Below are positions 1 to 64,000 of a stretch of 64,000 bases of DNA, one piece after another. The stretch is from an uncultured Lachnospiraceae bacterium (lineage in GTDB: Bacteria; Bacillota; Clostridia; Lachnospirales; Lachnospiraceae). The DNA lies in NCBI GenBank assembly GCA_900317555.1, contig ONHF01000012.1:1-64000 (forward strand), given 5' to 3'. The translations under genes and the position numbers were made by a program. Under the pieces are notes generated by a model. It had not been told where the DNA came from, ran no database searches, and was given only the letters and a program-made list of their open reading frames with translations. Position 1 is the first letter of the stretch; each line of letters begins with the position of its first letter.

Positions 1-81
1 AGCGACAGAAGCTTCGAGGAGATCATGCAGTTCCTTCAGTGTGACACCTCATCGGAGAATTCTGAGGACGTCGAGAGTTAA
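1..81 (+). CDS. C-terminal end of an unidentified protein (partial)
   Basis: An open frame enters from the left edge and ends at TAA (79-81). The visible 26 residues are polar and acidic and end in SSENSEDVES. They carry no recognisable domain. The 128 bases to the next start contain no clear terminator, so cotranscription with the antiporter is possible. The evidence is only an open frame on the same strand as the following gene, so identity and even coding status are uncertain. Confidence 0.45.
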   Translation, partial: SDRSFEEIMQFLQCDTSSENSEDVES

Positions 82-209
82 TTCTTAGGAAAATCACATT
101 GAAAGGAATGAGCCCCACTGATATCAGCATGTATTCGATTAGTCTTGAAAAGTCGCCCTGCATGTGAGGTTCTTCTCAGAAAACTTATAACAGAAAGGAA
201 ATGTAAGAA

Positions 210-1427
210 ATGATGCTGCTTCGCTGGATTCTTGTTCTGGTCATTGCCTTCTTTGCAGGCAAGCTCATCTCTAAACTGAAAATGCCTGCGATCCTCGGCT
301 GGCTCATCGCCGGCATGCTCCTCGGACCGCATGCGGCGGGCCTCATGCCGCAGAGTCTCCTGGATGCCTCGTGGTATAAAATCTGCATCACCTGGATGCA
401 GTGTGCCTTCGGCCTGATGCTCGGCACAGAACTGGTCTGGAGCAAAATCGGCTCCTACGGAAAAGCCCTGATCGTGACGACGCTCACGCAGTCTCTTGGC
501 ACCTTCCTTATTATCTCCGCCGTCTTCGCTGCAGTCTTTGCAGTACAGGGCGTTCCTCTCTTTCTCGCCCTCGCATTCGGCGGCATCGCCCTTGCGACCG
601 CGCCGGCACCGGCGCTCTCCATCGTGCAGGAATTCCACACAAAAGGACCGGTGACGGATACACTCCTGCCCATGGCAGTTCTCGATGATATCGTAGGCAT
701 TGTCGTCTTCTTCAGCGTCAACTCCTATATCGCAAGCCGTGTCTCTGGTGGGGCCGTTCCGCTCTCCATGATCCCCGTAATGATTCTTCTGCCCATCGCC
801 ATCGGCGCCGTGCCCGGGATTGCTGCAGGCCTTCTTCTCAAAAAGCGGCCAGGGAAGGCCGGCACACTGGCCATCCTCATCGCCGGTATCACAGCCACGG
901 CAGCGATCGGCCTGTATTTCAACACGAGGGTCTTTACGAATATCACGCTGAACTACATGCTGATGGGCGTCTCATTCTCCGCCGTGTTCTCCAACATCAT
1001 TCCGGAAATGCACCTGGACTACGTGACCAGCACCTTCCAGCCGATCCTCTCTGTCAGCCTTCTGGCCGCCATCGTCGACCTCGGCGCGCCGCTCGACTAT
1101 CACCTCATTGTCGGCGCAGGGCTCTATACCTTCATCTACATTGCAGCGAGAGCGGCAGGCAAGTACTGCGGTGCCAGATTCGGCGCTGCCATTATGAAAA
1201 TGCCGGCAACCGTCCGCAAATACCTTGGCCTCACGCTCCTGCCCCACTCCGGCGTGTCCCTTGTTTTCACAGGAATTGTGTGCGGCGTCCTGCAGACGAA
1301 TGCGCCTGACCTCGCCTCTATCGTAAAGGGCACAATCGCCGCAGCCGCCGTCATCAACGAGATCATCGCCGTCTTTGCAGCAAAGAAAGGATTTCAGCTC
1401 GCAGGCGAGATTCCGGACAGGCAATAA
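210..1427 (+). CDS. Cation:proton antiporter, CPA2/KefB-like membrane domain
   Basis: The 405-residue protein is almost entirely hydrophobic, with about 11-13 predicted membrane segments. It begins with the typical CPA2 pattern: a first helix, then a GKLISKLKMPAILGWLIAGMLLGP-type second helix seen in Na+/H+ and K+/H+ exchangers. The motif DDIVG near residues 154-158 matches the conserved double-acidic site of this superfamily. No RCK/TrkA-N nucleotide-binding domain follows, so this is a membrane-only version. Family knowledge predicts exchange of Na+ or K+ for protons at the cytoplasmic membrane. The ATG at 210 follows AGAAAGGAAA. It converges with the sensor kinase gene on the other strand. 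The ion specificity cannot be read from the sequence. Confidence 0.85.
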   Translation: MMLLRWILVLVIAFFAGKLISKLKMPAILGWLIAGMLLGPHAAGLMPQSLLDASWYKICITWMQCAFGLMLGTELVWSKIGSYGKALIVTTLTQSLGTFLIISAVFAAVFAVQGVPLFLALAFGGIALATAPAPALSIVQEFHTKGPVTDTLLPMAVLDDIVGIVVFFSVNSYIASRVSGGAVPLSMIPVMILLPIAIGAVPGIAAGLLLKKRPGKAGTLAILIAGITATAAIGLYFNTRVFTNITLNYMLMGVSFSAVFSNIIPEMHLDYVTSTFQPILSVSLLAAIVDLGAPLDYHLIVGAGLYTFIYIAARAAGKYCGARFGAAIMKMPATVRKYLGLTLLPHSGVSLVFTGIVCGVLQTNAPDLASIVKGTIAAAAVINEIIAVFAAKKGFQLAGEIPDRQ

Positions 1428-1441
1428 AGACACCATGAGCC

Positions 1442-1479
1442 GGGCGATGCAATCATTAAAAAAGCCGCCCTCTTTTTTC
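1442..1479 (+). terminator. Possible Rho-independent terminator after the antiporter
   Basis: GGGCG (1442-1446) can pair with CGCCC (1466-1470), followed by TCTTTTTTC on the plus strand. The loop is long (19 nt), so the structure is weak, but its place between two convergent genes fits a terminator. Confidence 0.4.
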
Positions 1480-1487
1480 TTGCTCCT

Positions 1488-3356
1488 CTATTTTATTGTC
1501 AGGTAAACATCCGAGACAAACTTTCCCTCCTCAGCATTGAACTCCGCATTGCCGTCATAGAGCGCAGCCAGGTTGGCGACGCTCGTAAGCCCTATGCCGA
1601 CTTCATTCCGTTTGCTGGAAATATAATAGTGCCCCCACTTCCTCGGCTTCCCGGCCATACTGTTCTCCATATGGATGACGATGTGCCCCATGTGCTCGAC
1701 GACGCCGATGCGCAGATATCTGTCCTTATCCCCCGAAGGCATCCGGCTGATCGCCTCCGCTGCATTCTCCATAAGGTTTCCGATGATGAGGCAGATATTC
1801 GTAGACATGCGCTCGGAGAGGTCGGAAGGAAGAGAGATGTCTGCCGTCACCTTTGCTCCTGCGTTCTCAGCAGCCTGCGCGTAATAGGTGACGACGGCAT
1901 TGACGGCAATATTTTCCGTGTAACGGACATTCTTCGACTTTGGAATATTCTCACGCAGGAGCGATAGATGCGCGGCCAGCCGATCCAGCTGTCCCTTCCG
2001 GAGATAATCCTCGAGGATCGTAATCTGATGGCGGTAATCGTGGCGCTGCCTGCGCAACTCCTGCTCGTTGGCGAGGACAGTCTCCTGGTATTTTCTCTGC
2101 TCACTGACCTCCATGTTCATGATGGAGAGCTGGAACTCCTGCTCCTTTTCCTTGCGGGCAATAATTATGGATTTGCGGATTTCATTGCCGCCCACCACGC
2201 ACATGTACAGTCCGAACAGCATTTCCGTCAGGATGTAGCAGTGCGGATTGGAATAGCCGACACTGGCCATATAACGATAAATCTCGGCGGCAGCGCCGGA
2301 GCAGAGAATGCACATTGGTATGATCCAGAGAGCAGCCGCGCGATTCCTCCAGCGAATGGTTTCATAGAAGACGCCAATCGTAAAGGCATACTCCGAAACA
2401 GAAATAATGACCTGACAGATGAGGACACTCTGTGGGAACATGACCAGGCCCGTAAGCTGCAGAAGCAGCAGAACCGGCAGCAGAGCCATCAGAAAATGGC
2501 GCAGATGAACGAGCAGCCCTCCGCAGTGAAACTGCACACTCGTCTCCAGGAACAATTCCAGCGGAATGATCAGGCTGAAGAAACAGATGTAGCCGAATAA
2601 ATACCAGATATTAGGCCAATTGAATAAAAAGAGAATCGCATCGCAGGAAGAAATACCCCACCCCCCCGTCAGGGCCAGATGCGCGCCGAGCAGCAGAAAG
2701 AGCTTTCCCCTTGTGTCTTCAAAAATAATGAGCGGAGAAATCGCCATCAGAAGAATCCCGACAATAATCATGGTTGTGCTTTCCACGATCGTCAGGGCAT
2801 CCTTCATAAAATGCATGCGGAACAGTCCGCTCTGGTTGGAGAGATAAATCTTCGGGACAATAACTTCCCTGCGTGAATAAGAGGCCTTGTAATGAAGCGT
2901 TATGTGCACATTGCCAAGCTTATGCACCGGAATCAGATAGACGATCGTGCCCGGATCCTTCATAAAAGGAGGCCGTTCGTCCTTTGCGCCGTACGTAAAG
3001 ACCTGAACACCGTTCACATAAACAGTAAGAGGACAGAAGGCTGATCTCACATCGATGTAAGTATTCGTTTCACGGTTGTCAAAAGTGAGGTTCACCTCAA
3101 CATCCGTTCCGGGTGCCAGATTCTCAATTTTGTCAGGAAGCGTAATGTTCTTCTCTTTGCCGTCAATTGTTACTGTCGCGGTTGTGAGCTCTCTGACGGG
3201 AGCAGCGCTGCCGGCATAACGTCCGAACTGAATATGCGGCAGTGCGCAAAGGAACATAATCAAGCTGATGACCAAAATGCCAGCAACCCAGATCCTGTTC
3301 GTCCACGATTTGATTTTTTCTTTTATCTCTTCTCTATGTGTCTTTTGATCTTCCAT
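1488..3356 (-). CDS. GHKL sensor histidine kinase with multi-pass membrane sensor
   Basis: This is the sensor of a LytTR-type two-component system. From the start chosen here (622 residues) it has a first membrane helix (about 24-43), a beta-rich outside domain (about 45-185, with VYVNGVQVF), seven or so membrane helices (about 190-395), a coiled coil, and a GHKL kinase module. The kinase has phospho-acceptor His439 in QRHDYRHQ, N-box Asn531 in IIGNLMENAAEA and a GIGL G-box near 587. An ATG 57 bases upstream (3413) is also in frame, but a terminator-like hairpin (3379-3407) lies inside that extension, so the ATG at 3356 with AGAGGA upstream is preferred. The response regulator lies immediately upstream. 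The ligand is unknown; the layout resembles 7TMR-DISM and AgrC-like sensors. Confidence 0.82.
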   Translation of the reverse strand: MEDQKTHREEIKEKIKSWTNRIWVAGILVISLIMFLCALPHIQFGRYAGSAAPVRELTTATVTIDGKEKNITLPDKIENLAPGTDVEVNLTFDNRETNTYIDVRSAFCPLTVYVNGVQVFTYGAKDERPPFMKDPGTIVYLIPVHKLGNVHITLHYKASYSRREVIVPKIYLSNQSGLFRMHFMKDALTIVESTTMIIVGILLMAISPLIIFEDTRGKLFLLLGAHLALTGGWGISSCDAILFLFNWPNIWYLFGYICFFSLIIPLELFLETSVQFHCGGLLVHLRHFLMALLPVLLLLQLTGLVMFPQSVLICQVIISVSEYAFTIGVFYETIRWRNRAAALWIIPMCILCSGAAAEIYRYMASVGYSNPHCYILTEMLFGLYMCVVGGNEIRKSIIIARKEKEQEFQLSIMNMEVSEQRKYQETVLANEQELRRQRHDYRHQITILEDYLRKGQLDRLAAHLSLLRENIPKSKNVRYTENIAVNAVVTYYAQAAENAGAKVTADISLPSDLSERMSTNICLIIGNLMENAAEAISRMPSGDKDRYLRIGVVEHMGHIVIHMENSMAGKPRKWGHYYISSKRNEVGIGLTSVANLAALYDGNAEFNAEEGKFVSDVYLTIK

Positions 3357-3378
3357 ATACTGGTTTATTCCTCTGCAT

Positions 3379-3407
3379 AAAAAAAGAAGAGGGGTTTGTT
3401 CCTCTTC
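3379..3407 (-). terminator. Terminator or attenuator between response regulator and kinase
   Basis: On the minus strand GAAGAGG, an 8-nt loop, CCTCTTC and seven T residues form a compact intrinsic terminator. It lies between the response regulator stop (3501) and the kinase ATG (3356), so it probably lowers kinase expression relative to the regulator. It also argues against the upstream kinase start at 3413. Confidence 0.6.
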
Positions 3408-3500
3408 CTTCATTGTATTTCAAATCATGGAAAATGAGAAATACAGCGTCCATATTTAACAATATTTTACATGGTCTGCGCACGGAATATTGCCGCCTTC

Positions 3501-4262
3501 TTATCCTGATGATTTCTCCTGTTCACTGTTATTACCCGACTGACTCCAGGCTTGTGCGACAGAAAAAAGATACTGCTCGTAGGTACGTTTTGCCGCAAAG
3601 AAGCCCCGTCTGCTGATGTGTACCTGAGAATTATCTTCCATGACAAAGGTCAGCAGATCTCTGTCGATGCTGCGGATCTTGGACAGATTGACAAGATAGC
3701 TCTTGTGGCAGCGGTAGAAATTCTGTCCCTCAAACTTACTCTCTTCCCCATTGAGCGTTCCACGGATCACAATCTCTTCCTTATCTTCCATATGGATGAT
3801 CAGTTTTCTCTCGATCTGTTCCACATAGAGAATCCGGTCAAACGGTACGCGCACCCGGGAATCTCCTGTCCCCGATTCGAAATGAGGCTCCACATCCTTT
3901 TTCATGACCACGTACCGCAGCAGATCCTCAATCTCTTCCTTCTTGACCGGCTTTTCCAGGTATCTGGCCGCGTGAAGCCGGTAGGATTCGAGAGCAAAAT
4001 CGCTGCTGGTGGTTGCAAAGGCTGTCACAACACGGCTGTCTATCCCACGAATTTGCTCCAAAGCATTCACCCCTGTCATGCCGTTCATAAAGATATCCAG
4101 GATGAGAAGATCATATCTGCCCGGATAAAAGGCCTTCAGAAGATCCTCGGCATTTTCATATGCCTCCACTGAAACGTCCTGTGCGGATTCCGTGAGCATG
4201 CCGAGCAGACGGATGCGCTCCTCCCGGTTGTCTTCACAGATTCCAATCTTCAGTCGTTCCAA
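3501..4262 (-). CDS. LytTR-family response regulator
   Basis: The 253-residue cytoplasmic DNA-binding regulator is presumed to be phosphorylated by the kinase encoded next to it. Residues 1-120 form a receiver domain with the acidic pair Glu10/Asp11, phospho-acceptor Asp56 in LILDIFMNG and Lys104 in LEKP. Residues about 130-235 form a LytTR domain, with FYRCHKSYLVNLSKI and VHISRR typical of AgrA/LytR proteins. The start is TTG at 4262, set by AAGGAGG eight bases upstream; no ATG fits as well. The polar Ser/Gln/Glu tail is unusual but short. Target genes are unknown; the adjacent antiporter and Nim gene are only candidates by position. Confidence 0.85.
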   Translation of the reverse strand: MERLKIGICEDNREERIRLLGMLTESAQDVSVEAYENAEDLLKAFYPGRYDLLILDIFMNGMTGVNALEQIRGIDSRVVTAFATTSSDFALESYRLHAARYLEKPVKKEEIEDLLRYVVMKKDVEPHFESGTGDSRVRVPFDRILYVEQIERKLIIHMEDKEEIVIRGTLNGEESKFEGQNFYRCHKSYLVNLSKIRSIDRDLLTFVMEDNSQVHISRRGFFAAKRTYEQYLFSVAQAWSQSGNNSEQEKSSG

Positions 4263-4655
4263 TGGTGAATCCTCCTTGAGAATCAGATTTTGACGCTGGA
4301 TACCCTGTCCTCCTTAAACTTTATCACATTGCGTCTGCTGTACGGTGTTGGCTGCGCATTCTTTTTTTGAAGGCCCTGCACACATTTTCAATAAAGGCAT
4401 CCTTTTCGCCTGTGTCCACAGGTGTGCGGACACCTTCTCTCTTTCCTGTCATGAAACTAAATTCCTCAGTCCTGATTTTTTCTTTGTTCTCAGTCTTTAT
4501 TTTCTGCTCTCATATTCCGCCTCTTCTATATTGAACCATCCGTTTTCACGAAACATAACAGTAAAGGGCAACCGTCGCCATGCGACAGCTGCCCCGCTGT
4601 TAGGATTTTCTATATCTATAAGTTGTATGCAATTATACAGTCAATCTGTTCTCTG
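4263..4655. other. Intergenic region upstream of the two-component operon
   Basis: The 393 bases contain no convincing open frame. The left end holds the ribosome site of the response regulator. Positions 4411-4434 can form a small GTGTCC/GGACAC hairpin, and the right part holds the terminator of the Nim-like gene. The stretch is AT-richer than its neighbours and probably contains the response regulator promoter, but I could not single out a confident -35/-10 pair. Confidence 0.5.
4566..4594 (-). terminator. Terminator of the Nim-like gene
   Basis: On the minus strand GGGCA, an internal loop, TGTCGC, ATG loop, GCGACG and TGCCC form a hairpin followed by TTTACTG. It lies about 60 bases after the stop of the Nim-like gene. 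The U-tract is short. Confidence 0.5.
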
Positions 4656-5153
4656 TCACTTGTTTTTCCCCGGCGCCGGTTTCCTGGATTTTGCCGTCAC
4701 TTCACTTAGAGTGACCTTAATCACACTGACGGAGGAAGCCATCTGCGGCGTGATGACAAAGGCACGGCCGGTCTGATGCTTCATGAGCAGCTCCAAACCA
4801 TGAATCTTCTCTACCTCGTCCTCTACGACTTCCGCCATCCCGCGCCCTATGACAGACGCATACTCGGCCCCATAGGCACAGGGTATATCTCCCCCGGATA
4901 CAATTGCCTCATCACAGTCCAGCTCCACACAGACATGAGGATTTCTCCGGATCAGATCGAGCTTGTGTCCCTCTCTGGCGCCATGCATGTAAAACATATA
5001 CTGCCCGCTCTCCTCATTTTGCTCATAGCCGTAATGCAGTGGAACAATGTAAGGAAATTCGCCGTCATGCAGGCCAAGATGTAAAATTCTGGTCTTCCGG
5101 ATAATGGCTTCAATTTCCTCTGGTGCTGTGATCTCCCGATCCTTTCTTCTCAT
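4656..5153 (-). CDS. Nim-like flavoprotein, pyridoxamine 5'-phosphate oxidase family
   Basis: The 165-residue protein has the split beta-barrel pattern of the FMN-binding PNPOx-like/NimA family: RILHLGLHDGEFPYIVPLHYGY, then FYMHGAREGHKLDLIRRNPHVC and YASVIGRGMAEVVED. NimA proteins reduce nitroimidazoles, but most members have undetermined electron-transfer or flavin roles, so drug resistance should not be assumed. The ATG at 5153 follows AAAGGAG at six bases. It stands alone between the AraC fusion gene and the two-component operon, with its own terminator. A related gene of similar length lies at 7760-8239, on the other side of the mobile-element remnant. Confidence 0.8.
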   Translation of the reverse strand: MRRKDREITAPEEIEAIIRKTRILHLGLHDGEFPYIVPLHYGYEQNEESGQYMFYMHGAREGHKLDLIRRNPHVCVELDCDEAIVSGGDIPCAYGAEYASVIGRGMAEVVEDEVEKIHGLELLMKHQTGRAFVITPQMASSVSVIKVTLSEVTAKSRKPAPGKNK

Positions 5154-5382
5154 ACTAATCTCCTTTCAGTTCCCTCTCTATCCCCTGTGGAAGGAACTCA
5201 TCCATAAAATGCGATGCTCCATCCGAGAATATAAACCTCCATCCCCGCCAGCAGGAATACGCCCCGAAAGGTTGATTTCAGTAAAGAGAAAATTACACTC
5301 TATCCCCCTGCCGCGCGGGCACTCCTTCTGTCCTGAATATCTCCTGCACTTGAGTAACCACCACTTCCCGCGCGTCAGGTCA

Positions 5383-6531
5383 TCAATCCATCTCTGTGCT
5401 GTCCTCCTTTAAACGATATCTGTACGGCGTTACGCCATACTGTCTGTGGAACAGGCGAGTGAGATGGCTCTGGTCACTGAAGTGCAGCAGCCCTGCAATC
5501 TCAGGGATGCTGACTGTCGTCTCCCGAAGAAGAAGTGCCGCGCGCTCAAGCTTCTTCCTGATGACGAACTGGTGAACAGATTCTCCACTCTCCTTTCTGA
5601 AAACTGCAGAAAGCCGGCTCGCGCTCAGTCCCACCGCAGATGCAATTTCCTCTGTGGTCAGCACGCTGTCAGAGTGTCCTTCAATGTAATCAATCGCGCT
5701 CCTGACATGAACTGAAAAGCGCCGCTGCCCGGCAGCCTTTGCAGTCTTCCGGCACAGTTGCACAAGGCACTCTCTGCGGAAACGCTCCAGTTCACTCTCT
5801 CTGCCAATATGAACTGCACTCTGGCACCAGACATGTGTAAGCTCAGAGGCTTCAAATGCAGAGAGGCCTCCCTGCACCGCCGCATCTGCTGCGCCCTGCA
5901 GTTCACAAACCGTCTGATATCTGGCATCCTGAAGAGGATCACCTGTAATATATAGCAGTGTATTCTGCGGCTGCAGCAATGCCTCTGACAACATAGCTTC
6001 GTCTCCTCTTCTGACTGCATCACAGAAATCCGCACCTGTGTCCCCTGCGGTACACACCTCCGAATCTTCCCGGCAGGTCTCTTCCGCAACTGAAGTGGGA
6101 TAGGTGAGTTCGTAGAGCTTTGCTGCATGGAGGTCGAGGTACATCACGTTGCTGAGGCACTGACCGCCGACGATCTTGTTCCGGAATACCCGGGTGATGA
6201 CCCCCAGGTTTTCGAGAAATACCAGCGCGTCCTTGATCTGTTTCCTGCTCAGGCTGAACTGATCGGATAACGCGGCGTAGCTCCTCTGCAGGAGATCATC
6301 GCGGAACTTCTGCTGCATGCCGGTGGTTTTTCCACTTCTTTCATCGCGGATTTCCGTAGGACGGTACCAGTAGACGATATCCGCAAGGAGGATGATGGCG
6401 TTCAGGTAGGGCTTTCCTCCAGGTGTCTGAATGGTCTGATACCAGGTGTTCGGGATGACATTCCCGGAGATGTGCATCTTTCCTACAGCGTATACTGCAG
6501 GGTTCGTGGCTGCCTGTGCGTTACTACTCAT
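5383..6531 (-). CDS. Fusion of mobile-element winged-helix protein and AraC regulator
   Basis: The 382-residue protein joins two unrelated modules in one frame. Residues about 30-145 (LLADIVYWYRP, LLQRSYAALSDQFSLSRKQIK, NVMYLDLHAAKLYELTYP) resemble winged-helix replication or organiser proteins of plasmids and integrative elements. Residues about 165-376 look like a complete AraC-family regulator: a helical region (VRRGDEAML, GGLSAFEASELTHVW) followed by the two helix-turn-helix motifs (about 278-375, LTTEEIASAVGLSASRLS and SIPEIAGLLHFSDQSHLTRLF). The junction falls near residues 145-165 (about 6039-6099). AAAGGA eight bases upstream sets the ATG, which overlaps the excisionase-like gene by eight bases. 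It probably arose by recombination at an element boundary. DNA-binding targets are unknown. Confidence 0.72.
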   Translation of the reverse strand: MSSNAQAATNPAVYAVGKMHISGNVIPNTWYQTIQTPGGKPYLNAIILLADIVYWYRPTEIRDERSGKTTGMQQKFRDDLLQRSYAALSDQFSLSRKQIKDALVFLENLGVITRVFRNKIVGGQCLSNVMYLDLHAAKLYELTYPTSVAEETCREDSEVCTAGDTGADFCDAVRRGDEAMLSEALLQPQNTLLYITGDPLQDARYQTVCELQGAADAAVQGGLSAFEASELTHVWCQSAVHIGRESELERFRRECLVQLCRKTAKAAGQRRFSVHVRSAIDYIEGHSDSVLTTEEIASAVGLSASRLSAVFRKESGESVHQFVIRKKLERAALLLRETTVSIPEIAGLLHFSDQSHLTRLFHRQYGVTPYRYRLKEDSTEMD

Positions 6532-7066
6532 CTATGCTGTCCTTTCTGCGCTCCTTCTCGAGGAACGCGTTGATTTCTGTGATGACCTTCTTCCGGGTCG
6601 GAGAATCGGATCGGGATGTCAGATAGGATTCTGACGCCATGTATCGGATCAGCTCCCTCTTTGGAATGTGATAGATCTGCTTGATCTGTACTGCCTTGAT
6701 TGTCCCGTCTCCAATGAGCCGCTGAAGCTGCATTACGGATATGCCGCAGATGCAGCTTGCCTCCTGGGTGAGCAGGACGTCCCTGACAGTCTGGTATTTC
6801 CCGGTCAGAAACTGATGGATTTTTATGTACCGTGCACTGTCGGAGATGGTCTTCTGCCGCATTTCAATCAGTCGGATGACGTCCTCCCGGTGAATCCGGT
6901 AATAGTGCAGCTTTCCATCGATGCAGCTCTCGTACTCAATCGCGCCGCTCTTTATGATCAGATAGACGGATCGCTTGGAGAGACCCATCATCTCCATCAT
7001 CTGCTTCTCCGTGACATACTCTGGAAACTTCATGCGGACCTTTGCGACATCAATGTATTTTTTCAT
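6524..7066 (-). CDS. Excisionase-like protein with two helix-turn-helix domains
   Basis: The 180-residue protein carries two MerR/excisionase-type DNA-binding units. The first (about 17-65, YVTEKQMMEMMGLSKRSVYLIIKSGAI, YYRIHREDVIRLI) and the second (about 98-145, LLTQEASCICGISVMQLQRLIGDGTIKAV, YHIPKRELIRYM) have the same helix-turn-helix plus wing order. Such proteins direct excision or control replication genes in integrative elements. It overlaps the downstream fusion gene (ATG inside its end), so the two are translationally linked. The long leader contains a terminator and alternative hairpins, suggesting attenuation. No integrase gene accompanies it, and the tRNA-Ser fragment lies about 270 bases upstream. 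Calling it an excisionase rather than a replication regulator is inference. Confidence 0.68.
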   Translation of the reverse strand: MKKYIDVAKVRMKFPEYVTEKQMMEMMGLSKRSVYLIIKSGAIEYESCIDGKLHYYRIHREDVIRLIEMRQKTISDSARYIKIHQFLTGKYQTVRDVLLTQEASCICGISVMQLQRLIGDGTIKAVQIKQIYHIPKRELIRYMASESYLTSRSDSPTRKKVITEINAFLEKERRKDSIDE

Positions 7067-7099
7067 CTGGTGGTACTGACTCCTTTCGTCAATAAAAAC

Positions 7100-7175
7100 A
7101 GAGAGAACCTTTTCGGATTCTCTCTGCTAGGCTGCGGGGGAGAGGAGAGAGTTCTCTCTTTGGTTCTCTCCAAAG
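7100..7175 (-). promoter_or_regulatory. Leader with terminator and competing hairpins (putative attenuator)
   Basis: On the minus strand AGAGAGAA (7125-7118), a 10-nt loop and TTCTCTCT (7107-7100) followed by GTTTTTATT form an intrinsic terminator about 30 bases before the excisionase-like ATG. Upstream, CTTTGG/CCAAAG (7058-7075 region: 7058 is outside; the arms are 7158-7163 and 7170-7175) and GGAGAGA/TCTCTCC (7144-7150 and 7165-7171) can form mutually exclusive stems that share GAGAGA sequences with the terminator arm. This layout fits transcription attenuation. Confidence 0.5.
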
Positions 7176-7281
7176 CCCGCTACAATGTGAAATTTTGAGA
7201 AGTGCTGATGCACGTTGGTTTTGCGGCACTGGCGGAATAAAGGTGCTGGATTTTGGCTCAGACAGGGGATTTTCAAGAATA

Positions 7282-7315
7282 TCAAGACTTATTCAAACTT
7301 ATTTATAAGTCTTGA
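7282..7315. repeat. 11-bp inverted repeat beside the attachment site
   Basis: TCAAGACTTAT (7282-7292) and ATAAGTCTTGA (7305-7315) are perfect inverted copies separated by 12 AT-rich bases. They lie 22 bases from the tRNA-Ser fragment, a position where recombinase or excisionase arm sites occur. There is no T-tract, so a terminator is unlikely. Confidence 0.6.
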
Positions 7316-7336
7316 CATTAATTTCAAACCGTGTTC

Positions 7337-7392
7337 CTCGAAATGCGTTAGGCCGGGTGACCGGTGCGTGGGTTCGAATCCCATGCTCTCCG
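7337..7392 (+). other. tRNA-Ser(CGA) 3' fragment, putative integration attachment site
   Basis: The 56 bases read as a tRNA-Ser from the anticodon loop (CTCGAAA, anticodon CGA) through a long variable arm (CCGG-GTGA-CCGG), T-arm (GTGGG TTCGAAT CCCAT), 3' acceptor strand (GCTCTCC) and discriminator G. Bases just upstream do not pair as an anticodon stem and no 5' half is present, so this is a fragment. The anticodon-loop-to-3'-end segment is exactly what tyrosine recombinases duplicate on integration into tRNA genes. The fragment's orientation puts the element to its left, where the excisionase-like gene lies. The intact tRNA is not in this window. Confidence 0.75.
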
Positions 7393-7400
7393 TGATGCAG

Positions 7401-7442
7401 AAAAGCGTAGAAACGTTGAGTTATCAACGGTTTTACGCTTTT
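7401..7442 (+). terminator. Terminator downstream of the tRNA-Ser fragment
   Basis: AAAAGCGTA and AAACGTTGA pair with TCAACG, TTT and TACGCTTTT, giving a stem of about 18 pairs with single-base bulges and a GTTA loop, followed by TTCTTTT. It begins eight bases after the tRNA fragment and is probably the original terminator of the chromosomal tRNA-Ser gene, left on this side by integration. Confidence 0.7.
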
Positions 7443-7571
7443 TTCTTTTGTATTCAGCCTGATTTGCTTTTCTATAATCAGCAGCAATATGAATCCGATG
7501 AGCATTCATATTGCAGTCGCGAGTATCTCTCCCGCCCTTGCCAATACAATATGCACTGCACACCCCATTTT

Positions 7572-7680
7572 GCATAGATTTTTCAAGACAAACTAAAAAG
7601 CGCGAGCCGTATTGCATAGATTTTGATTATTTCTATGCAATACGGGCTCGCGCCGCTCATTTGTCTTGAAATATTCATGC
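7572..7680. repeat. 109-nt imperfect palindrome
   Basis: The left arm (7572-7620) and right arm (7632-7680) are imperfect reverse complements centred at 7626. The best-matched parts are GCGCGAGCC-GTATTGCATAGA with TCTATGCAATAC-GGGCTCGCGC and TTTCAAGACAAA with TTTGTCTTGAAA, and both outer ends carry GCAT or ATGC. The words ATTGCAT and TGCATAGA recur nearby. It contains no open frame. It may be a miniature inverted-repeat element, a recombination site or a large hairpin after the Nim-like gene. Confidence 0.65.
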
Positions 7681-7759
7681 AATATCGCAGGATGAAGGTG
7701 TATTGCATGATGCGGATAGATCACCGGCAGATTGTAGGATATTTCCGGCCCGCGCCCGT

Positions 7760-8239
7760 TCACGATTCATGAACCAGTTTTCCCGTCATATGTTCCACCG
7801 AGAGCGCCAGCACGCTGAACCGCCCCTCGGTATCACGCAGCACTTTCTCCACGCTTCCTTCGGTCGGATAATACTTCAATCCGATTTTTCTGCACTGCTC
7901 CTTAATTCTTGCAGGGTCGCTCAGTATGCTGACGCGGCCGCGCACAATAACGGATGTCGGATAATATGCCCAGTCACCTTCTTTTTGGAAGCCCTGCGTA
8001 TATACAAGGAAGCAGACTCTGTCATCGGCTTGCAGACAATCCATCTTTGCGCCTTCTTTTGCTCCGTGGAAATAAATTCTGCCATCTTCCTCGTCATAAA
8101 AGAAGTTTACCGGCAGAGCATACGGATATCCGTTTTCTCCGTTGAGGGCAAGAACCCCACGCTTTTCATTCCGTAGAACCTCCAGACACTCCTCTTGGGA
8201 GATCTGCTGCCGGAAGCGTCTCATTTCCCGCCATTCCAA
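7760..8239 (-). CDS. Nim-like flavoprotein, second copy
   Basis: Residues from the chosen start (159) form a PNPOx-like split barrel: RGVLALNGENGYPYALPVNFFYD, IYFHGAKEGAKMDCLQADDRVCFLV and SVIVRGRVSILSD. The later GLKYYPTEGSVEKVLRD and ALSVEHMTGK are typical of the Nim-like subgroup. FMN binding is expected and the substrate is unknown. The TTG at 8239 is preferred because AAGGAG lies nine bases upstream. A longer frame to 8338 would add an Arg-rich, non-conserved tail with no ribosome site, and an ATG at 8224 lacks a good site. It lies downstream of the fructosidase operon on the same strand and resembles the copy at 4656-5153. Confidence 0.78.
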   Translation of the reverse strand: MEWREMRRFRQQISQEECLEVLRNEKRGVLALNGENGYPYALPVNFFYDEEDGRIYFHGAKEGAKMDCLQADDRVCFLVYTQGFQKEGDWAYYPTSVIVRGRVSILSDPARIKEQCRKIGLKYYPTEGSVEKVLRDTEGRFSVLALSVEHMTGKLVHES

Positions 8240-8320
8240 TGTGTTCTGCTCCTTCCATGTATTCAAGGTGCGGCTTGACCTGCGCCTTACAGCGCGGCGC
8301 AGCCTGTATGTTATCGCACA

Positions 8321-8352
8321 GACCGGGCCACGCATCACAGCGTGCCCCGGTC
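8321..8352 (-). terminator. GC-rich hairpin after the fructosidase gene
   Basis: GACCGGGCCACGC (8321-8333) and GCGTGCCCCGGTC (8340-8352) pair over 13 positions with one mismatch and a 6-nt loop. It begins seven bases after the GH32 stop. No T-tract follows on the minus strand, so it may protect or process the transcript end rather than terminate efficiently. Confidence 0.45.
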
Positions 8353-8358
8353 CGCGTC

Positions 8359-9843
8359 TTATAAATTCAGGTCGTATTTTACCACATCCATCCTTGCCTC
8401 ACCAACCGCATGGAAAGAAATCCGGTCCGCTTCCTGCTCCGTGAAAAAGGTAACCGTCATAACCTTCTCCCCGTCCTGCAGGAAAAGCTCCGCGCTGAAG
8501 CGGTCCAGAATGAGACGGAACTTCAGATGCCCGTCCCGCGTTCCCGGAACCAGACACTCCCTTATATGCACAAGGTCTCTTCTCGAACCGCAGAAGGAAC
8601 GATCTGCCGTAACTGTTTCCTCAAATGGTCTGAAAACAAACTCCGTATAATGCCCGTTTCCTTCCGCGAAGCGGATCGAGAACTTATAGAAGGGGTTCTC
8701 CTCGTCAGCAGCGGTGATTTCCGCTTCCAGATCTATACATCTTCCGCTGATGCCGTCAAGAGATACCGTGTCTTTTACAGAAAGGTCTTTGTACTGTACT
8801 TTACCGATCCGGTACTGTGAGAGCTCCGCGATCGGATGCTGGTACAGCTTGTCATTTCTGATTTCGAGCTCACGGGGCAGTGTCATCTGTCCCGCCCATG
8901 GCGCATCAGGATCCCGCATGGCGCAGGCGTCCCAGTTCTTCATCCAGCCGATCATGATGCGTCTTCCGTCCGGCGTCTCCAGCGTCTGCGGCGCGTAGAA
9001 ATCAATGCCGTAATCAATCGCCTGATCACAGGCCTCGGTAAACTTTCCGGTCTTTTCGTCGAAGTCCCCGATAAAACACGTGGTTCCGTTTCCCGGATGA
9101 TACTCCGCGCCGGCCTGCTGCATATCCTGCGGGCTTGTTAAAAGGACCCATCTTCCATCCATCTGGAAGAAATCAGGACACTCCCACATCTTTCCGAAAC
9201 GGTTACGGTTCTGATCGAGAACCGCCTTGAAATTCCAGTGGAAGCCTTCTTCGCTGGTGTAGAAAAGAATCTGACCGCTGCCATCCGACGGTCTGCTGCC
9301 TATTACACAGGCCAGTGATCCATCTGAAAGCCGGAGCATCTTGGGATCCCGAAAATCTTCTTTGCTGCTTCCCTCCGGAAGGTCACGGGAATCCAGAACC
9401 GGATTCCCGCTGTATTTTTCGAAATTCAGGCCATCTCCGACTGCGAGGTTCTGCGTCTGATAGATGCGCTTCTCTCCGTTTTCGATCCGCTCCTCGACCG
9501 CCGTGTACATCAAAAGGAGTCTTCCGTCATCAAGAGGAACCGCACTCCCGGAAAAACACCCCGCGCCGTCATTCTCTCCATCCGGCGCAAGCGCCGCCGG
9601 CAAGTACTTCCAGTGCAGCAGATCTGTGGAAACCGCGTGCCCCCAGTGCATCCTGTCCCAGTGCGCCGCGTACGGATTGTACTGATAAAACAAATGATAT
9701 TGACCTTGATACCGGCAAAAGCCATTGGGATCATTCATCCAGCCTGACCACGGCGTTAAATGGAAGGCAGGCCGCTCATCGGAACCAATCTTATCTCCGT
9801 GTTCTTTTTCATATGTCCTGGCTTTTTCCAGCATCGAGCTCAT
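8359..9843 (-). CDS. GH32 beta-fructofuranosidase / sucrose-6-phosphate hydrolase
   Basis: The 494-residue cytoplasmic glycoside hydrolase cleaves terminal beta-fructosyl bonds in sucrose, sucrose-6-phosphate or short fructans. The five-bladed propeller domain shows the nucleophile motif WMNDPNG (Asp38), the FRDP motif (Asp166) and the acid/base ECPDFF (Glu221). The C-terminal third is the GH32 beta-sandwich. There is no signal peptide. Its ATG overlaps the stop of the binding-protein gene by one base, so it is the last gene of the lplB-lplC-binding protein operon. The operon imports by ABC transport without a phosphotransferase system, so an unphosphorylated fructo-oligosaccharide is the likelier substrate; this is inference. 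Confidence 0.9.
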   Translation of the reverse strand: MSSMLEKARTYEKEHGDKIGSDERPAFHLTPWSGWMNDPNGFCRYQGQYHLFYQYNPYAAHWDRMHWGHAVSTDLLHWKYLPAALAPDGENDGAGCFSGSAVPLDDGRLLLMYTAVEERIENGEKRIYQTQNLAVGDGLNFEKYSGNPVLDSRDLPEGSSKEDFRDPKMLRLSDGSLACVIGSRPSDGSGQILFYTSEEGFHWNFKAVLDQNRNRFGKMWECPDFFQMDGRWVLLTSPQDMQQAGAEYHPGNGTTCFIGDFDEKTGKFTEACDQAIDYGIDFYAPQTLETPDGRRIMIGWMKNWDACAMRDPDAPWAGQMTLPRELEIRNDKLYQHPIAELSQYRIGKVQYKDLSVKDTVSLDGISGRCIDLEAEITAADEENPFYKFSIRFAEGNGHYTEFVFRPFEETVTADRSFCGSRRDLVHIRECLVPGTRDGHLKFRLILDRFSAELFLQDGEKVMTVTFFTEQEADRISFHAVGEARMDVVKYDLNL

Positions 9844-11525
9844 TACTTTGATGTCCCTTCGTTCGCGTAATATGCATCCAGATATTTCTGCAGAATGGAA
9901 AGCTGTTCATCAAGTCCATAATCCTTCAGAGACTTCTGGAAGCTGTCCCAGTCCGCATCCGTAAATCCGTTCATGACGGCGTTTGCCTTGAATGTGTTGA
10001 TTGTTTTTGTAATGTCCGCTGTCAGGTCGGAAAGCTTCTTGGTATCTTCGGTATTCATGAACACATTCGGATAAACGTACTTGCCGTGCATGTCGGGTGT
10101 ATAGATATCTTTGATCCAGTTCAGACGGTACTGTGCGTCATCCGGGCATGTCACATACACATTGTAGTAATCGTCCAGAACCGCGAGCGGTCCGCCTACG
10201 CACTGCGCTTCACGCACTTCCACAGGGGAAGCATCTCCGAGCGGCGCGTGTTTTAACATTTCTCCGCCGTCTTTGTTTTTGCTCATTTCAAAGATGTTGA
10301 AGCCTTCATCACCGTATGTTCCCCAGTTGTTCTGCGGAGACTGCAGCGGATCATACATCTGATCCAGCCAGGAGCAGACAAGTGCGGGGTCTTTTGCGAC
10401 TGCCGTCACAACACATCTGCCGCGGTCAAAGCCGCTTGTAAAGGAACCGTTCTGCGGTGTTATGTTCGTTACATCCGCCTTGAGCGCCGGCAGCGGCTCC
10501 CAGTCTTCCAGATTGTCAACATTCGCCACATCCCAGGTAAAGCAGACGCCGTAGCGGCCGGATTTTCCTTTCGATACATAGGTTGACCATTCCTGCGTAA
10601 ATGCTTCCGGGTCCAGCAGGTCCTCGGTATCCAGCTTATGAAGCCATTCAAGGCCTTTCTTGAAACCTTCCTGTGTAGCTGTGCTGACAACCTTGCGGTC
10701 ATCCGTTACAGCGATGTGTCTGCCCGCATCCATATCACCGATTCCTTCGCCGAATCCGTTGATCAGAATCATGCAGTCCTGATCGCCGTTGTTCATAATG
10801 AAAGACATCGGAATTACGGAGCCTTCGATATGGAACTCATCCTGAAGCTTTTTCGCGTTGTCGCGGAACGCGATCAGCACTTTCTCAAGCTCATCCGTCG
10901 TTGTCGGCATTTCAAGGCCGAGGAAATCCAGCCATTTTTTATTGATGTAGCTCATGCCGCCGACCGTCTGAATGGCTTCCTTTCCGGAGCCCAGCTGCTC
11001 GATCCACGGAAGCGCCCAGATGTGTCCTTCGGTGTCGGTGCACATCGTTTTGTATTCCGGGTATTTGTCAAATACAGCCTTCAGGTTCGGCATACAGGAA
11101 TCAATATAGTCTTCGAGCGGAATGATCGCGCCCTGTTTGCCATACTTTAACAGGTCGCTGTCACTGAATCCCGCCGTAAAAACAAACTCGGACATCTTGG
11201 AAGGATCCGACATCGCAAGACCGATCTTGTCGCTCCACTGGTCCGCCTGAATGGCATTCCATTCGACATGAACATTTGTTTTTTCTTCCAGCCGTTTGAA
11301 GATCGTTCTCTTGTTCGGGTCCGACTCGGTCCCGGCAGGATAGCTGGTCATGCCGGTAATCGTCTTCTTCTCGGACAGCGGGAAGGATACCGCTTTTGCG
11401 TCGGCCGCGTCTGTTTGGCCAGCCTTACCGCCGTCCGGTGATCCGGAGCCGCAGGCTGCCAGCGGCAGAAGCATTGCCGCGGACAAAACAGCGGCCGCAA
11501 CCTTACTCAGAAATCTTTTTTTCAT
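9843..11525 (-). CDS. Extracellular sugar-binding lipoprotein, Lpl-type ABC importer
   Basis: The 560-residue protein has a lipoprotein signal (Lys-rich start, hydrophobic core, LAACGSG with the lipid-bearing Cys near residue 25) followed by a large type II solute-binding fold. Length and features such as YPEYKTMCTDTEGHIWALPW and SYINKKWLDFLGLEMPTT match the LplA/YtcQ family that serves complex or oligomeric sugars. It is the receptor for the LplB and LplC permeases encoded upstream, and the linked GH32 enzyme points to fructosyl sugars. AAAGGGGA precedes the ATG. Two stable hairpins fill the 142-bp gap before it, consistent with separate mRNA stability and higher receptor output. Confidence 0.88.
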   Translation of the reverse strand: MKKRFLSKVAAAVLSAAMLLPLAACGSGSPDGGKAGQTDAADAKAVSFPLSEKKTITGMTSYPAGTESDPNKRTIFKRLEEKTNVHVEWNAIQADQWSDKIGLAMSDPSKMSEFVFTAGFSDSDLLKYGKQGAIIPLEDYIDSCMPNLKAVFDKYPEYKTMCTDTEGHIWALPWIEQLGSGKEAIQTVGGMSYINKKWLDFLGLEMPTTTDELEKVLIAFRDNAKKLQDEFHIEGSVIPMSFIMNNGDQDCMILINGFGEGIGDMDAGRHIAVTDDRKVVSTATQEGFKKGLEWLHKLDTEDLLDPEAFTQEWSTYVSKGKSGRYGVCFTWDVANVDNLEDWEPLPALKADVTNITPQNGSFTSGFDRGRCVVTAVAKDPALVCSWLDQMYDPLQSPQNNWGTYGDEGFNIFEMSKNKDGGEMLKHAPLGDASPVEVREAQCVGGPLAVLDDYYNVYVTCPDDAQYRLNWIKDIYTPDMHGKYVYPNVFMNTEDTKKLSDLTADITKTINTFKANAVMNGFTDADWDSFQKSLKDYGLDEQLSILQKYLDAYYANEGTSK

Positions 11526-11544
11526 GTTTTTCCCCTTTCCATTC

Positions 11545-11638
11545 AGGAAGCGGTCCCTGCCGCTTCCTTGTTATAACAATGCGGTCTGCAGAAGCCCCGC
11601 TTTTCAACTTTCTACGCCGCGGCGCTCATGTGCGCCGC
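11545..11638 (-). promoter_or_regulatory. Two hairpins in the permease-binding protein gap
   Basis: AGGAAGCGG/CCGCTTCCT (11545-11553, 11560-11568) and GCGGCGC/GCGCCGC (11619-11625, 11632-11638) form two stable stem-loops between lplC and the binding-protein gene. Neither has a T-tract. They probably act as mRNA stabilisers or processing sites so that more receptor than permease is made. Confidence 0.5.
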
Positions 11639-11667
11639 ATAAGCATTTCTCTTTCGTCCGGCGTGTA

Positions 11668-12600
11668 TCACCCTTTGACAGATCCGACCATGACGCCGCT
11701 GTCAAAATACTTCTGGAAGAACGGATACATAATCAGAAGCGGGATACTGGAGATAATGATCGTCGCGTATTTGAGCAGTTCCGCAAGCTGTGCTCTCGCT
11801 GCCGTGCTCTGAATATCCGATACCATGCCGGGCTGCGGCTGGGACTGAATCAGGATTGCTCTGAGCACCAGCTGAAGCGGCTGTCTGGATTCCGAGCTTA
11901 AATAAATCATCGCGTCGAAGTAACTGTTCCACATTCCGACGAACTGCCAGAGCACCAGCACCATGATGACAGGCTTGCAGACCGGCATCATGATTTTGAA
12001 GAAGTAAACAATATCGTTGGCTCCGTCCACAGAAGCGGCTTCCCGCAGTTCCTTCGGAATTCCCTGATAATATGTTCTCGCGATGATCATGTTCCAGACA
12101 CTGAAGGCTCCCGGAAGGACGATCGCCCAGATCGTATCCAGCATACCGAGCCGGCTGATTAACAGGTAGGTCGGGATCAGACCGCCGCCGAAGAACATCG
12201 TAATGATGAAAATGACGTTGAAAAACTTCCTTCCGCGGAAATCCTCGCGGGACATCGGATAGGCGGCCATCAGCGTAACAATGACCGATATGGCTGTAAA
12301 TACGACGGAATAGACGATCGAGTTGATAAAGCCCACCCAGATCATTTTATTTTCGATGACACGTTTGTAAGCAGTGATCGTCCACTTGCTGAGATCGAAG
12401 GTTACGCCCTTGTTCTGCAGGGTGACCGGATCCATGAAGGATGCGATTACGATGTAGACCATCGGAACAATAATGCACAAAACAAACAGGAACAGAAGAA
12501 TGTCGCCGCAGACCGTAAACGTCTTGTCGAACGTGCTCATCTGGGAAAACTTTGCCTTACGGCCGCTGCTCTGCGCAGCTTCTTTGACTTTTGCTCTCAT
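11668..12600 (-). CDS. Carbohydrate ABC transporter permease (LplC/YtcP type)
   Basis: The 310-residue inner-membrane protein has six predicted helices and the binding-protein-dependent transport EAA loop (KELREAASVDGANDIVYFFKIMMPVCKP, about 200-230). It ends in the family-typical YPFFQKYFDSGVMVGSVKG pattern. It pairs with the LplB-type permease encoded 14 bases upstream to form the channel. The ATG follows AAAAGGGGGG. No ATPase gene is in this operon; the MsmK-type ATPase at 56175-57290 is a reasonable candidate partner because such transporters often share one ATPase. Confidence 0.9.
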   Translation of the reverse strand: MRAKVKEAAQSSGRKAKFSQMSTFDKTFTVCGDILLFLFVLCIIVPMVYIVIASFMDPVTLQNKGVTFDLSKWTITAYKRVIENKMIWVGFINSIVYSVVFTAISVIVTLMAAYPMSREDFRGRKFFNVIFIITMFFGGGLIPTYLLISRLGMLDTIWAIVLPGAFSVWNMIIARTYYQGIPKELREAASVDGANDIVYFFKIMMPVCKPVIMVLVLWQFVGMWNSYFDAMIYLSSESRQPLQLVLRAILIQSQPQPGMVSDIQSTAARAQLAELLKYATIIISSIPLLIMYPFFQKYFDSGVMVGSVKG

Positions 12601-12614
12601 GACAGTCCCCCCTT

Positions 12615-13550
12615 TTAAATTCCCTTGCCGTCATTCATCTTCTCGACAATCTTGTTGACCAGAATAAGAAGAATGACATTGATTACCGTATTGAACAGGC
12701 CGACCGCTGTAGAGAAGCTGTAATCGCCGTCCAGAAGACCTTTCTTGTAAACGTAGGTGGCTATGATCTCGGAAGATCGAAGGTTCAGGTCTGTCTGCAG
12801 TGCATATGCCTTTTCAAAGCCGACACTCATGATGTTGCCTGCCTGCAGAATGAACTGAATGACGACGATGTCTTTAATTGCCGGCCAGTCAACAGCCTTG
12901 ATCTGCTGCCAGATATTGGCGCCGTCGATGATGGCTGCCTCGCGCAGCTCCTGACTCGCGTTCGCAAGAGCCGCGGTGTACATGATCGATGCCCAGCCGG
13001 CTCCCTGCCAGATGCCGCTGATGATGTAGATCGGGCGGAAGGCTTCGGGGATGGTCATGAAGTTAATGCTGGTACCGAGAAGATTGTTCAAGGGTCCTGT
13101 TACGGAAAGGAGAATTCTGACCATACCGCAGAGGACGATAACGGAAACGAAGTTTGGAAGATACAGAACAAGCTGAATGTTCTTCTTGAGTCCTACGCTC
13201 CGTACCCGGTTTAAAAGCAGTGCCAGAATAATCGGAACCGGGAAACCCCAGAGCAGCCCGTAAATACTGAGCTTGAGCGTATTCACCAGATACTGGAGAA
13301 AATCCGGTGACTTCAAAAAGCGTGTAAAATTGGCAAGTCCGACCCACTCGCTTCCCATGATGCCCTTAAACGGATTGTAGTCGACAAAGGCGATCAGGAT
13401 GCCTCCCATCGGGACGTACCTGAAAATGATGGTCAGCACAAACGCCGGTCCCAGAAACAGGATGTAGAGCTGCCAGTGTCTGATGAAATACTGCCAAAAG
13501 CTTTCTTTGGGTTTAGCCGGTTTTACGGCCGTTTTACTCCTAGCTCCCAT
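12615..13550 (-). CDS. Carbohydrate ABC transporter permease (LplB/YteP type)
   Basis: The 311-residue permease has six predicted membrane helices and the EAA motif ELREAAIIDGANIWQQIKAVDWPAI. It begins with a basic tail (KTAVKPAKPKESFWQYFIRHWQLYILFLGPAF) characteristic of LplB. It is the first gene of the fructosyl-sugar operon. The start at 13550 is chosen because GGGGG lies seven to eight bases upstream; a further in-frame codon at 13571 lies in the ribosome-site region. Transcription probably starts near 13634 from the promoter described in the divergent intergenic region, under the control of the neighbouring LacI-type regulator. Confidence 0.9.
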   Translation of the reverse strand: MGARSKTAVKPAKPKESFWQYFIRHWQLYILFLGPAFVLTIIFRYVPMGGILIAFVDYNPFKGIMGSEWVGLANFTRFLKSPDFLQYLVNTLKLSIYGLLWGFPVPIILALLLNRVRSVGLKKNIQLVLYLPNFVSVIVLCGMVRILLSVTGPLNNLLGTSINFMTIPEAFRPIYIISGIWQGAGWASIMYTAALANASQELREAAIIDGANIWQQIKAVDWPAIKDIVVIQFILQAGNIMSVGFEKAYALQTDLNLRSSEIIATYVYKKGLLDGDYSFSTAVGLFNTVINVILLILVNKIVEKMNDGKGI

Positions 13551-13590
13551 GATAAATCCCCCTTTGAACAAATTTGATGAAATTCAGTAA

Positions 13591-13609
13591 TTTTACATAT
13601 GCATCATTT
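13591..13609. promoter_or_regulatory. Operator-like box 1
   Basis: TTTTACATATGCATCATTT matches box 2 (13678-13696) in 18 of 19 positions. It lies downstream of the predicted lpl transcription start, in the leader, where a bound LacI-type repressor would block elongation. Confidence 0.55.
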
Positions 13610-13640
13610 TGTTGTCTGTTTGTTTATCTCTTATGGCCTA

Positions 13641-13669
13641 AAGATATCATTGCATATATCACTTGTCAA
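13641..13669 (-). promoter_or_regulatory. Promoter of the lpl operon
   Basis: On the minus strand a consensus -35 TTGACA (13669-13664), a 17-base spacer and -10 TATCTT (13646-13641) form a sigma-A promoter about 90 bases before lplB. Confidence 0.65.
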
Positions 13670-13677
13670 TTACTTGT

Positions 13678-13696
13678 TTTTACATTTGCATCATTT
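13678..13696. promoter_or_regulatory. Operator-like box 2
   Basis: TTTTACATTTGCATCATTT lies just upstream of the lpl -35 element and is a near-identical direct copy of box 1. Paired boxes on either side of the promoter would allow repression by looping. Confidence 0.55.
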
Positions 13697-13826
13697 ATGT
13701 TACAAATTTGCGCGATCATTTTTGTGCAATTTTTCGGATGTATTGAATTTATAAAGGGAATACTTATAGGATATGGATATTATTATAGAACTGTAATGTT
13801 GTTAAGCTTCAATGTGCGACCCGTCA

Positions 13827-13863
13827 TTTTACATTTGTAAAAATAACGTCTTTACGATATAAT
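13827..13863 (+). promoter_or_regulatory. Promoter of the LacI-type gene with overlapping operator
   Basis: TTGTAA (13835-13840), 17 bases and TATAAT (13858-13863) form a sigma-A promoter about 55 bases before the regulator ATG. The -35 overlaps the palindrome TTTTACA-TT-TGTAAAA (13827-13842), which shares its half-site with boxes 1 and 2, so autoregulation is likely. Confidence 0.65.
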
Positions 13864-13921
13864 AATTGCAAGTCTCTGACACTATTAAAACATCATATGC
13901 ACATTCAGATCAGGAGGAAAT

Positions 13922-14968
13922 ATGTCCGAGCGTGTAACAATTCAGGATATCGCGGACGCACTGGGCGTCTCCAGAAATACAGTTTCCAAAGCCATTAACA
14001 ATACAGGTGTTCTCGCGGAGAGCACAAGGCAGAAGGTCCTTTCAAAGGCCATCGAAATGGGATACAAGCAGTTCAGCTATCTGGACCCGGACAATCTTCC
14101 GGAAAAAGAGCGCCGCAATAAAGGTGAAATCGCGATTCTTTCGGCCAGCTTTTTAGGAGACTCGCATTTTGCGACGACCATGCTCGATAAGTTCCAGCGG
14201 GAGTCTACGCAGAACGGCTATTCGATGACCATGCACAGAATAACGAAGGAGAATCTGCGTGACAGAACACTGCCTTCAACGCTCGATCTGAACCGCTGCG
14301 CCGCGATCCTGTGCGTCGAGGTTTTCGACTACGAATACAGCCGGATGCTTTGTGATCTGGATATTCCTCTTCTTCTGGTTGATCACGCGGTCAGTGTCGG
14401 GCATTCTCCTTTGAAGGCAGATAAACTGCTCATGAATAACAGCGACTGCATTCAGGAACTGATTGGCATCATGAAAGGCCGGGGTATTACAAAGATCGGC
14501 TTTATCGGGGATATTATGCACTGCCAGTCGTTCTTTGAAAGATATATGGCATACCGGATCGGCATGCGCTTCTGCGGGTTGCAGGCGCAGGAGCGGTACA
14601 TGCTCACGGATTCGATCGAAGGCAAGGGTTTTGTTTCTTATTCCGATTATATAGAGAGCAGGCTGCGCAGTCTGGACAGCCTGCCGGAACTGTTTGTGTG
14701 TTCGAACGATTTCTGCGCGATTGACCTTCTGCAGGCATTGAACCGGATGCAGCTGCGGGTGCCCGAAGATGTCATGATCTGCGGTTTCGATGACTCATCC
14801 ATGGCAAAGGTCGTTTCCCCGCAGCTGACCAGCATTCATATCCACACGCAGGTCATGGGCTTCTCCGCCATGAATCTTCTGGAGACAAGAATCAAAGAGC
14901 CCGGCATGAACTACCGCACGGTATATTCGGAAACGAATCTGATTCTGCGCGGATCAACCGGCGATTGA
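13922..14968 (+). CDS. LacI-family transcriptional regulator
   Basis: The 348-residue regulator has an N-terminal LacI helix-turn-helix (about 4-50, VTIQDIADALGVSRNTVSKAINNTGVLAESTRQKV) and a type I periplasmic-binding-like effector domain (about 65-340, IGFIGD, CGFDDSSMAKVVSPQLTSIHI). AGGAGGAAAT sets the ATG. It is divergent from the fructosyl-sugar transport operon, and three operator-like boxes lie between them, so it most likely represses that operon and itself in the absence of sugar. The effector domain is long between strands and does not reveal the ligand. It ends six bases from the convergent binding-protein gene. Confidence 0.88.
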   Translation: MSERVTIQDIADALGVSRNTVSKAINNTGVLAESTRQKVLSKAIEMGYKQFSYLDPDNLPEKERRNKGEIAILSASFLGDSHFATTMLDKFQRESTQNGYSMTMHRITKENLRDRTLPSTLDLNRCAAILCVEVFDYEYSRMLCDLDIPLLLVDHAVSVGHSPLKADKLLMNNSDCIQELIGIMKGRGITKIGFIGDIMHCQSFFERYMAYRIGMRFCGLQAQERYMLTDSIEGKGFVSYSDYIESRLRSLDSLPELFVCSNDFCAIDLLQALNRMQLRVPEDVMICGFDDSSMAKVVSPQLTSIHIHTQVMGFSAMNLLETRIKEPGMNYRTVYSETNLILRGSTGD

Positions 14969-14974
14969 CGAAGA

Positions 14975-16045
14975 TCATTCATCCTGCTTAACCACATATT
15001 TGCGCACATTTTCCGCGGTCACCTTCTCGTAGGGCAGATAGATATATTTGCCGTCCCGCAGTCCGAAGCTGTCCAGACTGTCCCCGTGAAAGAGCGCGTC
15101 GCAAAGCTTCGCCATCTTCATTGCCTGCCCGTTCTTGTCATTGTAGACGGTGCCGGCAAGGCTCCCGTCGATCACAGCCGAAAGTCCTTCTTTCGTTCCG
15201 TCGATCCCCAGAAAAACAGGCCGGTTGGTCTCCGTAATCGTCAGTCTGTTATAGGCGTCGATCGCGCCAAGAGCCATCGCGTCGTTATTGGCAAGCACGA
15301 GCTCGATCTTATTGCCGAACTGACCGATTAACTGCGTCATCTTGTTTGCGGCCTGCGCGCGGGAAAAATTGGCAATCTGATAACTCAGCTTGTCCAGCGA
15401 CACGCCTTTTTCAATCAGTGTTGCGACAGCCCTGTCCGTACGCATGATCGTATCCTGATGGCCGGGTTCTCCTTCCAGAACGACATACTGGATTTTTCCG
15501 TCGCTGTTTTTATCAATCCGGGAATTTGAACGGATCGCTGCCGCCGCAAGCTCCCCCTGCATGCGTCCCGACTGCGCCGCGTCCGCGCCGATATAGTACA
15601 GCCGGCTCCATAGATTCATATCTTCCCTGACCGGTTCGCGGTTGAAGAAAATGACAGGGACATCGGCCTCCTTCGCCATATTGATGATATTGGAAGGAAC
15701 TCCCCTGTCGACCAGATTCACGCACAGTACATTGCAGCCGTTATCCAGAAGCTCCTGCACTTCGGCATCTTCCGTGCGCTGCGAGCCCGCCGCGTCCCTG
15801 ATCAGCACCGCAGTCTCTTCGCCGTCCCGCCGCAGACCGTCAACATCTTTCTGAAAAAGCTGCAGGAGCTCCCCTAAAAAGGTGTCTGTCTGATTGTAGA
15901 CAACTACGCCGATTTTCATGTTTTTGCCGCGGGAGGTCCGCGCCGTACAGCCCTGCATCGAAAGCACAGCTGCCGTAAGAACACAGAGCGCGCAAGACAC
16001 AAACAAGGCTTTGATTCTTCTACTGTCTTTTCGTTTCATTCGCAT
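14975..16045 (-). CDS. Galactose/glucose-type periplasmic binding protein, canonical order
   Basis: The 356-residue type I binding protein has the normal MglB order: IGVVVYNQTDTF at the start (Asp54, equivalent to E. coli Asp14), FFNREP (Asn91 equivalent), GEPGHQD (His152 and Asp154) and a calcium-loop sequence DKNSDGKIQ, then LANNDAMALG. The tryptophan that stacks on sugar in E. coli MglB is missing (NFSRAQA in place of MWDTAQA), so specificity may differ. A signal or anchor with an MQGC sequence suggests a lipoprotein (Cys33). The ATG at 16045 follows AAGGTG. It is the last gene of the yesN-yesM sensing operon and probably acts as a sensory receptor for the kinase or an alternative transporter receptor. 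Confidence 0.82.
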   Translation of the reverse strand: MRMKRKDSRRIKALFVSCALCVLTAAVLSMQGCTARTSRGKNMKIGVVVYNQTDTFLGELLQLFQKDVDGLRRDGEETAVLIRDAAGSQRTEDAEVQELLDNGCNVLCVNLVDRGVPSNIINMAKEADVPVIFFNREPVREDMNLWSRLYYIGADAAQSGRMQGELAAAAIRSNSRIDKNSDGKIQYVVLEGEPGHQDTIMRTDRAVATLIEKGVSLDKLSYQIANFSRAQAANKMTQLIGQFGNKIELVLANNDAMALGAIDAYNRLTITETNRPVFLGIDGTKEGLSAVIDGSLAGTVYNDKNGQAMKMAKLCDALFHGDSLDSFGLRDGKYIYLPYEKVTAENVRKYVVKQDE

Positions 16046-16066
16046 ATGCCACACCTTGCCTGCCGG

Positions 16067-17023
16067 CTAACGGCTCATCAGATACATCAGTGCGTTGTTA
16101 TCTTCCGCAAAAAGCGTCGACGGCCGCAGTATTTTGTACGGAATGGTCCGCGGCGAAAGGCTGCGGCCGCGGCTGAGTCCCTGCACCGCCGTCTGCACAG
16201 TTTCATATCCCATTGTGAATTCATCCGGAAAAATAACGGCGCGCAGCGCCTTCTTCTCAAGAAGATGCAGATTTTTCTCCGATTTCCCGATGCCGTAAAC
16301 TACGGCGCCGTGCAGATTCCGTGAAAGGGACAGTTCACCCGCAATTCCGAGGTTGTTGTCATCGAGTGCCGCGACGATATCCACCCACTGCTGCCGCTGT
16401 ATGACATCCGCGCCCCCGGTATCCGTAAGGGAATTTTTCACCTTATAAAGGATTTTCACGCCGCTTCCGTCCAAAGCGTCCTGAAGGCCGGAGAGAGCCT
16501 GCTGCGCGTCCCCCGCTGATTCTTCTGGCAGCAGAATGCCGAGTGTCTTTCCGGAAAGGCCGGATTCATAATCTGCGCGGATTTCTTCCCCGACGCTGTG
16601 TCCCATCGCATAGTTGTCCGGCGTAACGCTGCAGACGGACGCATCGGAAACTCCGGCAAGAATAACCGGCATTCTGCCCGAAAGAGCCTGCATCAGTTCC
16701 AGCGCAGCGCCGCCTGTCACCGGCTTTGCGATGAGCGCCGCGGCGCCGGAAGAGACTGTATCCTGCACTGTTTTGTCGAAGTCGGAGGCTTTCATCAGAT
16801 TCACATTTTCCGCGACTGAAAGAACAACACTTTCATCCTCTGCGGCTGCCCGCGCGCCGGACAGGAAGCCCCGCCAGGACGCTTCCGACGACTGGTGAAT
16901 CACAACGCCGATCACCTTCTGCGGCTTCTGCCTGCGGTCCAGCACAAGACTGAGGAGCAGAAAAGACAGCACTGCAGCAAGCAGCAGCTCGATGAGCAGA
17001 AATCTTCTTTTTTCAGTTGCCAT
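16067..17023 (-). CDS. Membrane-anchored type I periplasmic-binding protein, sensor partner
   Basis: The 318-residue protein has an uncleaved N-terminal helix (about 7-28, FLLIELLLAAVLSFLLLSLVL) and no lipobox Cys, followed by a substrate-binding fold: IGVVIHQSSEASW, AALIAKPVTGG, MPVILAGVSD, GKTLGILLPEES, AALDDNNLGIAGE. It should sit on the outer face of the membrane. It begins inside the kinase gene (11-base overlap) with GGAAGGAAAG upstream, so kinase and binding protein are translationally coupled. Family knowledge of YesM-type systems with linked binding proteins suggests a three-component sugar sensor. The ligand-contact residues of MglB are not conserved, so the ligand is unknown. Confidence 0.75.
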   Translation of the reverse strand: MATEKRRFLLIELLLAAVLSFLLLSLVLDRRQKPQKVIGVVIHQSSEASWRGFLSGARAAAEDESVVLSVAENVNLMKASDFDKTVQDTVSSGAAALIAKPVTGGAALELMQALSGRMPVILAGVSDASVCSVTPDNYAMGHSVGEEIRADYESGLSGKTLGILLPEESAGDAQQALSGLQDALDGSGVKILYKVKNSLTDTGGADVIQRQQWVDIVAALDDNNLGIAGELSLSRNLHGAVVYGIGKSEKNLHLLEKKALRAVIFPDEFTMGYETVQTAVQGLSRGRSLSPRTIPYKILRPSTLFAEDNNALMYLMSR

Positions 17024-18893
17024 CGCCCTTTCCTTCCAGTTTCTTTCTGTTCTCTTCGGTATACGGAATCTTCGGAAGATGGACGGTAATTTTTGTACCC
17101 TTATCTTCCTCGCTTTCAACGCTGAGTCCGTACTGCTCCCCCATCAGCAGCCGGATGCGGTTATGCACGTTGACGAGGCCGACACCGGAGCCGTGCTTGT
17201 GCACCCGTTCTCCCTTCGTCAAAACAGCTTCAGCCGTTTCCTCCGGCATCCCGAAGCCGTTATCTTCAACGCGCAGGTAGATGCCGTTTTCTTCTGTTCC
17301 GCCGGAGACGATGATTTTGCCGCCGTCGTCAACATCCATGTCGCCGACGCCGTAGTAAATCGCGTTCTCCAGAAGCGGCTGCAGAATCAGCTTCACTGTG
17401 CAGCAGTCCATAATGTCCTCCGGAAGGTTGAATTCGACGAGAAACCGGTCTTTATATCTGGCTTTCTGGATATTCATGTAACTTCTCGCGTGCTGGATTT
17501 CATCGCGGACAGGAATAATCGTCCTGCCTTTGGACAGGCTGATCCGGAAGAGCTTGGCAAGCTCGGAGATCATAAAGACTGCTTCGTCGTTTTTCCCGCC
17601 TTCGATCATCCAGGTAATGGAATCCAGCGTGTTATACAGAAAGTGCGGATTGATCTGGCTCTGCAAAGCGTCAATCTCGCTGATCCGGCGCAGGTTCTGT
17701 TCGTTCACAATCTGCTGCATCAGGCGGTCGATTCTTTCATACGAGGCCTGTATGGAGCGTCCCAGATGTCGGATTTCCATGGAACCGCCGGGCTCTATCC
17801 GCGGTGCGCCGCCCGCTTCATACGCCTTTACGGAATCATTTAATTCCATAATCGGGCGAGATATTCTGCCGGCGACAACACGGTTTACCGCGAGGACAAT
17901 CATGCCGGCCATTAAAAGCAGAATTTCAATGAAAAGCCGGACATTGAGCATGCCGAGCCGGAAAGAGCTGTTCGGAATGACACTGACCATTTTCCAGCCG
18001 GTGTAACTGATCGAATGGATGATCAGGGTCCTTTTCGTGCCGTTTACAGTTTCTTCGAGAATCCCGTCCGGGTGCTTTGCGGCATCGGATGTATCTTCGG
18101 AAAGTAGTCCTTCCATGATCTGTGCCTTTTGGGGATGCGCAATCAGATTTCCGTCGCTGTCACACAGATAGTAGTACTGCCCCTCCAAAGGACCCGAGAG
18201 CTGCTGCATCATCTGCTCGATATCCGAACTCGAAAAATCAAGAAGAAGGACGCCGGTCTCCGGCTCGTCCCCCGTGTTCAGATCAACCGACCGGGAAAGG
18301 CTGATCACCCGCCGGTAGGAGTCCGCGTCAAACAGATTCTGCACATGCGGAAGAGAAAAATGCGGGTTCTCGATTCCCTCAATGGCTGCCTGAAACCACT
18401 CCTGTCTGGTTACATCCGGTTCCATTTTCTGGTTGGCCACGGGCTCAGCCGCAAGCAGGCTCCCGGAGCTGCTGTATACAGCGATCGTTACAATGGACTC
18501 TTTATCCGCCTCGTACAAAAGGCTCAGCTCTTCAAGGAGCCTGCGGCTGCCGATGTCGTTCTCCCGGATCGAGCTGTAATATGCCGCGTCGGAAACATGC
18601 CGCATACCGTTCAGATACTGTTCCAGCGTCTGGCTGCTCTGCGAGAGTGTTTTCTGCGTGGCTTCAATCGCGTTCTGTCTTGCAACACGGACAAAGCGCC
18701 CGTACAGGGTCAGGCCGATGATCAGCATGATCGCGACAAAGATTACCGTGAACGTAATATTGATTGTTGTCCGGATGCTGCGAAGTCTTGTACCCGCGGC
18801 TTTCCGGATCGGATGGAGGCTGCTGCGCAGCGCGAGCAGTTTTCCTTGAAGCCCCTCCGGCTTCTCCCGCCCTTCCGTTTCCTTCGCGCTCAT
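17013..18893 (-). CDS. YesM-type sensor histidine kinase
   Basis: The 626-residue kinase has membrane helices at about 44-66 and 320-342 that bracket an extracellular double-Cache-like domain, then a HAMP linker (about 343-395), and a LytS/YesM kinase module with phospho-acceptor His417 in INPHFLYNTLDS and the ATP-binding sequences LILQPLLENAIYYG and RVEDNGFGMP. Its ATG overlaps the stop of the YesN regulator gene (ATGA), and the next binding-protein gene starts within its end. The group is one operon predicted to sense a sugar outside the cell, pass the signal to YesN and control the neighbouring mgl or lpl transporters. If the regulator is really frameshifted, signalling would be broken. 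Confidence 0.87.
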   Translation of the reverse strand: MSAKETEGREKPEGLQGKLLALRSSLHPIRKAAGTRLRSIRTTINITFTVIFVAIMLIIGLTLYGRFVRVARQNAIEATQKTLSQSSQTLEQYLNGMRHVSDAAYYSSIRENDIGSRRLLEELSLLYEADKESIVTIAVYSSSGSLLAAEPVANQKMEPDVTRQEWFQAAIEGIENPHFSLPHVQNLFDADSYRRVISLSRSVDLNTGDEPETGVLLLDFSSSDIEQMMQQLSGPLEGQYYYLCDSDGNLIAHPQKAQIMEGLLSEDTSDAAKHPDGILEETVNGTKRTLIIHSISYTGWKMVSVIPNSSFRLGMLNVRLFIEILLLMAGMIVLAVNRVVAGRISRPIMELNDSVKAYEAGGAPRIEPGGSMEIRHLGRSIQASYERIDRLMQQIVNEQNLRRISEIDALQSQINPHFLYNTLDSITWMIEGGKNDEAVFMISELAKLFRISLSKGRTIIPVRDEIQHARSYMNIQKARYKDRFLVEFNLPEDIMDCCTVKLILQPLLENAIYYGVGDMDVDDGGKIIVSGGTEENGIYLRVEDNGFGMPEETAEAVLTKGERVHKHGSGVGLVNVHNRIRLLMGEQYGLSVESEEDKGTKITVHLPKIPYTEENRKKLEGKGDGN

Positions 18894-20300
18894 GCCTTCT
18901 GCTCCATATGCTCGCTTCTGTATCTGGATGGAGACTGCCCGAAAGTCCTTTTGAATACATAACTGAAATAATTCGCGTCTTCATATCCGACGCGCCGGCC
19001 GATAATATAGCTTTTCTCCGAAGATTCGAGAAGAAGCCGGGCTGCCTGTTCCATGCGGTATCCTGTCAGGTACTGAACAAAAGACTTTCCCGTCTCTTTC
19101 TTGAACAGAGACGAAAAATACGAATTGGATAACCCGAGCGTCCGGCAGACCAGATCCAGCGAAAGTGCCGGATTGTCATAGTGATCGCGCACATAGTCCT
19201 GCGCGTCCTGCACCAGAGAGCGTCCCTGCGTGCTGCGCGCACTGCTGAGGCTGTTATGGAAGAAAACCGCCTTTTTGATCACGATGTCCCGCAGCTCGCC
19301 TCGGTCCAGCTGCAGCAGTCGGTCGTACTTGTCGTCTCCCGCGCCCGGCTCTCCACTGGTATCAATCTCGTTCATCGCGGCAAAACGGTACATTGCGCCC
19401 AGCAGTTCCATAACCATCGCATGATACTGCTGGATACTCTTGGCGCCCGCGAGAGTCTCGTCAAAATAACTTGTCAGCGAACTTTTGATCTCTTCCGGCG
19501 TCCCTGTATGTATTTCTTTCAGAAGCTTATGAAGTCCGGAGTCTCCGACATCCTGATAGTTTTTCTCTTTCGGCGCAATCTCCATGATGCTGATCGCACG
19601 CCCCGTGCCGTACAGCACCCTGTAGGAAACCGCTTCGCGCGCGCCAGGCCTTCCCGAGCCTTTCCTGCGCTTCCCGCTGCACGGACATGGAAAGAAGGAG
19701 CGGTGACATTCCCTCCGGCACTTCCGAAGCCGAGGTATGGATATCCACGCAGCACAGAACCGGCCCCGTCAGATCAATCTGATAGTCATTTATATATTTG
19801 GGTATATCCGATTTCGAGATTCTGCCGTCAATCAGAGAAGAATAAAAGTTTGCCTGCAGCAGCGGCAGCGATTCCATGTAGTAATTCTGCAGCTTGCGCA
19901 CGTTCTGTTTCTCCGCGCGCTCCTCGTCGAGCGATTTGCGGAGTCTTTTGAAGCTCTCCGTCAGCTCCTGCGCGTTAACCGGCTTCAGCAGATATTCCTC
20001 CACCTCCAGATGCACGGCTTCCTTCGCGTATTCGAACTCGTCAAAACCGGTGCAAAGAAGAATCCGGACCGCCGGATACTCGTGCTTCAAACGTCGCGCC
20101 AGCTCCAGCCCGTCCATGTACGGCATCTTGATATCCGTCATCACGACGTCCGGCTGGCATTCCTCTGCCATTTCCAGCGCGAGCACCCCGTTGCCCGCGT
20201 GCCCGGCGATTGTAAATCCCAGACCCTCCCAGTCAATCTTATCCATAATCACGCGGATCGCTTCTTCTTCGTCATCCACAAGCAGAACACTGTACGCCAT
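18890..20300 (-). pseudogene. YesN-type response regulator, interrupted by a frameshift
   Basis: Two overlapping frames together make one AraC-type response regulator. The first (from ATG 20300, with GGGAGG upstream) encodes a receiver with Asp9/Asp10, phospho-acceptor Asp56 and Lys106, and a helical linker ending in SMSVQREAQERLG. The second continues in another frame with EAVSYRVLYGTGRAISIMEI and ends in a complete AraC DNA-binding domain (ALSLDLVCRTLGLSNSYFSSLFKKETGKSFVQYL). The frame change falls in an alternating CG tract at 19636-19645. Loss of one GC pair, or gain of one base, explains it. It may be a true mutation, a slippage-prone switch or an assembly error. The gene starts the yesN-yesM-binding protein operon. 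Confidence 0.78.
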
Positions 20301-20370
20301 GCCCTCATCCTCCCGGCAAAACATCATACGCCTATTGTACCTTTCCGCCGGATATTAGAAAACCCGAAAA

Positions 20371-20403
20371 ACAAAAAGGAGCTGCGGTCCGTCCGCAGCT
20401 CCT
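20371..20403 (-). terminator. Terminator of the mgl operon
   Basis: On the minus strand AGGAGCTGCGG (20403-20393), a 5-nt loop and CCGCAGCTCCT (20387-20377) followed by TTTTGTTTTT form an 11-bp intrinsic terminator 25 bases after the mglC stop. Confidence 0.85.
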
Positions 20404-20427
20404 GAAATTTCCGACAGAATTGCCGTA

Positions 20428-22080
20428 TTATTTCTTCTGCACGTATTTGAGGCAATCCAGCGTAACCGCTGCCAGAATGATAATACCTTCAAATACGAAC
20501 TGGAGGTTGGTGTCAATACCCAGTATCGTCAGGGAATAGGTCAGGGAGGTAAAGATCAGAACACCGACGACAACGCCCGAAATCTTACCGATACCACCGG
20601 TGAAGGATACACCGCCGACAACGCAGGCTGCGATTGCGTCCATATCCCAGCCCTGGCCGTAAGCCGCGGAACCCGAGCCGACCATTCTCGCGCATTCAAG
20701 CCATGCGCCGAAGCCGTACAGGATACCTGCCATAATGAAGGCTCCCATCGTTACCGCAAAAACAGAAATACCCGAAACCGAAGCCGCCTCCGGATTTCCG
20801 CCGACAGCGTAGAGGTTCTTGCCGAAGGTTGTTTTGTTCCAGATGAACCAGACGATGCAGATCGCCGCAATCGCCCACAGAATGATTGTGGGGAAGCCGT
20901 TGATCTTCGGAATGATCATGCCGGGGATTTCGGACTCAATCGCGCCGAACGAAACGCCCTTTGTCGCGTAAGTAACAAGACCGAAGATGATCAGCATGTT
21001 CGCCATTGTCGAAATAAACGGATGCATCTTGAACTTCGCGGTGAAGAAGCCGGCGATCGATGTAAAGCAGGTCGTAAAGATGATGCACATGATAAGCGCC
21101 AGCAGTACACGAAGCGGCGTCGGCACGCCGGTGAAATCAAAAATATGTCCGAACACGGCACCGGTGTTGATTCCCTTGTGCATGATAATTGTCGCTGTAA
21201 CCATGCCCATGCCGACCATACGGCCGATCGAAAGGTCGGTACCTGTCAGAAGGATCAGTCCCGCAACGCCAAGAGCAAGGAACATGCGGGGCGATGCCTG
21301 CTGCAGAATGTTCAGGATGTTGTTCATCGTGAACAGGGAGGTATGCTTGACGATCGGGGTGATGATTCCCAGCATGATGAAAATCAGGACGATGACAATG
21401 TAAAGTCCGTTCTTTAAAAAGAACTGTTTGACGTTGAAATTGTATTTGTAGTTTTCCCATTTCTGCGCTCTGTTCTGCGCGAACGTAAAGCGGGAAAGCC
21501 GCAGCATATCGATATAATGATAGCGGATCGAAAACGCATCGTGCTGCCGGCTCTTGATATCCTGCAGCTCGCTGTCAAGCCGCATCTTCGCGTCAAAGAG
21601 CTTGTTCTTGTAGACGTAATTTTCGTCCTTGATTTCGGCCTTGTCGGTCAGCTTTGACAGAGCCTCCTGATGCTCCTTCGTGATCTGATTGACAAGTGCC
21701 TGATTCTTCTTCTGCGCCTCGGCCTTTGCTGCCGCACAGCTGTCCTTGACTTTATTGAAGAAGTCCCTGTCGAAGTGTTCCTTGAGGTATGCCTCGCCTT
21801 CGGCAATCAGGCGGTCCACTTCGGGTTTGTTCTTCTTCTCGATCTCCGCCGCCTTGGCGATTGCGGCCTTGTCCTTTTCGATCAGCTTCGGGCGTTCGTC
21901 TTTGGAAATATTCTTGTCTTCGCGGACCAGCTGGATATGATTGCGGCGCGCAATTACTTCATCGGTGCCGGACACGCGAAGAGCGTCAATCTTTTTCTGA
22001 ATCTCATTTATATGGGCCTCAATGGGCTCCAGGAGCTTCTGCTCTTCCTCCGCTGTGAGGATCTTATTTGTATCAGCCAT
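20428..22080 (-). CDS. mglC: Galactose-type ABC permease with long N-terminal coiled coil
   Basis: The C-terminal 330 residues form an MglC/RbsC-type permease of about 8-10 helices, with the family sequences LILLTGTDLSIGRMVGMG, TGVPTPLRVLLAL and SGISVFAVTMGAF. About 185 residues before it are cytoplasmic, highly charged and alpha-helical (KIDALRVSG, KDKAAIAKAAEIEKKNKPEVDRLIAEGEAYLKE broken into heptad-like runs), predicted to form a coiled coil. E. coli MglC is about 336 residues and lacks this extension. The ATG at 22080 has AAGGAG upstream; a GTG at 22089 is possible. It lies 24 bases after mglA and is followed by the operon terminator. The coil could contact the ATPase, a regulator or membrane partners. 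Confidence 0.87.
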   Translation of the reverse strand: MADTNKILTAEEEQKLLEPIEAHINEIQKKIDALRVSGTDEVIARRNHIQLVREDKNISKDERPKLIEKDKAAIAKAAEIEKKNKPEVDRLIAEGEAYLKEHFDRDFFNKVKDSCAAAKAEAQKKNQALVNQITKEHQEALSKLTDKAEIKDENYVYKNKLFDAKMRLDSELQDIKSRQHDAFSIRYHYIDMLRLSRFTFAQNRAQKWENYKYNFNVKQFFLKNGLYIVIVLIFIMLGIITPIVKHTSLFTMNNILNILQQASPRMFLALGVAGLILLTGTDLSIGRMVGMGMVTATIIMHKGINTGAVFGHIFDFTGVPTPLRVLLALIMCIIFTTCFTSIAGFFTAKFKMHPFISTMANMLIIFGLVTYATKGVSFGAIESEIPGMIIPKINGFPTIILWAIAAICIVWFIWNKTTFGKNLYAVGGNPEAASVSGISVFAVTMGAFIMAGILYGFGAWLECARMVGSGSAAYGQGWDMDAIAACVVGGVSFTGGIGKISGVVVGVLIFTSLTYSLTILGIDTNLQFVFEGIIILAAVTLDCLKYVQKK

Positions 22081-22104
22081 TTTACTCACTCTCTCCTTCC
22101 ATCA

Positions 22105-23616
22105 TCAAAGGTACTTCGCGCTAAGACGCAGGAGCTCTTCCTGATTCGTTTCCTTTGTGTTCACAATGCCGGCCAGGTGGCCGTTGCTCATGACGCCGAT
22201 CCGGTTCGTGATGCCGAGAATTTCGGGCATTTCCGACGATACGACGATAATAGTTTTGCCCCTTTTGGCCATCGCAATAATCAGCTCGTATATCTCGTAT
22301 TTCGCTCCGACATCAATGCCTCTCGTCGGATCGTCCATCATGAAGATTTTCGGATCCCGTTCGAGCCATTTGCCGAAAATGACCTTCTGCTGATTGCCGC
22401 CGGAGAGTGAGGAAATCAGATCGTCCGGGCCCATGCACTTGGTGTGCATGATTTTGATTTCATCCGCGGTCGCGCGGACCATTTTCTGTTCCGAAAGCGC
22501 GATGCCGGATTTGTAATGGTTCATGTTGGCAATCGTCGTATTGAAGGTCAGATCGCCCTTGAGGAAAAGGCCATTTGCCTTGCGTTCCTCCGTGATCATT
22601 GCAAAGCCGTGTTCCATGGCTTCCTTCGCGCTGCCGAAGTTCATGAGTTTCCCGTCGTAGTAAACACGGCCGGCAGCTCTTGTCCGGACGCCGAAGATGG
22701 TCTCCAGAAGTTCCGTACGGCCGGCGCCGACAAGGCCGTACAGGCCGAAGATTTCGCCTTTTCTAACGTCAAAACTGATATCCTGCAGATGCGGCGCAAA
22801 CTTTGTAGAAAGATGCTGCACCGAGAAAATGACATCGCCGGGTGTATTGTCGACAACGGGGAATCTGTTTTCCAGAGAGCGTCCGACCATGGCGGCGATC
22901 AGCTCGTTCATGTTCGTGTCTTTCGTGCTCTTTGTCATGACAAGACTGCCGTCACGAAGAACCGAGACTTCATCACAGATTTCAAAGATTTCATCCATCT
23001 TGTGCGAGATATAAATCAGTGAAATACCCTGCGCTTTCAGCTTTCGCATCATATTGAAGAGCTTGCGCACTTCCGGAACGGTCAGTGAGGAGGTCGGTTC
23101 GTCGAGAACGATGATCTTCGAATTGTAGGAGATCGCCTTCGCAATTTCGCACATCTGCCGCTGGGAGACGGACATGTTCCTCATGGGCTGTGTCAGGTTG
23201 ACAATCATGCCGAGCTTGCGGAACAGATCCGCCGCTTCCTTTTTCATCCGCATCTCATCGATTACGCCAAGAGAATTGACCGGATATCTGCCGAGGAAAA
23301 GGTTGTCGACGACGCTTCGCTCAAGGCACTGGTTCAGTTCCTGATGAACCATGGCAATCCCGTTCTCAAGCGCGTCCTTGGGCCCTGAAAAGCTGACTTC
23401 CTTTCCATCCAGATAGATATGGCCTTCATCTTTCTGATAAGTACCGAACAGGCACTTCATCATGGTTGACTTTCCGGCGCCGTTCTCTCCCATAAGGCCC
23501 ATGATGGTTCCTTCCTTCACATCCATGTTGATGTGATCCAGAACCCTGTTACGGCCGAAGGATTTGCACATGCCGCGAATCGATAAGACAATTTTATCTT
23601 TCTTATCTTCTGCCAT
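22105..23616 (-). CDS. mglA: Galactose-type ABC transporter ATP-binding protein
   Basis: The 503-residue cytoplasmic ATPase carries two ABC modules, as usual for MglA/RbsA. The first (about 8-245) has Walker A GENGAGKST, signature MSVSQRQ and Walker B IIVLDEP. The second (about 260-500) has the customary degenerate Walker A GLVGAGRTE and signature LSGGNQQKV with MMDDPTRGID. It powers uptake through MglC from the permuted MglB receptor. The gene lies 113 bases after mglB across a strong hairpin that probably lowers its expression relative to mglB. Confidence 0.94.
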   Translation of the reverse strand: MAEDKKDKIVLSIRGMCKSFGRNRVLDHINMDVKEGTIMGLMGENGAGKSTMMKCLFGTYQKDEGHIYLDGKEVSFSGPKDALENGIAMVHQELNQCLERSVVDNLFLGRYPVNSLGVIDEMRMKKEAADLFRKLGMIVNLTQPMRNMSVSQRQMCEIAKAISYNSKIIVLDEPTSSLTVPEVRKLFNMMRKLKAQGISLIYISHKMDEIFEICDEVSVLRDGSLVMTKSTKDTNMNELIAAMVGRSLENRFPVVDNTPGDVIFSVQHLSTKFAPHLQDISFDVRKGEIFGLYGLVGAGRTELLETIFGVRTRAAGRVYYDGKLMNFGSAKEAMEHGFAMITEERKANGLFLKGDLTFNTTIANMNHYKSGIALSEQKMVRATADEIKIMHTKCMGPDDLISSLSGGNQQKVIFGKWLERDPKIFMMDDPTRGIDVGAKYEIYELIIAMAKRGKTIIVVSSEMPEILGITNRIGVMSNGHLAGIVNTKETNQEELLRLSAKYL

Positions 23617-23647
23617 TTTCTTACCTCTGCATTTTCACTTTAAAAGA

Positions 23648-23680
23648 GGGATTGTCAGGAAGAGACCTTCCTGACAACCC
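23648..23680 (-). terminator. Attenuating hairpin between mglB and mglA
   Basis: TTGTCAGGAAG (23652-23662) and CTTCCTGACAA (23667-23677) form a perfect 11-bp stem with a 4-nt loop and flanking GGG/CCC. On the minus strand it is followed by TCTTTT. Such a hairpin after a binding-protein gene usually causes partial termination or 3'-end protection and gives excess receptor. Confidence 0.7.
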
Positions 23681-23729
23681 CTCCTTTCGTTTCTGAATTA
23701 CCAGATTGACTTACTCCCCGCCATGCGGA

Positions 23730-25061
23730 TTACTGATTCAGCAGGGATGTGTAAGCTGCCGCGTTATCTGTCTTAACCATGTTGATCGCGAATGCGTCAT
23801 ACTGGCTCGGATTTCCAAGGCGGTTCGTGATGTTGGACTCTGTCTGGCCGTCGCCGCCGATGTAGTCTACATCGAGGTTGAGAAGGTCATCATAGTTCTG
23901 CAGCAGAGGCTGATATGTAGCGCTCAGGAAGTTATCCGCCGCGTTGTAGATATCAAGCCATACCTTCTTGGTCGGGTGCTTGGAAGCATCCAGCTGGTTG
24001 GAAACCGGAGCGTAAGTCTTGGTAGCATCCGTGAAGTCCTGATAGTTGTCTGCTGTAACTGCTACGTTCAAAGCATAGTAGGAACGCGCGTCAGCATCAT
24101 ATCTGTAAACATCGTCTGTAAGTACGTTTCCAGCCTCATCTGCTGTGCCGATACCTGTATCAATATCAACACCGTCAAGAGCATTGCGCAGTGTGCGGAG
24201 TGTCAGATAAGCCTGTACGTCCGCATGCTGGGAAATAGTTCCGCCGTAGCCGTCCGCGATTGCCGCAACCGCGTCGCTGTTTGCGTCATAACCAAACGTA
24301 GGAACCTTCTTATCCTTGCTCCATGCGTTGAACATCGACATGCCCATACCATCGTTGTTGGAAACAACGATATCGATCTGATCGCCGAACGAAGAAGACC
24401 ATGTTCCGATCGCGTTACCTGCTGTAGCTGCATCCCATGTAGCGCCTGCAGAGTTCTTCATTTCCTGAGAAGCCAGCTCTCGAACCTTGAAGGTCTTGTC
24501 GCCGACTTTGAGTTCCGCATCCTGAACATCGGTTGCAGTTCCATCTACGTTTGTGCCTACCGGCTGAGAATCAATCGCGCCATCCTTCTCGACAGCGGTT
24601 CCAAGAGCCTTGCGGACGCCTCTTGTACGTGCGATCGAATCGTTATGTCCGATATCGCCGATTGCAAGTACGTATCCGATAATGCCGTCACCGTTTCGAT
24701 CGATTGTATCCGCGTTTGCCTGGATATAGTCGGCAACCATCTGGCCCTGCAGCTCGGCACCCTGATTTGCGTCGAATCCTACATAGTAGGTGTTCGCGTT
24801 GTAGTTCAGAGCATCCTTGTCAAGCTCGCCTGTGGAGCTGTTGGAAGGCTGACGGTTGAACCATGTAAGAGGCTTGTCCTTGTTGGCTACATCGCCGGAA
24901 GGAGCCGCTGCCTCTGCCTGTGTGGAAGCCGATGCAGCTTCGGTTGCCGCGGTATCAGCCTTCGTCGATGCTGCGGGAGCGCTCGAATTGGAACCGCAGC
25001 CTGCAGCGCCAAGGCCGAGAACTACTGCGGTTGCAATCGATAACATACCTTTTTTGTTCAT
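23730..25061 (-). CDS. mglB: Galactose-type binding lipoprotein with circularly permuted fold
   Basis: The 443-residue receptor has a lipoprotein signal (GLGAAGC, Cys22), a 40-residue Ala/Ser/Thr-rich linker and then a type I sugar-binding domain in permuted order. It begins at LTWFNRQPS (equivalent to E. coli FFNKEPS, Asn91) and runs through GDIGHND (His139, Asp141), Arg145, calcium-loop-like DRNGDGIIG, TWDAATAG (Trp209), VSNNDGM and FGYDANSD (Asp259). It then ends with the segment that normally starts MglB: KVWLDIYNAADNFLS (Asp376, Phe378) to DAFAINMVKTDNAA. All sugar-contacting residues of E. coli MglB have an equivalent. It is the first gene of the mgl operon. The ATG at 25061 has GGGTGG upstream. 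Confidence 0.85.
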   Translation of the reverse strand: MNKKGMLSIATAVVLGLGAAGCGSNSSAPAASTKADTAATEAASASTQAEAAAPSGDVANKDKPLTWFNRQPSNSSTGELDKDALNYNANTYYVGFDANQGAELQGQMVADYIQANADTIDRNGDGIIGYVLAIGDIGHNDSIARTRGVRKALGTAVEKDGAIDSQPVGTNVDGTATDVQDAELKVGDKTFKVRELASQEMKNSAGATWDAATAGNAIGTWSSSFGDQIDIVVSNNDGMGMSMFNAWSKDKKVPTFGYDANSDAVAAIADGYGGTISQHADVQAYLTLRTLRNALDGVDIDTGIGTADEAGNVLTDDVYRYDADARSYYALNVAVTADNYQDFTDATKTYAPVSNQLDASKHPTKKVWLDIYNAADNFLSATYQPLLQNYDDLLNLDVDYIGGDGQTESNITNRLGNPSQYDAFAINMVKTDNAAAYTSLLNQ

Positions 25062-25270
25062 AATAAGTAACCACCCTTCTATCATTTTCGGAAGCCCCGT
25101 TGCTTCCCTTCGTGATAGCTACATTGTACGTTGCTTCTCTTTATAGAAATATAGATAATTTTAGGGTGTTCATTGAATTTTTTATGCTTTTTGCACGTAT
25201 GATGAGGAATTAGAAGTGCTTATTCATACGAAATGACGATAATTTGTCGGATGCGTGCAATTTTACGCTG

Positions 25271-26116
25271 TCATTTTGTGCATGTTGTCAAAACAAAGCA
25301 ATCATACCGCACCGCTTTCCCCCTGATGGAATAGGAGGGTGTTCTGCCGGCAAGATATGCGCCCTTGAGGGGGCGCTTTACCAGGATCTTCCGCGGCGCC
25401 GCGGCAAACGCGGCATCAAGCAGCTCCTCCTCTTCATCGCAGGGCTGCTCGATGCAGTGAATCAGCTGGAACTTCTTGCGGACCTGACTGCTGCCGCTGC
25501 GCTCAGGAAACATCGGATCCAGCAGGACAATGTTCGGACGAAGCACCGGTCCCATTGCGGGCGCAGCAGTTTCGTAGCCGGACACAGCGGTCCCCTGGCC
25601 GGGCACATCGGAGATTCCCGCTCTCCGCATGGCGGGTATGCTGTCCTCCTTGTGCAGATGCATTCTTGCCGTAATTCCGGCAAGCCCCGGCACACGTGCC
25701 GCCCTGCGAAGGCCGTCTTCTAAAAGTGCTGCAATGATCCTGTCCTTTTCGTACATTTCCACGGTAAAACCTGCGGCGGCAAGAAGGAGCGCATCTTCGC
25801 CAAAGCCGGCTGTAGCGTCAATCGCAAACGGACTATTCTGCATATCTTTATTTTTTGCAGCGCGGACGACGAGTTCATGCGTCAGATTGTTATAGCGGAG
25901 TCTCGGCAGAAGCTTTGTCAGATCGCACTGCAGCCGCATCCCGCCGCGGGCCATGGAAAGTCCGCGCTCATCAACGCGCAGCTGCAGAATCTCATCGCAG
26001 TCTTCTGAAAATGCATCCGCAGCCGCAAACGGAATATCCAGCCGCGAGGCAAGCTCCTTCGCTTCCTCCCGGTGTTCATCCTCCGCTGTGCACACAATTT
26101 TCCCGGTTATCTGCAT
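25271..26116 (-). CDS. rsmJ: 16S rRNA (guanine1516-N2)-methyltransferase
   Basis: The 281-residue protein matches the RsmJ/YhiQ family, which methylates G1516 of 16S rRNA using S-adenosylmethionine. Characteristic sequences are RGGMRLQCDLTKLLPRLRYNN, the cofactor-binding IDATAGFGEDALLLAAAGFTVEMYEKD (about 98-124, motif I), the catalytic LLDPMFPERSGSSQVRKK and LVKRPLKGAYLAG near the end. An insertion around 165-190 (GISDVPGQGTAVSGYETAAPAM) is longer than in the E. coli enzyme. The gene is 22 bases after feoB on the same strand and may be its last cotranscribed gene. Confidence 0.87.
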   Translation of the reverse strand: MQITGKIVCTAEDEHREEAKELASRLDIPFAAADAFSEDCDEILQLRVDERGLSMARGGMRLQCDLTKLLPRLRYNNLTHELVVRAAKNKDMQNSPFAIDATAGFGEDALLLAAAGFTVEMYEKDRIIAALLEDGLRRAARVPGLAGITARMHLHKEDSIPAMRRAGISDVPGQGTAVSGYETAAPAMGPVLRPNIVLLDPMFPERSGSSQVRKKFQLIHCIEQPCDEEEELLDAAFAAAPRKILVKRPLKGAYLAGRTPSYSIRGKAVRYDCFVLTTCTK

Positions 26117-26138
26117 AAACTATGACCTCTATTCCGGT

Positions 26139-28517
26139 TCATGCAAACAGAAGTACCACTGCATGCACAATAAACGCGACTACCCATGCCATCACGCACT
26201 GGAAAACAACAACAAAGGCTGCCCACTTCGCGCCAAGCTCGCGTTTGATCGAAGCGATTGCCGCAACGCACGGCGTATACAGCAGGCAGAAGACAAGCAG
26301 CGCCGCAGCTGATGCCGTCGAAAGTGTCGCGGTCAGCTCCTGCGTGCTGCCGTACATGACATTTAAAGTCGCGACAACGCTTTCCTTCGCAAGGAACCCG
26401 GTAATCAGAGCAGTCGTAACTTTCCATGTACCAAAGCCAAGCGGCGCGAAAACAGGTGCGATAAAGCCCGCAATAACTGCGAGGATGCTCTTTCCCGAAT
26501 CATTTACCAGACTGAAATTCAGGCCGAAATGCTGCAGGAACCAGATCACGATCGAAGCCATGAAAATGATCGTGAAAGCGCGCTGGAGAAAGTCTCTCGA
26601 CTTTTCCCAGAGAAGCTGCAGCACGTTCTTCGCACTCGGCATCCTGTAGTTCGGCAGCTCCATGACAAAAGGCACCGCCTCTCCTTTGAAATACGTGTTC
26701 TTGGAAACGAGCGCAGTCAGAATTCCGACGAGAATGCCGAGAAGGTACAGCCCGACCATGATGAGCGCGCCTTTTCCCGGGAAAAACGCCGCCGTGAAGA
26801 ACGCGTAAATCGGAAGCTTTGCCGTACAGCTCATAAACGGAACCAGCATGATGGTCATCTTGCGGTCTCTGTCCGATGGCAGGGTTCTGGCGGACATAAC
26901 TGCGGGAACCGAGCAGCCAAAGCCGACAAGCATCGGTACAATGCTGCGCCCCGAAAGGCCGATCTTGCGCAGCAGCTTGTCCATGACAAAAGCCACCCTG
27001 GCCATATAGCCGGTGTCTTCCAGCAGGGAGAGGAAGAAAAACAGCACGACAATCAGAGGCAGGAAACTGATCACACTGCCGACGCCGCTGAATATGCCGT
27101 CGGTCACAAGCGAGCGCAATCCCTCATTTACGTTCGCCGCGCGCATTGCTGTGTCGGTAAGTGCCCCCAGCTTGTCAACGCCAAGTTCCATCAGGCCCTG
27201 CAGGTAAGCGCCGATCACGTTAAAGGTCAGCCAGAATACGAGCGCCATGATAATGATGAAAGCCGGTATTGCCGTGTATTTACCGGTCAGAATGCGGTCG
27301 ATCTTCCGGCTTCTTTCATGCTCCTTGCTTTCCTTCGGCTTGATCACCGTTTCGCGGACAAGCTTTTCAATGAAATCAAAGCGCATGTCGGCAATCGATG
27401 CCGCCCTGTCAAGACCGCGCTCTTTTTCCATCTGCAGGATGATGTGATCAATCATCTCCTTTTCATTCTGCTCGAGCTGCAGCGCTTCCAGGATCCTTTC
27501 GTCTCCCTCAACCACCTTGGTCGCGGCAAAACGGACCGGGATCTGTGCGCGCTCCGCATGATCCTCAATCAGGTGCATGATTGCGTGCAGCGCTCTGTGT
27601 ACAGCGCCGCCGTCTTCCTCCGGGTCACAGAAATCCTGCCTTCCGGGCCTCTCCTGATATTTCGCCACATGGATCGCATGCCGTACCAGCTCGTCGATAC
27701 CCTCGTTCTTGCTCGCCGAAATCGGAACAACCGGTACACCGAGCATTTCCTCCATCCGGTTGATCAGAATGGAGCCGCCGTTTCCCTGCACTTCATCCAT
27801 CATATTCAGGGCGACAACCATCGGCACATCCAGCTCCATCAGCTGCATCGTGAGATAGAGGTTACGCTCGATATTCGTCGCGTCCACGATATTGATAATG
27901 CCGGTCGGCTTTTCTTCGAGTATGAATTGTCTGGAAACCAGCTCTTCCTGCGAATAGGGAGACATCGAATAAATCCCCGGAAGGTCTGTCACTTCCGTTC
28001 CTGGATGTCCTTTGATGGCGCCGCTCTTCCGGTCTACCGTAACGCCCGGGAAATTTCCTACATGCTGGTTGGAGCCGGTCAGCTGATTGAACAGGGTTGT
28101 TTTGCCGGAATTCTGGTTTCCGGCAAGCGCGAAGGTCAGCTTTGTGCCGTCCGGAAGCGGGTGCTCGCCCTTCTTCACATGATACCGGCCGTCTTCGCCA
28201 AGACCCGGATGTTCGCCGGCTCTTGTGTAGGGCAGCTGCGAAGCTGCGCGTTCCGAAACCTGCTGCCCTTCTGCCGTCCTGCTCTCGCCTGCCTTCGCTT
28301 TCCGGATCTGTATTTTCGCCGCGTCGTCCAGACGGAGCGTCAGCTCATAACCATGAATCAGAAGCTCCATGGGATCTCCCATGGGAGCGTACTTGACGAG
28401 GGTCACACGGGCGCCGGGAATTACACCCATGTCCAGAAAGTGCTGCCGGAGTTCTCCTTCTCCACCTACTTTTTCGACAACCGCGCTCTCTCCGATTTCC
28501 AGTTCTCTCAGTGTCAT
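26139..28517 (-). CDS. feoB: Ferrous iron transporter: FeoA domain fused to FeoB
   Basis: The 792-residue protein starts with a complete FeoA SH3-like domain (about 1-75, MTLRELEIGE, GVIPGARVTLVKYAPMGDP). A polar linker (75-125) leads to the FeoB G-domain with G1 GNQNSGKT (133-140), DLPG (178-181) and NMMD, then the cytoplasmic helical domain and about eight membrane helices with Gate motifs (VGFGCSVPAVMSARTL, FMSCTAKLPIYAFF). It imports Fe2+ across the cytoplasmic membrane. The ATG at 28517 is set by GGAAGAGG; a TTG 54 bases upstream would coincide with the transcription start. FeoA and FeoB are usually separate proteins. A palindromic promoter site suggests metal-dependent repression, possibly by the DtxR-type regulator at 35917. 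Confidence 0.93.
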   Translation of the reverse strand: MTLRELEIGESAVVEKVGGEGELRQHFLDMGVIPGARVTLVKYAPMGDPMELLIHGYELTLRLDDAAKIQIRKAKAGESRTAEGQQVSERAASQLPYTRAGEHPGLGEDGRYHVKKGEHPLPDGTKLTFALAGNQNSGKTTLFNQLTGSNQHVGNFPGVTVDRKSGAIKGHPGTEVTDLPGIYSMSPYSQEELVSRQFILEEKPTGIINIVDATNIERNLYLTMQLMELDVPMVVALNMMDEVQGNGGSILINRMEEMLGVPVVPISASKNEGIDELVRHAIHVAKYQERPGRQDFCDPEEDGGAVHRALHAIMHLIEDHAERAQIPVRFAATKVVEGDERILEALQLEQNEKEMIDHIILQMEKERGLDRAASIADMRFDFIEKLVRETVIKPKESKEHERSRKIDRILTGKYTAIPAFIIIMALVFWLTFNVIGAYLQGLMELGVDKLGALTDTAMRAANVNEGLRSLVTDGIFSGVGSVISFLPLIVVLFFFLSLLEDTGYMARVAFVMDKLLRKIGLSGRSIVPMLVGFGCSVPAVMSARTLPSDRDRKMTIMLVPFMSCTAKLPIYAFFTAAFFPGKGALIMVGLYLLGILVGILTALVSKNTYFKGEAVPFVMELPNYRMPSAKNVLQLLWEKSRDFLQRAFTIIFMASIVIWFLQHFGLNFSLVNDSGKSILAVIAGFIAPVFAPLGFGTWKVTTALITGFLAKESVVATLNVMYGSTQELTATLSTASAAALLVFCLLYTPCVAAIASIKRELGAKWAAFVVVFQCVMAWVVAFIVHAVVLLFA

Positions 28518-28559
28518 TTTGGCCTCTTCCATTATGTCTTTCACTGTGCTTTTTATTGT

Positions 28560-28602
28560 TTGTTTGCGCAAACAAGTATAGCATACGTTGCCTGTAGTGC
28601 AA
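28560..28602 (-). promoter_or_regulatory. feo promoter with perfect 16-bp palindromic operator
   Basis: On the minus strand TTGCAC (28602-28597), 16 bases and an extended TGC-TATACT (-10 at 28580-28575) form a strong promoter. The perfect palindrome TTGTTTGCGCAAACAA (28575-28560) begins at the end of the -10 and covers the start point, a classical repressor position. The match to any known metal-regulator box is not established. Confidence 0.7.
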
Positions 28603-28625
28603 CCGGAGTCTATTCTTCCTGGTTC

Positions 28626-28659
28626 AAAAAGGCCGCGGCGGAAAATGCTCCGCCGCGGC
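28626..28659 (-). terminator. Terminator of the flippase-like gene
   Basis: On the minus strand GCCGCGGCGGA (28659-28649), a 6-nt loop and TCCGCCGCGGC (28642-28632) followed by CTTTTTG form an 11-bp GC-rich intrinsic terminator 13 bases after the flippase-like stop. Confidence 0.85.
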
Positions 28660-28672
28660 TTCCAAACCGGAT

Positions 28673-29731
28673 TTATTTCTTTCTTAAATGCTGCACAAAA
28701 TAATAGGTCCGCCTGGAAATGTAGCCCGCCAGCACAATAATCATACTGATCAGCACGGTCGCGTAAAAGGAAAAGCTTCTCGAAAGCAGTTCCAGCTGCA
28801 GTGCGGCTTCATGATCCGTGATGACGCGCAGCCCGTTGTACAAAAGGTAGTCCGCAACGCCCATACCGCCGGGAATCGGCACACAGATCGAACCGATCGT
28901 AGCGAAAACCTGCGTCGCAAAAACACGGCCCATGTTGCGGAGAACGCCGCCTGTCGCCGCGTAGACGAGCGGTGCGATGATGGTCTGGCACAGCCTCTGC
29001 GCGATGTTCAGTCCGTAGACCTGCAGCATTGGCCGGATCTTTTCCCTGCAGAACATTTCCTTCACGCACTTGCTGTAATCAGCAAGTGTATCCGCAAGCT
29101 TTTCCTTCCAGTACTTGTCGCGCTTTACGATTTTCTTCCGGGTCAGCCAGTCAATGATGCGACAGCCGACACGGTAGATCTTCTTCTCCATCCGGAGCAG
29201 CATGACGAACAGCACCGCAAGTCCGGTGATTGTAATCGCGCCGAGCAGGATAAGGAGCTTTGCAAGAATGGAAAAGCCCGCAAAGACCGAAGGCCATATT
29301 ACCGGGGTCAGAACCGCGATTGTCAGTGTGGAAAACGTATGGAGAACCAGATACATCATCAGGATCGCCGTGATATATCCGGTCGGTATTCCGTCCCTTC
29401 GCATGAACCATGCCGCGACCGGCTGTCCGCCGGTTGCGGAAGGCGTGATCGCGGAACAATAGATATCCGCCGCGGCATAAGTTGTCGACTGCCCCATCGT
29501 CTTGCGGAAGCCGGATGCGCGGAGCAGAATCCACAGCGCAATGCCTTCCAACAGAATATAGCTGATCATACTGAGCGCCGCGAGGAAGATCCAGCCGGGC
29601 TTCGCGTCAAGAATGAGCTTTCCGATCGCGGAGAACGTCAGTTCCTTGCTCTGGCCGACAACCGCGGAAATCGTCAGAAGCGCAATGAGGAAGGTCAGAA
29701 TTGTCCATAATAATTCTTTGTTTTTCTTCAT
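28673..29731 (-). CDS. Flippase-like integral membrane protein (LPG synthase TM/UPF0104 family)
   Basis: The 352-residue protein has about eight membrane helices and the family sequences ALWILLRASGF, YCSAITPSATGGQPVAAWFMRRDGI and PIPGGMGVADYLLYNGL. This is the membrane domain of MprF/AglD-type proteins without a catalytic C-terminus. Members move or synthesise lipid-linked compounds, but the substrate here is unknown. A terminator follows it. The SPFH gene lies 53 bases upstream on the same strand, and both may act in membrane organisation. Confidence 0.82.
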   Translation of the reverse strand: MKKNKELLWTILTFLIALLTISAVVGQSKELTFSAIGKLILDAKPGWIFLAALSMISYILLEGIALWILLRASGFRKTMGQSTTYAAADIYCSAITPSATGGQPVAAWFMRRDGIPTGYITAILMMYLVLHTFSTLTIAVLTPVIWPSVFAGFSILAKLLILLGAITITGLAVLFVMLLRMEKKIYRVGCRIIDWLTRKKIVKRDKYWKEKLADTLADYSKCVKEMFCREKIRPMLQVYGLNIAQRLCQTIIAPLVYAATGGVLRNMGRVFATQVFATIGSICVPIPGGMGVADYLLYNGLRVITDHEAALQLELLSRSFSFYATVLISMIIVLAGYISRRTYYFVQHLRKK

Positions 29732-29784
29732 GGTTTATCAGTGTAACAGGTTCCGCGGCAAAGTTACAGCACTTCATGAAAATT

Positions 29785-30831
29785 TCAGATTCCGCTTTGT
29801 CCCGCCTGTCTTGTGATATCCTCGTTGATCTTTTCGGTTGCCGCCGCGGCAGCCCTGCCGCCGTTTCCCGTCTCATCGCTGATGCAGGGGTCCTTTTTAA
29901 CAGGAGGCTGCGGCTTCGGTGTTTTGTCAACAGCGGTGGCATCGCCGATGCCAAGCGCTTCTCCTGCAACACCCAGCGCACCGATTACACCGGTCAGATC
30001 GGAAGGCATATAAATCTTGGTCGCGCGGCCGTCCGAAACCGTCTTGAGCGCTTCCAGTCCCTTGAGTCTGATAACTTTGTCCGAAGGGTTCGCCGCAGAC
30101 AGTCTTGCAAGTCCGTCCGCCTCTGCCTTATAGACCAGCTCAATCGATCTGGCGCGGCCTTCCGCAAGCGCGATCTGCGCGTCTCTTTCGGCTTCCGCGG
30201 CAAGGATCTTCGCCCGCTTGTCGCCTTCCGCCCGCGAAACGACCGCCTCCTGATGTGCCTGTGCTTCCAGCACTGTCTGGCGGCGTTCGCGCTCGGCGCG
30301 CATCTGCTTGGTCATGACTTCCTCGATTTCGCGCGGCGGCTGGATATTTTTGATTTCGACGCGGGTCACCTTGATTCCCCAGGGGTCTGTCGCCTCGTCC
30401 AGTGTCGTCTGCATCTTGCTGTTGATGATTTCGCGCGAAGTCAGTGTCTCATCCAGCTCCATATCGCCGATGATGTTGCGCAGCGTCGTAGCCGAAAGAT
30501 TCTGAAGGCCCGCGATCGGGTTATCCACACCGTACGTGTAGAGCTTCGGATCGAATATTTTCATAAAGACAACGGAGTCAATCTGCATCGTGACGTTGTC
30601 CTTTGTAATGACCGGCTGTGGCGGAAAATCCAGCACCTGTTCCTTCAGACTGATGTTACGGATCACGCGCTCGATAAACGGCGTCTTCACATGAAGGCCC
30701 GCCTGCCAGGTAGTCTTATATTTTCCCAGGTGTTCAATAACAAAAGCATGTGCCTGCGGAACAATGCGGATATTGGCCGCAATCAGCACAAAAACCACTA
30801 CCAAAAGGACAATCAGAACTGCGATAAGCAT
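29785..30831 (-). CDS. SPFH/stomatin-like membrane protein (QmcA type)
   Basis: The 348-residue protein has an N-terminal membrane anchor (about 2-20), an SPFH/band 7 domain (about 20-185, VPQAHAFVIEHLGKYK, TKDNVTMQIDSVVFMKI, GDMELDETLTSREIIN) and a long charged helix (185-260, AERERRQTVLEAQAHQEAVVSRAEGDKRAK) that drives oligomerisation. The C-terminal tail is Pro/Lys then Ala-rich and disordered. Such proteins form rings in the membrane and can regulate proteases such as FtsH. No NfeD-type partner is adjacent. The fhs gene lies upstream on the same strand. Confidence 0.88.
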   Translation of the reverse strand: MLIAVLIVLLVVVFVLIAANIRIVPQAHAFVIEHLGKYKTTWQAGLHVKTPFIERVIRNISLKEQVLDFPPQPVITKDNVTMQIDSVVFMKIFDPKLYTYGVDNPIAGLQNLSATTLRNIIGDMELDETLTSREIINSKMQTTLDEATDPWGIKVTRVEIKNIQPPREIEEVMTKQMRAERERRQTVLEAQAHQEAVVSRAEGDKRAKILAAEAERDAQIALAEGRARSIELVYKAEADGLARLSAANPSDKVIRLKGLEALKTVSDGRATKIYMPSDLTGVIGALGVAGEALGIGDATAVDKTPKPQPPVKKDPCISDETGNGGRAAAAATEKINEDITRQAGQSGI

Positions 30832-30920
30832 ACGGTTTACCTCACTTTCCGGTTATGCTGTGCGGCGCATTGCCGCTCCACCGGGCCGGCGCTGTCTTCC
30901 GCGGCTGCCCGTTACTGCCG

Positions 30921-32591
30921 TTAGAACAAACCTGTTATCTGTGCGTCTTTCGTGACATCAATTTTCTCGGCTGCCGGTACTCTGGGAAGGCCGGGCATCT
31001 GAATGATCTCTCCGGTAAGAACAACGACAAAGCCCGCACCTGCGCTGACGTAAGCGTCGCGGACCGTAATGTTGAAGCCTTCCGGCCGCCCGAGCTTCTT
31101 CTGATCATCCGAAAGCGAGTACTGCGTCTTCGCGACGCAGACAGGAAGGCTGCCGAAGCCAAGATCCGTCAGTGTGCGGATGGATTTCTCCGCTGCGGCG
31201 GTGTATTCTACGCCGTCCGCGCCGTAAATGTCCCGCGCGATCGTCTGAATTTTTTCTTTCAGTCCAAGATCCAGAGAATAAAGAGGCTTATAGGCGGAAG
31301 GCTTGTTTTCCAGCGCAGACAGAACCTTCTGCGCCAGATCTTCCCCGCCTCTGCCGCCTTCCGCGAAGACTCTGGTGAGCGAGAAATCGCAGCCCCGCTC
31401 CCTGCAGTACGATTCAATAAACGCAATTTCCCCGTCCGTATCGGAAGCGAACTGATTGATCGCGACAACAATCGGTACACCGAACTTCTGCAGGTTCTCG
31501 ATATGCTTGCCGAGATTGACAATGCCCTTTTTCAGAGCCTCCGGATTTTCTTCTCGCAGCTGCGTTCTGGGAACGCCGCCGTTGTATTTGAGTGCCTGCA
31601 CAGTTGCGACAAGAACAGCCGCGTCCGGGTGAAGTCCCGCCAGCCGGCACTTGATATCCATGAATTTCTCGGCGCCCAGATCCGCGCCGAAGCCGGCTTC
31701 CGTAACGACATAATCCGCAAGTCCGAGCGCTGTCTTCGTCGCGCGGACCGAATTGCAGCCATGCGCGATGTTTGCAAAAGGCCCGCCGTGCACAAGTGCC
31801 GGCGTATGTTCCAGCGTCTGCAGAAGGTTCGGCTGCATCGCGTCTTTTAACAGAGCCATCATCGAGCCGACGACCTTCAGTTCTCCGGCGGTTACCGGCT
31901 TGTTCTCATATGTGTAGGCAACAACGATTCTCGAAAGACGCGCGCGCAGATCCTCCAGATCTTCCGCAAGACAGAATACCGCCATGATTTCAGAAGCTGC
32001 CGTAATCACAAAGTGATCTTCGCGCACCGGTCCGTTGATATGTCCGCCCAGTCCGACCGTAATGTTGCGCAGCGCCCTGTCATTCATATCCATGCAGCGC
32101 TTCCACACGATTCTGGTAGGGTCAATGCCGAGCGCGTTGCCGAAGTGCAGATGGTTGTCAATCGCGGCAGCCAGCAGATTATTTGCGGCAGTGATTGCGT
32201 GAAAATCACCTGTAAAGTGCAGGTTCAGATCCTCCATCGGGACGATCTGCGCATACCCGCCGCCGGCCGCGCCACCCTTCACGCCAAAGCAAGGGCCGAG
32301 CGAAGGTTCTCTGAGCGCGAGGCAGACTTTTTTGCCAAGGCGGTGCAGCGCGTCGGCAAGACCGATGCTGACCGTTGTTTTTCCCTCTCCCGCGGGCGTC
32401 GGATTGATCGCGGTCACAAGAATCAGTTTCCCGGACGGCGTCTGCATGGCTTTCTGCACGAAGCGTTCCGACAGCTTCGCCTTGTATTTTCCGTACAGCT
32501 CAAGGTCGTCGTCTCCGGCACCGATCTCTTTCGCGACCTCCGCGACCGGCTGCTTAAAGGCTTCCTGCGCAATTTCAATGTCTGTCTTCAT
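30921..32591 (-). CDS. fhs: Formate-tetrahydrofolate ligase
   Basis: The 556-residue cytoplasmic enzyme joins formate to tetrahydrofolate with ATP hydrolysis, feeding one-carbon metabolism and, in acetogens, the methyl branch of the Wood-Ljungdahl path. The P-loop TPAGEGKT (65-72) and the family sequences [34 protein letters not shown] and [14 protein letters not shown] are intact, and the length is usual. The ATG at 32591 has GGAGG upstream. It overlaps the end of the glycosyltransferase gene by 17 bases. No other folate gene is adjacent, so presence of a full acetogenic pathway cannot be inferred. Confidence 0.96.
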
Positions 32592-33642
32592 CCTGCCTCC
32601 CTGCATTTCTTTTATAAACGAGTATATTTTTTAAATCCCGGTATTTCCAGAGTGCCAGATACTGCAGATAAAAGCGAAGCGGCGACTTCTGCTGCATCGC
32701 CATATATTTCTTCTCTTCGGGGCTGGTCCTCTCCGTGTAATACGGGTTTTTCATAAATTCCGGGAAGGTCTCCCGCATCTGTCTGGAAAGTGAAGTCACG
32801 AAATTATATCTGCCCTTTTCCCGCATCGCGCGCATCGCCGAGAAGAGCGTGTTCTGATAAAACAAAACCGTGAACGAATACTCAATCTCCGGCTTGAAGC
32901 GCTCATAGTAGCCGTACCTTTTGGCTTCCGAGAGCATGATTCCCGCGCTCTCCATGCGGTCCTGCAGCCGCTTCTTCGTTACGGTATGGACCGTGGAGGC
33001 CGCGTGCTGATAGTAGAAATACAGCGGCTCCGGTATATATTCGAAATGTTTGATCCTGCTGATCCATGTTTTGGCGAGGGCATTGTCCTCATAGAAAATG
33101 TCTTCCGGAAAGCGGGAGGGACAGTCAAGAATGATTTCGCGGCGGTAGATTTTCACGCATAACGAGCCGAAGTCAAGCATCAGAGAACGGTATTTCGGCT
33201 CGTCCAGAACGCCGGTTTGAGAAAGTTTATTATTGTGCACGACAGTTCCCGGCGTCATCGTATGGCTGTACACGAGGCTGTAGTCCGTTCCCACGCAGTC
33301 CGCTCCTGTTTCCAGCGCCTTCCGCAGCAGCCTTTCATAGAAGTCCGGTACAACCCAGTCATCAGCGTCAATAAAGCCGATCCAATCGCCATCCGCATGC
33401 GAAAGGCCAATGTTCTTCGCGCCTCCCTGATGGTGATTTACTTCGCTTTGAAAAGCGCGCACGCGGCCCGGAAAACGGCGTTCGTATTCCTTTAATATCG
33501 CATAGGATTCGTCAGTCGAGCAGTCGTCCACCGCGAGAATCTCAAGGTCCTTATGCGTCTGCCGCACAAGGGAGTCCATGCAGTACGAGAGCTTGTTCTG
33601 CGAAGCCATGTTGTAGACCGGAACAATGACACTCAGTTTCAT
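32575..33642 (-). CDS. Family 2 glycosyltransferase
   Basis: The 355-residue protein has a GT-A fold: [13 protein letters not shown] at the start, [15 protein letters not shown] and the metal-binding [14 protein letters not shown] (about 90-105). The C-terminal part resembles EpsJ/WcaA-like polysaccharide transferases ([36 protein letters not shown]). It should add a sugar from a nucleotide donor on the cytoplasmic face. It follows the PseC and PseB genes by 23 bases, so the modified amino sugar made by those enzymes is a likely donor. The acceptor is unknown. Confidence 0.85.
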
Positions 33643-33665
33643 AGGAAAAGTCCGTTTCCCGCGCG

Positions 33666-34877
33666 TTAAACAGCGTAATACCGCGCGATTTTTGTCACCG
33701 CGGCAATCACATCGTCCACATCCTGATCAGACATCGCGTAGTAGAGCGGAATCGTCAGCATCTCGTCATAGAGCTTTTCCGCGTTCGGACAAAGCCCCTT
33801 CTTATAACCCAGTTTCTCATAGTACGGGAAATAGTAGACAGGAATATAATGCACGTTGCAGAAAACATTCTCTGCGGCAAGCGCCTCGAAAAAGCGTCTC
33901 CGGTCAATCCGGATATGATCTTTGTTCAGGCGGAGTATATACAGATGCCGGACCGTGTCCGAGCCATCTGTCTCCTGCTGCAGGACAAGTCCCGGAAGCT
34001 TTGCAAAAGCCTCATCATATTTTCTTACAATCGCTTTCTTCCTCGCCGCAAAAACAGGGAGCTTGCGCAGCTGGCTCTCGATCAGCGCCGCCTGCATATC
34101 CGTGATGCGGTAGTTCGGCGCGAGTGCCAGCATCTCGTAGTACCACGGCCCGTCCGGTTCATGTACCATCTGCTGCGGATCTCTGGTAATGCCGTGGGTG
34201 CGGTAAAGCAGAAGCTTTTTATAATAGTTCTCATCATTGGTAACGACTGCGCCGCCTTCTCCGCCGGTAATTGTTTTGACCGCATGGAACGAAAGCGTCG
34301 TCATATCCGCGAAGGAGCCGTTCGGTCTGCCCTTGTAAGTCGTTCCGATGACATGAGCGCCGTCCTCGATATAGACAAAACCGTACTTCCTCTTCAGGGA
34401 AAGGAACGCGTCCTCGTCCACCGACTGGCCGCCGAAATCGACCGCGACCACGGCTTTTGTCTTCGGCGTGATGTGCGCTTCGACCGAAGCCGGGTCCAGA
34501 TTGTAGGTCAGGGGATTAATGTCCGCAAAAACAGGCGTCGCCCCGACATACAGCGCACAGTTCGCGGAAGCAGCAAAAGTGATCGGTGTTGTGATCAGCT
34601 CGTCGCCCTCGCCAAGACCTGCCGCCATGCAGGCGATATGCAGCGCCGCAGTGCCGTTTGCGCAAAGGACCGCGTATTTCGCGCCGGTCACTTCGCAGAG
34701 CCTGCGCTCACAGGAGTCGATATCCGGTCCGGTTGTCAGATAATCGCTCTTTAAAACGCGGACAACCTCCGCGATATCAGCAGCATCGATATACTGATGG
34801 GAATAATGAATCGGCGTCGTGCGGACAGGTGATCCGCCTTCAATCGCCGGCAGCTTTTCGTTTTGTCTTTCACTCAT
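33666..34877 (-). CDS. pseC: UDP-4-amino-4,6-dideoxy-sugar aminotransferase (PseC type)
   Basis: The 403-residue PLP enzyme belongs to the DegT/DnrJ/EryC1 family. Lys201 in SFHAVKTITGGEGG is the expected PLP-binding residue, with substrate-loop sequences LKSDYLTTGP, YIEDGAHVIGTTYKG and LAPNYRITDMQAALIESQLRKL. It closely resembles PseC, which aminates the 4-keto sugar made by PseB. It lies four bases after pseB, so the two are coupled. The later pseudaminic acid genes (pseH, pseG, pseI, pseF) are not in the window, so the final sugar may be a simple 4-amino-4,6-dideoxy-N-acetylhexosamine used by the next-door glycosyltransferase. Confidence 0.9.
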   Translation of the reverse strand: MSERQNEKLPAIEGGSPVRTTPIHYSHQYIDAADIAEVVRVLKSDYLTTGPDIDSCERRLCEVTGAKYAVLCANGTAALHIACMAAGLGEGDELITTPITFAASANCALYVGATPVFADINPLTYNLDPASVEAHITPKTKAVVAVDFGGQSVDEDAFLSLKRKYGFVYIEDGAHVIGTTYKGRPNGSFADMTTLSFHAVKTITGGEGGAVVTNDENYYKKLLLYRTHGITRDPQQMVHEPDGPWYYEMLALAPNYRITDMQAALIESQLRKLPVFAARKKAIVRKYDEAFAKLPGLVLQQETDGSDTVRHLYILRLNKDHIRIDRRRFFEALAAENVFCNVHYIPVYYFPYYEKLGYKKGLCPNAEKLYDEMLTIPLYYAMSDQDVDDVIAAVTKIARYYAV

Positions 34878-34881
34878 GAAA

Positions 34882-35895
34882 TCAGTCTTCTTTCACAGTC
34901 TGAAGGAGCGTCCGGATCTCTTCGACACTCAGCCACCTCGTATTGGTTCCCGAAGAATATACAAAGCCGTCCGGAACCGGTTTGCCCGAAGGGTCCTTCA
35001 CCTGTTTGGAATTAAAGGTAATCTGCGGATAGATGATGAAATTCTTCTCAAACTCCAGCGTATTGGGTGCGTCTTCCGCTGTCACCATCACCTCATGCAG
35101 CTTTTCGCCGGGGCGGATGCCGGTCTCCACGGTTTTGCAGCCGGGCAGCAGCGCCTCTGCAAGGTCTTTAACATAAAATGAAGGAATCTTCGAAATAAAG
35201 GTCTCTCCGCCTTTCGCCTCTCCAAGTGCCTTGATCACCAGCTCGACAGCCTCGTCGAGACTGATCCAGAATCTGGTCATCCGGTAGTCCGTAATCGGAA
35301 GTGTTGTCTCGCCCTTCTCAATGAGACTTCTGAAAAACGGGATCACCGAGCCTCTGGAGCCCGCTACATTGCCATAGCGCACAACCGAAAAGCTGATGTC
35401 CTTATTCCCCGCGTATGCGTTCGCGGCAATGAAAAGCTTGTCGGAAACCAGCTTGGTGCCGCCATAGAGATTGACAGGGTTCACCGACTTGTCTGTGGAC
35501 AGCGCGACAACCTTTTTTACGCCCTGATCGAGCGAAGCGTCAATGACATTCATAGCTCCATGCACGTTTGTCTTGATCGCTTCGGCAGGATTGTATTCGC
35601 AGGCGGGAACCTGTTTGAGTGCGGCCGCGTGGATGACATAATCCACGCCCTCCATTGCGCGCTCCAGTCTTTCCTTGTCGCGCACATCACCGATGAAGAA
35701 ACGCATGACTTTCGCGTTTTCCCTGTACGGGGACTCGTTGGACATCACGAACTGCTTGAACTCATCGCGGGAATACACAATGATCTTCTTCGGGCTGTAA
35801 TGCTCCAGCACATACCTGATAAAACAATGTCCGAAAGAGCCTGTGCCTCCGGTGATCAGAATAGTTTTGCCATCCAAAAGTCTTGAATCTGTCAT
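34882..35895 (-). CDS. pseB: UDP-N-acetylglucosamine 4,6-dehydratase, inverting (PseB type)
   Basis: The 337-residue short-chain dehydrogenase/reductase has the NAD(P)-binding GGTGSFG (16-22), the catalytic set STDKSVNPVNLYGGTK (Asp-Lys and Tyr) and SVVRYGNVAGSRGSVIPFF. PseB removes water from UDP-GlcNAc and inverts C5 to give the 4-keto-6-deoxy sugar for PseC. The C-terminal region SSGTNTRWLSVEEIRTLL is also family-like. It is upstream of pseC with a four-base gap, and downstream of the metal regulator by 21 bases. Confidence 0.92.
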   Translation of the reverse strand: MTDSRLLDGKTILITGGTGSFGHCFIRYVLEHYSPKKIIVYSRDEFKQFVMSNESPYRENAKVMRFFIGDVRDKERLERAMEGVDYVIHAAALKQVPACEYNPAEAIKTNVHGAMNVIDASLDQGVKKVVALSTDKSVNPVNLYGGTKLVSDKLFIAANAYAGNKDISFSVVRYGNVAGSRGSVIPFFRSLIEKGETTLPITDYRMTRFWISLDEAVELVIKALGEAKGGETFISKIPSFYVKDLAEALLPGCKTVETGIRPGEKLHEVMVTAEDAPNTLEFEKNFIIYPQITFNSKQVKDPSGKPVPDGFVYSSGTNTRWLSVEEIRTLLQTVKED

Positions 35896-35916
35896 ACTGC
35901 CTGCTGTTTCCTTCCG

Positions 35917-36297
35917 TTAGTTCTTTTCAGCCATCCGGCTGTTGTAATACGCCTTCAGTTTGTCAAACGTATCATCATCGATGATGTGTTCGATCCGGCA
36001 CGCCTCGTCAGCTGCTTTCTTCTCTTCAACGCCGACCGCTTCCAGCATCGCGCGCAGAAGTTCATGGCGTCTGTAGATTCTCTCGGCGATTTCCCTGCCT
36101 TCTTCGCGGAGTGTGATATACCCGCTGGAATCCATCTCGATGTAACCGTTCTCCCGCAGCTTTTTCATCGCGATGCTGATGCTGGGCTTGGAATACTTCC
36201 TCTCATTTACGATGTCGATGGACCGGACAGAGCCGTTCCTCCTCTCGAGAATCAGTATCGTCTCGAGGTAATCCTCCGCGGATTCATGAATTTCCAT
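35917..36297 (-). CDS. DtxR/MntR-type metal-dependent regulator
   Basis: The 126-residue repressor has a winged helix (about 5-70, SAEDYLETILILERRNGSVRSIDIVNERKYSKPSISIAMKKLRENGYIEMD) and a short dimerisation/metal-binding domain (RRHELLRAMLEAVGVEEKKAADEACRIEHIIDDDTFDKL) with the Cys-Arg-Ile-Glu-His ligand pattern. There is no SH3 domain. MntR uses Mn2+ and IdeR/DtxR uses Fe2+; the sequence does not settle which. AAGGAGG precedes the ATG. A possible target is the palindromic feo promoter at 28560. It sits between glgB and pseB, with no metal transporter next to it. Confidence 0.87.
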   Translation of the reverse strand: MEIHESAEDYLETILILERRNGSVRSIDIVNERKYSKPSISIAMKKLRENGYIEMDSSGYITLREEGREIAERIYRRHELLRAMLEAVGVEEKKAADEACRIEHIIDDDTFDKLKAYYNSRMAEKN

Positions 36298-36367
36298 AAT
36301 GCCTCCTTCATGGCCGGCGGCTCTGCCTGAACGCGGTTTCAGCCGCGGGTCATGCCGGCCGCCCCGG

Positions 36368-38320
36368 TCAGAACTCGAAGATCAGGGCGCCGTATGCCGG
36401 AAGATCAAAGGCAATATACTGCGGCTTGTAATCACAGTCTCCGGCTTTGGAACGGATCGAAGCCGGAAGCTGACTGTGTACGATGCTTCCGTACTTTTCC
36501 TCCGCACTGTTCAGCAACAACTTATAAGTGCCCTTCTCCGGTACGCCGACGCGGTAGTCTTTGTACTCGACCGGTGTCATATTCAAAACAAACAGGAGCT
36601 TCTTCGCCTTCGGGTCCGAAGCCTTCCGGAAGAAGCTGTAAATACTCCTGTCCTTGTCGTCCGCGTTAATCCATTCAAAGCCTGCCCAGTCATTGTCGAT
36701 CTCGTACAGGCACGGATGTTTGCGGTATATTTTCAGCAGCTCCGCCACATACTTCTGCATGCCGCTGTTGAGTCCTCTTTCGAGAAGGAACCAGTCGAGC
36801 TCTCTCGCCTCGCTCCACTCTCGTTCCTGACCGAATTCCTGCCCCATGAAAAGGAGTTTCTTGCCGGAATGGCCAAGCATGTATGTATATCCTACACGCA
36901 GATTTGCATATTTGTCCGCTTCATAGCCGGGCATCTTCTCAACCATCGAACATTTCAGATGCACGACCTCGTCGTGAGAAAGCGGCAGGATGTAATTCTC
37001 GGCGCTGTTATAGCTCATCGCGAACGTCAGCGAATAGTGCGAACCGCTGCGCATCACAGGATCGAGCTTCATATATTCGCAGAAGTCATGCATCCAGCCC
37101 ATGTTCCACTTGAACGAGAAGCCCAGGCCGTCTTCTTCGACTGGTCCCGTAACCTTCGGCCACGCCGTGGATTCCTCCGCGATGGTGACAAAGCCGTGGT
37201 ACATGCCGCGGACGACTGAATTCAGATGCTTGAAGAATTCGATAGCTTCCAGATTCTTGTTTCCGCCGTATTTGTTCGGCAGCCACTGGCCGTCCTTCTT
37301 GCCGTAATCCAGATACAGCATCGAAGCCACCGCGTCCACACGGATGCCGTCCACATGGAACTCGCGGATCCAGTAGAGCACGTTCGCGATCAGGAAATTC
37401 TTGACTTCGGGCTTTCCGAGATTGAAGATCTTCGTTCCCCAGTCCGGATGTTCACCGCGGCGCGGATCCGGATCTTCATAAATGCACTGCCCGTCAAAAC
37501 AAGCCAGTCCGTGCTCATCCGGGCAGAAATGCGCGGGTACCCAGTCGAGAATCACGCCGATGCCGTTCTTATGCAGCGTATCCACTAGATACCGGAAATC
37601 ATCCGGCGTTCCATATCGCGATGTCGGCGCGTAATATCCGGTCACCTGATAACCCCAGGAGCCGTCGAACGGATGCTCGGAAATACCCATCAGCTCTACA
37701 TGGGTAAACGGCACCTCTTTGAGGTACTGGACAATGCGGTCCGCGAATTCCCTGTAGTTGTAAAACCCGTCCGGCGTTCCGTCCGGATGTTTCATCCAGG
37801 AGCCGATGTGGCACTCATAGATGGACATCGGCTGCTTGAAGTAGTCCTTTCCGTCGCGCGCGTCCATCCAGCGGCTGTCGCCCCATTTGTAGGAAGAGCG
37901 GCCGACCAGCTTCGACGCGGTTCCGGGCCGCAGCTCCGCGCTGTTCGCGTACGGATCGGCCTTGTAAATTTTGCGGCCTTCCGGCGTGAAAATCAGGAAC
38001 TTGTACAGTTCCCCGGCGGAAATATCCGGAATGAATGTCTCCCAGATACCGCCTTCCCCGACCTTTTTCATCGGATACATGTCTTCATTCCATCCGTTAA
38101 AGGAACCGATGACATGTACCGCTGCCGCGTTCGGTGCCCAGACCGCGAAGTGGAAACCCTTTTTCCCGTCCTCGCAGGATTCATGCGCGCCCAGTTTCTT
38201 GTAAATATCGTAATGCGTTCCCTGCCCGAACAGATAGCAGTCGTCATTGGAAATGAAAACCCGCTCATCCTGTACCTTCAAAGTATCCGCAGCCGCAACT
38301 CCCTTTTTCGCTCTTGCCAT
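36368..38320 (-). CDS. glgB: 1,4-alpha-glucan branching enzyme
   Basis: The 650-residue GH13 enzyme makes alpha-1,6 branches in glycogen. It has a CBM48 module (about 60-155, FAVWAPNAAAVHVIGSFNGWNEDMYPM), a TIM-barrel with GIRVDAVASMLYLDYG (nucleophile Asp), TIAEESTAWP (acid/base Glu) and LPLSHDEVVH, and a C-terminal beta-domain. The start at 38320 has AGAAGG eight bases upstream; the longer frame to 38365 overlaps the spacer. No other glycogen gene is adjacent. It follows the 1090-residue protein gene by 57 bases on the same strand and may be cotranscribed with it. Confidence 0.95.
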   Translation of the reverse strand: MARAKKGVAAADTLKVQDERVFISNDDCYLFGQGTHYDIYKKLGAHESCEDGKKGFHFAVWAPNAAAVHVIGSFNGWNEDMYPMKKVGEGGIWETFIPDISAGELYKFLIFTPEGRKIYKADPYANSAELRPGTASKLVGRSSYKWGDSRWMDARDGKDYFKQPMSIYECHIGSWMKHPDGTPDGFYNYREFADRIVQYLKEVPFTHVELMGISEHPFDGSWGYQVTGYYAPTSRYGTPDDFRYLVDTLHKNGIGVILDWVPAHFCPDEHGLACFDGQCIYEDPDPRRGEHPDWGTKIFNLGKPEVKNFLIANVLYWIREFHVDGIRVDAVASMLYLDYGKKDGQWLPNKYGGNKNLEAIEFFKHLNSVVRGMYHGFVTIAEESTAWPKVTGPVEEDGLGFSFKWNMGWMHDFCEYMKLDPVMRSGSHYSLTFAMSYNSAENYILPLSHDEVVHLKCSMVEKMPGYEADKYANLRVGYTYMLGHSGKKLLFMGQEFGQEREWSEARELDWFLLERGLNSGMQKYVAELLKIYRKHPCLYEIDNDWAGFEWINADDKDRSIYSFFRKASDPKAKKLLFVLNMTPVEYKDYRVGVPEKGTYKLLLNSAEEKYGSIVHSQLPASIRSKAGDCDYKPQYIAFDLPAYGALIFEF

Positions 38321-38377
38321 AAGCTTACCTTCTTTTCCCCGGATTGATGAAATTCCTGTCTGCATACCCCGGCAGAA

Positions 38378-41300
38378 TCAGCCTTCGTCCGAAGGATTCT
38401 TTTTCTTCCCTTCAATAAAATCCTTCTCGTGGAGAATAATCCTGTCATCTTTATCATAACGCTTTCTGGTGATGATTTCCCAGAGCGTATGAAGCGATTT
38501 CCTTGAAGCGTGTGCGATCGCCGCGTCGACAATCTCCTGCACCTCATTGATTGTAGGATGGTGCCGCGGCACATTCAGCGCGGCGATCCGGCTCGCGAGC
38601 TGAAGCTCCGCAAACGTGTCCAGCACATAGTCCTTTGAAAGAGCATATTCCTTGCCGTATGCCGTGAGCGCGCGGACGCCGAGCGGACGGATGTCGATTC
38701 TCGCATCAAAGCTCCGCATGGCATCGCTGTTCTTTGCAAGCAGCGTATCCATTGCCCTTCTTGTATCCATCAGAATCAGGATAATTCCATGGCTGGCGCT
38801 CAGGGACTTTTTCAGTCTTGCAATCGCCTCTTCCGTCAAAACAGACGCGTTCCCGATCACCAGAGCCCCGCCATCAATCTTGGCGAGGATCTTCTGCATC
38901 TGGCCTTCCGGCAGGGCGTTAATACTCTTGCCGTTGGCTTTTGCTGTTTTGCCGCTGAAATTCGGATCTGCCGCGTGCACAATTTCAAGAATGCTCTGCG
39001 CGGTCCGCTCACAGAAATTGCGCGGCCCTGTAATGATCAGATTTCCGGTGTCCGGTTCAAGGCTGATCTGATCCAGCGCATCAAAAATCTGCTTCTGATT
39101 TTCCTTCTGGCGGAACAGCGGTCCGAACATATGCTTCTGCTCGTCGGTCAGTGCCCCGGCAAGACTTCCAAGTCCGGAAGGCGCGGCTTTGCGCTGCCTG
39201 ACCTCCCTCGCGGCAGCCTGCATTTCCTGCCCGTCATCCGGCTTCACCGCCGCAGACATCTGCCGGTCTTCGTCCGCCTCTGCGGGCGCAGAGTTCTCCG
39301 GCGCTTCCCCCGTCACATCTTCTTCCTCCGGCAGCGGTTCCTGTTCTTCTGCAGGCTCCTCCTCTGGTTCGTGTCCGGCATCTTCCTCCGGTGCTTCGTC
39401 CGGCTCCTCTGCAGAGCCTTCAGAATCCGCTTCCGGTTCTTCCTCCGGTTCCCCGGCCGACTCCTCCGCATACTCTTCGGGATCCGCTTCCGGTTCTTCC
39501 TCCCGCGCTTCGGCCGGCTCCTCCGCATACTCTTCGGAATCCGCTTCCGGCTCTTCCTCCGGCGCTTCGGCCGGCTCCTCCGTGGATTCTTCCGGCGCTT
39601 CGCCCGGCTCCTCCGCATATTCTTCCGGAGCTGTGTCTCTGTATGCTTCTTCGTAGGAGTCCCCGGTGTCAAGGTCTTCACCTTGTGTGAATTGCTGTCC
39701 GCCTTCCGTGCGGTTCTCCTCCAGCGAAGTGCCGTATGCCTCGCGTTCCGCCTCCGCAGCCTGCCGCGCGGCCTTCTCTGCGTCCAGCCTCTTTCTGGCC
39801 GCCTCAAAGCGCGCCTGCTGCCGGCTCATCGCAAGACGTACCTCACTCGGATTCCAGCGTCTTGTGCTGAGGTCGTCTTCATCGGCGCCATCCTGCGGTG
39901 CGCTCTCACCTGCCACCGGCTGCATTTCTACTGCATCAACGACTGCAGCCTTCCCGGCGTCCGGACCCAAGGCATCGTGCGCCGCATCGTCGTCTGCCGC
40001 TTCATGATCCGGCATATCGTCATACGCAGTGCCGGGCTGCGGTGCTGCCGCATGATCACCAAAATAAACTACTGTGCCGGTCCGGTCTCCCGCCGCTTCT
40101 GCCGGGACAGAAGCTTCCTGTTCTTCTTCCCGCGCATCTTCCTGCTGCAGCGTTTCCGGCGCCTCATCCTGCGCAGGATAAGCTTCCTGCACTTCGTCCA
40201 TCGGATACGTCTCATCAGCGCGGTAGTCTGCGTCCGCTCCCGCGTAGGAATACGAATCCGGAGCAGTATAACCGGCGTCTGTACCGGTGTACGTATCCGC
40301 GTTCAGGCCGTGGTCTGCATTCGTGTAAGAATCTGTATCCCCGCCGCGTTCCGTATCCGCGTACGAACCTGTTTCATCCGCGCGCGCATCCTGTTCCAGC
40401 GGCTTCAGATCATTAAAGCGGTTTCCGGCCGCGGCTGCCGCGCGCGCCCTCTCGCTTCCCGTCAGCCCGTCCGAAACCGGCACAGCCGCCGCGGCACTTC
40501 TTGCCGAGCGGATCGCCCGATTCGAATTTTTCTCGATGTCTTCGAGAAGGCCATGTCTTGCGGTCTCGTCAAAATCTCTCATGATCGGACCGGTATCTTC
40601 AAGAATTCTCTGCGCCCGTTTCTCATCATTGGCGCTGCGGATACCCCTGCGTACCTGATCCCATTCCTGCATGACCTGGCTGATGGAGCGCTGGCTGCTG
40701 TGCGTCTCTTGTTCCGGCTTTTCGCCGCTTTGCCCGTTCACGGTTTCCGCGGCGCGGCTTTGACCGCGCTGTTCCCTGCGCTCCGGAGCCTGTGTCCGCG
40801 CTTCTTCGCGGTTAAATCCCTGCTCCGGTGTATCATATGCGGAGCGGTTGTATCCCTGCTCCGGCGCAGCATATGCGTCAGCTTCCGGCTCCGGCGAAGG
40901 CTCCGTCACAGGCTCCTGCGGCGCATCGTTCCCGCCGCGGTAGATGTCCCGCATACCTTCCGCTACATTCTGCTGCAGGTGGTCCTGCGTATCCGCAGAG
41001 GTTTCCGGAATACTCCCCTGAATTTCATCCAGAAGATCCGCAGCCTTGTTCGCGTATTTGCCCGAAAACTGCGCAGTGATATCGAGGCACTCCTTCACGG
41101 CGTCCTCGTCTCTGCCGGCCTGATGATACAAAAGCGCGAGCTCGTATCCCCAGCGCTGGGTATGTTTCTCCTGCCGGAGTTTTTCGAGAATCGCGATCTT
41201 TTCGTTCATGCTGACCGGTGAAACCTGATACATCTTATACTGCAAAACAAGACGTTTGGGATTTTCCGGCTGAATCTGCGAATATTCCTGCACAAGCGTC

Positions 41301-41650
41301 AGCGCCGAAGCCAGATCGCTCTGCAGATTGTTCCTGCCGTAAAGAAAGATCGTCAGCTCGCAGAGATTGTAAATCACCAGCGCCTGATTTCTCTCGAATT
41401 CTTCCTGCTGCTCCCGCGTGTCCGGCTGCGGCATGATCTGCAGGCGGCGCAGCGCCACCTTCATGACAGAGCGGGCTTTTTCATATTCACGGTTAATTTT
41501 ATAGACATCGCTGACCATGCAGAGCGTTTTAATGGTCTTGACTTTATTCCAGTCAACGGTATCCGCAAGACGCGCGGCCTCATCAAAACGCCTTTCCCCG
41601 ATCAGCGCATTCAGTTCCTGAAGAGTAATCTTGTACTCATACTTATCCAA
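38378..41650 (-). CDS. Large protein: helical repeats, Glu/Pro repeats, degenerate AAA-like domain
   Basis: The 1090-residue protein has no signal or membrane segment. Residues 1-215 are TPR-like helical hairpins (RRFDEAARLADTVDW, EYEKARSVMKVALRRL, YELALLYHQAGRDEDAVKECLDI). Residues 215-850 are disordered and rich in Gln, Glu, Ala and Tyr, including three 19-residue Glu/Pro units (39423-39593). Residues about 850-1065 resemble a CbbX-type AAA module in strand order: NLIITGPRNFCERTAQSI, GALVIGNASVLTEEAI, ILILMDTRRAMDTLL, FDARIDIRPLG. The P-loop Gly-Lys-Thr is replaced, so ATP hydrolysis is doubtful. It is downstream of rsmA. I recognise no named family; a scaffold role is inference. Confidence 0.7.
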   Translation of the reverse strand: MDKYEYKITLQELNALIGERRFDEAARLADTVDWNKVKTIKTLCMVSDVYKINREYEKARSVMKVALRRLQIMPQPDTREQQEEFERNQALVIYNLCELTIFLYGRNNLQSDLASALTLVQEYSQIQPENPKRLVLQYKMYQVSPVSMNEKIAILEKLRQEKHTQRWGYELALLYHQAGRDEDAVKECLDITAQFSGKYANKAADLLDEIQGSIPETSADTQDHLQQNVAEGMRDIYRGGNDAPQEPVTEPSPEPEADAYAAPEQGYNRSAYDTPEQGFNREEARTQAPERREQRGQSRAAETVNGQSGEKPEQETHSSQRSISQVMQEWDQVRRGIRSANDEKRAQRILEDTGPIMRDFDETARHGLLEDIEKNSNRAIRSARSAAAAVPVSDGLTGSERARAAAAAGNRFNDLKPLEQDARADETGSYADTERGGDTDSYTNADHGLNADTYTGTDAGYTAPDSYSYAGADADYRADETYPMDEVQEAYPAQDEAPETLQQEDAREEEQEASVPAEAAGDRTGTVVYFGDHAAAPQPGTAYDDMPDHEAADDDAAHDALGPDAGKAAVVDAVEMQPVAGESAPQDGADEDDLSTRRWNPSEVRLAMSRQQARFEAARKRLDAEKAARQAAEAEREAYGTSLEENRTEGGQQFTQGEDLDTGDSYEEAYRDTAPEEYAEEPGEAPEESTEEPAEAPEEEPEADSEEYAEEPAEAREEEPEADPEEYAEESAGEPEEEPEADSEGSAEEPDEAPEEDAGHEPEEEPAEEQEPLPEEEDVTGEAPENSAPAEADEDRQMSAAVKPDDGQEMQAAAREVRQRKAAPSGLGSLAGALTDEQKHMFGPLFRQKENQKQIFDALDQISLEPDTGNLIITGPRNFCERTAQSILEIVHAADPNFSGKTAKANGKSINALPEGQMQKILAKIDGGALVIGNASVLTEEAIARLKKSLSASHGIILILMDTRRAMDTLLAKNSDAMRSFDARIDIRPLGVRALTAYGKEYALSKDYVLDTFAELQLASRIAALNVPRHHPTINEVQEIVDAAIAHASRKSLHTLWEIITRKRYDKDDRIILHEKDFIEGKKKNPSDEG
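39423..39593 (-). repeat. Three 57-nt tandem coding repeats
   Basis: Units 39423-39479, 39480-39536 and 39537-39593 are near-identical 57-base copies that each encode a 19-residue Glu/Pro/Ala-rich unit (core EEYAEEPAEAREEEPEAD). The number could vary between strains by slippage without a frameshift because the unit is a multiple of three. Confidence 0.85.
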
Positions 41651-41738
41651 AGTCTGGTTCCTCTAGTCTGTAATTCTGCTGCCGGCAGTCCGGTGCCCGA
41701 TCAAAACATGATACTCCCGAGCATAATTCATGAAAATT

Positions 41739-42611
41739 TTAGCATACTTTGAGTGCTTTTGAAAGTGCGGCAAACTGGGCGAGCGAGAGTTTCTCTCCCC
41801 GCACGGCTTTGTCCAGAGAAAGCTCCGAAAGGGCCTTTTCCACGTCTTCTCTTGTAAACGTCCGTCCCTCAAAGGAAAGGCCGTGGGACAGCGCGTTTGC
41901 AAGTGTTTTGCGCCTCTGATTGAAGGCGGCGCGGATAATGGCGAACATAAATTCCTCGTCCGCGTCTACCGGTGGTTCTGTGAAGGCATTCAGCCGCAGA
42001 ACCTGCGAATCCACGCCGGGGCGCGGAATGAAGCAGCGGGGCGGCACGGTCAGCACAGCTTCCGGGCGCGCGTAATACTGAACCGCGAGAGACAGCGCTC
42101 CGTATTCCCTGTTTTCCTGTGTCGCGCAGATGCGCTCCGCAACTTCTTTCTGAATCATTACCGTAATGTTGTCAAAACAGTTCTTCTGCTTCAACAGCTG
42201 CAGCAGAATCGGGGTGGTGATGTAGTACGGAAGGTTCGCGACACACTTCATGGGACGGCCCTGATTAAAACGACTGCAAAGAGCGGAGAGATCTGTTTTC
42301 AGGATATCCTGAAACAGAACCGTTACATTCGGACATGCATCCAGCGTGACGGCAAGGACCGGTTCCAGCGACGTGTCGATTTCCACGGCGACAACATGCC
42401 CCGCAGCCGCGGACAGCGCCTGCGTCATCGTTCCGATGCCCGGACCGATTTCCAGAACGCAGTCCTCTTTCGTTACGCCGGCCGCCTCCACGATCCCGTT
42501 CACAATGCCCTCGTCAATCAGAAAGTTCTGCCCGTACTTTTTCTTCGCGCGGATGCCGAACTGATCCAGCACGCGCATTGTCGCGTATGGTTTTGTCAGA
42601 AGCTCACTCAT
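41739..42611 (-). CDS. rsmA: 16S rRNA A1518/A1519 dimethyltransferase
   Basis: The 290-residue KsgA/RsmA enzyme dimethylates two adjacent adenines near the 3' end of 16S rRNA. It shows KKYGQNFLIDEGIV at the start, cofactor motif I LEIGPGIGTMTQAL (about 54-67), VEIDTSLEP and the target-base motif NLPYYITTPI. The C-terminal helical domain is of normal length. Its ATG overlaps the TatD stop by four bases (ATGA), so the two are translationally coupled. The large unknown protein follows after 88 bases. Confidence 0.95.
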   Translation of the reverse strand: MSELLTKPYATMRVLDQFGIRAKKKYGQNFLIDEGIVNGIVEAAGVTKEDCVLEIGPGIGTMTQALSAAAGHVVAVEIDTSLEPVLAVTLDACPNVTVLFQDILKTDLSALCSRFNQGRPMKCVANLPYYITTPILLQLLKQKNCFDNITVMIQKEVAERICATQENREYGALSLAVQYYARPEAVLTVPPRCFIPRPGVDSQVLRLNAFTEPPVDADEEFMFAIIRAAFNQRRKTLANALSHGLSFEGRTFTREDVEKALSELSLDKAVRGEKLSLAQFAALSKALKVC

Positions 42612-43444
42612 CTCAAATGTACTCCCATATCCTCATCCGTGGACGGTTCCCCGTTTTCCGCTGCCGGTTCTTTTCTTTCATCCAGCCGGTAAAGCCGTTT
42701 CGCGTTCTCATAAGTCACGCGGATGACTTCCTCTTCCTGTATCTGCAGGAGCTGTGCGATTTCCCGCGCGACAAGCGGCAGATACAGCGAGCTGTTGCGT
42801 TCTCCCCTGTGCGGCACGGGCGCCATATACGGGCAGTCCGTTTCCAGTACTATGCGCTCCAGCGGAATCCGCTGCACGGTTTCCTTCAGGCGTCTGCCAT
42901 TTTTAAAGGTCACAACGCCTCCAACGCCGATGTAATAACCCATCCGTACAAACTGCTCCGCCATTTCCGGACTGTAGGAATAGCAGTGAATAACTCCGCC
43001 GCTGAAATGTCCCTGCTCCTCCAGGAGGATCTGCATCGTATCCTGCGCTGCGTCTCTGGAATGGATAATGACCGGCAGGTCCGCCTCCTGTGCCATGCGC
43101 AGCTGCCTGCGGAACCATTTCTTCTGCATTTCCCTGTCCGGTTCATCATAATGATAATCCAGACCGATCTCTCCGACCGCGACAACCTTCGGTTCATGAA
43201 GCTTTTCCTGTATCAGGAGAAGCCTGCTCTCCGTAAGCGGCGCGCAGTCGGAAGGGTGTATCCCCAGAGCCGCATAGAATTGGGGATAAGCCTTTGCGAG
43301 CGCCAGCACCTCATCAATGCTGGAAAGATCCGAAGCGACATTGACCGCGCCGCAGATGCCTGCCTCCGGAAACTGCCGTACAATAGCGGGAAGGTCATCC
43401 TGGAACGCTTCATCGTTATAATGACTGTGTGTATCGAATATCAT
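42608..43444 (-). CDS. TatD-family metal-dependent nuclease
   Basis: The 278-residue TIM-barrel hydrolase begins MIFDTHSHYND, with metal ligands in THSH, EIGLDYHYD, VIIHSRDAAQDTM, GVIHCYSYS and ETDCPYMAP. TatD/YcfH enzymes are 3'-5' DNases or D-aminoacyl-tRNA deacylase-like hydrolases; the real substrate is not certain. The ATG at 43444 has GGAG seven bases upstream, and an upstream frame to 43468 adds nothing conserved. It is the first gene of a tatD-rsmA unit, as in many Firmicutes. Confidence 0.93.
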   Translation of the reverse strand: MIFDTHSHYNDEAFQDDLPAIVRQFPEAGICGAVNVASDLSSIDEVLALAKAYPQFYAALGIHPSDCAPLTESRLLLIQEKLHEPKVVAVGEIGLDYHYDEPDREMQKKWFRRQLRMAQEADLPVIIHSRDAAQDTMQILLEEQGHFSGGVIHCYSYSPEMAEQFVRMGYYIGVGGVVTFKNGRRLKETVQRIPLERIVLETDCPYMAPVPHRGERNSSLYLPLVAREIAQLLQIQEEEVIRVTYENAKRLYRLDERKEPAAENGEPSTDEDMGVHLR

Positions 43445-43612
43445 ATCCTGTCTCCATTCTACCATCATTTAATGCGCAGCCTCGCGGATTGTAAAGGATT
43501 TCGTCTCCGGCTTTCCGGACAAAGCCCATTTTCAGCGCCAAAATGGTAATTATCGCCAAAACAGGTCCGACTGTACGCCAGAAACATGTGCAACATTTTT
43601 TCAAAAAAATAC

Positions 43613-43641
43613 TTGATTATTTAATGTGGTTTTCATATAAT
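43613..43641 (+). promoter_or_regulatory. Promoter of tRNA-Lys
   Basis: TTGATT (43613-43618), a 17-base spacer and TATAAT (43636-43641) form a near-consensus promoter 62 bases before the tRNA, in an AT-rich stretch. Confidence 0.75.
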
Positions 43642-43703
43642 AACATTCGTCGCGAGAAAACAGATTTAAAGAGCTGCTTCTCCGGCAGACAATTTACAGA
43701 TAT

Positions 43704-43776
43704 GCGCTTTTAGCTCAGTTGGTAGAGCACCTGACTCTTAATCAGGGTGTCCAGGGTTCGAGTCCCTGAAGGCGCA
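43704..43776 (+). tRNA. tRNA-Lys (anticodon CTT)
   Basis: The 73 bases fold as a complete cloverleaf: acceptor GCGCTTT/AAGGCGC, D-arm GCTC/GAGC, anticodon stem CCTGA/TCAGG with loop CTCTTAA (anticodon CTT), five-base variable region, T-arm CAGGG TTCGAGT CCCTG and discriminator A. CCA is not encoded. It reads AAG lysine codons. A promoter lies upstream and an 18-bp hairpin downstream. Confidence 0.97.
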
Positions 43777-43888
43777 CGCGGAGCACTGTTTTTGTGGTTT
43801 AGCCATGGGGACGGTGTTTCTTTTTGCGTTCAGGCGAACAACGCTGGCAGCTGCGCGTATTTTTGCCACTATGAACATAACGGCAGCA

Positions 43889-43932
43889 GAAAGCCGCGCG
43901 GGCAGAACCTTTTCTCTGCCCGCGCGGCTTTC
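43889..43932. terminator. Bidirectional terminator between tRNA-Lys and the HerA-like gene
   Basis: Positions 43889-43906 and 43915-43932 are perfect 18-base inverted copies (GAAAGCCGCGCGGGCAGA arm) around an 8-nt loop. Short A and T runs flank both sides, so it can serve both the plus-strand tRNA and the minus-strand ATPase gene. Confidence 0.8.
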
Positions 43933-43992
43933 TCTTTACCTGTTCTCTTTCCCCGCATTATCTTCCGTGCCCGCTCTCCGTCTGCCTCTGTT

Positions 43993-45576
43993 TCAGCGCA
44001 GTTTGAAAAGCGTACTCATGATCCCCCTGCCGAGACTCGCGCCGAGGTTCCCGCCGAGCGTCTTCCCGAATTTACCGAACATCGATTCACCGACATTCTT
44101 TCCGACTTCGCGTCCGAGCGTTCCCGCGACGCTGCTGCCGACAGATTTCGCGGCCTGTTTGTAGGACCTGCTCCGCGCCTTCTGTTCCTTTTCCTCTTCC
44201 TTCTCTCTGGCTCTGGCTGCAGCCTCTTCCTGCTTGGCCCGCTGCGCCTCTTCCTCTTCTTTCTGCAGAAGAGCAGCCTCTTTTCCGAGCTTTCTCTGCA
44301 GGAACTCATACGCGGAATCCGGATCGACCGCGTTCGCGTATTTCTGCGCAAGGCTGCTCCGGTTCACCGTCTGCTGCCTGGTCAGATCATCGATTGCGCC
44401 GATTCTGCTCTGCGGAGGGAGAACAAGGATCTTTTCGGCGATTCCCGGAACACCGTCCGGCCCGAGAAGAGAAACAAGTGCCTCTCCAATGCCGAGCGAA
44501 AGCATTGTTTCATAGGTATCAAACGCGGGATTCGTCCGGAAAGCGTCTGACGCAGCCCGTACCGCCTTCTGTTCGGAAGGCGTATATGCGCGGAGCGCGT
44601 GCTCGATCTTATTCCCCAGCTGCGCCAGTACGCCGTCCGGAATGTCTTTCGGATTCTGCGTGCAGAAGTAAACGCCGACGCCCTTGGAACGGATAAGCTT
44701 GACCACCTGTCCGATTTTATCAAGCAGTGCCTTCGGCGCGCCGTCAAACAGAAGATGCGCTTCGTCGAAGAAAAAGACAAGCTTTGGTTTTTCAAGATCC
44801 CCGGCTTCCGGCAGCACCTCAAAGAGCTCGGACAGAAGCCACAAAAGGAACGTGGAATACAGTGTGCCGTTTGCAATCAGGCTCGAAGAATCCAGAATGC
44901 TGATTATCCCCCGGCCGTCTTGATCTGTCCGCAGAAAATCCCGGATATCGAAAGCCGTTTCTCCGAAGAACCGGTTGCCGCCCGCCCCCTCAAGTGCCGC
45001 GAGGGAACGGATGATGACCGCGATCGAAGCCGGGCTGATCCTTCCATAGCTGCTCTCATAGACTTTCCGGTTATCATTTATAAAATTCAGCAGTGCCTTC
45101 AGATCCTTGATATCGATCAGCAGAAGGTTTTCGGCGTCCGCGATCTGAAACGCAATCGAAAGCAGTGCGGACTGCGTATCGTTCAGTCCGAGAATTCTGG
45201 AAAGCAGGAGCGGTCCCATCTCCGAAACCGTCGTGCGGAGCTGGATGCCGCGATTTCCATAGATATCAAAGAATTCCGCGGGATATCCCTTGTATTCGAA
45301 GCCCGCCTGTGCAAGCCCGAACTTCTGTATGCGCCGCTGCATGTCTTCCGAGTCCGCTGCGGGACTGACCATCCCCGCGAGGTCACCCTTGACATCCGAA
45401 AGAAATACAGGTACGCCAAGATCGCTGAACGCCTCGGAAAGCACCTTCAGCGTAACTGTCTTGCCGGTGCCGGTCGCTCCCGCGATCAGACCGTGTCTTG
45501 CAGCCATTTCCGGCAGAAGATAAACCCTTGTTCCATCTTCTCTGCTGCCGATCCAGATTTTCCCTTCCTGTACCAT
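43993..45576 (-). CDS. DUF853 HerA-like ATPase
   Basis: The 527-residue protein has Walker A GATGTGKT (33-40), Walker B LVFFFDEAHLLFD (about 260-272) and YFCTQNPKDIPDGVLAQLGNKIEHALRAYTPSEQKAV, typical of the DUF853/YjgR branch of HerA-FtsK ATPases. A coiled, Glu/Lys/Arg-rich segment (about 425-460) and a Gly-rich tail (GREVGKNVGESMFGKFGKTLGGNLG) complete the family pattern. DNA or protein translocation is expected, but the biological role is unknown. GGAGG sets the ATG. No nuclease or Sir2 partner is adjacent, so there is no support for a defence function. The unknown protein gene at 45734 is divergent. Confidence 0.9.
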   Translation of the reverse strand: MVQEGKIWIGSREDGTRVYLLPEMAARHGLIAGATGTGKTVTLKVLSEAFSDLGVPVFLSDVKGDLAGMVSPAADSEDMQRRIQKFGLAQAGFEYKGYPAEFFDIYGNRGIQLRTTVSEMGPLLLSRILGLNDTQSALLSIAFQIADAENLLLIDIKDLKALLNFINDNRKVYESSYGRISPASIAVIIRSLAALEGAGGNRFFGETAFDIRDFLRTDQDGRGIISILDSSSLIANGTLYSTFLLWLLSELFEVLPEAGDLEKPKLVFFFDEAHLLFDGAPKALLDKIGQVVKLIRSKGVGVYFCTQNPKDIPDGVLAQLGNKIEHALRAYTPSEQKAVRAASDAFRTNPAFDTYETMLSLGIGEALVSLLGPDGVPGIAEKILVLPPQSRIGAIDDLTRQQTVNRSSLAQKYANAVDPDSAYEFLQRKLGKEAALLQKEEEEAQRAKQEEAAARAREKEEEKEQKARSRSYKQAAKSVGSSVAGTLGREVGKNVGESMFGKFGKTLGGNLGASLGRGIMSTLFKLR

Positions 45577-45733
45577 AGTCCCCTCCGATTCGGAATATTC
45601 TATCCGGCAGCGATCACTGCCATGTAAAAAGTATACAGCAATCTTGGACAGTTCGGAAATTTTGTTGCGTTAAGAAAGTGCGGCGTGATGATATACTCAA
45701 GTGGTTACAATACGTGATTTTTCCGGAGGTCAA

Positions 45734-46759
45734 ATGGACACTTATCTGATGAAAAAGGCCATGATCGAGGCTGCCGTCGCGCGCGGCATCCGCGAGATGG
45801 AGGAGGATCCCGAGCGAAGCATCCGCAGGCTTGCCGATCTCGGCAGACAGTTTTCCAAAAACCGTTTCCAGGATCAGGTTTTTTCAATCATCCAGGAACT
45901 GCTCGACAACGAAAACAGCGCCTACTACGATATGATGCATAACCTGCTCAAGAATTCCGACCATGAAGCGCTGCGTAAGTTCGGCGTCAACTTCGGCTAC
46001 ATGAGCTGGGCTTATGGCGCCGCGACAATCCGTGAGCTGGAGAAAAAGGAAGGCTTCTGCATTCCGTGGAGCATCCGTCTCCGCTATGACGCATCCGAAA
46101 ATAATAATCCTGCTGCCTTTAATACAGAAAAGCTCGCATCCCTGATTGATCAGGGGCAAAAGCTCGGTATCTATGTCTATTTTATCCGGCAGAGTGGAAA
46201 TGATACCGACTCCTACGCACTGCTGGAACTGCTCGGGCGCTACAACGACTGCGCTTTTGTCTGGTTCAAGGAAGACGGGCGGCTGACCGCCGCGCAGATC
46301 CAGATGCTCAAGGTCTGCAAGAACACTGTTGTCTCCCTCCCCGCAGGCGTCCATGAAGCGCTTCTGACATCTGAAATTCTGCGGGACCAGAAAGTGATCT
46401 TCGCGATGCACATGCTCTACGATGACAATATCTCCGACGACCAGTTCCGCAATGTCATGGAGCATGTCCTGACCAGTGAGACTGCTTTATTTTTCTCGAT
46501 TTCCAAAGACGGCACGAAAAACGTCGCGCGCCAGTACTGCTATGATTCCAGACTCCGGCAGGAATATCCGTGCGTTGAGATGGACTATTACGGCGACGGA
46601 GAGAGCATCAGCGGTGTCCTGACCGAGCATCCCTATCTTCTGGAACTGGATGAATTCGGAAGGGTCGTTCGTCCGGACGGCTCGAAAGGAACCGCTTTCG
46701 CGTTTGATCTGCCGCTCTCCGAAGCGCTGCGGCAGGTCATGCCGCCGTTTGAGGGTTAA
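45734..46759 (+). CDS. Unknown protein, possible degenerate TIM-barrel
   Basis: The 341-residue cytoplasmic protein starts at the ATG after GGAGG (a GTG at 45701 is also in frame). Residues 1-85 are helical and charged (KKAMIEAAVARGIREMEED, FSIIQELLDNENSAYYDMMHNLL). The rest alternates strands and helices (FCIPWSIRLRYD, LGIYVYFIRQSG, DCAFVWFKED, NTVVSLPAG, VIFAMHMLYDD, ALFFSISKDGT), as in a TIM-barrel or radical SAM-like fold. The Cys-x3-Cys-x2-Cys motif of radical SAM enzymes is absent. It is monocistronic, with a shared terminator after it and the HerA-like gene divergent. I do not recognise the family and cannot assign a function. Confidence 0.65.
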   Translation: MDTYLMKKAMIEAAVARGIREMEEDPERSIRRLADLGRQFSKNRFQDQVFSIIQELLDNENSAYYDMMHNLLKNSDHEALRKFGVNFGYMSWAYGAATIRELEKKEGFCIPWSIRLRYDASENNNPAAFNTEKLASLIDQGQKLGIYVYFIRQSGNDTDSYALLELLGRYNDCAFVWFKEDGRLTAAQIQMLKVCKNTVVSLPAGVHEALLTSEILRDQKVIFAMHMLYDDNISDDQFRNVMEHVLTSETALFFSISKDGTKNVARQYCYDSRLRQEYPCVEMDYYGDGESISGVLTEHPYLLELDEFGRVVRPDGSKGTAFAFDLPLSEALRQVMPPFEG

Positions 46760-46784
46760 AACAACCCTTTCGGTACACAGTCGG

Positions 46785-46830
46785 AAAAGCCGGCGTTTCC
46801 GGGCAATCTGCCTTGGAAACGCCGGCTTTT
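46785..46830. terminator. Bidirectional terminator
   Basis: AAAAGCCGGCGTTTCC (46785-46800) and its perfect complement GGAAACGCCGGCTTTT (46815-46830) flank a 14-nt loop, with A and T ends on both sides. It separates the unknown plus-strand gene from the suf-tetR operon on the minus strand. Confidence 0.88.
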
Positions 46831-46842
46831 ATCATGATTCTT

Positions 46843-47385
46843 CTAGCGGACAGGGGCCATGCTTCCAATCTGCATGCTGATGTCCTTGATCTTTGCGATA
46901 TACTCTTCCGCTCCGATTTCACGGCCGTATCCATCGGACAGCCAGCGGACAAGCGAAGTTAAAAGTGCATCGGTGACAAACGCGACGACAAAACTGTCAT
47001 CCTCGTTATGCGGCAGAATGTCTTTTAAGAAAAATTCCGCAAGCGGTGAAACCGTCTCAATCAGATAATCCTTGAAGGAATTCTGTCCCTCAATTTTCAG
47101 AGCAGCGTTGTAAAATTCCTTTTCCCTGTAAAAATACTTGCACATGTCGCTGTACATATCCCAGCCGCTGCCATAGGAGTTCACATCCAGTTCGCCGATG
47201 AAGCCGACATAGAAAATCCAGTTTACCAGATCGTACTTGTCTCTGAAGTGGTAATAAAAGCTTTTCCGGTTGATCCCGCAGTCCTCGCAGATATCCGAGA
47301 CACTGATCTTTTCAAAAGGCTTCTTGCGCATGAGCTTTTTCATGGACGCCGCGAGAGCGTTTTTCGTCGCGTTGGAATCAGCCAT
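46843..47385 (-). CDS. TetR-family regulator at the end of the suf operon
   Basis: The 180-residue protein has a TetR helix-turn-helix (about 8-55, KNALAASMKKLMRKKPFEKISVSDICEDCGINRKSFYYHFRDKYDL). The C-terminal region (EFYNAALKIEGQNSFKDYL, DALLTSLVRWLSDGY) resembles the DhaS-like TetR_C subgroup. The effector is unknown. It begins ten bases after the sufU stop on the same strand, and the only clear terminator follows it, so it is probably cotranscribed with suf. That is unusual because the operon already has a Rrf2 regulator. It may instead regulate unlinked genes. Confidence 0.85.
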   Translation of the reverse strand: MADSNATKNALAASMKKLMRKKPFEKISVSDICEDCGINRKSFYYHFRDKYDLVNWIFYVGFIGELDVNSYGSGWDMYSDMCKYFYREKEFYNAALKIEGQNSFKDYLIETVSPLAEFFLKDILPHNEDDSFVVAFVTDALLTSLVRWLSDGYGREIGAEEYIAKIKDISMQIGSMAPVR

Positions 47386-47394
47386 ACTGCACCC

Positions 47395-47907
47395 TTATTT
47401 CCGTTCACAGTCCGTTCTGGCGCATGCGCCGCAGACTTCCGAATTATTGGCGGATACCCTGCCATCAACTGTTCCGTTCTGCAGAAGAGACTCCACCATT
47501 TCCTTCATTGTGCGCCAGCCGAGCGTTGCGCATTTTACTCTGGCAGGCATATGGGAGACCGCCTCAAGAGAAGCCGACTCGTCCAGTGCCTCCTTCTGCT
47601 CCTGCGTCGCCGTTCCGCGGATCATGCCCATGAAATCAGCGCACAACGCCAGTGCTTCTTCCTGTGTCTTGCCGATAATAAGATCACACATCATATCTGC
47701 GGAAGACTGGGAAACCGCGCAGCCGCTTCCGTTAAAGGCGGCATCCTCAATAATACCGTCTTTGATCTGAAGCTGCAGATTAATGTCGTCTCCGCAGCTG
47801 GGATTCACGCCATTTAACACCATGGTCGGTTTGTCCAGATCATGTTTGTGCGACGGGTGCAGATTGTGTTCATTTACAATTTCGCGATATAAAGATTTAA
47901 TATCCAA
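47395..47907 (-). CDS. sufU: Iron-sulfur cluster assembly scaffold/sulfur acceptor SufU
   Basis: The 170-residue U-type scaffold has three conserved Cys in NPSCGDD, GSGCAVSQSSADMM and VKCATLGWRTM, plus the zinc-ligand Asp, as in Bacillus SufU. SufU accepts sulfur from SufS and passes it to the SufBCD complex. The C-terminal CGACARTDCERK is an additional Cys-rich tail (three Cys) not needed in the classical family. The start overlaps the sufS stop by 11 bases. Five suf genes lie in the order C-B-D-S-U. Confidence 0.93.
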   Translation of the reverse strand: MDIKSLYREIVNEHNLHPSHKHDLDKPTMVLNGVNPSCGDDINLQLQIKDGIIEDAAFNGSGCAVSQSSADMMCDLIIGKTQEEALALCADFMGMIRGTATQEQKEALDESASLEAVSHMPARVKCATLGWRTMKEMVESLLQNGTVDGRVSANNSEVCGACARTDCERK

Positions 47908-49102
47908 GCCAGCCCCTCACTTTCCCCGCGGCGGCAACGAAACGGTCCACTTCTTCTTCCGTATTGTAGAAATACAGGCTCGCGCGTGTCGTTGCGTTCA
48001 CCTGCAGCCACTTCATCAGAGGCTGCGCGCAGTGGTGTCCTGCCCGTACCGCGATGTGTTCTGTATCCAGCACCGAAGCAACATCATGCGGATGGCACCC
48101 TTCAATATTGAAGGTAACAATCCCGCAGTGCTTCGCAGGATCGCTGCTGCCATAAACCGTAATTTCCGGAATTCGTGAAAGACCGTCCATAAGCCGCGCG
48201 GTCAGTTCCTCTTCCGTCTTTCTTATTGTATCAAATCCGACGCCCTGCAGGTAGTGAATTGCGGCGCCAAGTCCGACAGCGCCCATCGCGTTGACCGTAC
48301 CTGCCTCGAATTTCTCGGGCACATCGGCAAAAGTAGCAGTCTGCCGCTCGACATACTCGATCATTTCGCCGCCTGTCAGGAACGGGGGCATGTCTTCCAG
48401 AAGTTCCTTTCTTCCGTAAAGAACACCGATTCCCATCGGCGCGCAGAGCTTATGTCCGGAGAACGCGTAGAAATCCGCACCGAGTTCATTCACGTTCACG
48501 GGAATATGCGGCGTCGACTGCGCACCGTCAACAACAACGACCGCGCCGTGCGCGTGCGCCGTATCCGCGATTTTGCGGACCGGATTTGTGACACCAAGCA
48601 CGTTGGATACGTGGGCGATCGAAACAATCTTCGTTCTGTCCGTAATTTTCGAGCGGATTTCCTGCTCTGTCAGTGTGCCGTCCTTTTCAGGTTCCATATA
48701 GATCAGCTTCGCACCGGTCTGCCGGCAGACCATCTGCCACGGCAGAATATTCGAATGATGCTCCATGATCGAGATGACGATCTCGTCGCCCTCATGAACA
48801 TGGCTCAGCCCGTAGCTGTATGCCACGAGGTTCAGTGATTCCGTTGTATTACGCGTGAAAACAATTTCGCAGTCCATATCCGCGCCGATAAACTGCGCCG
48901 CGGCGTGTCTTGCGTCCTCATAGGCTTCGGTCGCCCGGATACTCCAGTCATACAGACCGCGGAGGGGATTGGCATTGCAGGAATTATTGAACTGCCGCAT
49001 CGCGTCCAATACCTGCACGGGTCTCTGGGTCGTCGCCGCGTTGTCAAAATAAATCACGTCATTTCCGCTGAAAATCGGAAAATCCTTACGAAAACTGTTC
49101 AT
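47897..49102 (-). CDS. sufS: Cysteine desulfurase SufS
   Basis: The 401-residue PLP enzyme takes sulfur from cysteine for cluster assembly. It has IYFDNAATTQRPVQVLD at the start, the PLP-binding Lys in AFSGHKLCAPMGIGVLYG and the catalytic Cys region AVRAGHHCAQPLM near the C-terminus, as in type II (SufS) desulfurases. Length is normal. The ATG overlaps the sufD stop (ATGA). It acts with SufU in the cytoplasm. Confidence 0.95.
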   Translation of the reverse strand: MNSFRKDFPIFSGNDVIYFDNAATTQRPVQVLDAMRQFNNSCNANPLRGLYDWSIRATEAYEDARHAAAQFIGADMDCEIVFTRNTTESLNLVAYSYGLSHVHEGDEIVISIMEHHSNILPWQMVCRQTGAKLIYMEPEKDGTLTEQEIRSKITDRTKIVSIAHVSNVLGVTNPVRKIADTAHAHGAVVVVDGAQSTPHIPVNVNELGADFYAFSGHKLCAPMGIGVLYGRKELLEDMPPFLTGGEMIEYVERQTATFADVPEKFEAGTVNAMGAVGLGAAIHYLQGVGFDTIRKTEEELTARLMDGLSRIPEITVYGSSDPAKHCGIVTFNIEGCHPHDVASVLDTEHIAVRAGHHCAQPLMKWLQVNATTRASLYFYNTEEEVDRFVAAAGKVRGWLGY

Positions 49103-50241
49103 GCCTGAAATGCCTCCTCAATATAGTCCCGGACCTCTTCGCGCAGTTTCTCCTCCGGCAGCTCACGGGCAACTGCCCCGAGCCTTGCGCGGACCATCAG
49201 CTGCTGTGCGGCTTTTTCATCAATGCCTCTGCTCGCCAGATAAAACAGCATGTCCTGATCCAGCTGTCCGATCGTTGCTCCGTGACTGCCTTCCATATCT
49301 TCTTCTTCGCAGAGAATGACAGGAAGCGACTTGTTCACAATATTGTCCGCGAGGAGCAGTACGTTCTCTTTTTCATGGCCATACGAGCCCTTCGAGCCTC
49401 TGCGGAAATCGATGGTGTCCGACAGGCGCTTTACCGCGCCATGATCCAGCACGCCGTCAAAGCTCATCTCGCAGTTTGTCTTTCTGCCCCGCTGCACGAC
49501 GTTGTAATTCATATCTGTCGTACCATCCTGGGCGATATATCCGACTTTCGCCTGAAAGGCAGAAGCGTTTCCCACAAGCTCTGCCTGCGCGCCCGTATAG
49601 GAATTTCCGGCTCCAAGCTCCAGACTGATAAACTGCATCGAAGCTTTATCCAGAAGTGCGGCGCCAAGATCGTCGAAGTGCGTATAGCCCTTCCCGAGAA
49701 GTTGAACTTTTGCAAGCGTCAGTTTTGCTCCTTTCTCAAGAAGCACTTTCGTCGAAACCGCCGCCGTCCCATGCGCCTTGCGGCTGCTGCGGCAGGTCAT
49801 GGCCAGCGTAAGGGATGCGCCCTCTCCTACATGGATAATCTGGGCGGACGCAGCCTGATTGCCGCTGTAAAATGTCTGATCCCATAAGACCGGTGTCTCT
49901 ATCTGCACACCGTCCTTCACTTCCAGAAGATGAACTTCCCGCAGGGAACCGCGCATATATGTGTCATATTCTTCCCCGAGGCCCGTCGCGAATGCCTGCG
50001 GATGATAAATCGGCTGCTTCGAGGCAACGACTTTCTCCGGCTCTTCTTCCGGAGCGTGCGCCTTCATCCATTTTGCGGCGTCGTCCGGCGACATGGTTTT
50101 TACGGACACGCCTTCCGGCAGCTTCTGAAATGTCGTGTCAACAGAAACGTCAAGAACCGGCGCCTTCTCGATAACCGCCGCGTTGGTTTTCAGGCGGTTC
50201 CATGTGATGGAAGGGATATGTCCTACCTGTATTCTGTCCAT
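49099..50241 (-). CDS. sufD: Fe-S assembly scaffold component SufD
   Basis: The 380-residue protein has the right-handed beta-helix pattern of SufB/SufD, with GKGYTHFDDLGAALLDKASMQF, FDGVLDHGAVKRLSDTIDFRRGSKGSYGHEKENVLLLADNI and a conserved HGATIGQLDQDMLFYLASRGI tail. It forms the SufBC2D complex with SufB and SufC. The start shares one base with the sufB stop (TAATG-type overlap). The N-terminal 100 residues are variable, as usual. Confidence 0.9.
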   Translation of the reverse strand: MDRIQVGHIPSITWNRLKTNAAVIEKAPVLDVSVDTTFQKLPEGVSVKTMSPDDAAKWMKAHAPEEEPEKVVASKQPIYHPQAFATGLGEEYDTYMRGSLREVHLLEVKDGVQIETPVLWDQTFYSGNQAASAQIIHVGEGASLTLAMTCRSSRKAHGTAAVSTKVLLEKGAKLTLAKVQLLGKGYTHFDDLGAALLDKASMQFISLELGAGNSYTGAQAELVGNASAFQAKVGYIAQDGTTDMNYNVVQRGRKTNCEMSFDGVLDHGAVKRLSDTIDFRRGSKGSYGHEKENVLLLADNIVNKSLPVILCEEEDMEGSHGATIGQLDQDMLFYLASRGIDEKAAQQLMVRARLGAVARELPEEKLREEVRDYIEEAFQA

Positions 50242-51641
50242 TACATTCCCTCCATTTCCAGTTTAATCAGGTTATTCATTTCCGCCGCATACTCGAGCGG
50301 AAGTTCCTTGGATACCGGGCTCGCGAAACCGGACACAATCATCGCGCGCGCCTCGGATTCGCTGATCCCGCGGCTCATCAGGTAGAAAACAGCTTCGTCG
50401 CTGATTCTGCCGATCTTCGCCTCATGTCCGACATCCGCGTCCGCGGTGCGCACATCCATCGCGGGGATCGTATCCGAACGGGAAATATCATCGAGCATCA
50501 GGGAAGCGCAGTCAACGGACGCCTTCGCGTGTTTTGCCGTCTTTTCAATCACGACCGAACTTCTGTAGGTGCTGATGCCGCCGCCCTTGGAAATGGATTT
50601 CGTATTGATGTACGAAGATGTATTCTTTCCGATGTGGATCATCTTCGCGCCCGTATCAAGATTCTGCCCGGCGCCCGCGAATGTAATGCCTGTAAACTCG
50701 CAGTGTGAATTGTCGCCCTTTAAAATTGTCGTCGGATACAGATAGGAAACATGGGAGCCGAAAGAGCCGGAAACCCATTCCATGCGTCCGCCCTCCTCAA
50801 CAATCGCGCGTTTGGTGTTGAGGTTGTACATATTCTTCGACCAGTTCTCGATCGTCGAATAGCGGAGTCTTGCGTTTTTCTTGACATAAAGCTCCACGCA
50901 GCCCGCGTGCAGATTCGCGACATTATACTTCGGTGCGGAACAGCCTTCAATGAAGTGCACATCCGCGCCCTCATCGACGATGATGAGCGTGTGCTCGAAC
51001 TGTCCGGCGCCTTTGGCGTTCAGACGGAAATAGGACTGCAGCGGGACTTCCACATGCACGCCCTTGGGGACATAGACAAACGAGCCGCCGCTCCATACCG
51101 CGCCGTGCAGAGCTGCAAACTTATGGTCCGTAGGCGGCACAAGCTTCATGAAGTACTCTTTTACCATATCCTGATATTCGCCGGATACCGCGTCCTCGAA
51201 GCCGATATAGACAACGCCCTGATCCGCAACCTCCTTCTGCAGGTTGTGGTAAACAAGCTCGGAATCGTACTGCGCGCCGACGCCGGCAAGGGACTCTCTC
51301 TCCGCCTGCGGAATTCCCAGCTTGTCAAAGGTATTCTTGATTTCCTCCGGAACATCTTCCCAGTTTCCCTTCATGTCCGACTTGCTGCGGACATAGTTGG
51401 TAATGCGGTCCATATCGAGGCCGTCAATCGAAGGTCCCCAGTCCGGAACTTTCAGTGAATTGTAAATATCAAGGCATTTCAGACGGAACTGCCGCATCCA
51501 GAGGGGATCATGTTTCTCCTCCGAAAGCTGCTCGACAATTTCCCTCGTCAGGCCTTCCTTCATGCGATAGAAGCCCCTGGATTCGTCGTCCCTGAAATCG
51601 TAGAAGCTTCTGTCGACTTCCTGTATCTTCTGGTCTGCCAT
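50241..51641 (-). CDS. sufB: Fe-S assembly scaffold component SufB
   Basis: The 466-residue protein shows SufB-specific sequences: PEEIKNTFDKLGIPQAERESLAGVGAQYDSE, GGSFVYVPKGVHVEVPLQSYFR, EGCSAPKYNVANLHAGCVELYV and EAKIGRISDEAVFYLMSRGISE. It is the main scaffold on which the Fe-S cluster is built. The ATG at 51641 lies 16 bases after the sufC stop; the longer frame to 51716 runs back into sufC and is not preferred, although the ribosome site (GGGGTG) is modest. Confidence 0.96.
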   Translation of the reverse strand: MADQKIQEVDRSFYDFRDDESRGFYRMKEGLTREIVEQLSEEKHDPLWMRQFRLKCLDIYNSLKVPDWGPSIDGLDMDRITNYVRSKSDMKGNWEDVPEEIKNTFDKLGIPQAERESLAGVGAQYDSELVYHNLQKEVADQGVVYIGFEDAVSGEYQDMVKEYFMKLVPPTDHKFAALHGAVWSGGSFVYVPKGVHVEVPLQSYFRLNAKGAGQFEHTLIIVDEGADVHFIEGCSAPKYNVANLHAGCVELYVKKNARLRYSTIENWSKNMYNLNTKRAIVEEGGRMEWVSGSFGSHVSYLYPTTILKGDNSHCEFTGITFAGAGQNLDTGAKMIHIGKNTSSYINTKSISKGGGISTYRSSVVIEKTAKHAKASVDCASLMLDDISRSDTIPAMDVRTADADVGHEAKIGRISDEAVFYLMSRGISESEARAMIVSGFASPVSKELPLEYAAEMNNLIKLEMEGM

Positions 51642-51657
51642 TTCGTTCACCCCGCTT

Positions 51658-52413
51658 TTACTGATCGCCTGCGCCTGTGAATTTTTCGAAACCGTGTTCA
51701 TTGATTTCATCCACAAGCTCCGGGCCGCCCGTATGCACGAGTTTTCCCTTTACAAGGATATGGGTATAGTCGACCTTGAGCGCTTCCAGAATCTTCGTAC
51801 TGTGTGTGATAATCAAAAGCGCGCCGTTTTTCTTCTTCTGATATTCCTCGATACCGCGGGAAACGGTGCGGACAGCGTCAACATCCAGGCCGGAGTCGGT
51901 TTCATCAAGAATCGCGAGCTTCGGGCTGAGCATCAGGAGCTGGAGAATCTCCGCCTTTTTCTTCTCGCCGCCCGAAAAGCCGACATTCAAGTCTCTGTCC
52001 GCGTAAGACGCGTCCATCTGCAGCAGCGACATCGTGTCTTCGAGCTGCTTCTTGAATGTAAAAATCTTAATCGGTTTGCCGGTCTGCTGCCGGATCGCGT
52101 TCCGCAGGAACTCTTCAAGAGAAAGTCCCGGTACCTCCAGCGGATTCTGGAACGAAAGGAACATTCCCTTCGCCGCGCGCTTGTCCGTCGTCAGCTTCGT
52201 AATATCCTCACCGTCAAAAACAATGGAACCCTTCGTAACCTTGTACCCCGGGTTTCCCATCAGAGTATAACCGAGCGTGGACTTTCCGGCGCCGTTGGGT
52301 CCCATGAGTACATGAGTCTCTCCGGCGCGGATATCCAGATCAATTCCGTGCAGTAATTCGCCTTCCTCAATCGAAGCGCACAGATCGCGTACCTGTAATA
52401 AAGGTGCTGCCAT
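51658..52413 (-). CDS. sufC: Fe-S assembly ATPase SufC
   Basis: The 251-residue ABC-type ATPase has Walker A GPNGAGKST (about 38-46), signature VGFSGGEKKKAEILQL and Walker B LAILDETDSGLDVDAVR, with the Thr-Asp-Ser-Gly-Leu-Asp feature of SufC. It drives conformational change in SufBC2D and is not a transporter. It is the first structural gene of the operon, 34 bases after the Rrf2 regulator. Confidence 0.97.
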   Translation of the reverse strand: MAAPLLQVRDLCASIEEGELLHGIDLDIRAGETHVLMGPNGAGKSTLGYTLMGNPGYKVTKGSIVFDGEDITKLTTDKRAAKGMFLSFQNPLEVPGLSLEEFLRNAIRQQTGKPIKIFTFKKQLEDTMSLLQMDASYADRDLNVGFSGGEKKKAEILQLLMLSPKLAILDETDSGLDVDAVRTVSRGIEEYQKKKNGALLIITHSTKILEALKVDYTHILVKGKLVHTGGPELVDEINEHGFEKFTGAGDQ

Positions 52414-52447
52414 AATATCCTCCTGAAATCTTTCCTTGGATGTCCTG

Positions 52448-52882
52448 TTAAATCACAAAATCATTGCCGATCATTGCCAGTGCCTGATCCTTGAGATCCT
52501 GTAAAGTTACGCTGTCAACATAGTTATTGATGACCTTCGCGAAGTTCTTCCAGAACGGAAGTACCGCGCAGTCCGCGCTCATGTCGCACATGCCGGCTTC
52601 CGCTACACAGGCAACCGGGTTGAGGCTTCCCTCCATAACGCGCAGAATATCGCCGACCGTATATTCCTTCGGCTCACGCGTCAGCTTATAACCGCCGTTG
52701 TTTCCTCTCTGCGAACGCACAAACCCCGCTCTTGTAAGTACCGTGACGATCTGTTCCAGATATTTCACGGTAATGTTCTGCCTCTGCGAAATGTCTCTGA
52801 GACTGATGAACTCCCCTGTATCATGCAGAGAAAGATCCAGCATCATCCGCAGTGCGTACCGTCCTTTAGTTGAAATTTTCAT
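52448..52882 (-). CDS. Rrf2-family iron-sulfur regulator (IscR/SufR-like)
   Basis: The 144-residue regulator has an Rrf2 winged helix (MKISTKGRYALRMMLDLSLHDTGEFISLRDISQRQNITVKYLEQIV read in two parts) and three Cys residues at 92, 99 and 105 (CVAEAGMCDMSADC) spaced like the Fe-S ligands of IscR. It should sense cluster supply and repress or activate the suf genes that follow it. The 376-bp gap upstream, shared with tadA, contains operator-like inverted repeats. Confidence 0.92.
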   Translation of the reverse strand: MKISTKGRYALRMMLDLSLHDTGEFISLRDISQRQNITVKYLEQIVTVLTRAGFVRSQRGNNGGYKLTREPKEYTVGDILRVMEGSLNPVACVAEAGMCDMSADCAVLPFWKNFAKVINNYVDSVTLQDLKDQALAMIGNDFVI

Positions 52883-53251
52883 ACAGCGTACCTCATCGTT
52901 GTCCGGGGCGCGGCCTATCGCATAACATTAACACGTTCGCGAAAACACTGCAACGTGATGCCGGCCGGCTGTCCGTATCTTTCTGTTCCGGCAGGTAAGT
53001 GCCGCTTCTTGCTTCCGTCTTCCTTGCTATTGTATACTGGTGCCCGGAAGCGGCCCGTAACAGAAGTTACAGTCCGGAACATAATTACCTATTCCTATCG
53101 GATCTGGGTTATTTGCTAATCCCAGTATAACGGTAGATTTTGGAATTTCAAGCGTAAAATGAGAACTTCTCCTAAAATTCTGGTAAAATCCGCCATGCGT
53201 CCGGCAGCAGAGAATTCCGACGGCTCTATCCGGAAATCCGCAAGGGAACGC
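52883..53251. other. Divergent suf-tadA control region
   Basis: The 369 bases hold no credible gene. On the minus strand ATAGGAATAGG (53090-53102) and a 20-bp imperfect palindrome TGGG-TTA...TAA-CCCA type (53106-53125) lie about 210-240 bases upstream of the Rrf2 ATG. TTGCAG and TAATGT spaced by 17 near 52925-52955 could be a weak minus-strand promoter. The palindromic stretch is a plausible Rrf2 operator, but no known consensus is matched with certainty. Longer in-frame tadA starts here are not supported by ribosome sites. Confidence 0.45.
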
Positions 53252-53713
53252 ATGGATGAAAAATATATGCTGCAGGCGATTAAACAGGCCGAAAAGGCCA
53301 TGGCGCTCGGGGAAGTTCCGATCGGCTGCGTGATCGTTCAGGACGGAAAAGTCATCGGCCGCGGCTATAACCGCAGAAATACCGACCACTCCACACTCTC
53401 GCACGCGGAAATAACCGCGATCCGCAAGGCCGGCAGAAAGACAGGCGACTGGCGGCTCGACGGTGCCGTGCTCTACTGCACGCTGGAGCCCTGTCCCATG
53501 TGCGCCGGTGCGATCGAACAGGCGCGTATAGACCGCGTCGTGATCGGAGCGCCCAGCGACAAGTCCGGGTGCTGCGGTTCTATACTGAACATTGTCGACA
53601 ACCCGCTCCTCATGCATCAGTCCGAAGTGACACGCGGTGTTCTGATGCCGCAGTGCAGGGAACTGTTAAAGCGCTTTTTCCGGCAGATGCGCTCCCGCGC
53701 ATCCGGGACTTGA
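53252..53713 (+). CDS. tadA: tRNA adenosine(34) deaminase
   Basis: The 153-residue zinc deaminase converts A34 to inosine in tRNA-Arg(ACG). It has HAEITAI with the zinc His and catalytic Glu, and the zinc-binding LEPCPMCAGAI. ADRVVIGAPS-like and CCGSILNIVDNPLLMHQSEVTRGVL complete the family pattern. AAGGGA precedes the ATG at 53252; a longer frame to 53159 adds a non-conserved basic extension. The SRP RNA promoter overlaps its stop codon. This tadA-SRP RNA order is common in Firmicutes. Confidence 0.94.
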   Translation: MDEKYMLQAIKQAEKAMALGEVPIGCVIVQDGKVIGRGYNRRNTDHSTLSHAEITAIRKAGRKTGDWRLDGAVLYCTLEPCPMCAGAIEQARIDRVVIGAPSDKSGCCGSILNIVDNPLLMHQSEVTRGVLMPQCRELLKRFFRQMRSRASGT

Positions 53714-53738
53714 AAAAACGCGCCGGATTGTATATAGT
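53710..53738 (+). promoter_or_regulatory. Promoter of the SRP RNA
   Basis: TTGAAA (53710-53715) overlaps the tadA stop and is followed after 17 bases by TATAGT (53733-53738). Transcription should start near 53745, about 30 bases before the folded RNA core. Confidence 0.75.
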
Positions 53739-53776
53739 CTTACTGTCACGTTATTGTGACCGGCGGATATTTCCGC

Positions 53777-53882
53777 AGCCCTGCCGGGTCTTGCGCAATG
53801 AATCCTGCGAACCGTGTCAGATCGGGAACGAAGCAGCACTAAGCAGATCCTTTCATGTGCCGTAAGGGTGCCTGGCAGGGCT
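53777..53882 (+). ncRNA. ffs: Signal recognition particle RNA (small bacterial type)
   Basis: The sequence contains the conserved SRP domain IV hairpin: GTGTCAGATCG, a GGAA tetraloop, CGAAGCAGCACTAAGCAG, and the closing helix AGCCCTGCC (53777-53785) with GGCAGGGCT (53874-53882). The RNA binds Ffh and FtsY for co-translational membrane targeting. It is about 106 nt, without an obvious Alu domain. CGGA/TCCG followed by TCTTTTT about ten bases later may be the terminator. Confidence 0.93.
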
Positions 53883-53927
53883 CCGGAAGTGTCCGTCTTT
53901 TTGTATTGTTTTGCGAGGTTTTTACTG

Positions 53928-54944
53928 ATGCCGAGAGAAGCTATTCCATCCGGTATATTGGATCTTTCCCACTGCGTTCTCTGCCCGCGGGAATGCGGCG
54001 CGGACCGTCTGCACGGAAAGACAGGAAGATGCGGGGAAGGTGCCTTCCTTCGCGCGGCGAGAGCAGCTCTTTTGTATTATGAAGAGCCCTGCATCAGCGG
54101 AAGGCAGGGGAGCGGTGCGGTCTTTTTCGACGGCTGTAACATGGGCTGCGTGTTCTGCCAGAACCATACGATTTCCGGAGGTTCTTCCGCTTCCCGCCCC
54201 GCGTGGGGACTCACCGCGGAGGACCTTGTGCAGATCTTTCGGGATCTGCAGACACAGGGCGCCGCGAACATCAATCTGGTCACGCCATCCCATGTCGTGC
54301 CGTTTCTGCTCCCGGCGCTGAAAAAGGCGAGGCAAAACGGACTTTCCATTCCCGTCGTCTACAATACGGCATCTTATGAAAAGGCGGAAGCGCTTCGCGC
54401 GCTGGACGGGCTCGTGGATATCTATCTGCCGGATCTGAAATTTTATTCGGGTGAGCTTTCTGCGCGGTATGCAGGCACGGAAGACTATTTCCGGTTTGCG
54501 GCAGAAGCGATTGACGAGATGGTGCGCCAGCAGCCGCTGCCGGTTTTTGCGGACGGGACACACGCGCTGGACGAGGAAGATGACAGGAATGACCCTTTGA
54601 TGACAAAAGGTGTCATTGTGCGGCATATGGTCATGCCGGGGCATACAGAGGATTCCAAAAAGGTGATCCGCTATCTGCATGAGCGCTACGGAAATCAGAT
54701 TTTTATCAGCATCATGAATCAGTATACGCCCATGCCCGCGGTAAAAGATGATCCTCTTCTTTCGAGGACGGTTTCCGAAAAAGAATATGATGAAGTCGTG
54801 AACTTCGCGGTTTCGATCGGTGTAGAAAACGGTTTTCTCCAGGAAGGAGGAACCGTGTCCGAAAGCTTTATCCCTAAGTTTGACGGAACCGGTGTTTCCC
54901 GTTTCAGTAATCCTTCTTCTCGAGATATTTCAGGTAATTCATGA
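53928..54944 (+). CDS. COG1313 radical SAM protein (PflX/PflA-like)
   Basis: The 338-residue enzyme has the radical SAM 4Fe-4S motif CNMGCVFC (Cys-x3-Cys-x2-Cys) near residues 69-76, preceded by an extra Cys-rich head (CVLCPRECGADRLHGKTGRCGEG). VTPSHVVPFLLPAL, IYLPDLKFYSGEL and VMPGHTEDSKKVIRYL match the COG1313 group, often annotated as pyruvate formate-lyase activase-like. The true target protein is unknown; no glycyl-radical enzyme is adjacent. The ATG at 53928 has GAGG upstream, and longer frames run into the SRP RNA. Its last 41 bases overlap the convergent CdaR-type gene. Confidence 0.88.
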   Translation: MPREAIPSGILDLSHCVLCPRECGADRLHGKTGRCGEGAFLRAARAALLYYEEPCISGRQGSGAVFFDGCNMGCVFCQNHTISGGSSASRPAWGLTAEDLVQIFRDLQTQGAANINLVTPSHVVPFLLPALKKARQNGLSIPVVYNTASYEKAEALRALDGLVDIYLPDLKFYSGELSARYAGTEDYFRFAAEAIDEMVRQQPLPVFADGTHALDEEDDRNDPLMTKGVIVRHMVMPGHTEDSKKVIRYLHERYGNQIFISIMNQYTPMPAVKDDPLLSRTVSEKEYDEVVNFAVSIGVENGFLQEGGTVSESFIPKFDGTGVSRFSNPSSRDISGNS

Positions 54945-55992
54945 CCATCAGTGCGATTTTGAAGGTCATCGCATCGTCAAAAATGCGGATATCCAGTCCT
55001 GTTGTCTTCTGGAGCTTCTCGATCCGGTAGACCAGCGTGTTCCTGTGGATAAAAAGCTTTCTGGACGTTTCTGAAACATTCAGGCTGTTCTCGAGAAAAG
55101 CGTTGATGGTCGAGAGCGTCTCGTTATCGAGATCATACGGCACATGATCTCCGAAAACCTCGTGAATGAACGTCTCGCACAGGTTTGAAGGCAGCTGGTA
55201 AATCAGCCGTCCTATGCCGAGCTCCGCGTAAGAAGTAACCAGCCGCTCCGCGTAGAAAATCTTGCCGACATCGAGCGCCATTTTTGCTTCTTTGTATGAT
55301 TTCGAGAGGTCATTCAGATCCAGAATTATGCTGCCGAACGCCGCGCGGGCCTTGACCATGGCCTCCGTATTCAGCATGTCCACGGCCGTCTGCGCCGCCG
55401 CGTTCAGACTTTCGTAATCGTCTTCACGGTCAAGCGACTTAATGACAATTACACTGTTCTCATCGACTTCGGTCAGATAGTCTCCGTTCTGCGTTGTGAA
55501 AATGCTGCCGAGCAGCTCTCCCGCAACCGAATCTCCTTCCGCCATCGTTTCGACGACAATGACGGCGCGGGGGCCGGTGCAGCTGATATGAAGCTTTTTC
55601 GCCCGGTTGTGTATGTCCACCTGCAGCAGATTGTCCAGCAGCAGGTTCTGGAAGAAGTTGTTCCGGTCATACTTCTCTTTGTAGGCAATCATCAGATTCT
55701 GAACTTCGCTGACCGCGATTTTGGCAACCATCAGCGTATGCTCGCCGCGGCCGATCGCCGTCAGAATGTAGGAGACTTCATCGTCCTCGAATACCTTCAT
55801 CAGATAATGATCCCCGATGATCTGCGAGTCCACCGAAGAGCCCGCAAAGCCCGCAACCGTCTGCGTGGAAGGAATCACAGCGCCGGATGTCATTGCGAAC
55901 AGCTGACCGTTCAGATCCTGCATGCAGAATTCCACTTTTGTAATCGCCGTTAGTTCTTCGAGACATTGTTTCACGATTTGTGCCGATAACAT
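54904..55992 (-). CDS. CdaR/PucR-type helix-turn-helix regulator
   Basis: The 362-residue regulator has an N-terminal sugar-diacid-recognition-like domain (about 1-130, VKQCLEELTAITKVEFCMQDLNGQL), a GGDEF-like central domain, and a C-terminal PucR helix-turn-helix (about 295-355, TINAFLENSLNVSETSRKLFIHRNTLVYRIEKLQKTTGLDIR). GGGGC precedes the ATG. Members regulate sugar-acid or purine metabolism, but no such genes are nearby. It lies between the COG1313 gene (convergent, 41-base overlap) and the MsmK-type ATPase terminator. Confidence 0.86.
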   Translation of the reverse strand: MLSAQIVKQCLEELTAITKVEFCMQDLNGQLFAMTSGAVIPSTQTVAGFAGSSVDSQIIGDHYLMKVFEDDEVSYILTAIGRGEHTLMVAKIAVSEVQNLMIAYKEKYDRNNFFQNLLLDNLLQVDIHNRAKKLHISCTGPRAVIVVETMAEGDSVAGELLGSIFTTQNGDYLTEVDENSVIVIKSLDREDDYESLNAAAQTAVDMLNTEAMVKARAAFGSIILDLNDLSKSYKEAKMALDVGKIFYAERLVTSYAELGIGRLIYQLPSNLCETFIHEVFGDHVPYDLDNETLSTINAFLENSLNVSETSRKLFIHRNTLVYRIEKLQKTTGLDIRIFDDAMTFKIALMVMNYLKYLEKKDY

Positions 55993-56092
55993 AAGCTGCC
56001 CCTTTCTGTCTGTAAGGTGAACAGATTTTCATGCCTGTTTTGTCTGTCTTTTGGTTCCATTTTACAATTTCATGTTCGTGAAAACAATACAA

Positions 56093-56124
56093 AAGGCATC
56101 CGCCCCGTACAGGACGAATGCCTT
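56093..56124 (-). terminator. Terminator of the MsmK-type ATPase gene
   Basis: On the minus strand AAGGCATTCG (56124-56115), a 12-nt loop and CGGATGCCTT (56102-56093) followed by TTGTATTG form a stem of nine to ten pairs about 50 bases after the ATPase stop. Confidence 0.7.
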
Positions 56125-56174
56125 GCAACTGCGTATTTGTTTACGCCGCGGTATACACCGGGCTGAAAAAGCTT

Positions 56175-57290
56175 TTAGTTGGTGATGGTCTTCTCTGTTT
56201 CCTTGTCGAAGAGATGAATCTTTTCGATATCGAAAGCAAGCTTGATGGTATCGCCGACCTGTGCCTTGGTTCTGGGATTGACACGGGCTGTGAAAGGCGT
56301 GTTGTCGATATCAAAATACAGGAAGACTTCAGCGCCCAGAAGCTCACGGACATTGATCTTGCTCTGGAAAACAGGAGCGCCCTCTTCCGGAATGGTCTCC
56401 TCGTCCAGATCCGCGATATGCTCGGGACGGATGCCGACAGTAACGGTCTTGCCATTATAGCCGCCGTCAATGACCGCCTTTGCCTTTGCTGGTGTCAGCG
56501 GAATATCAATGCCTGCAACCGTAACGCATGCCTTGCTGCCGTTCACCTTGACAACGCCGTCAACAAAGTTCATCTGCGGAGATCCCATGAAGCCCGCAAC
56601 GAAGAGGTTGCCGGGATCATCATACAGGTGCTGCGGTGTGTCGACCTGCTGAACAACGCCGTCCTTCATTACGACGATTCTGGTGCCCAGTGTCATAGCC
56701 TCGGTCTGGTCATGTGTTACATAGATGATCGTTGTGCCGAGTCTCTGATGGAGCTTGGCGATTTCGGATCTCATCTGAACACGGAGCTTCGCGTCCAGGT
56801 TGGAGAGAGGCTCGTCCATCAGGAATACTTTCGGGTTACGGACAATAGCACGTCCCATCGCGACACGCTGTCTCTGGCCGCCGGAAAGAGCCTTGGGCTT
56901 ACGGTCGAGGAGCTGTGTCAGATCCAGAATCTTCGCCGCGTTCTTAACCATCGTATCGATCTGATCCTTCGGAACCTTGCGGAGCTTGAGGCCGAATGCC
57001 ATGTTGTCATACACGGTCATATGCGGATACAGCGCGTAGTTCTGGAAAACCATCGCGATATCACGGTCCTTGGGCTCTACATCATTCATGACCTTGCCGT
57101 CAATCTTGAGTGTGCCGCTCGAGATATCTTCAAGTCCTGCGATCATACGCAGTGTTGTAGACTTTCCGCAGCCGGAAGGTCCTACAAAGATGATGAATTC
57201 CTTGTCCTCAATATCCAGATTGAAATCCTTGACAGCTTCAAATCCATTGGGATACTTTTTGTAAATGTGCTCCAGATTCAGACTTGCCAT
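56175..57290 (-). CDS. MsmK/UgpC-type sugar ABC transporter ATPase
   Basis: The 371-residue protein has Walker A GPSGCGKS (37-44), signature LSGGQRQR, Walker B VFLMDEPLSNLDAKLR and the C-terminal OB-type regulatory domain (VGIRPEHIAD, SKINVRELLGAEVFLYFDIDNTPFTAR). It is encoded alone, with its own terminator, and no permease genes adjacent. MsmK-type ATPases often energise several carbohydrate importers; the lplB-lplC-receptor operon in this window has no ATPase and is an attractive partner. The start has GGGAGGG upstream. Confidence 0.94.
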   Translation of the reverse strand: MASLNLEHIYKKYPNGFEAVKDFNLDIEDKEFIIFVGPSGCGKSTTLRMIAGLEDISSGTLKIDGKVMNDVEPKDRDIAMVFQNYALYPHMTVYDNMAFGLKLRKVPKDQIDTMVKNAAKILDLTQLLDRKPKALSGGQRQRVAMGRAIVRNPKVFLMDEPLSNLDAKLRVQMRSEIAKLHQRLGTTIIYVTHDQTEAMTLGTRIVVMKDGVVQQVDTPQHLYDDPGNLFVAGFMGSPQMNFVDGVVKVNGSKACVTVAGIDIPLTPAKAKAVIDGGYNGKTVTVGIRPEHIADLDEETIPEEGAPVFQSKINVRELLGAEVFLYFDIDNTPFTARVNPRTKAQVGDTIKLAFDIEKIHLFDKETEKTITN

Positions 57291-57402
57291 TGATACCCTC
57301 CCCGAAATATACGGAATATTTCTGTTTCAAACTGATAACAGTATATCGGAAATCATACGTGCGGTATACGGCGCATTTGCCCAAACTTTTTCTGATTTTC
57401 AT

Positions 57403-57432
57403 ATGAAAAAATGCGGCATTCCTGCCGCATTT
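57403..57432 (-). terminator. Terminator of the rpe-map-metG-yesL operon
   Basis: On the minus strand AAATGCGGCA (57432-57423), a 4-nt loop and TGCCGCATTT (57418-57409), continuing into TTTCAT, form a perfect 10-bp intrinsic terminator 60 bases after the yesL stop. Confidence 0.88.
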
Positions 57433-57491
57433 CCAATTTACATAGACAATTTTCACAATGCTTTGACTGATTTGCGTTCAGAATCACCAAA

Positions 57492-58238
57492 TCACAGCTT
57501 CTGCTCTGTCTGATTCTCATCCTCCGCGCTTTCTTTGTCTTCCTCCATCTGTCTTCGCAGTTCCGTATAAGCCTTCTCTTTTTCCTCTTCCGAGGAGACA
57601 TCATCCACGCCGTCTTCCCCTCTGTCTTCCGGCTCGAACTTTTTGAATACCGGGCTGTACATCCATGCACATACATAGGCCGGCAGCGAAATGCCGAACA
57701 TCAGAAGCACCGGAAACGCGTACACAAAAAGGGCAAAAACAGCCGCCGGTACCGCCCAGATCACTGTCATAAGAAGCGTTCTCGGAAGCTGCGCGACCAT
57801 CAGCAGAATCGCGTTCTTGACGTTAACACTGACCGGGTTCTCAAAACGCATGATCAGCGGAAAAATCCACTGTACGGTCATGAACAGCACCATCGCGGCC
57901 GCGGACAGGATATAAATCATAAAATGCGGCAGCACATCCGGATTCTGCCGGATCAGCATGATATCCACGATAAAGAACGCAAAGAGTACAAGATAAAACA
58001 GCCAGACTGCTGTTGCCTGTTTGAAATTATCCTTGAATGCCCTGAAATATGTTTTGACAATGTAGCCGTCCTCATCTCTGACCATCCGCAGCAGAACATA
58101 ATGCATTGCCGTAATCGCGGCCCCCGCCGTAAATACCGGAACGCAGCAGACAAGTGTCAGCACATTGAGTATCATCAGGTTCGCTGCTTTGGTCAGAAAC
58201 CTTGTCAGAGGACTGTCCAGTCCGAAAATTTTATCCAT
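57492..58238 (-). CDS. YesL-family (DUF624) membrane protein
   Basis: The 248-residue protein has about five membrane helices, with the family start FGLDSPLTRFLTKAANLMILNVLTLVCCVPVFTAGAAITAMHYVLLRMVRDEDGYI read in pieces and SFRAFKDNFKQAT-type loop (TYFRAFKDNFKQATAVWLFYLV). It ends in an acidic tail (EEDKESAEDENQTEQKL). YesL proteins are often encoded with YesMN and Lpl-type sugar importers and are thought to act in transporter or sensor membranes, without a proven role. Here it is the last gene of the metG unit, far from the sugar genes. Confidence 0.88.
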   Translation of the reverse strand: MDKIFGLDSPLTRFLTKAANLMILNVLTLVCCVPVFTAGAAITAMHYVLLRMVRDEDGYIVKTYFRAFKDNFKQATAVWLFYLVLFAFFIVDIMLIRQNPDVLPHFMIYILSAAAMVLFMTVQWIFPLIMRFENPVSVNVKNAILLMVAQLPRTLLMTVIWAVPAAVFALFVYAFPVLLMFGISLPAYVCAWMYSPVFKKFEPEDRGEDGVDDVSSEEEKEKAYTELRRQMEEDKESAEDENQTEQKL

Positions 58239-58270
58239 ACCGATTCCCTCTCCGCTCTTTCGCGGTTACC

Positions 58271-58888
58271 CTATAACTTGTCGATCATGGAACTGATCAA
58301 GTCCTTCAGGCGGTCCTTCAGAGATTCCTTTGCGTCGTCAACGATTTTCTGTGTCTGTTCCTGTACTGCTCCGCCTGCCTGTTCGATCATCTGACTTCCC
58401 GCGATGCCGGCCTGCTCGACAAGCTTTTCGCTGGCGTCTCCTGCCTTTCTGGCAATGCTGCTGCCGGCGTCTCCCACCTTCTCTGAAATGCTGCTGCCGG
58501 CATCTCCCGCCTTCCTGGAAAAGCCGCTTTCCTGCCCGCCGGCGGCGTCCGGAATCTCACCCCTCGCCGCATTATCCTGCCCGCCGGTTTCCCTGGAACT
58601 GCCTGCTCCCGCTTCTGCGGCGGCGTCCGGCCTCTGCCCGCGGGCAGTCAGCGTATGCACAATGGCAGATGGAGAAAGTCCGATATCATCCAGCCGCTCC
58701 ATTGCTTCGAGGAACTTCCGCCGCTCTCCCTCAAGGAAATTGTCGGTATTCTTCGTCGAAACGTTCTGCGAGCCGGAAGGCGCGTGGATTTCCGCAGATA
58801 CTGTAACAGGCGGAAAAGCCGCAGCGACCGTAAGGGCCACTGCAGCAGTCACAATCCGCCTTTTGTATTGTCCGTGCTGTTTTTTCAT
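58271..58888 (-). CDS. Secreted protein with amphipathic 11-residue-type repeats
   Basis: The 205-residue protein has a signal peptide (Lys/Arg start, TAAVALTVAAAFPPVTVSA, likely cleavage after Ala32) and no membrane anchor. After an acidic helix (ERRKFLEAMERLDDIG) it becomes Gly/Ala/Gln-rich. The C-terminal half repeats KAGDAGSS, KVGDAGSS and KAGDASEK, then VEQAGIAGSQMIEQAGGAVQEQ and a final amphipathic KDRLKDLISSMIDKL. This resembles LEA/apolipoprotein-like helical repeats. The start at 58888, six bases after the metG stop, has a poor ribosome site, so it may be translated by reinitiation. The function is unknown. Confidence 0.65.
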   Translation of the reverse strand: MKKQHGQYKRRIVTAAVALTVAAAFPPVTVSAEIHAPSGSQNVSTKNTDNFLEGERRKFLEAMERLDDIGLSPSAIVHTLTARGQRPDAAAEAGAGSSRETGGQDNAARGEIPDAAGGQESGFSRKAGDAGSSISEKVGDAGSSIARKAGDASEKLVEQAGIAGSQMIEQAGGAVQEQTQKIVDDAKESLKDRLKDLISSMIDKL

Positions 58889-58894
58889 AAACAA

Positions 58895-60904
58895 TCAGCT
58901 GATCAGCGATCCCGAAGAAATGTTCCGGTTTTCGTCAGGCGTCATGAGAGCCAGCGTACCGTCTTCACCCTCCGCGCAAAGCAGCATGCCTTCCGAAAGA
59001 ACGCCGGCAAGCTTTGCAGGCTTTAAATTGCAAAGAACCATGACTTTCTTTCCGACCATCTCTTCGGGAGAATAACTGCCGCGGATGCCGGATACGATCT
59101 GTTTTGTCTCACTGCCGATTCTTACTTTGGAGCAGAGAAGCTTTTTCGATTTCGGCACTGCCTCACAGGCAATGATTTCACCGACACGAAGCTCGAGCTT
59201 TGCGAAATCTTCGATCTGCGTCTGCGGTTTATGCGCCTGTTCGCTTTCCTTCAGGGCGCCGCCTTCCTTCTTCGCGTCGCCCGTCTCGCCTCTGGCGGCT
59301 GCGGCAGCTGCCTCCGCCTTCTGCTTTTCAACAATGACGCCGACCTTTTTCATGACTTCTTTTTCATCGAGCCTTGCAAAAAGCGTCCCGGGATTCTCCG
59401 TCACTTTTGTTCCCGAGGGATACAGACCGAAGGTATCCAGTGTGTCAAAATCACGCAGCTTTGTATTCAGCTGCAGCGCGATCTTCTCTGCCGTCTCCGG
59501 CATGAAAGGAGCAAGCAGCGAGGCGCCCATGATGATGCCTTCGGTCAGATTGTACATCACAGTCGAAAGCCGGTCCGCCTTCGCGGGATCCTTTGCCAGA
59601 ATCCACGGCTCCGTCTCGTCAATATATTTATTGAGGCGCTTGAATACCGCAAAGATATCCTTTAACGCGTCTGAGACGCGAAGGCCGTCCATATCTTTCG
59701 AGACGTTCCCGTACGCCGACGTGCAGACCGCTTTAAGGTCATCGTCAACCGGTTCGTCCGCGCCCTTATTGCATGTGACACCGCCGAAATACTTGTTGCT
59801 CATCGACACGGTTCTCTTGACAAGGTTGCCGAGCGTATTCGCGAGGTCGCTGTTGAAGCGCTCCGTAACAAGCTCCCATGTAATCACGCCGTCCTGTTCA
59901 AACGGCATATCATGCAAAACAAAATAGCGCACGCCGTCAACCCCGAAGAGATCCGCCATATCGTCCGCGTAAATGACGTTTCCCTTGGACTTGGACATCT
60001 TCTCTCCGCCCTGTAAGAGCCACGGGTGGCCGAATACCTGTTTCGGAAGCGGCAGATCCAGTGTCATCAGGAAGATCGGCCAGTAAATTGTATGGAAGCG
60101 TACAATATCCTTGCCGATCAGGTGAAGATCTGCCGGCCAGTATTTATTAAACTCATCCGAAGAATGACCGTCCGCGTCATAGCCGATGCCCGTGATGTAG
60201 TTGGTCAGGGCGTCCAGCCAGACGTAAACGACATGCTTCGGGTCAAAGTCTACGGGAATTCCCCACTTGAACGAGGTTCTTGAAACGCACAGATCCTGCA
60301 GTCCGGGCTTCAGGAAGTTGTTGATCATCTCGTTCTTTCTGGATTCGGGTTCGATGAAATGCGGATGCGACTCGATATAGTCCATGAGTCTGTCCGCGTA
60401 TTTGCTCATCCGGAAGAAGTACGCCTCTTCCTTTTCTTCATGCACCGTGCTGCCGCAGACCGGGCATTTGTCCCCGTCAACCAGCTGCGACTTTGTATAG
60501 AACGCCTCGCACTCGGTACAGTACATGCCGTTGTAAGAGCCGAGATAAATGTCGCCCTGATCATAGAGCCTGCGGAAAATCTTCTGCACCTGCTTCTCAT
60601 GGTCTTCATCTGTCGTGCGGATAAAGCGGTCATAGGAAGTGTTCATCAGATCCCAGATTTTTTTGATCTCGCCAGCCTTTTCATCGACAAAGGCCTTCGG
60701 TGTCATATGCGCCTGCGCCGCACGCTCCTCGATTTTCTGGCCGTGTTCATCCGAACCTGTCTGGAAGTGCACGTCATAGCCGTCCGCTCTCTTCCATCTG
60801 GCAATACTGTCCGCCATGATGATTTCGTATGTATTGCCGATATGCGGCTTTCCGGACGTGTAGGCGATCGCTGTCGTAATATAATATTTTCCCTTATTCT
60901 GCAT
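58895..60904 (-). CDS. metG: Methionyl-tRNA synthetase
   Basis: The 669-residue enzyme charges tRNA-Met. It has the HIGH-type PHIGN (20-24), zinc-binding Cys pairs CTECEAFY and CPVCGS (about 127-150), KMSKS near residue 300, the anticodon-binding helical domain and a C-terminal tRNA-binding OB domain (FAKLELRVGEIIACEAVPKSKKLLCSKVRIG) joined by an Ala/Glu/Lys-rich linker. GAAAGGG precedes the ATG. It is in an operon with map and rpe and has no T-box of its own. Confidence 0.97.
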   Translation of the reverse strand: MQNKGKYYITTAIAYTSGKPHIGNTYEIIMADSIARWKRADGYDVHFQTGSDEHGQKIEERAAQAHMTPKAFVDEKAGEIKKIWDLMNTSYDRFIRTTDEDHEKQVQKIFRRLYDQGDIYLGSYNGMYCTECEAFYTKSQLVDGDKCPVCGSTVHEEKEEAYFFRMSKYADRLMDYIESHPHFIEPESRKNEMINNFLKPGLQDLCVSRTSFKWGIPVDFDPKHVVYVWLDALTNYITGIGYDADGHSSDEFNKYWPADLHLIGKDIVRFHTIYWPIFLMTLDLPLPKQVFGHPWLLQGGEKMSKSKGNVIYADDMADLFGVDGVRYFVLHDMPFEQDGVITWELVTERFNSDLANTLGNLVKRTVSMSNKYFGGVTCNKGADEPVDDDLKAVCTSAYGNVSKDMDGLRVSDALKDIFAVFKRLNKYIDETEPWILAKDPAKADRLSTVMYNLTEGIIMGASLLAPFMPETAEKIALQLNTKLRDFDTLDTFGLYPSGTKVTENPGTLFARLDEKEVMKKVGVIVEKQKAEAAAAAARGETGDAKKEGGALKESEQAHKPQTQIEDFAKLELRVGEIIACEAVPKSKKLLCSKVRIGSETKQIVSGIRGSYSPEEMVGKKVMVLCNLKPAKLAGVLSEGMLLCAEGEDGTLALMTPDENRNISSGSLIS

Positions 60905-60935
60905 ATTTACCCTTTCTCCTGCCGGGCTTTCGTAC

Positions 60936-61814
60936 TCAGTACGTAATCAGTTCATATCCGTCGTCCGTGACAAGGACCTGCACTTCCCACTGCGCCGACG
61001 GCTTGCCGTCATCCGTATAAATAGACCAGCCGTTGCTGTCGTCCTCATAGATGCGGTCCGTGCCCATGTTGACCATGGGTTCAATGGTAAAACACATGCC
61101 GGGCACCATCAGCATCTCGGTACCGGGCTTTGAGACATAACTTACGTACGGATCTTCATGGAACTCGCAGCCGCAGCCGTGGCCGCCGATTTCCCTGACA
61201 ACCGAATATCCGTTGTCCAGCGCGTGCTGATAAACCGCATTACCCATGTCACCCAGAAATGTCCAGGGTTTTACATGCTCCATGCCGATCTGCACACATT
61301 CCTTTGTGACATCAACAAGCTTTTTCCACGAAGGGTCTACATTTCCGATGCAGAACATGCGGGAAGAATCCGAGAAATAGCCGTTTAGAATTGTGGAACA
61401 GTCGACATTGACAATATCTCCATCCTTTAAAATGACCTTATCCGAGGGAATTCCATGGCATACCTGATCATTGACCGACGTGCAGACACTCTTGGGATAG
61501 CCTTCATAGTGAAGGTCTGCCGGAATGCCGCCCATCTTCACGGTTGTGTTGTAAACAATATCATCAATTTCCTGCGTGGACATGCCCGCATGGATTTTGT
61601 CCGCGACTTCATCCAGAACAGCGATGTTAATCACCGCGCTCTTCCTGATCCCTTCAACATCTTTCGGCGTCTTGATAATGCTTCTGTCCGGTACAACAGC
61701 GCCCCTTACCTCAAACTCCCGGATTTTCTCGTCAAATGCCTCATGGCAGTGCTTGTATTTCTTTCCGCTGCCGCACCAGCACGGTGCGTTGCGGTCATAT
61801 TTTGTCATCTTCAT
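60936..61814 (-). CDS. map: Methionine aminopeptidase type I with SEC-C zinc knuckle
   Basis: The 292-residue enzyme removes initiator methionine. An N-terminal SEC-C motif (NAPCWCGSGKKYKHCHEAF, Cys-x-Cys-x8-Cys-His) precedes the pita-bread catalytic domain, with metal and substrate residues in VNDQVCHGIP, VNVDCSTILNGYFSDSSRMF, EIGGHGCGCEFHEDP and CFTIEPMVNMG. The knuckle probably docks at the ribosome, as known for SecA and some MetAPs. Its ATG overlaps the rpe stop by four bases, and metG follows after 31 bases. Confidence 0.95.
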   Translation of the reverse strand: MKMTKYDRNAPCWCGSGKKYKHCHEAFDEKIREFEVRGAVVPDRSIIKTPKDVEGIRKSAVINIAVLDEVADKIHAGMSTQEIDDIVYNTTVKMGGIPADLHYEGYPKSVCTSVNDQVCHGIPSDKVILKDGDIVNVDCSTILNGYFSDSSRMFCIGNVDPSWKKLVDVTKECVQIGMEHVKPWTFLGDMGNAVYQHALDNGYSVVREIGGHGCGCEFHEDPYVSYVSKPGTEMLMVPGMCFTIEPMVNMGTDRIYEDDSNGWSIYTDDGKPSAQWEVQVLVTDDGYELITY

Positions 61815-62488
61815 AATTTTCTTTCTTCCGCCTCTTTCCTGCGCAGGATATCCATGTAGTATTCCGCGTTTGCCTGTGTGTCTCCGCGAAAAACAGCAGA
61901 GCCCGCGACAATCACATTCGCGCCGGCACGGAGCGCCTGCCCGATGGTTTCCTTACAGATTCCGCCGTCGACCATCAGATCCGCGTGCGAGCCTGCGCCG
62001 CGAAGAAGCTGCGCCGCTTTTCCGATCCGTTCGTCAGAGGACGGCAGATATTTCTGCCCTCCGAAGCCCGGTTCCACGGTCATGATCAGAAGTATATCGA
62101 TTTTATCGAGGTACGGGATGACAGCTTCCACCGGCGTCCCGGGTTTGATCGAAAGTCCGGCTTTCTTCCCCTCCGCATGGATCGCATCAATCACCGCCGA
62201 CGGATCCTGCGCGGCTTCCAGATGAAATGTGATGCCGTCCGCTCCGCAGGAAGCAAATTCATGAATATAGCGGATCGGATCGACAATCATCAGATGCACG
62301 TCAAAGAAAAGGTCAGAATCCTTTCTGATGCTCCTGATCACCGGCATACCGAAACTGATCTGCGGCACGAAAACGCCGTCCATGACATCGATGTGAACGT
62401 ACTGCGCGCCCGCGCTTTTGATGGCATCCAGTTCGCTTCGCAGATGTCCGAAGTCCGCAGACAGTATTGAGGGAGACAGTATATACAT
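61811..62488 (-). CDS. rpe: Ribulose-phosphate 3-epimerase
   Basis: The 225-residue TIM-barrel enzyme interconverts ribulose-5-phosphate and xylulose-5-phosphate. It has ILSPSILSADFGHL, VHIDVMDGVFVPQISFG, VHLMIVDP, LIMTVEPGFGGQKY and LMVDGGICKETI, with metal ligands His, Asp and Asp in their usual places. The ATG at 62488 has AAAGGA five bases upstream. It begins the rpe-map-metG operon right after a terminator-like hairpin, and transketolase genes lie just upstream, so both pentose phosphate steps are neighbours. Confidence 0.95.
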   Translation of the reverse strand: MYILSPSILSADFGHLRSELDAIKSAGAQYVHIDVMDGVFVPQISFGMPVIRSIRKDSDLFFDVHLMIVDPIRYIHEFASCGADGITFHLEAAQDPSAVIDAIHAEGKKAGLSIKPGTPVEAVIPYLDKIDILLIMTVEPGFGGQKYLPSSDERIGKAAQLLRGAGSHADLMVDGGICKETIGQALRAGANVIVAGSAVFRGDTQANAEYYMDILRRKEAEERKL

Positions 62489-62501
62489 GGAGTTCCTTTC
62501 C

Positions 62502-62555
62502 AAAAAAATCAAGTCTGCAGTCCGCGGCAAAAGCCACAGATTGCAGACTATTATA
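62502..62555 (-). promoter_or_regulatory. Terminator or attenuator before rpe, with overlapping promoter-like box
   Basis: On the minus strand AGTCTGCA (62549-62542), an inner GTGGC/GCCGC stem and TGCAGACT (62519-62512) followed by TTGATTTTTTT form a strong intrinsic terminator that ends just before the rpe ribosome site. TATAAT (62555-62550) lies directly upstream, with a poor -35. The hairpin may terminate the transketolase transcript or attenuate rpe. Confidence 0.65.
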
Positions 62556-62621
62556 CCATAACCGTATGGATTTTACAGCTCTTCCGGCAGCTCCCGTTTA
62601 TGCTCCGACAAACGCATCCGC

Positions 62622-63563
62622 TTATGCTCTGACAAACGCGGCTGTTTTGGCTGCAACGCCCTCGCCGTCGAGACCGAACAGATGAATCAGCTCTTCCATG
62701 GTTCCGGACTCGCCGAAGCGGTCGCCGACGCCGATGCGGCAGAGTCTTGTCGGAAGTTTTTCCGAAAGCAGCTCCGCTACAGCGCTGCCAAGGCCGCCGG
62801 TAATCCAGCCCTCTTCAGCGGTTACGACATGTTTTGTCTTGGCGGCGGAAGCAAGAAGAAGCTCTTCATCGAGCGGCTTAATCGTGCAGATGTCGATGAC
62901 TTCCGCGCTGATTCCCTGCTGCTCCAGAATCCCGGCTGCCTCCATCGCGCTGTTCACGCAAAGACCGGTTGCCACGATGGTCACATCTTTGCCTTCCCGC
63001 AGGAGTGTCCCTTTTCCGATCTTGAAATCCATGTCCGGATCATTAATGACAGGAACCGCCGCGCGGCCGAAACGCATATAAACCGGACCGTCATGCAGGA
63101 CTGCCGCCCTAACGCACTTTCTGGCTTCCACATCATCGGAAGGGCACATGACAACCATGCCGGGCAGACCGCGCATGAGGGCAATGTCCTCAAGGCACTG
63201 ATGGCTTGCGCCGTCTTCTCCGACGCTGATGCCGGCATGTGTCGCTCCGATCTTGACGTTCAGGTGCGGATATGCGATCGAGTTGCGGACGATTTCATAC
63301 GCGCGGCCGGTTGCGAACATCGCGAAAGAGCTTGCGAACGGAATCTTTCCGCAGGTCGCAAGGCCGGCGGCAATGCCCATCATATCCGCCTCCGCGATAC
63401 CGCAGTCAAAATGTCTGTCCGGAAACGCCTTCTGGAAAACGGCTGTCTTCGTTGACCCGGCAAGATCCGCATCCAGAACAACGATCTGCGGATACTCCGC
63501 CCCAAGTTCTTTCAGCGCGTTGCCGTAGCTTTCTCTGGTTGCAATCTTCTTTACCTGCGGCAT
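62622..63563 (-). CDS. Transketolase, C-terminal subunit
   Basis: The 313-residue protein carries the pyrimidine-binding and C-terminal domains of transketolase: VVLDADLAGSTKTAVFQKAFPDRHFDCGIAEADMMGIAAGLA, GIAEADM with the catalytic Glu, FMFATGRAYEIVRN-like region, ATHAGISVGEDGASHQ and GLGSAVAELL. It pairs with the N-terminal subunit encoded just upstream (13-base overlap) to transfer two-carbon ketol units in the pentose phosphate path. Split transketolase is frequent in Clostridia and archaea. 1-Deoxyxylulose-5-phosphate synthase is unlikely because the partner shows transketolase order. Confidence 0.92.
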   Translation of the reverse strand: MPQVKKIATRESYGNALKELGAEYPQIVVLDADLAGSTKTAVFQKAFPDRHFDCGIAEADMMGIAAGLATCGKIPFASSFAMFATGRAYEIVRNSIAYPHLNVKIGATHAGISVGEDGASHQCLEDIALMRGLPGMVVMCPSDDVEARKCVRAAVLHDGPVYMRFGRAAVPVINDPDMDFKIGKGTLLREGKDVTIVATGLCVNSAMEAAGILEQQGISAEVIDICTIKPLDEELLLASAAKTKHVVTAEEGWITGGLGSAVAELLSEKLPTRLCRIGVGDRFGESGTMEELIHLFGLDGEGVAAKTAAFVRA

Positions 63564-64000
63564 AACTCTTCACCAATCCTTTCCAGATCCTGCATCGCGG
63601 TCTCAAACTGCTCGTCATTCGGAGCCTTTCCGTGCCAGCCCGCCTGATCTTCCATGAAGGAAACACCCTTTCCCTTTAATGTTTTCGCGATAATGGCAGT
63701 CGGCATGCCCTTCGTACTGCGTGCTTCTTCAAACGCGGCGCGGAGCTCGTCAAAGTTATTCCCGTCGTTCACATTGATCACATGGAAATTGAATGCCTCG
63801 AACTTTTTATCCAGAGGATACGGATTATTGACATCTGTAATCTTACCGTCAATCTGCAGGTTGTTATTATCTACGATCACACAAAGGTTGTCCAGCTTCT
63901 TCGCGCCTGCGAACATGGACGCCTCCCAGACCTGTCCTTCCTCGCACTCGCCGTCGCCAAGCAGCGTATAGACACGGTAATCCCTGTGATCGATCTTGCC
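63551..64000 (-). CDS. Transketolase, N-terminal subunit (partial)
   Basis: The frame runs off the right edge. The visible 149 residues have the thiamine diphosphate motif GDGECEEGQVWEASMFAGAKKLDNL, with VDNNNLQIDGKITDVN (Asn metal ligands) and FNVINVNDGNNFDELRAAFEEAR-type sequence, ending in the usual GKGVSFMEDQAGWHGKAPND region. It is the cofactor half of the split transketolase. The true start lies outside the window. Confidence 0.92.
   Translation of the reverse strand, partial: GKIDHRDYRVYTLLGDGECEEGQVWEASMFAGAKKLDNLCVIVDNNNLQIDGKITDVNNPYPLDKKFEAFNFHVINVNDGNNFDELRAAFEEARSTKGMPTAIIAKTLKGKGVSFMEDQAGWHGKAPNDEQFETAMQDLERIGEELCRR

Follow-up and report, generated by a model that had tools for sequence, protein, structure and literature searches.

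The receptor gene and its neighbours

The window (the whole 64,000-nucleotide stretch of an uncultured Lachnospiraceae genome that was analysed) carries on its minus strand, in this order, genes for a permuted receptor, MglA, MglC, a response regulator, a dCache kinase, a Peripla_BP_4 protein, and a canonical MglB-like protein (Table 1). The receptor gene adjoins those of an MglA-type ATPase and an MglC-type permease, which is the arrangement of MglBAC (CUT2) importers. The initial annotation had placed the receptor gene at the right coordinates without a strand, which is minus. The response regulator gene is broken into two frames (18890-20327, minus strand); the frames listed for its relatives have 535-593 aa in 57 of 58 cases and 317 aa in the other, and at a 99 per cent identical locus (L019) the regulator is one 542-aa frame. 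The split reflects a genuine lesion or a mistake in the assembly. An 810-aa frame at 26139-28571 (minus strand) is presumably, judging by eye, FeoA fused to FeoB.

Table 1. Features of the receptor locus in the window.
Feature	Coordinates	Strand	Basis or remark
Predicted circularly permuted MglB-type sugar-binding lipoprotein, 443 aa + stop	23730-25061	-	single open frame
Lipoprotein signal peptide, lipobox ends at C22	24996-25061	-	read from sequence
MglB body, residues 65-344 (E. coli mature ~87 to C-terminus), now N-terminal	24030-24869	-	Pfam, hhalign
Putative extra linker, residues 345-363	23973-24029	-	phmmer PDB match and PMC4990184
Probable MglB N-terminal segment (Peripla_BP_7), residues 364-443, with D376/N377/F378 = D14/N15/F16	23733-23972	-	Pfam, hhalign
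MglA ATPase	22105-23616	-	NF008215, 657.4 bits, under its 828 cut-off
MglC permease, 553 aa	20428-22089	-	NF007014 at 219-553, 274.9 bits (< 386 cut-off); BPD_transp_2 at 257-541
MglC N-terminal extension, ~205 residues, predicted long helices	21475-22080	-	BLAST, AlphaFold
Response regulator, receiver part	19527-20327	-	frame differs from DNA-binding part
AraC-type DNA-binding part of the same response regulator	18890-19618	-	different frame from receiver
dCache_1 / His_kinase sensor kinase	17013-18893	-	domain search
Peripla_BP_4 protein, hydrophobic N-terminal stretch, no lipobox by reading	16067-17119	-	Pfam
Canonical-order MglB-like protein, lipobox by reading	14975-16045	-	Pfam

By reading, the lipobox cysteine C22 is followed by a low-complexity linker and then by the motif LTWFNRQPS. 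Pfam aligns Peripla_BP_4 profile positions 93-256 with receptor residues 88-297 and matches Peripla_BP_7 (PF18610) at residues 364-434 over 71 of its 71 positions (140.9 bits, above the gathering cut-off of 36.8). One canonical MglB HMM matches the receptor in the order 85-172, 172-294, 7-80, with the third piece weak when taken alone (i-Evalue 0.0025, 3.9 bits). Together with hhalign, these matches bear out the segment order proposed in the initial annotation, in which MglB from about residue 85 to its end comes first and the MglB N-terminal segment last. The NCBIfam equivalog model of E. coli-type MglB (NF011924) gives the receptor 86.7 bits, under its curated cut-off of 420. The window receptor (P0001) is matched end to end, in the same permuted order, at all 98 gene-carrying loci, the window's included; 18 of these come from genome searches and 80 from a named collection (a few are one genome present in two collections), and they hold 95 distinct core sequences. 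The segment stands at both ends of the chain in none of the 98 permuted receptors. These sequence comparisons support the reading of the receptor as a circular permutation of an MglB-type sugar receptor.

All ten sugar contacts of E. coli MglB map onto the receptor when it is aligned by hhalign to 43 canonical frames and E. coli MglB: D14, F16, N91, H152, and D154 correspond to D376, F378, N69, H139, and D141, and R158, W183, N211, D236, and N256 to R145, W209, N236, D259, and Q278, respectively. None of the mapped positions varies across the 98 loci, of which the window's is one. Every equivalence listed in the initial annotation is correct, and N256, which was absent from its list, is changed to Q. 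At the calcium site, D134, N136, D138, Q140, Q142, and E205 correspond to D121, N123, D125, I127, G129, and D230. The earlier claim that the calcium loop is kept holds for D121, N123 (97 of 98 loci), and D125 and fails at other positions, with G129 replacing Q142 and D230 replacing E205, changes that also occur in TpMglB-2 of Treponema pallidum (PMC4990184). Both the glucose contacts and the calcium loop of the receptor agree with Table 2 and the text of that paper.

A published permuted class and the origin of the moved segment

In a phmmer search of the PDB, receptor residues 60-441 match residues 19-385 of the TpMglB-2 chain 5JX2 (E = 9.2e-90), and full-length matches to 5JX2, 6BGD, and 6BGC range from 9.2e-90 to 8.7e-88; canonical MglB chains follow far behind, and their best stretches cover part of the receptor. 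Since the AlphaFold model of the receptor itself is of poor quality (mean pLDDT 57.3, with an rmsd of about 10 A in Foldseek), its fold rests on homology with the solved TpMglB-2. The four best PDB matches that Foldseek finds with this model are all TpMglB-2 entries, and the identity in these alignments is 37-38 per cent. Brautigam et al. 2016 (PMC4990184) stated that TpMglB-2 (Tp0684) is circularly permuted, solved its structure, reported glucose binding and conformational change, and put forward 'Type Ic / Cluster Bc' as a name for the class. They noted that other treponemes share the permuted topology, as do many Gram-positive species, many of which are commensals of the gut. The class is also marked by the N-lobe strand order 5-4-6-1-2-3 and a crossover through a fourth hinge, and for these the AlphaFold model of the window receptor is too poor a guide. 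The window receptor belongs to this class, and the permutation itself was already known. The statement in the initial annotation that no natural permutation had been published in this receptor family is overturned by the 2016 paper and by PDB entry 5JX2.

A previously unrecognised natural permutation is accordingly next to impossible: our literature and PDB searches gave nothing in its favour, publication dates from 2016 (PMC4990184), and the TpMglB-2 structures 5JX2, 6BGC, and 6BGD were released in 2016 and 2018. We rejected the novelty of the permutation on these grounds. A misassembly or frameshift that joined parts of two adjacent canonical genes would fit a window genome in 32 contigs, 87 per cent complete and probably assembled from a metagenome, with a split response regulator close by. 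However, all 98 loci match P0001 end to end in one order, across many assemblies that include isolates and complete chromosomes, and the same order is found on two complete plasmids and in a crystallised homolog. An assembly artefact is therefore excluded for practical purposes, and this reading was rejected as well.

For the C-terminal segment, an origin from a different gene, with convergence on the same place in the fold, was raised as possible in PMC4990184, where the identity of the moved part to the E. coli N-terminus is given as 13 per cent. Several of our own results lean the same way: 16 of 73 aligned residues are identical between the moved segment and E. coli MglB, 32 of 44 canonical sequences score below 5 bits with the segment HMM, the segment profile (96 of the 98 sequences, two being missed by the anchor motif) is shallow (Neff 1.3), and the segment match drops to probability 32 (E = 4.9e-4) in the whole-receptor alignment by hhalign. 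On its own, however, the segment profile finds columns 28-97, the N-terminus, of the canonical alignment (43 canonical frames and E. coli MglB; hhalign E = 3.6e-5, probability 71) and sets D376-N377-F378 on D14-N15-F16, in register. Its score of 34.3 is reached by none of 200 column-shuffled profiles (best 24.9), the reversed segment profile scores 15.5, and the canonical alignment without its first 120 columns gives 10.2. With hmmsearch, 12 of the 44 canonical sequences (E. coli is counted twice) reach at least 5 bits, compared with none of 44 reversed sequences and 4 of 1100 shuffled ones, and the better-scoring ones align with the segment HMM just upstream of their FNxEP motif. We consider a different-gene origin unlikely. 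Descent of the moved segment from the MglB N-terminus has good support, short of proof, and the segment-profile match with its lower-scoring shuffled controls speaks for the homology of residues 365-443 assumed in the initial annotation. This result bears on the possibility raised in PMC4990184: homology between the moved segment and the MglB N-terminus now looks likely. Tandem genes of the MglB family, such as those at the locus, would offer ready material for a permutation.

The sensor-linked locus and its distribution

Of 150 genomes of the window's family, 17 contain PF18610, as do 2 of 398 in a phylum sample and 4 of 391 in a class sample; each count includes the window genome. The 80 named loci extend no more than about 5.5 kb to each side. 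In all 80 the receptor is followed by an MglA frame, and 76 include an MglC frame; three of the other four end inside MglA, and in L066 the MglA frame is shortened and MglC has no match. The regulator follows MglC in 51 of the 80, sensor genes lie upstream only in nine, and 20, including the four without an MglC match, have neither arrangement. Longer regions were taken from relatives (15 of the 16 other PF18610 genomes of the family, G001 with its short contig being left out, plus G218). The seven genes stand in identical order in ten of these 16 regions, the sensor genes lie upstream instead in four (L133, L138, L143, and L145), and no sensor genes lie beside the operon in two (L135 and L144, the latter on a contig that ends there).

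Of 20 further regions, 19 were retrieved for canonical MglB-type matches and one (L165) extends a permuted locus. In 15 of the 19, the neighbours of canonical MglB, MglA, and MglC include a kinase and a response regulator of matching type, and two versions of one sensor-linked locus therefore exist. MglA identity to the window's protein is 83-91 per cent in the 16 permuted regions and 39-53 per cent in the canonical set, a range that leaves out two unrelated ATPases at 26 per cent.

The canonical MglB-like paralogue matches Peripla_BP_4 positions 1-256 in order and scores 218.5 bits with NF011924, also under the 420 cut-off; its residue at the W183 contact is F. The initial annotation took it as an internal control of canonical order, which it has. 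Its position beside a histidine kinase and a response regulator makes a role as sensor-side receptor more likely than one as a plain transport control. The neighbouring Peripla_BP_4 protein is a probable partner of the kinase.

A tblastn search found the permuted receptor in two plasmid records. The whole seven-gene locus, from permuted receptor to canonical paralogue, lies on the 251,725-base Agathobacter rectalis plasmid NZ_CP143948.1 (L171), with an integrase, an IS91-family transposase, and a MobA/MobL gene no more than about 10 kb away; PLSDB types this plasmid as non-mobilizable. Plasmid pTS2 of Treponema saccharophilum carries the receptor, MglA, and a 562-residue MglC. Both occurrences fit the horizontal exchange of the permuted receptor suggested in PMC4990184. 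An orphan, diverged permuted receptor (L175, 9642-10913, minus strand) is 57 per cent identical to the window's and, by reading, has I at the sugar contact D141; no MglA or MglC match lies beside it within the fetched 16 kb.

The extended permease and the lipid anchor

About 205 residues precede the normal permease in the window MglC. BLAST matches this extension in 92 of 92 MglC frames of permuted loci (90 of them distinct), one of which (L074) holds only its end, and the canonical set (19 MglC frames: that of E. coli and 18 of the family) gives no match either by BLAST or with an unfiltered extension HMM. Used alone as a query, the extension finds the PF18610-bearing genomes of the family, 17 of 150, and no others; in G001 it lies on a different contig. 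Searched for with the alignment in the 391 genomes of the class sample, it turns up in three genomes, all among the four with PF18610; the fourth of these has an orphan diverged receptor, and the 16 kb fetched from it contain no MglA or MglC match. The N-terminal part of T. saccharophilum MglC (L170, 10714-12402) also matches the extension HMM (47 bits, net of a bias correction of 21; E = 1.3e-15 in a search against ten proteins), which carries the pairing of receptor and extension, in one example, to a second phylum. AlphaFold predicts long helices for the extension (mean pLDDT 88.1), and no convincing PDB match to it was found. No published description of an MglC N-terminal extension or coiled coil was found in the open-licence literature, among the matches listed, by title. 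The pairing of the permuted receptor with an extended MglC looks new.

PMC4990184 proposed that the permuted topology may adapt the receptor to membrane anchoring. By a regular expression, a lipobox-like site is found in 92 of 98 permuted receptors (six fail) and in 14 of 17 canonical transporter-type receptors, or 14 of 16 without E. coli, all from the window's family; the three that fail are E. coli MglB, one other, and one that by reading is a fragment. This test is crude: only 17 of 33 sensor-type proteins passed, and some that failed look lipoprotein-like by eye. Because canonical transporter-type receptors are also mostly lipoproteins, anchoring alone does not explain the permutation, and by these motif counts the tethering explanation given in the paper looks insufficient. 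Five permuted receptors (L050, L070, L088, L091, and L006) have no clear lipobox in their signal peptide and are therefore possibly released rather than lipid-anchored.

With a probability of roughly 0.94, we regard the window receptor as the lipid-anchored glucose/galactose receptor of an MglBAC-type (CUT2) ABC importer, of Type Ic/Cluster Bc, with a hexose as its presumed ligand. Its chain would start near MglB residue 85, run to the normal C-terminus, cross the linker, and end with the first ~80 residues; given this start and end, both termini would lie in one lobe, as in TpMglB-2. The sugar cleft would be rebuilt from the same residues as in canonical MglB. Sugar would close the two lobes, the closed receptor would dock on MglC, and MglA would drive import. 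Sugar-dependent control of expression is probably the task of the adjacent sensor kinase and response regulator, together with the two further binding proteins.

As a further member of a published class, the receptor alone carries little weight. More tentatively, and with more doubt than confidence, we suggest that the permuted receptor and the ~205-residue MglC extension evolved as a functional pair and make up a distinct, horizontally mobile transporter subtype, whose cassette replaces canonical mglBAC at the same sensor-linked Lachnospiraceae locus and has been exchanged with treponemes. The permutation may then fit the receptor to its permease rather than serve tethering, and our guess is that the extension regulates or clusters the importer. 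The pairing offers a concrete new hypothesis for the persistence of the permuted form.

Comparison with known systems

Systems of the XylFII-LytS-YesN type carry out three-component sugar sensing. In gene arrangement and domain type, the sensor side of the window locus resembles them in having binding proteins beside a kinase and an AraC-type response regulator and differs in its dCache_1 kinase and its two further binding proteins. The regular expression finds no lipobox in 20 of 21 proteins of the type encoded at 16067-17119, and the three whose sequences were displayed begin with a hydrophobic stretch. E. coli MglB, of the canonical Type I / Cluster B, shares all ten contact positions and 76 of 220 aligned body residues with the window receptor, but has the canonical segment order; E. 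coli MglC is a short, 339-residue open frame without the extension.

The closest likeness is to TpMglB-2 (PMC4990184), with which the receptor has in common the permuted order end to end, the contact set with N256 changed to Q, the calcium-loop changes Q142 to G and E205 to D, and its nature as a lipoprotein. The putative linker at residues 345-363 is equivalent, by position only, to the fourth hinge or extended connection described there. The D14 equivalent is D376 in the window receptor but N311 in T. pallidum TpMglB-2; by reading, it is D in the T. saccharophilum receptor. Unlike the gene of TpMglB-2, that of the window receptor is part of a Lachnospiraceae-type set and shows linkage to a sensor kinase locus.
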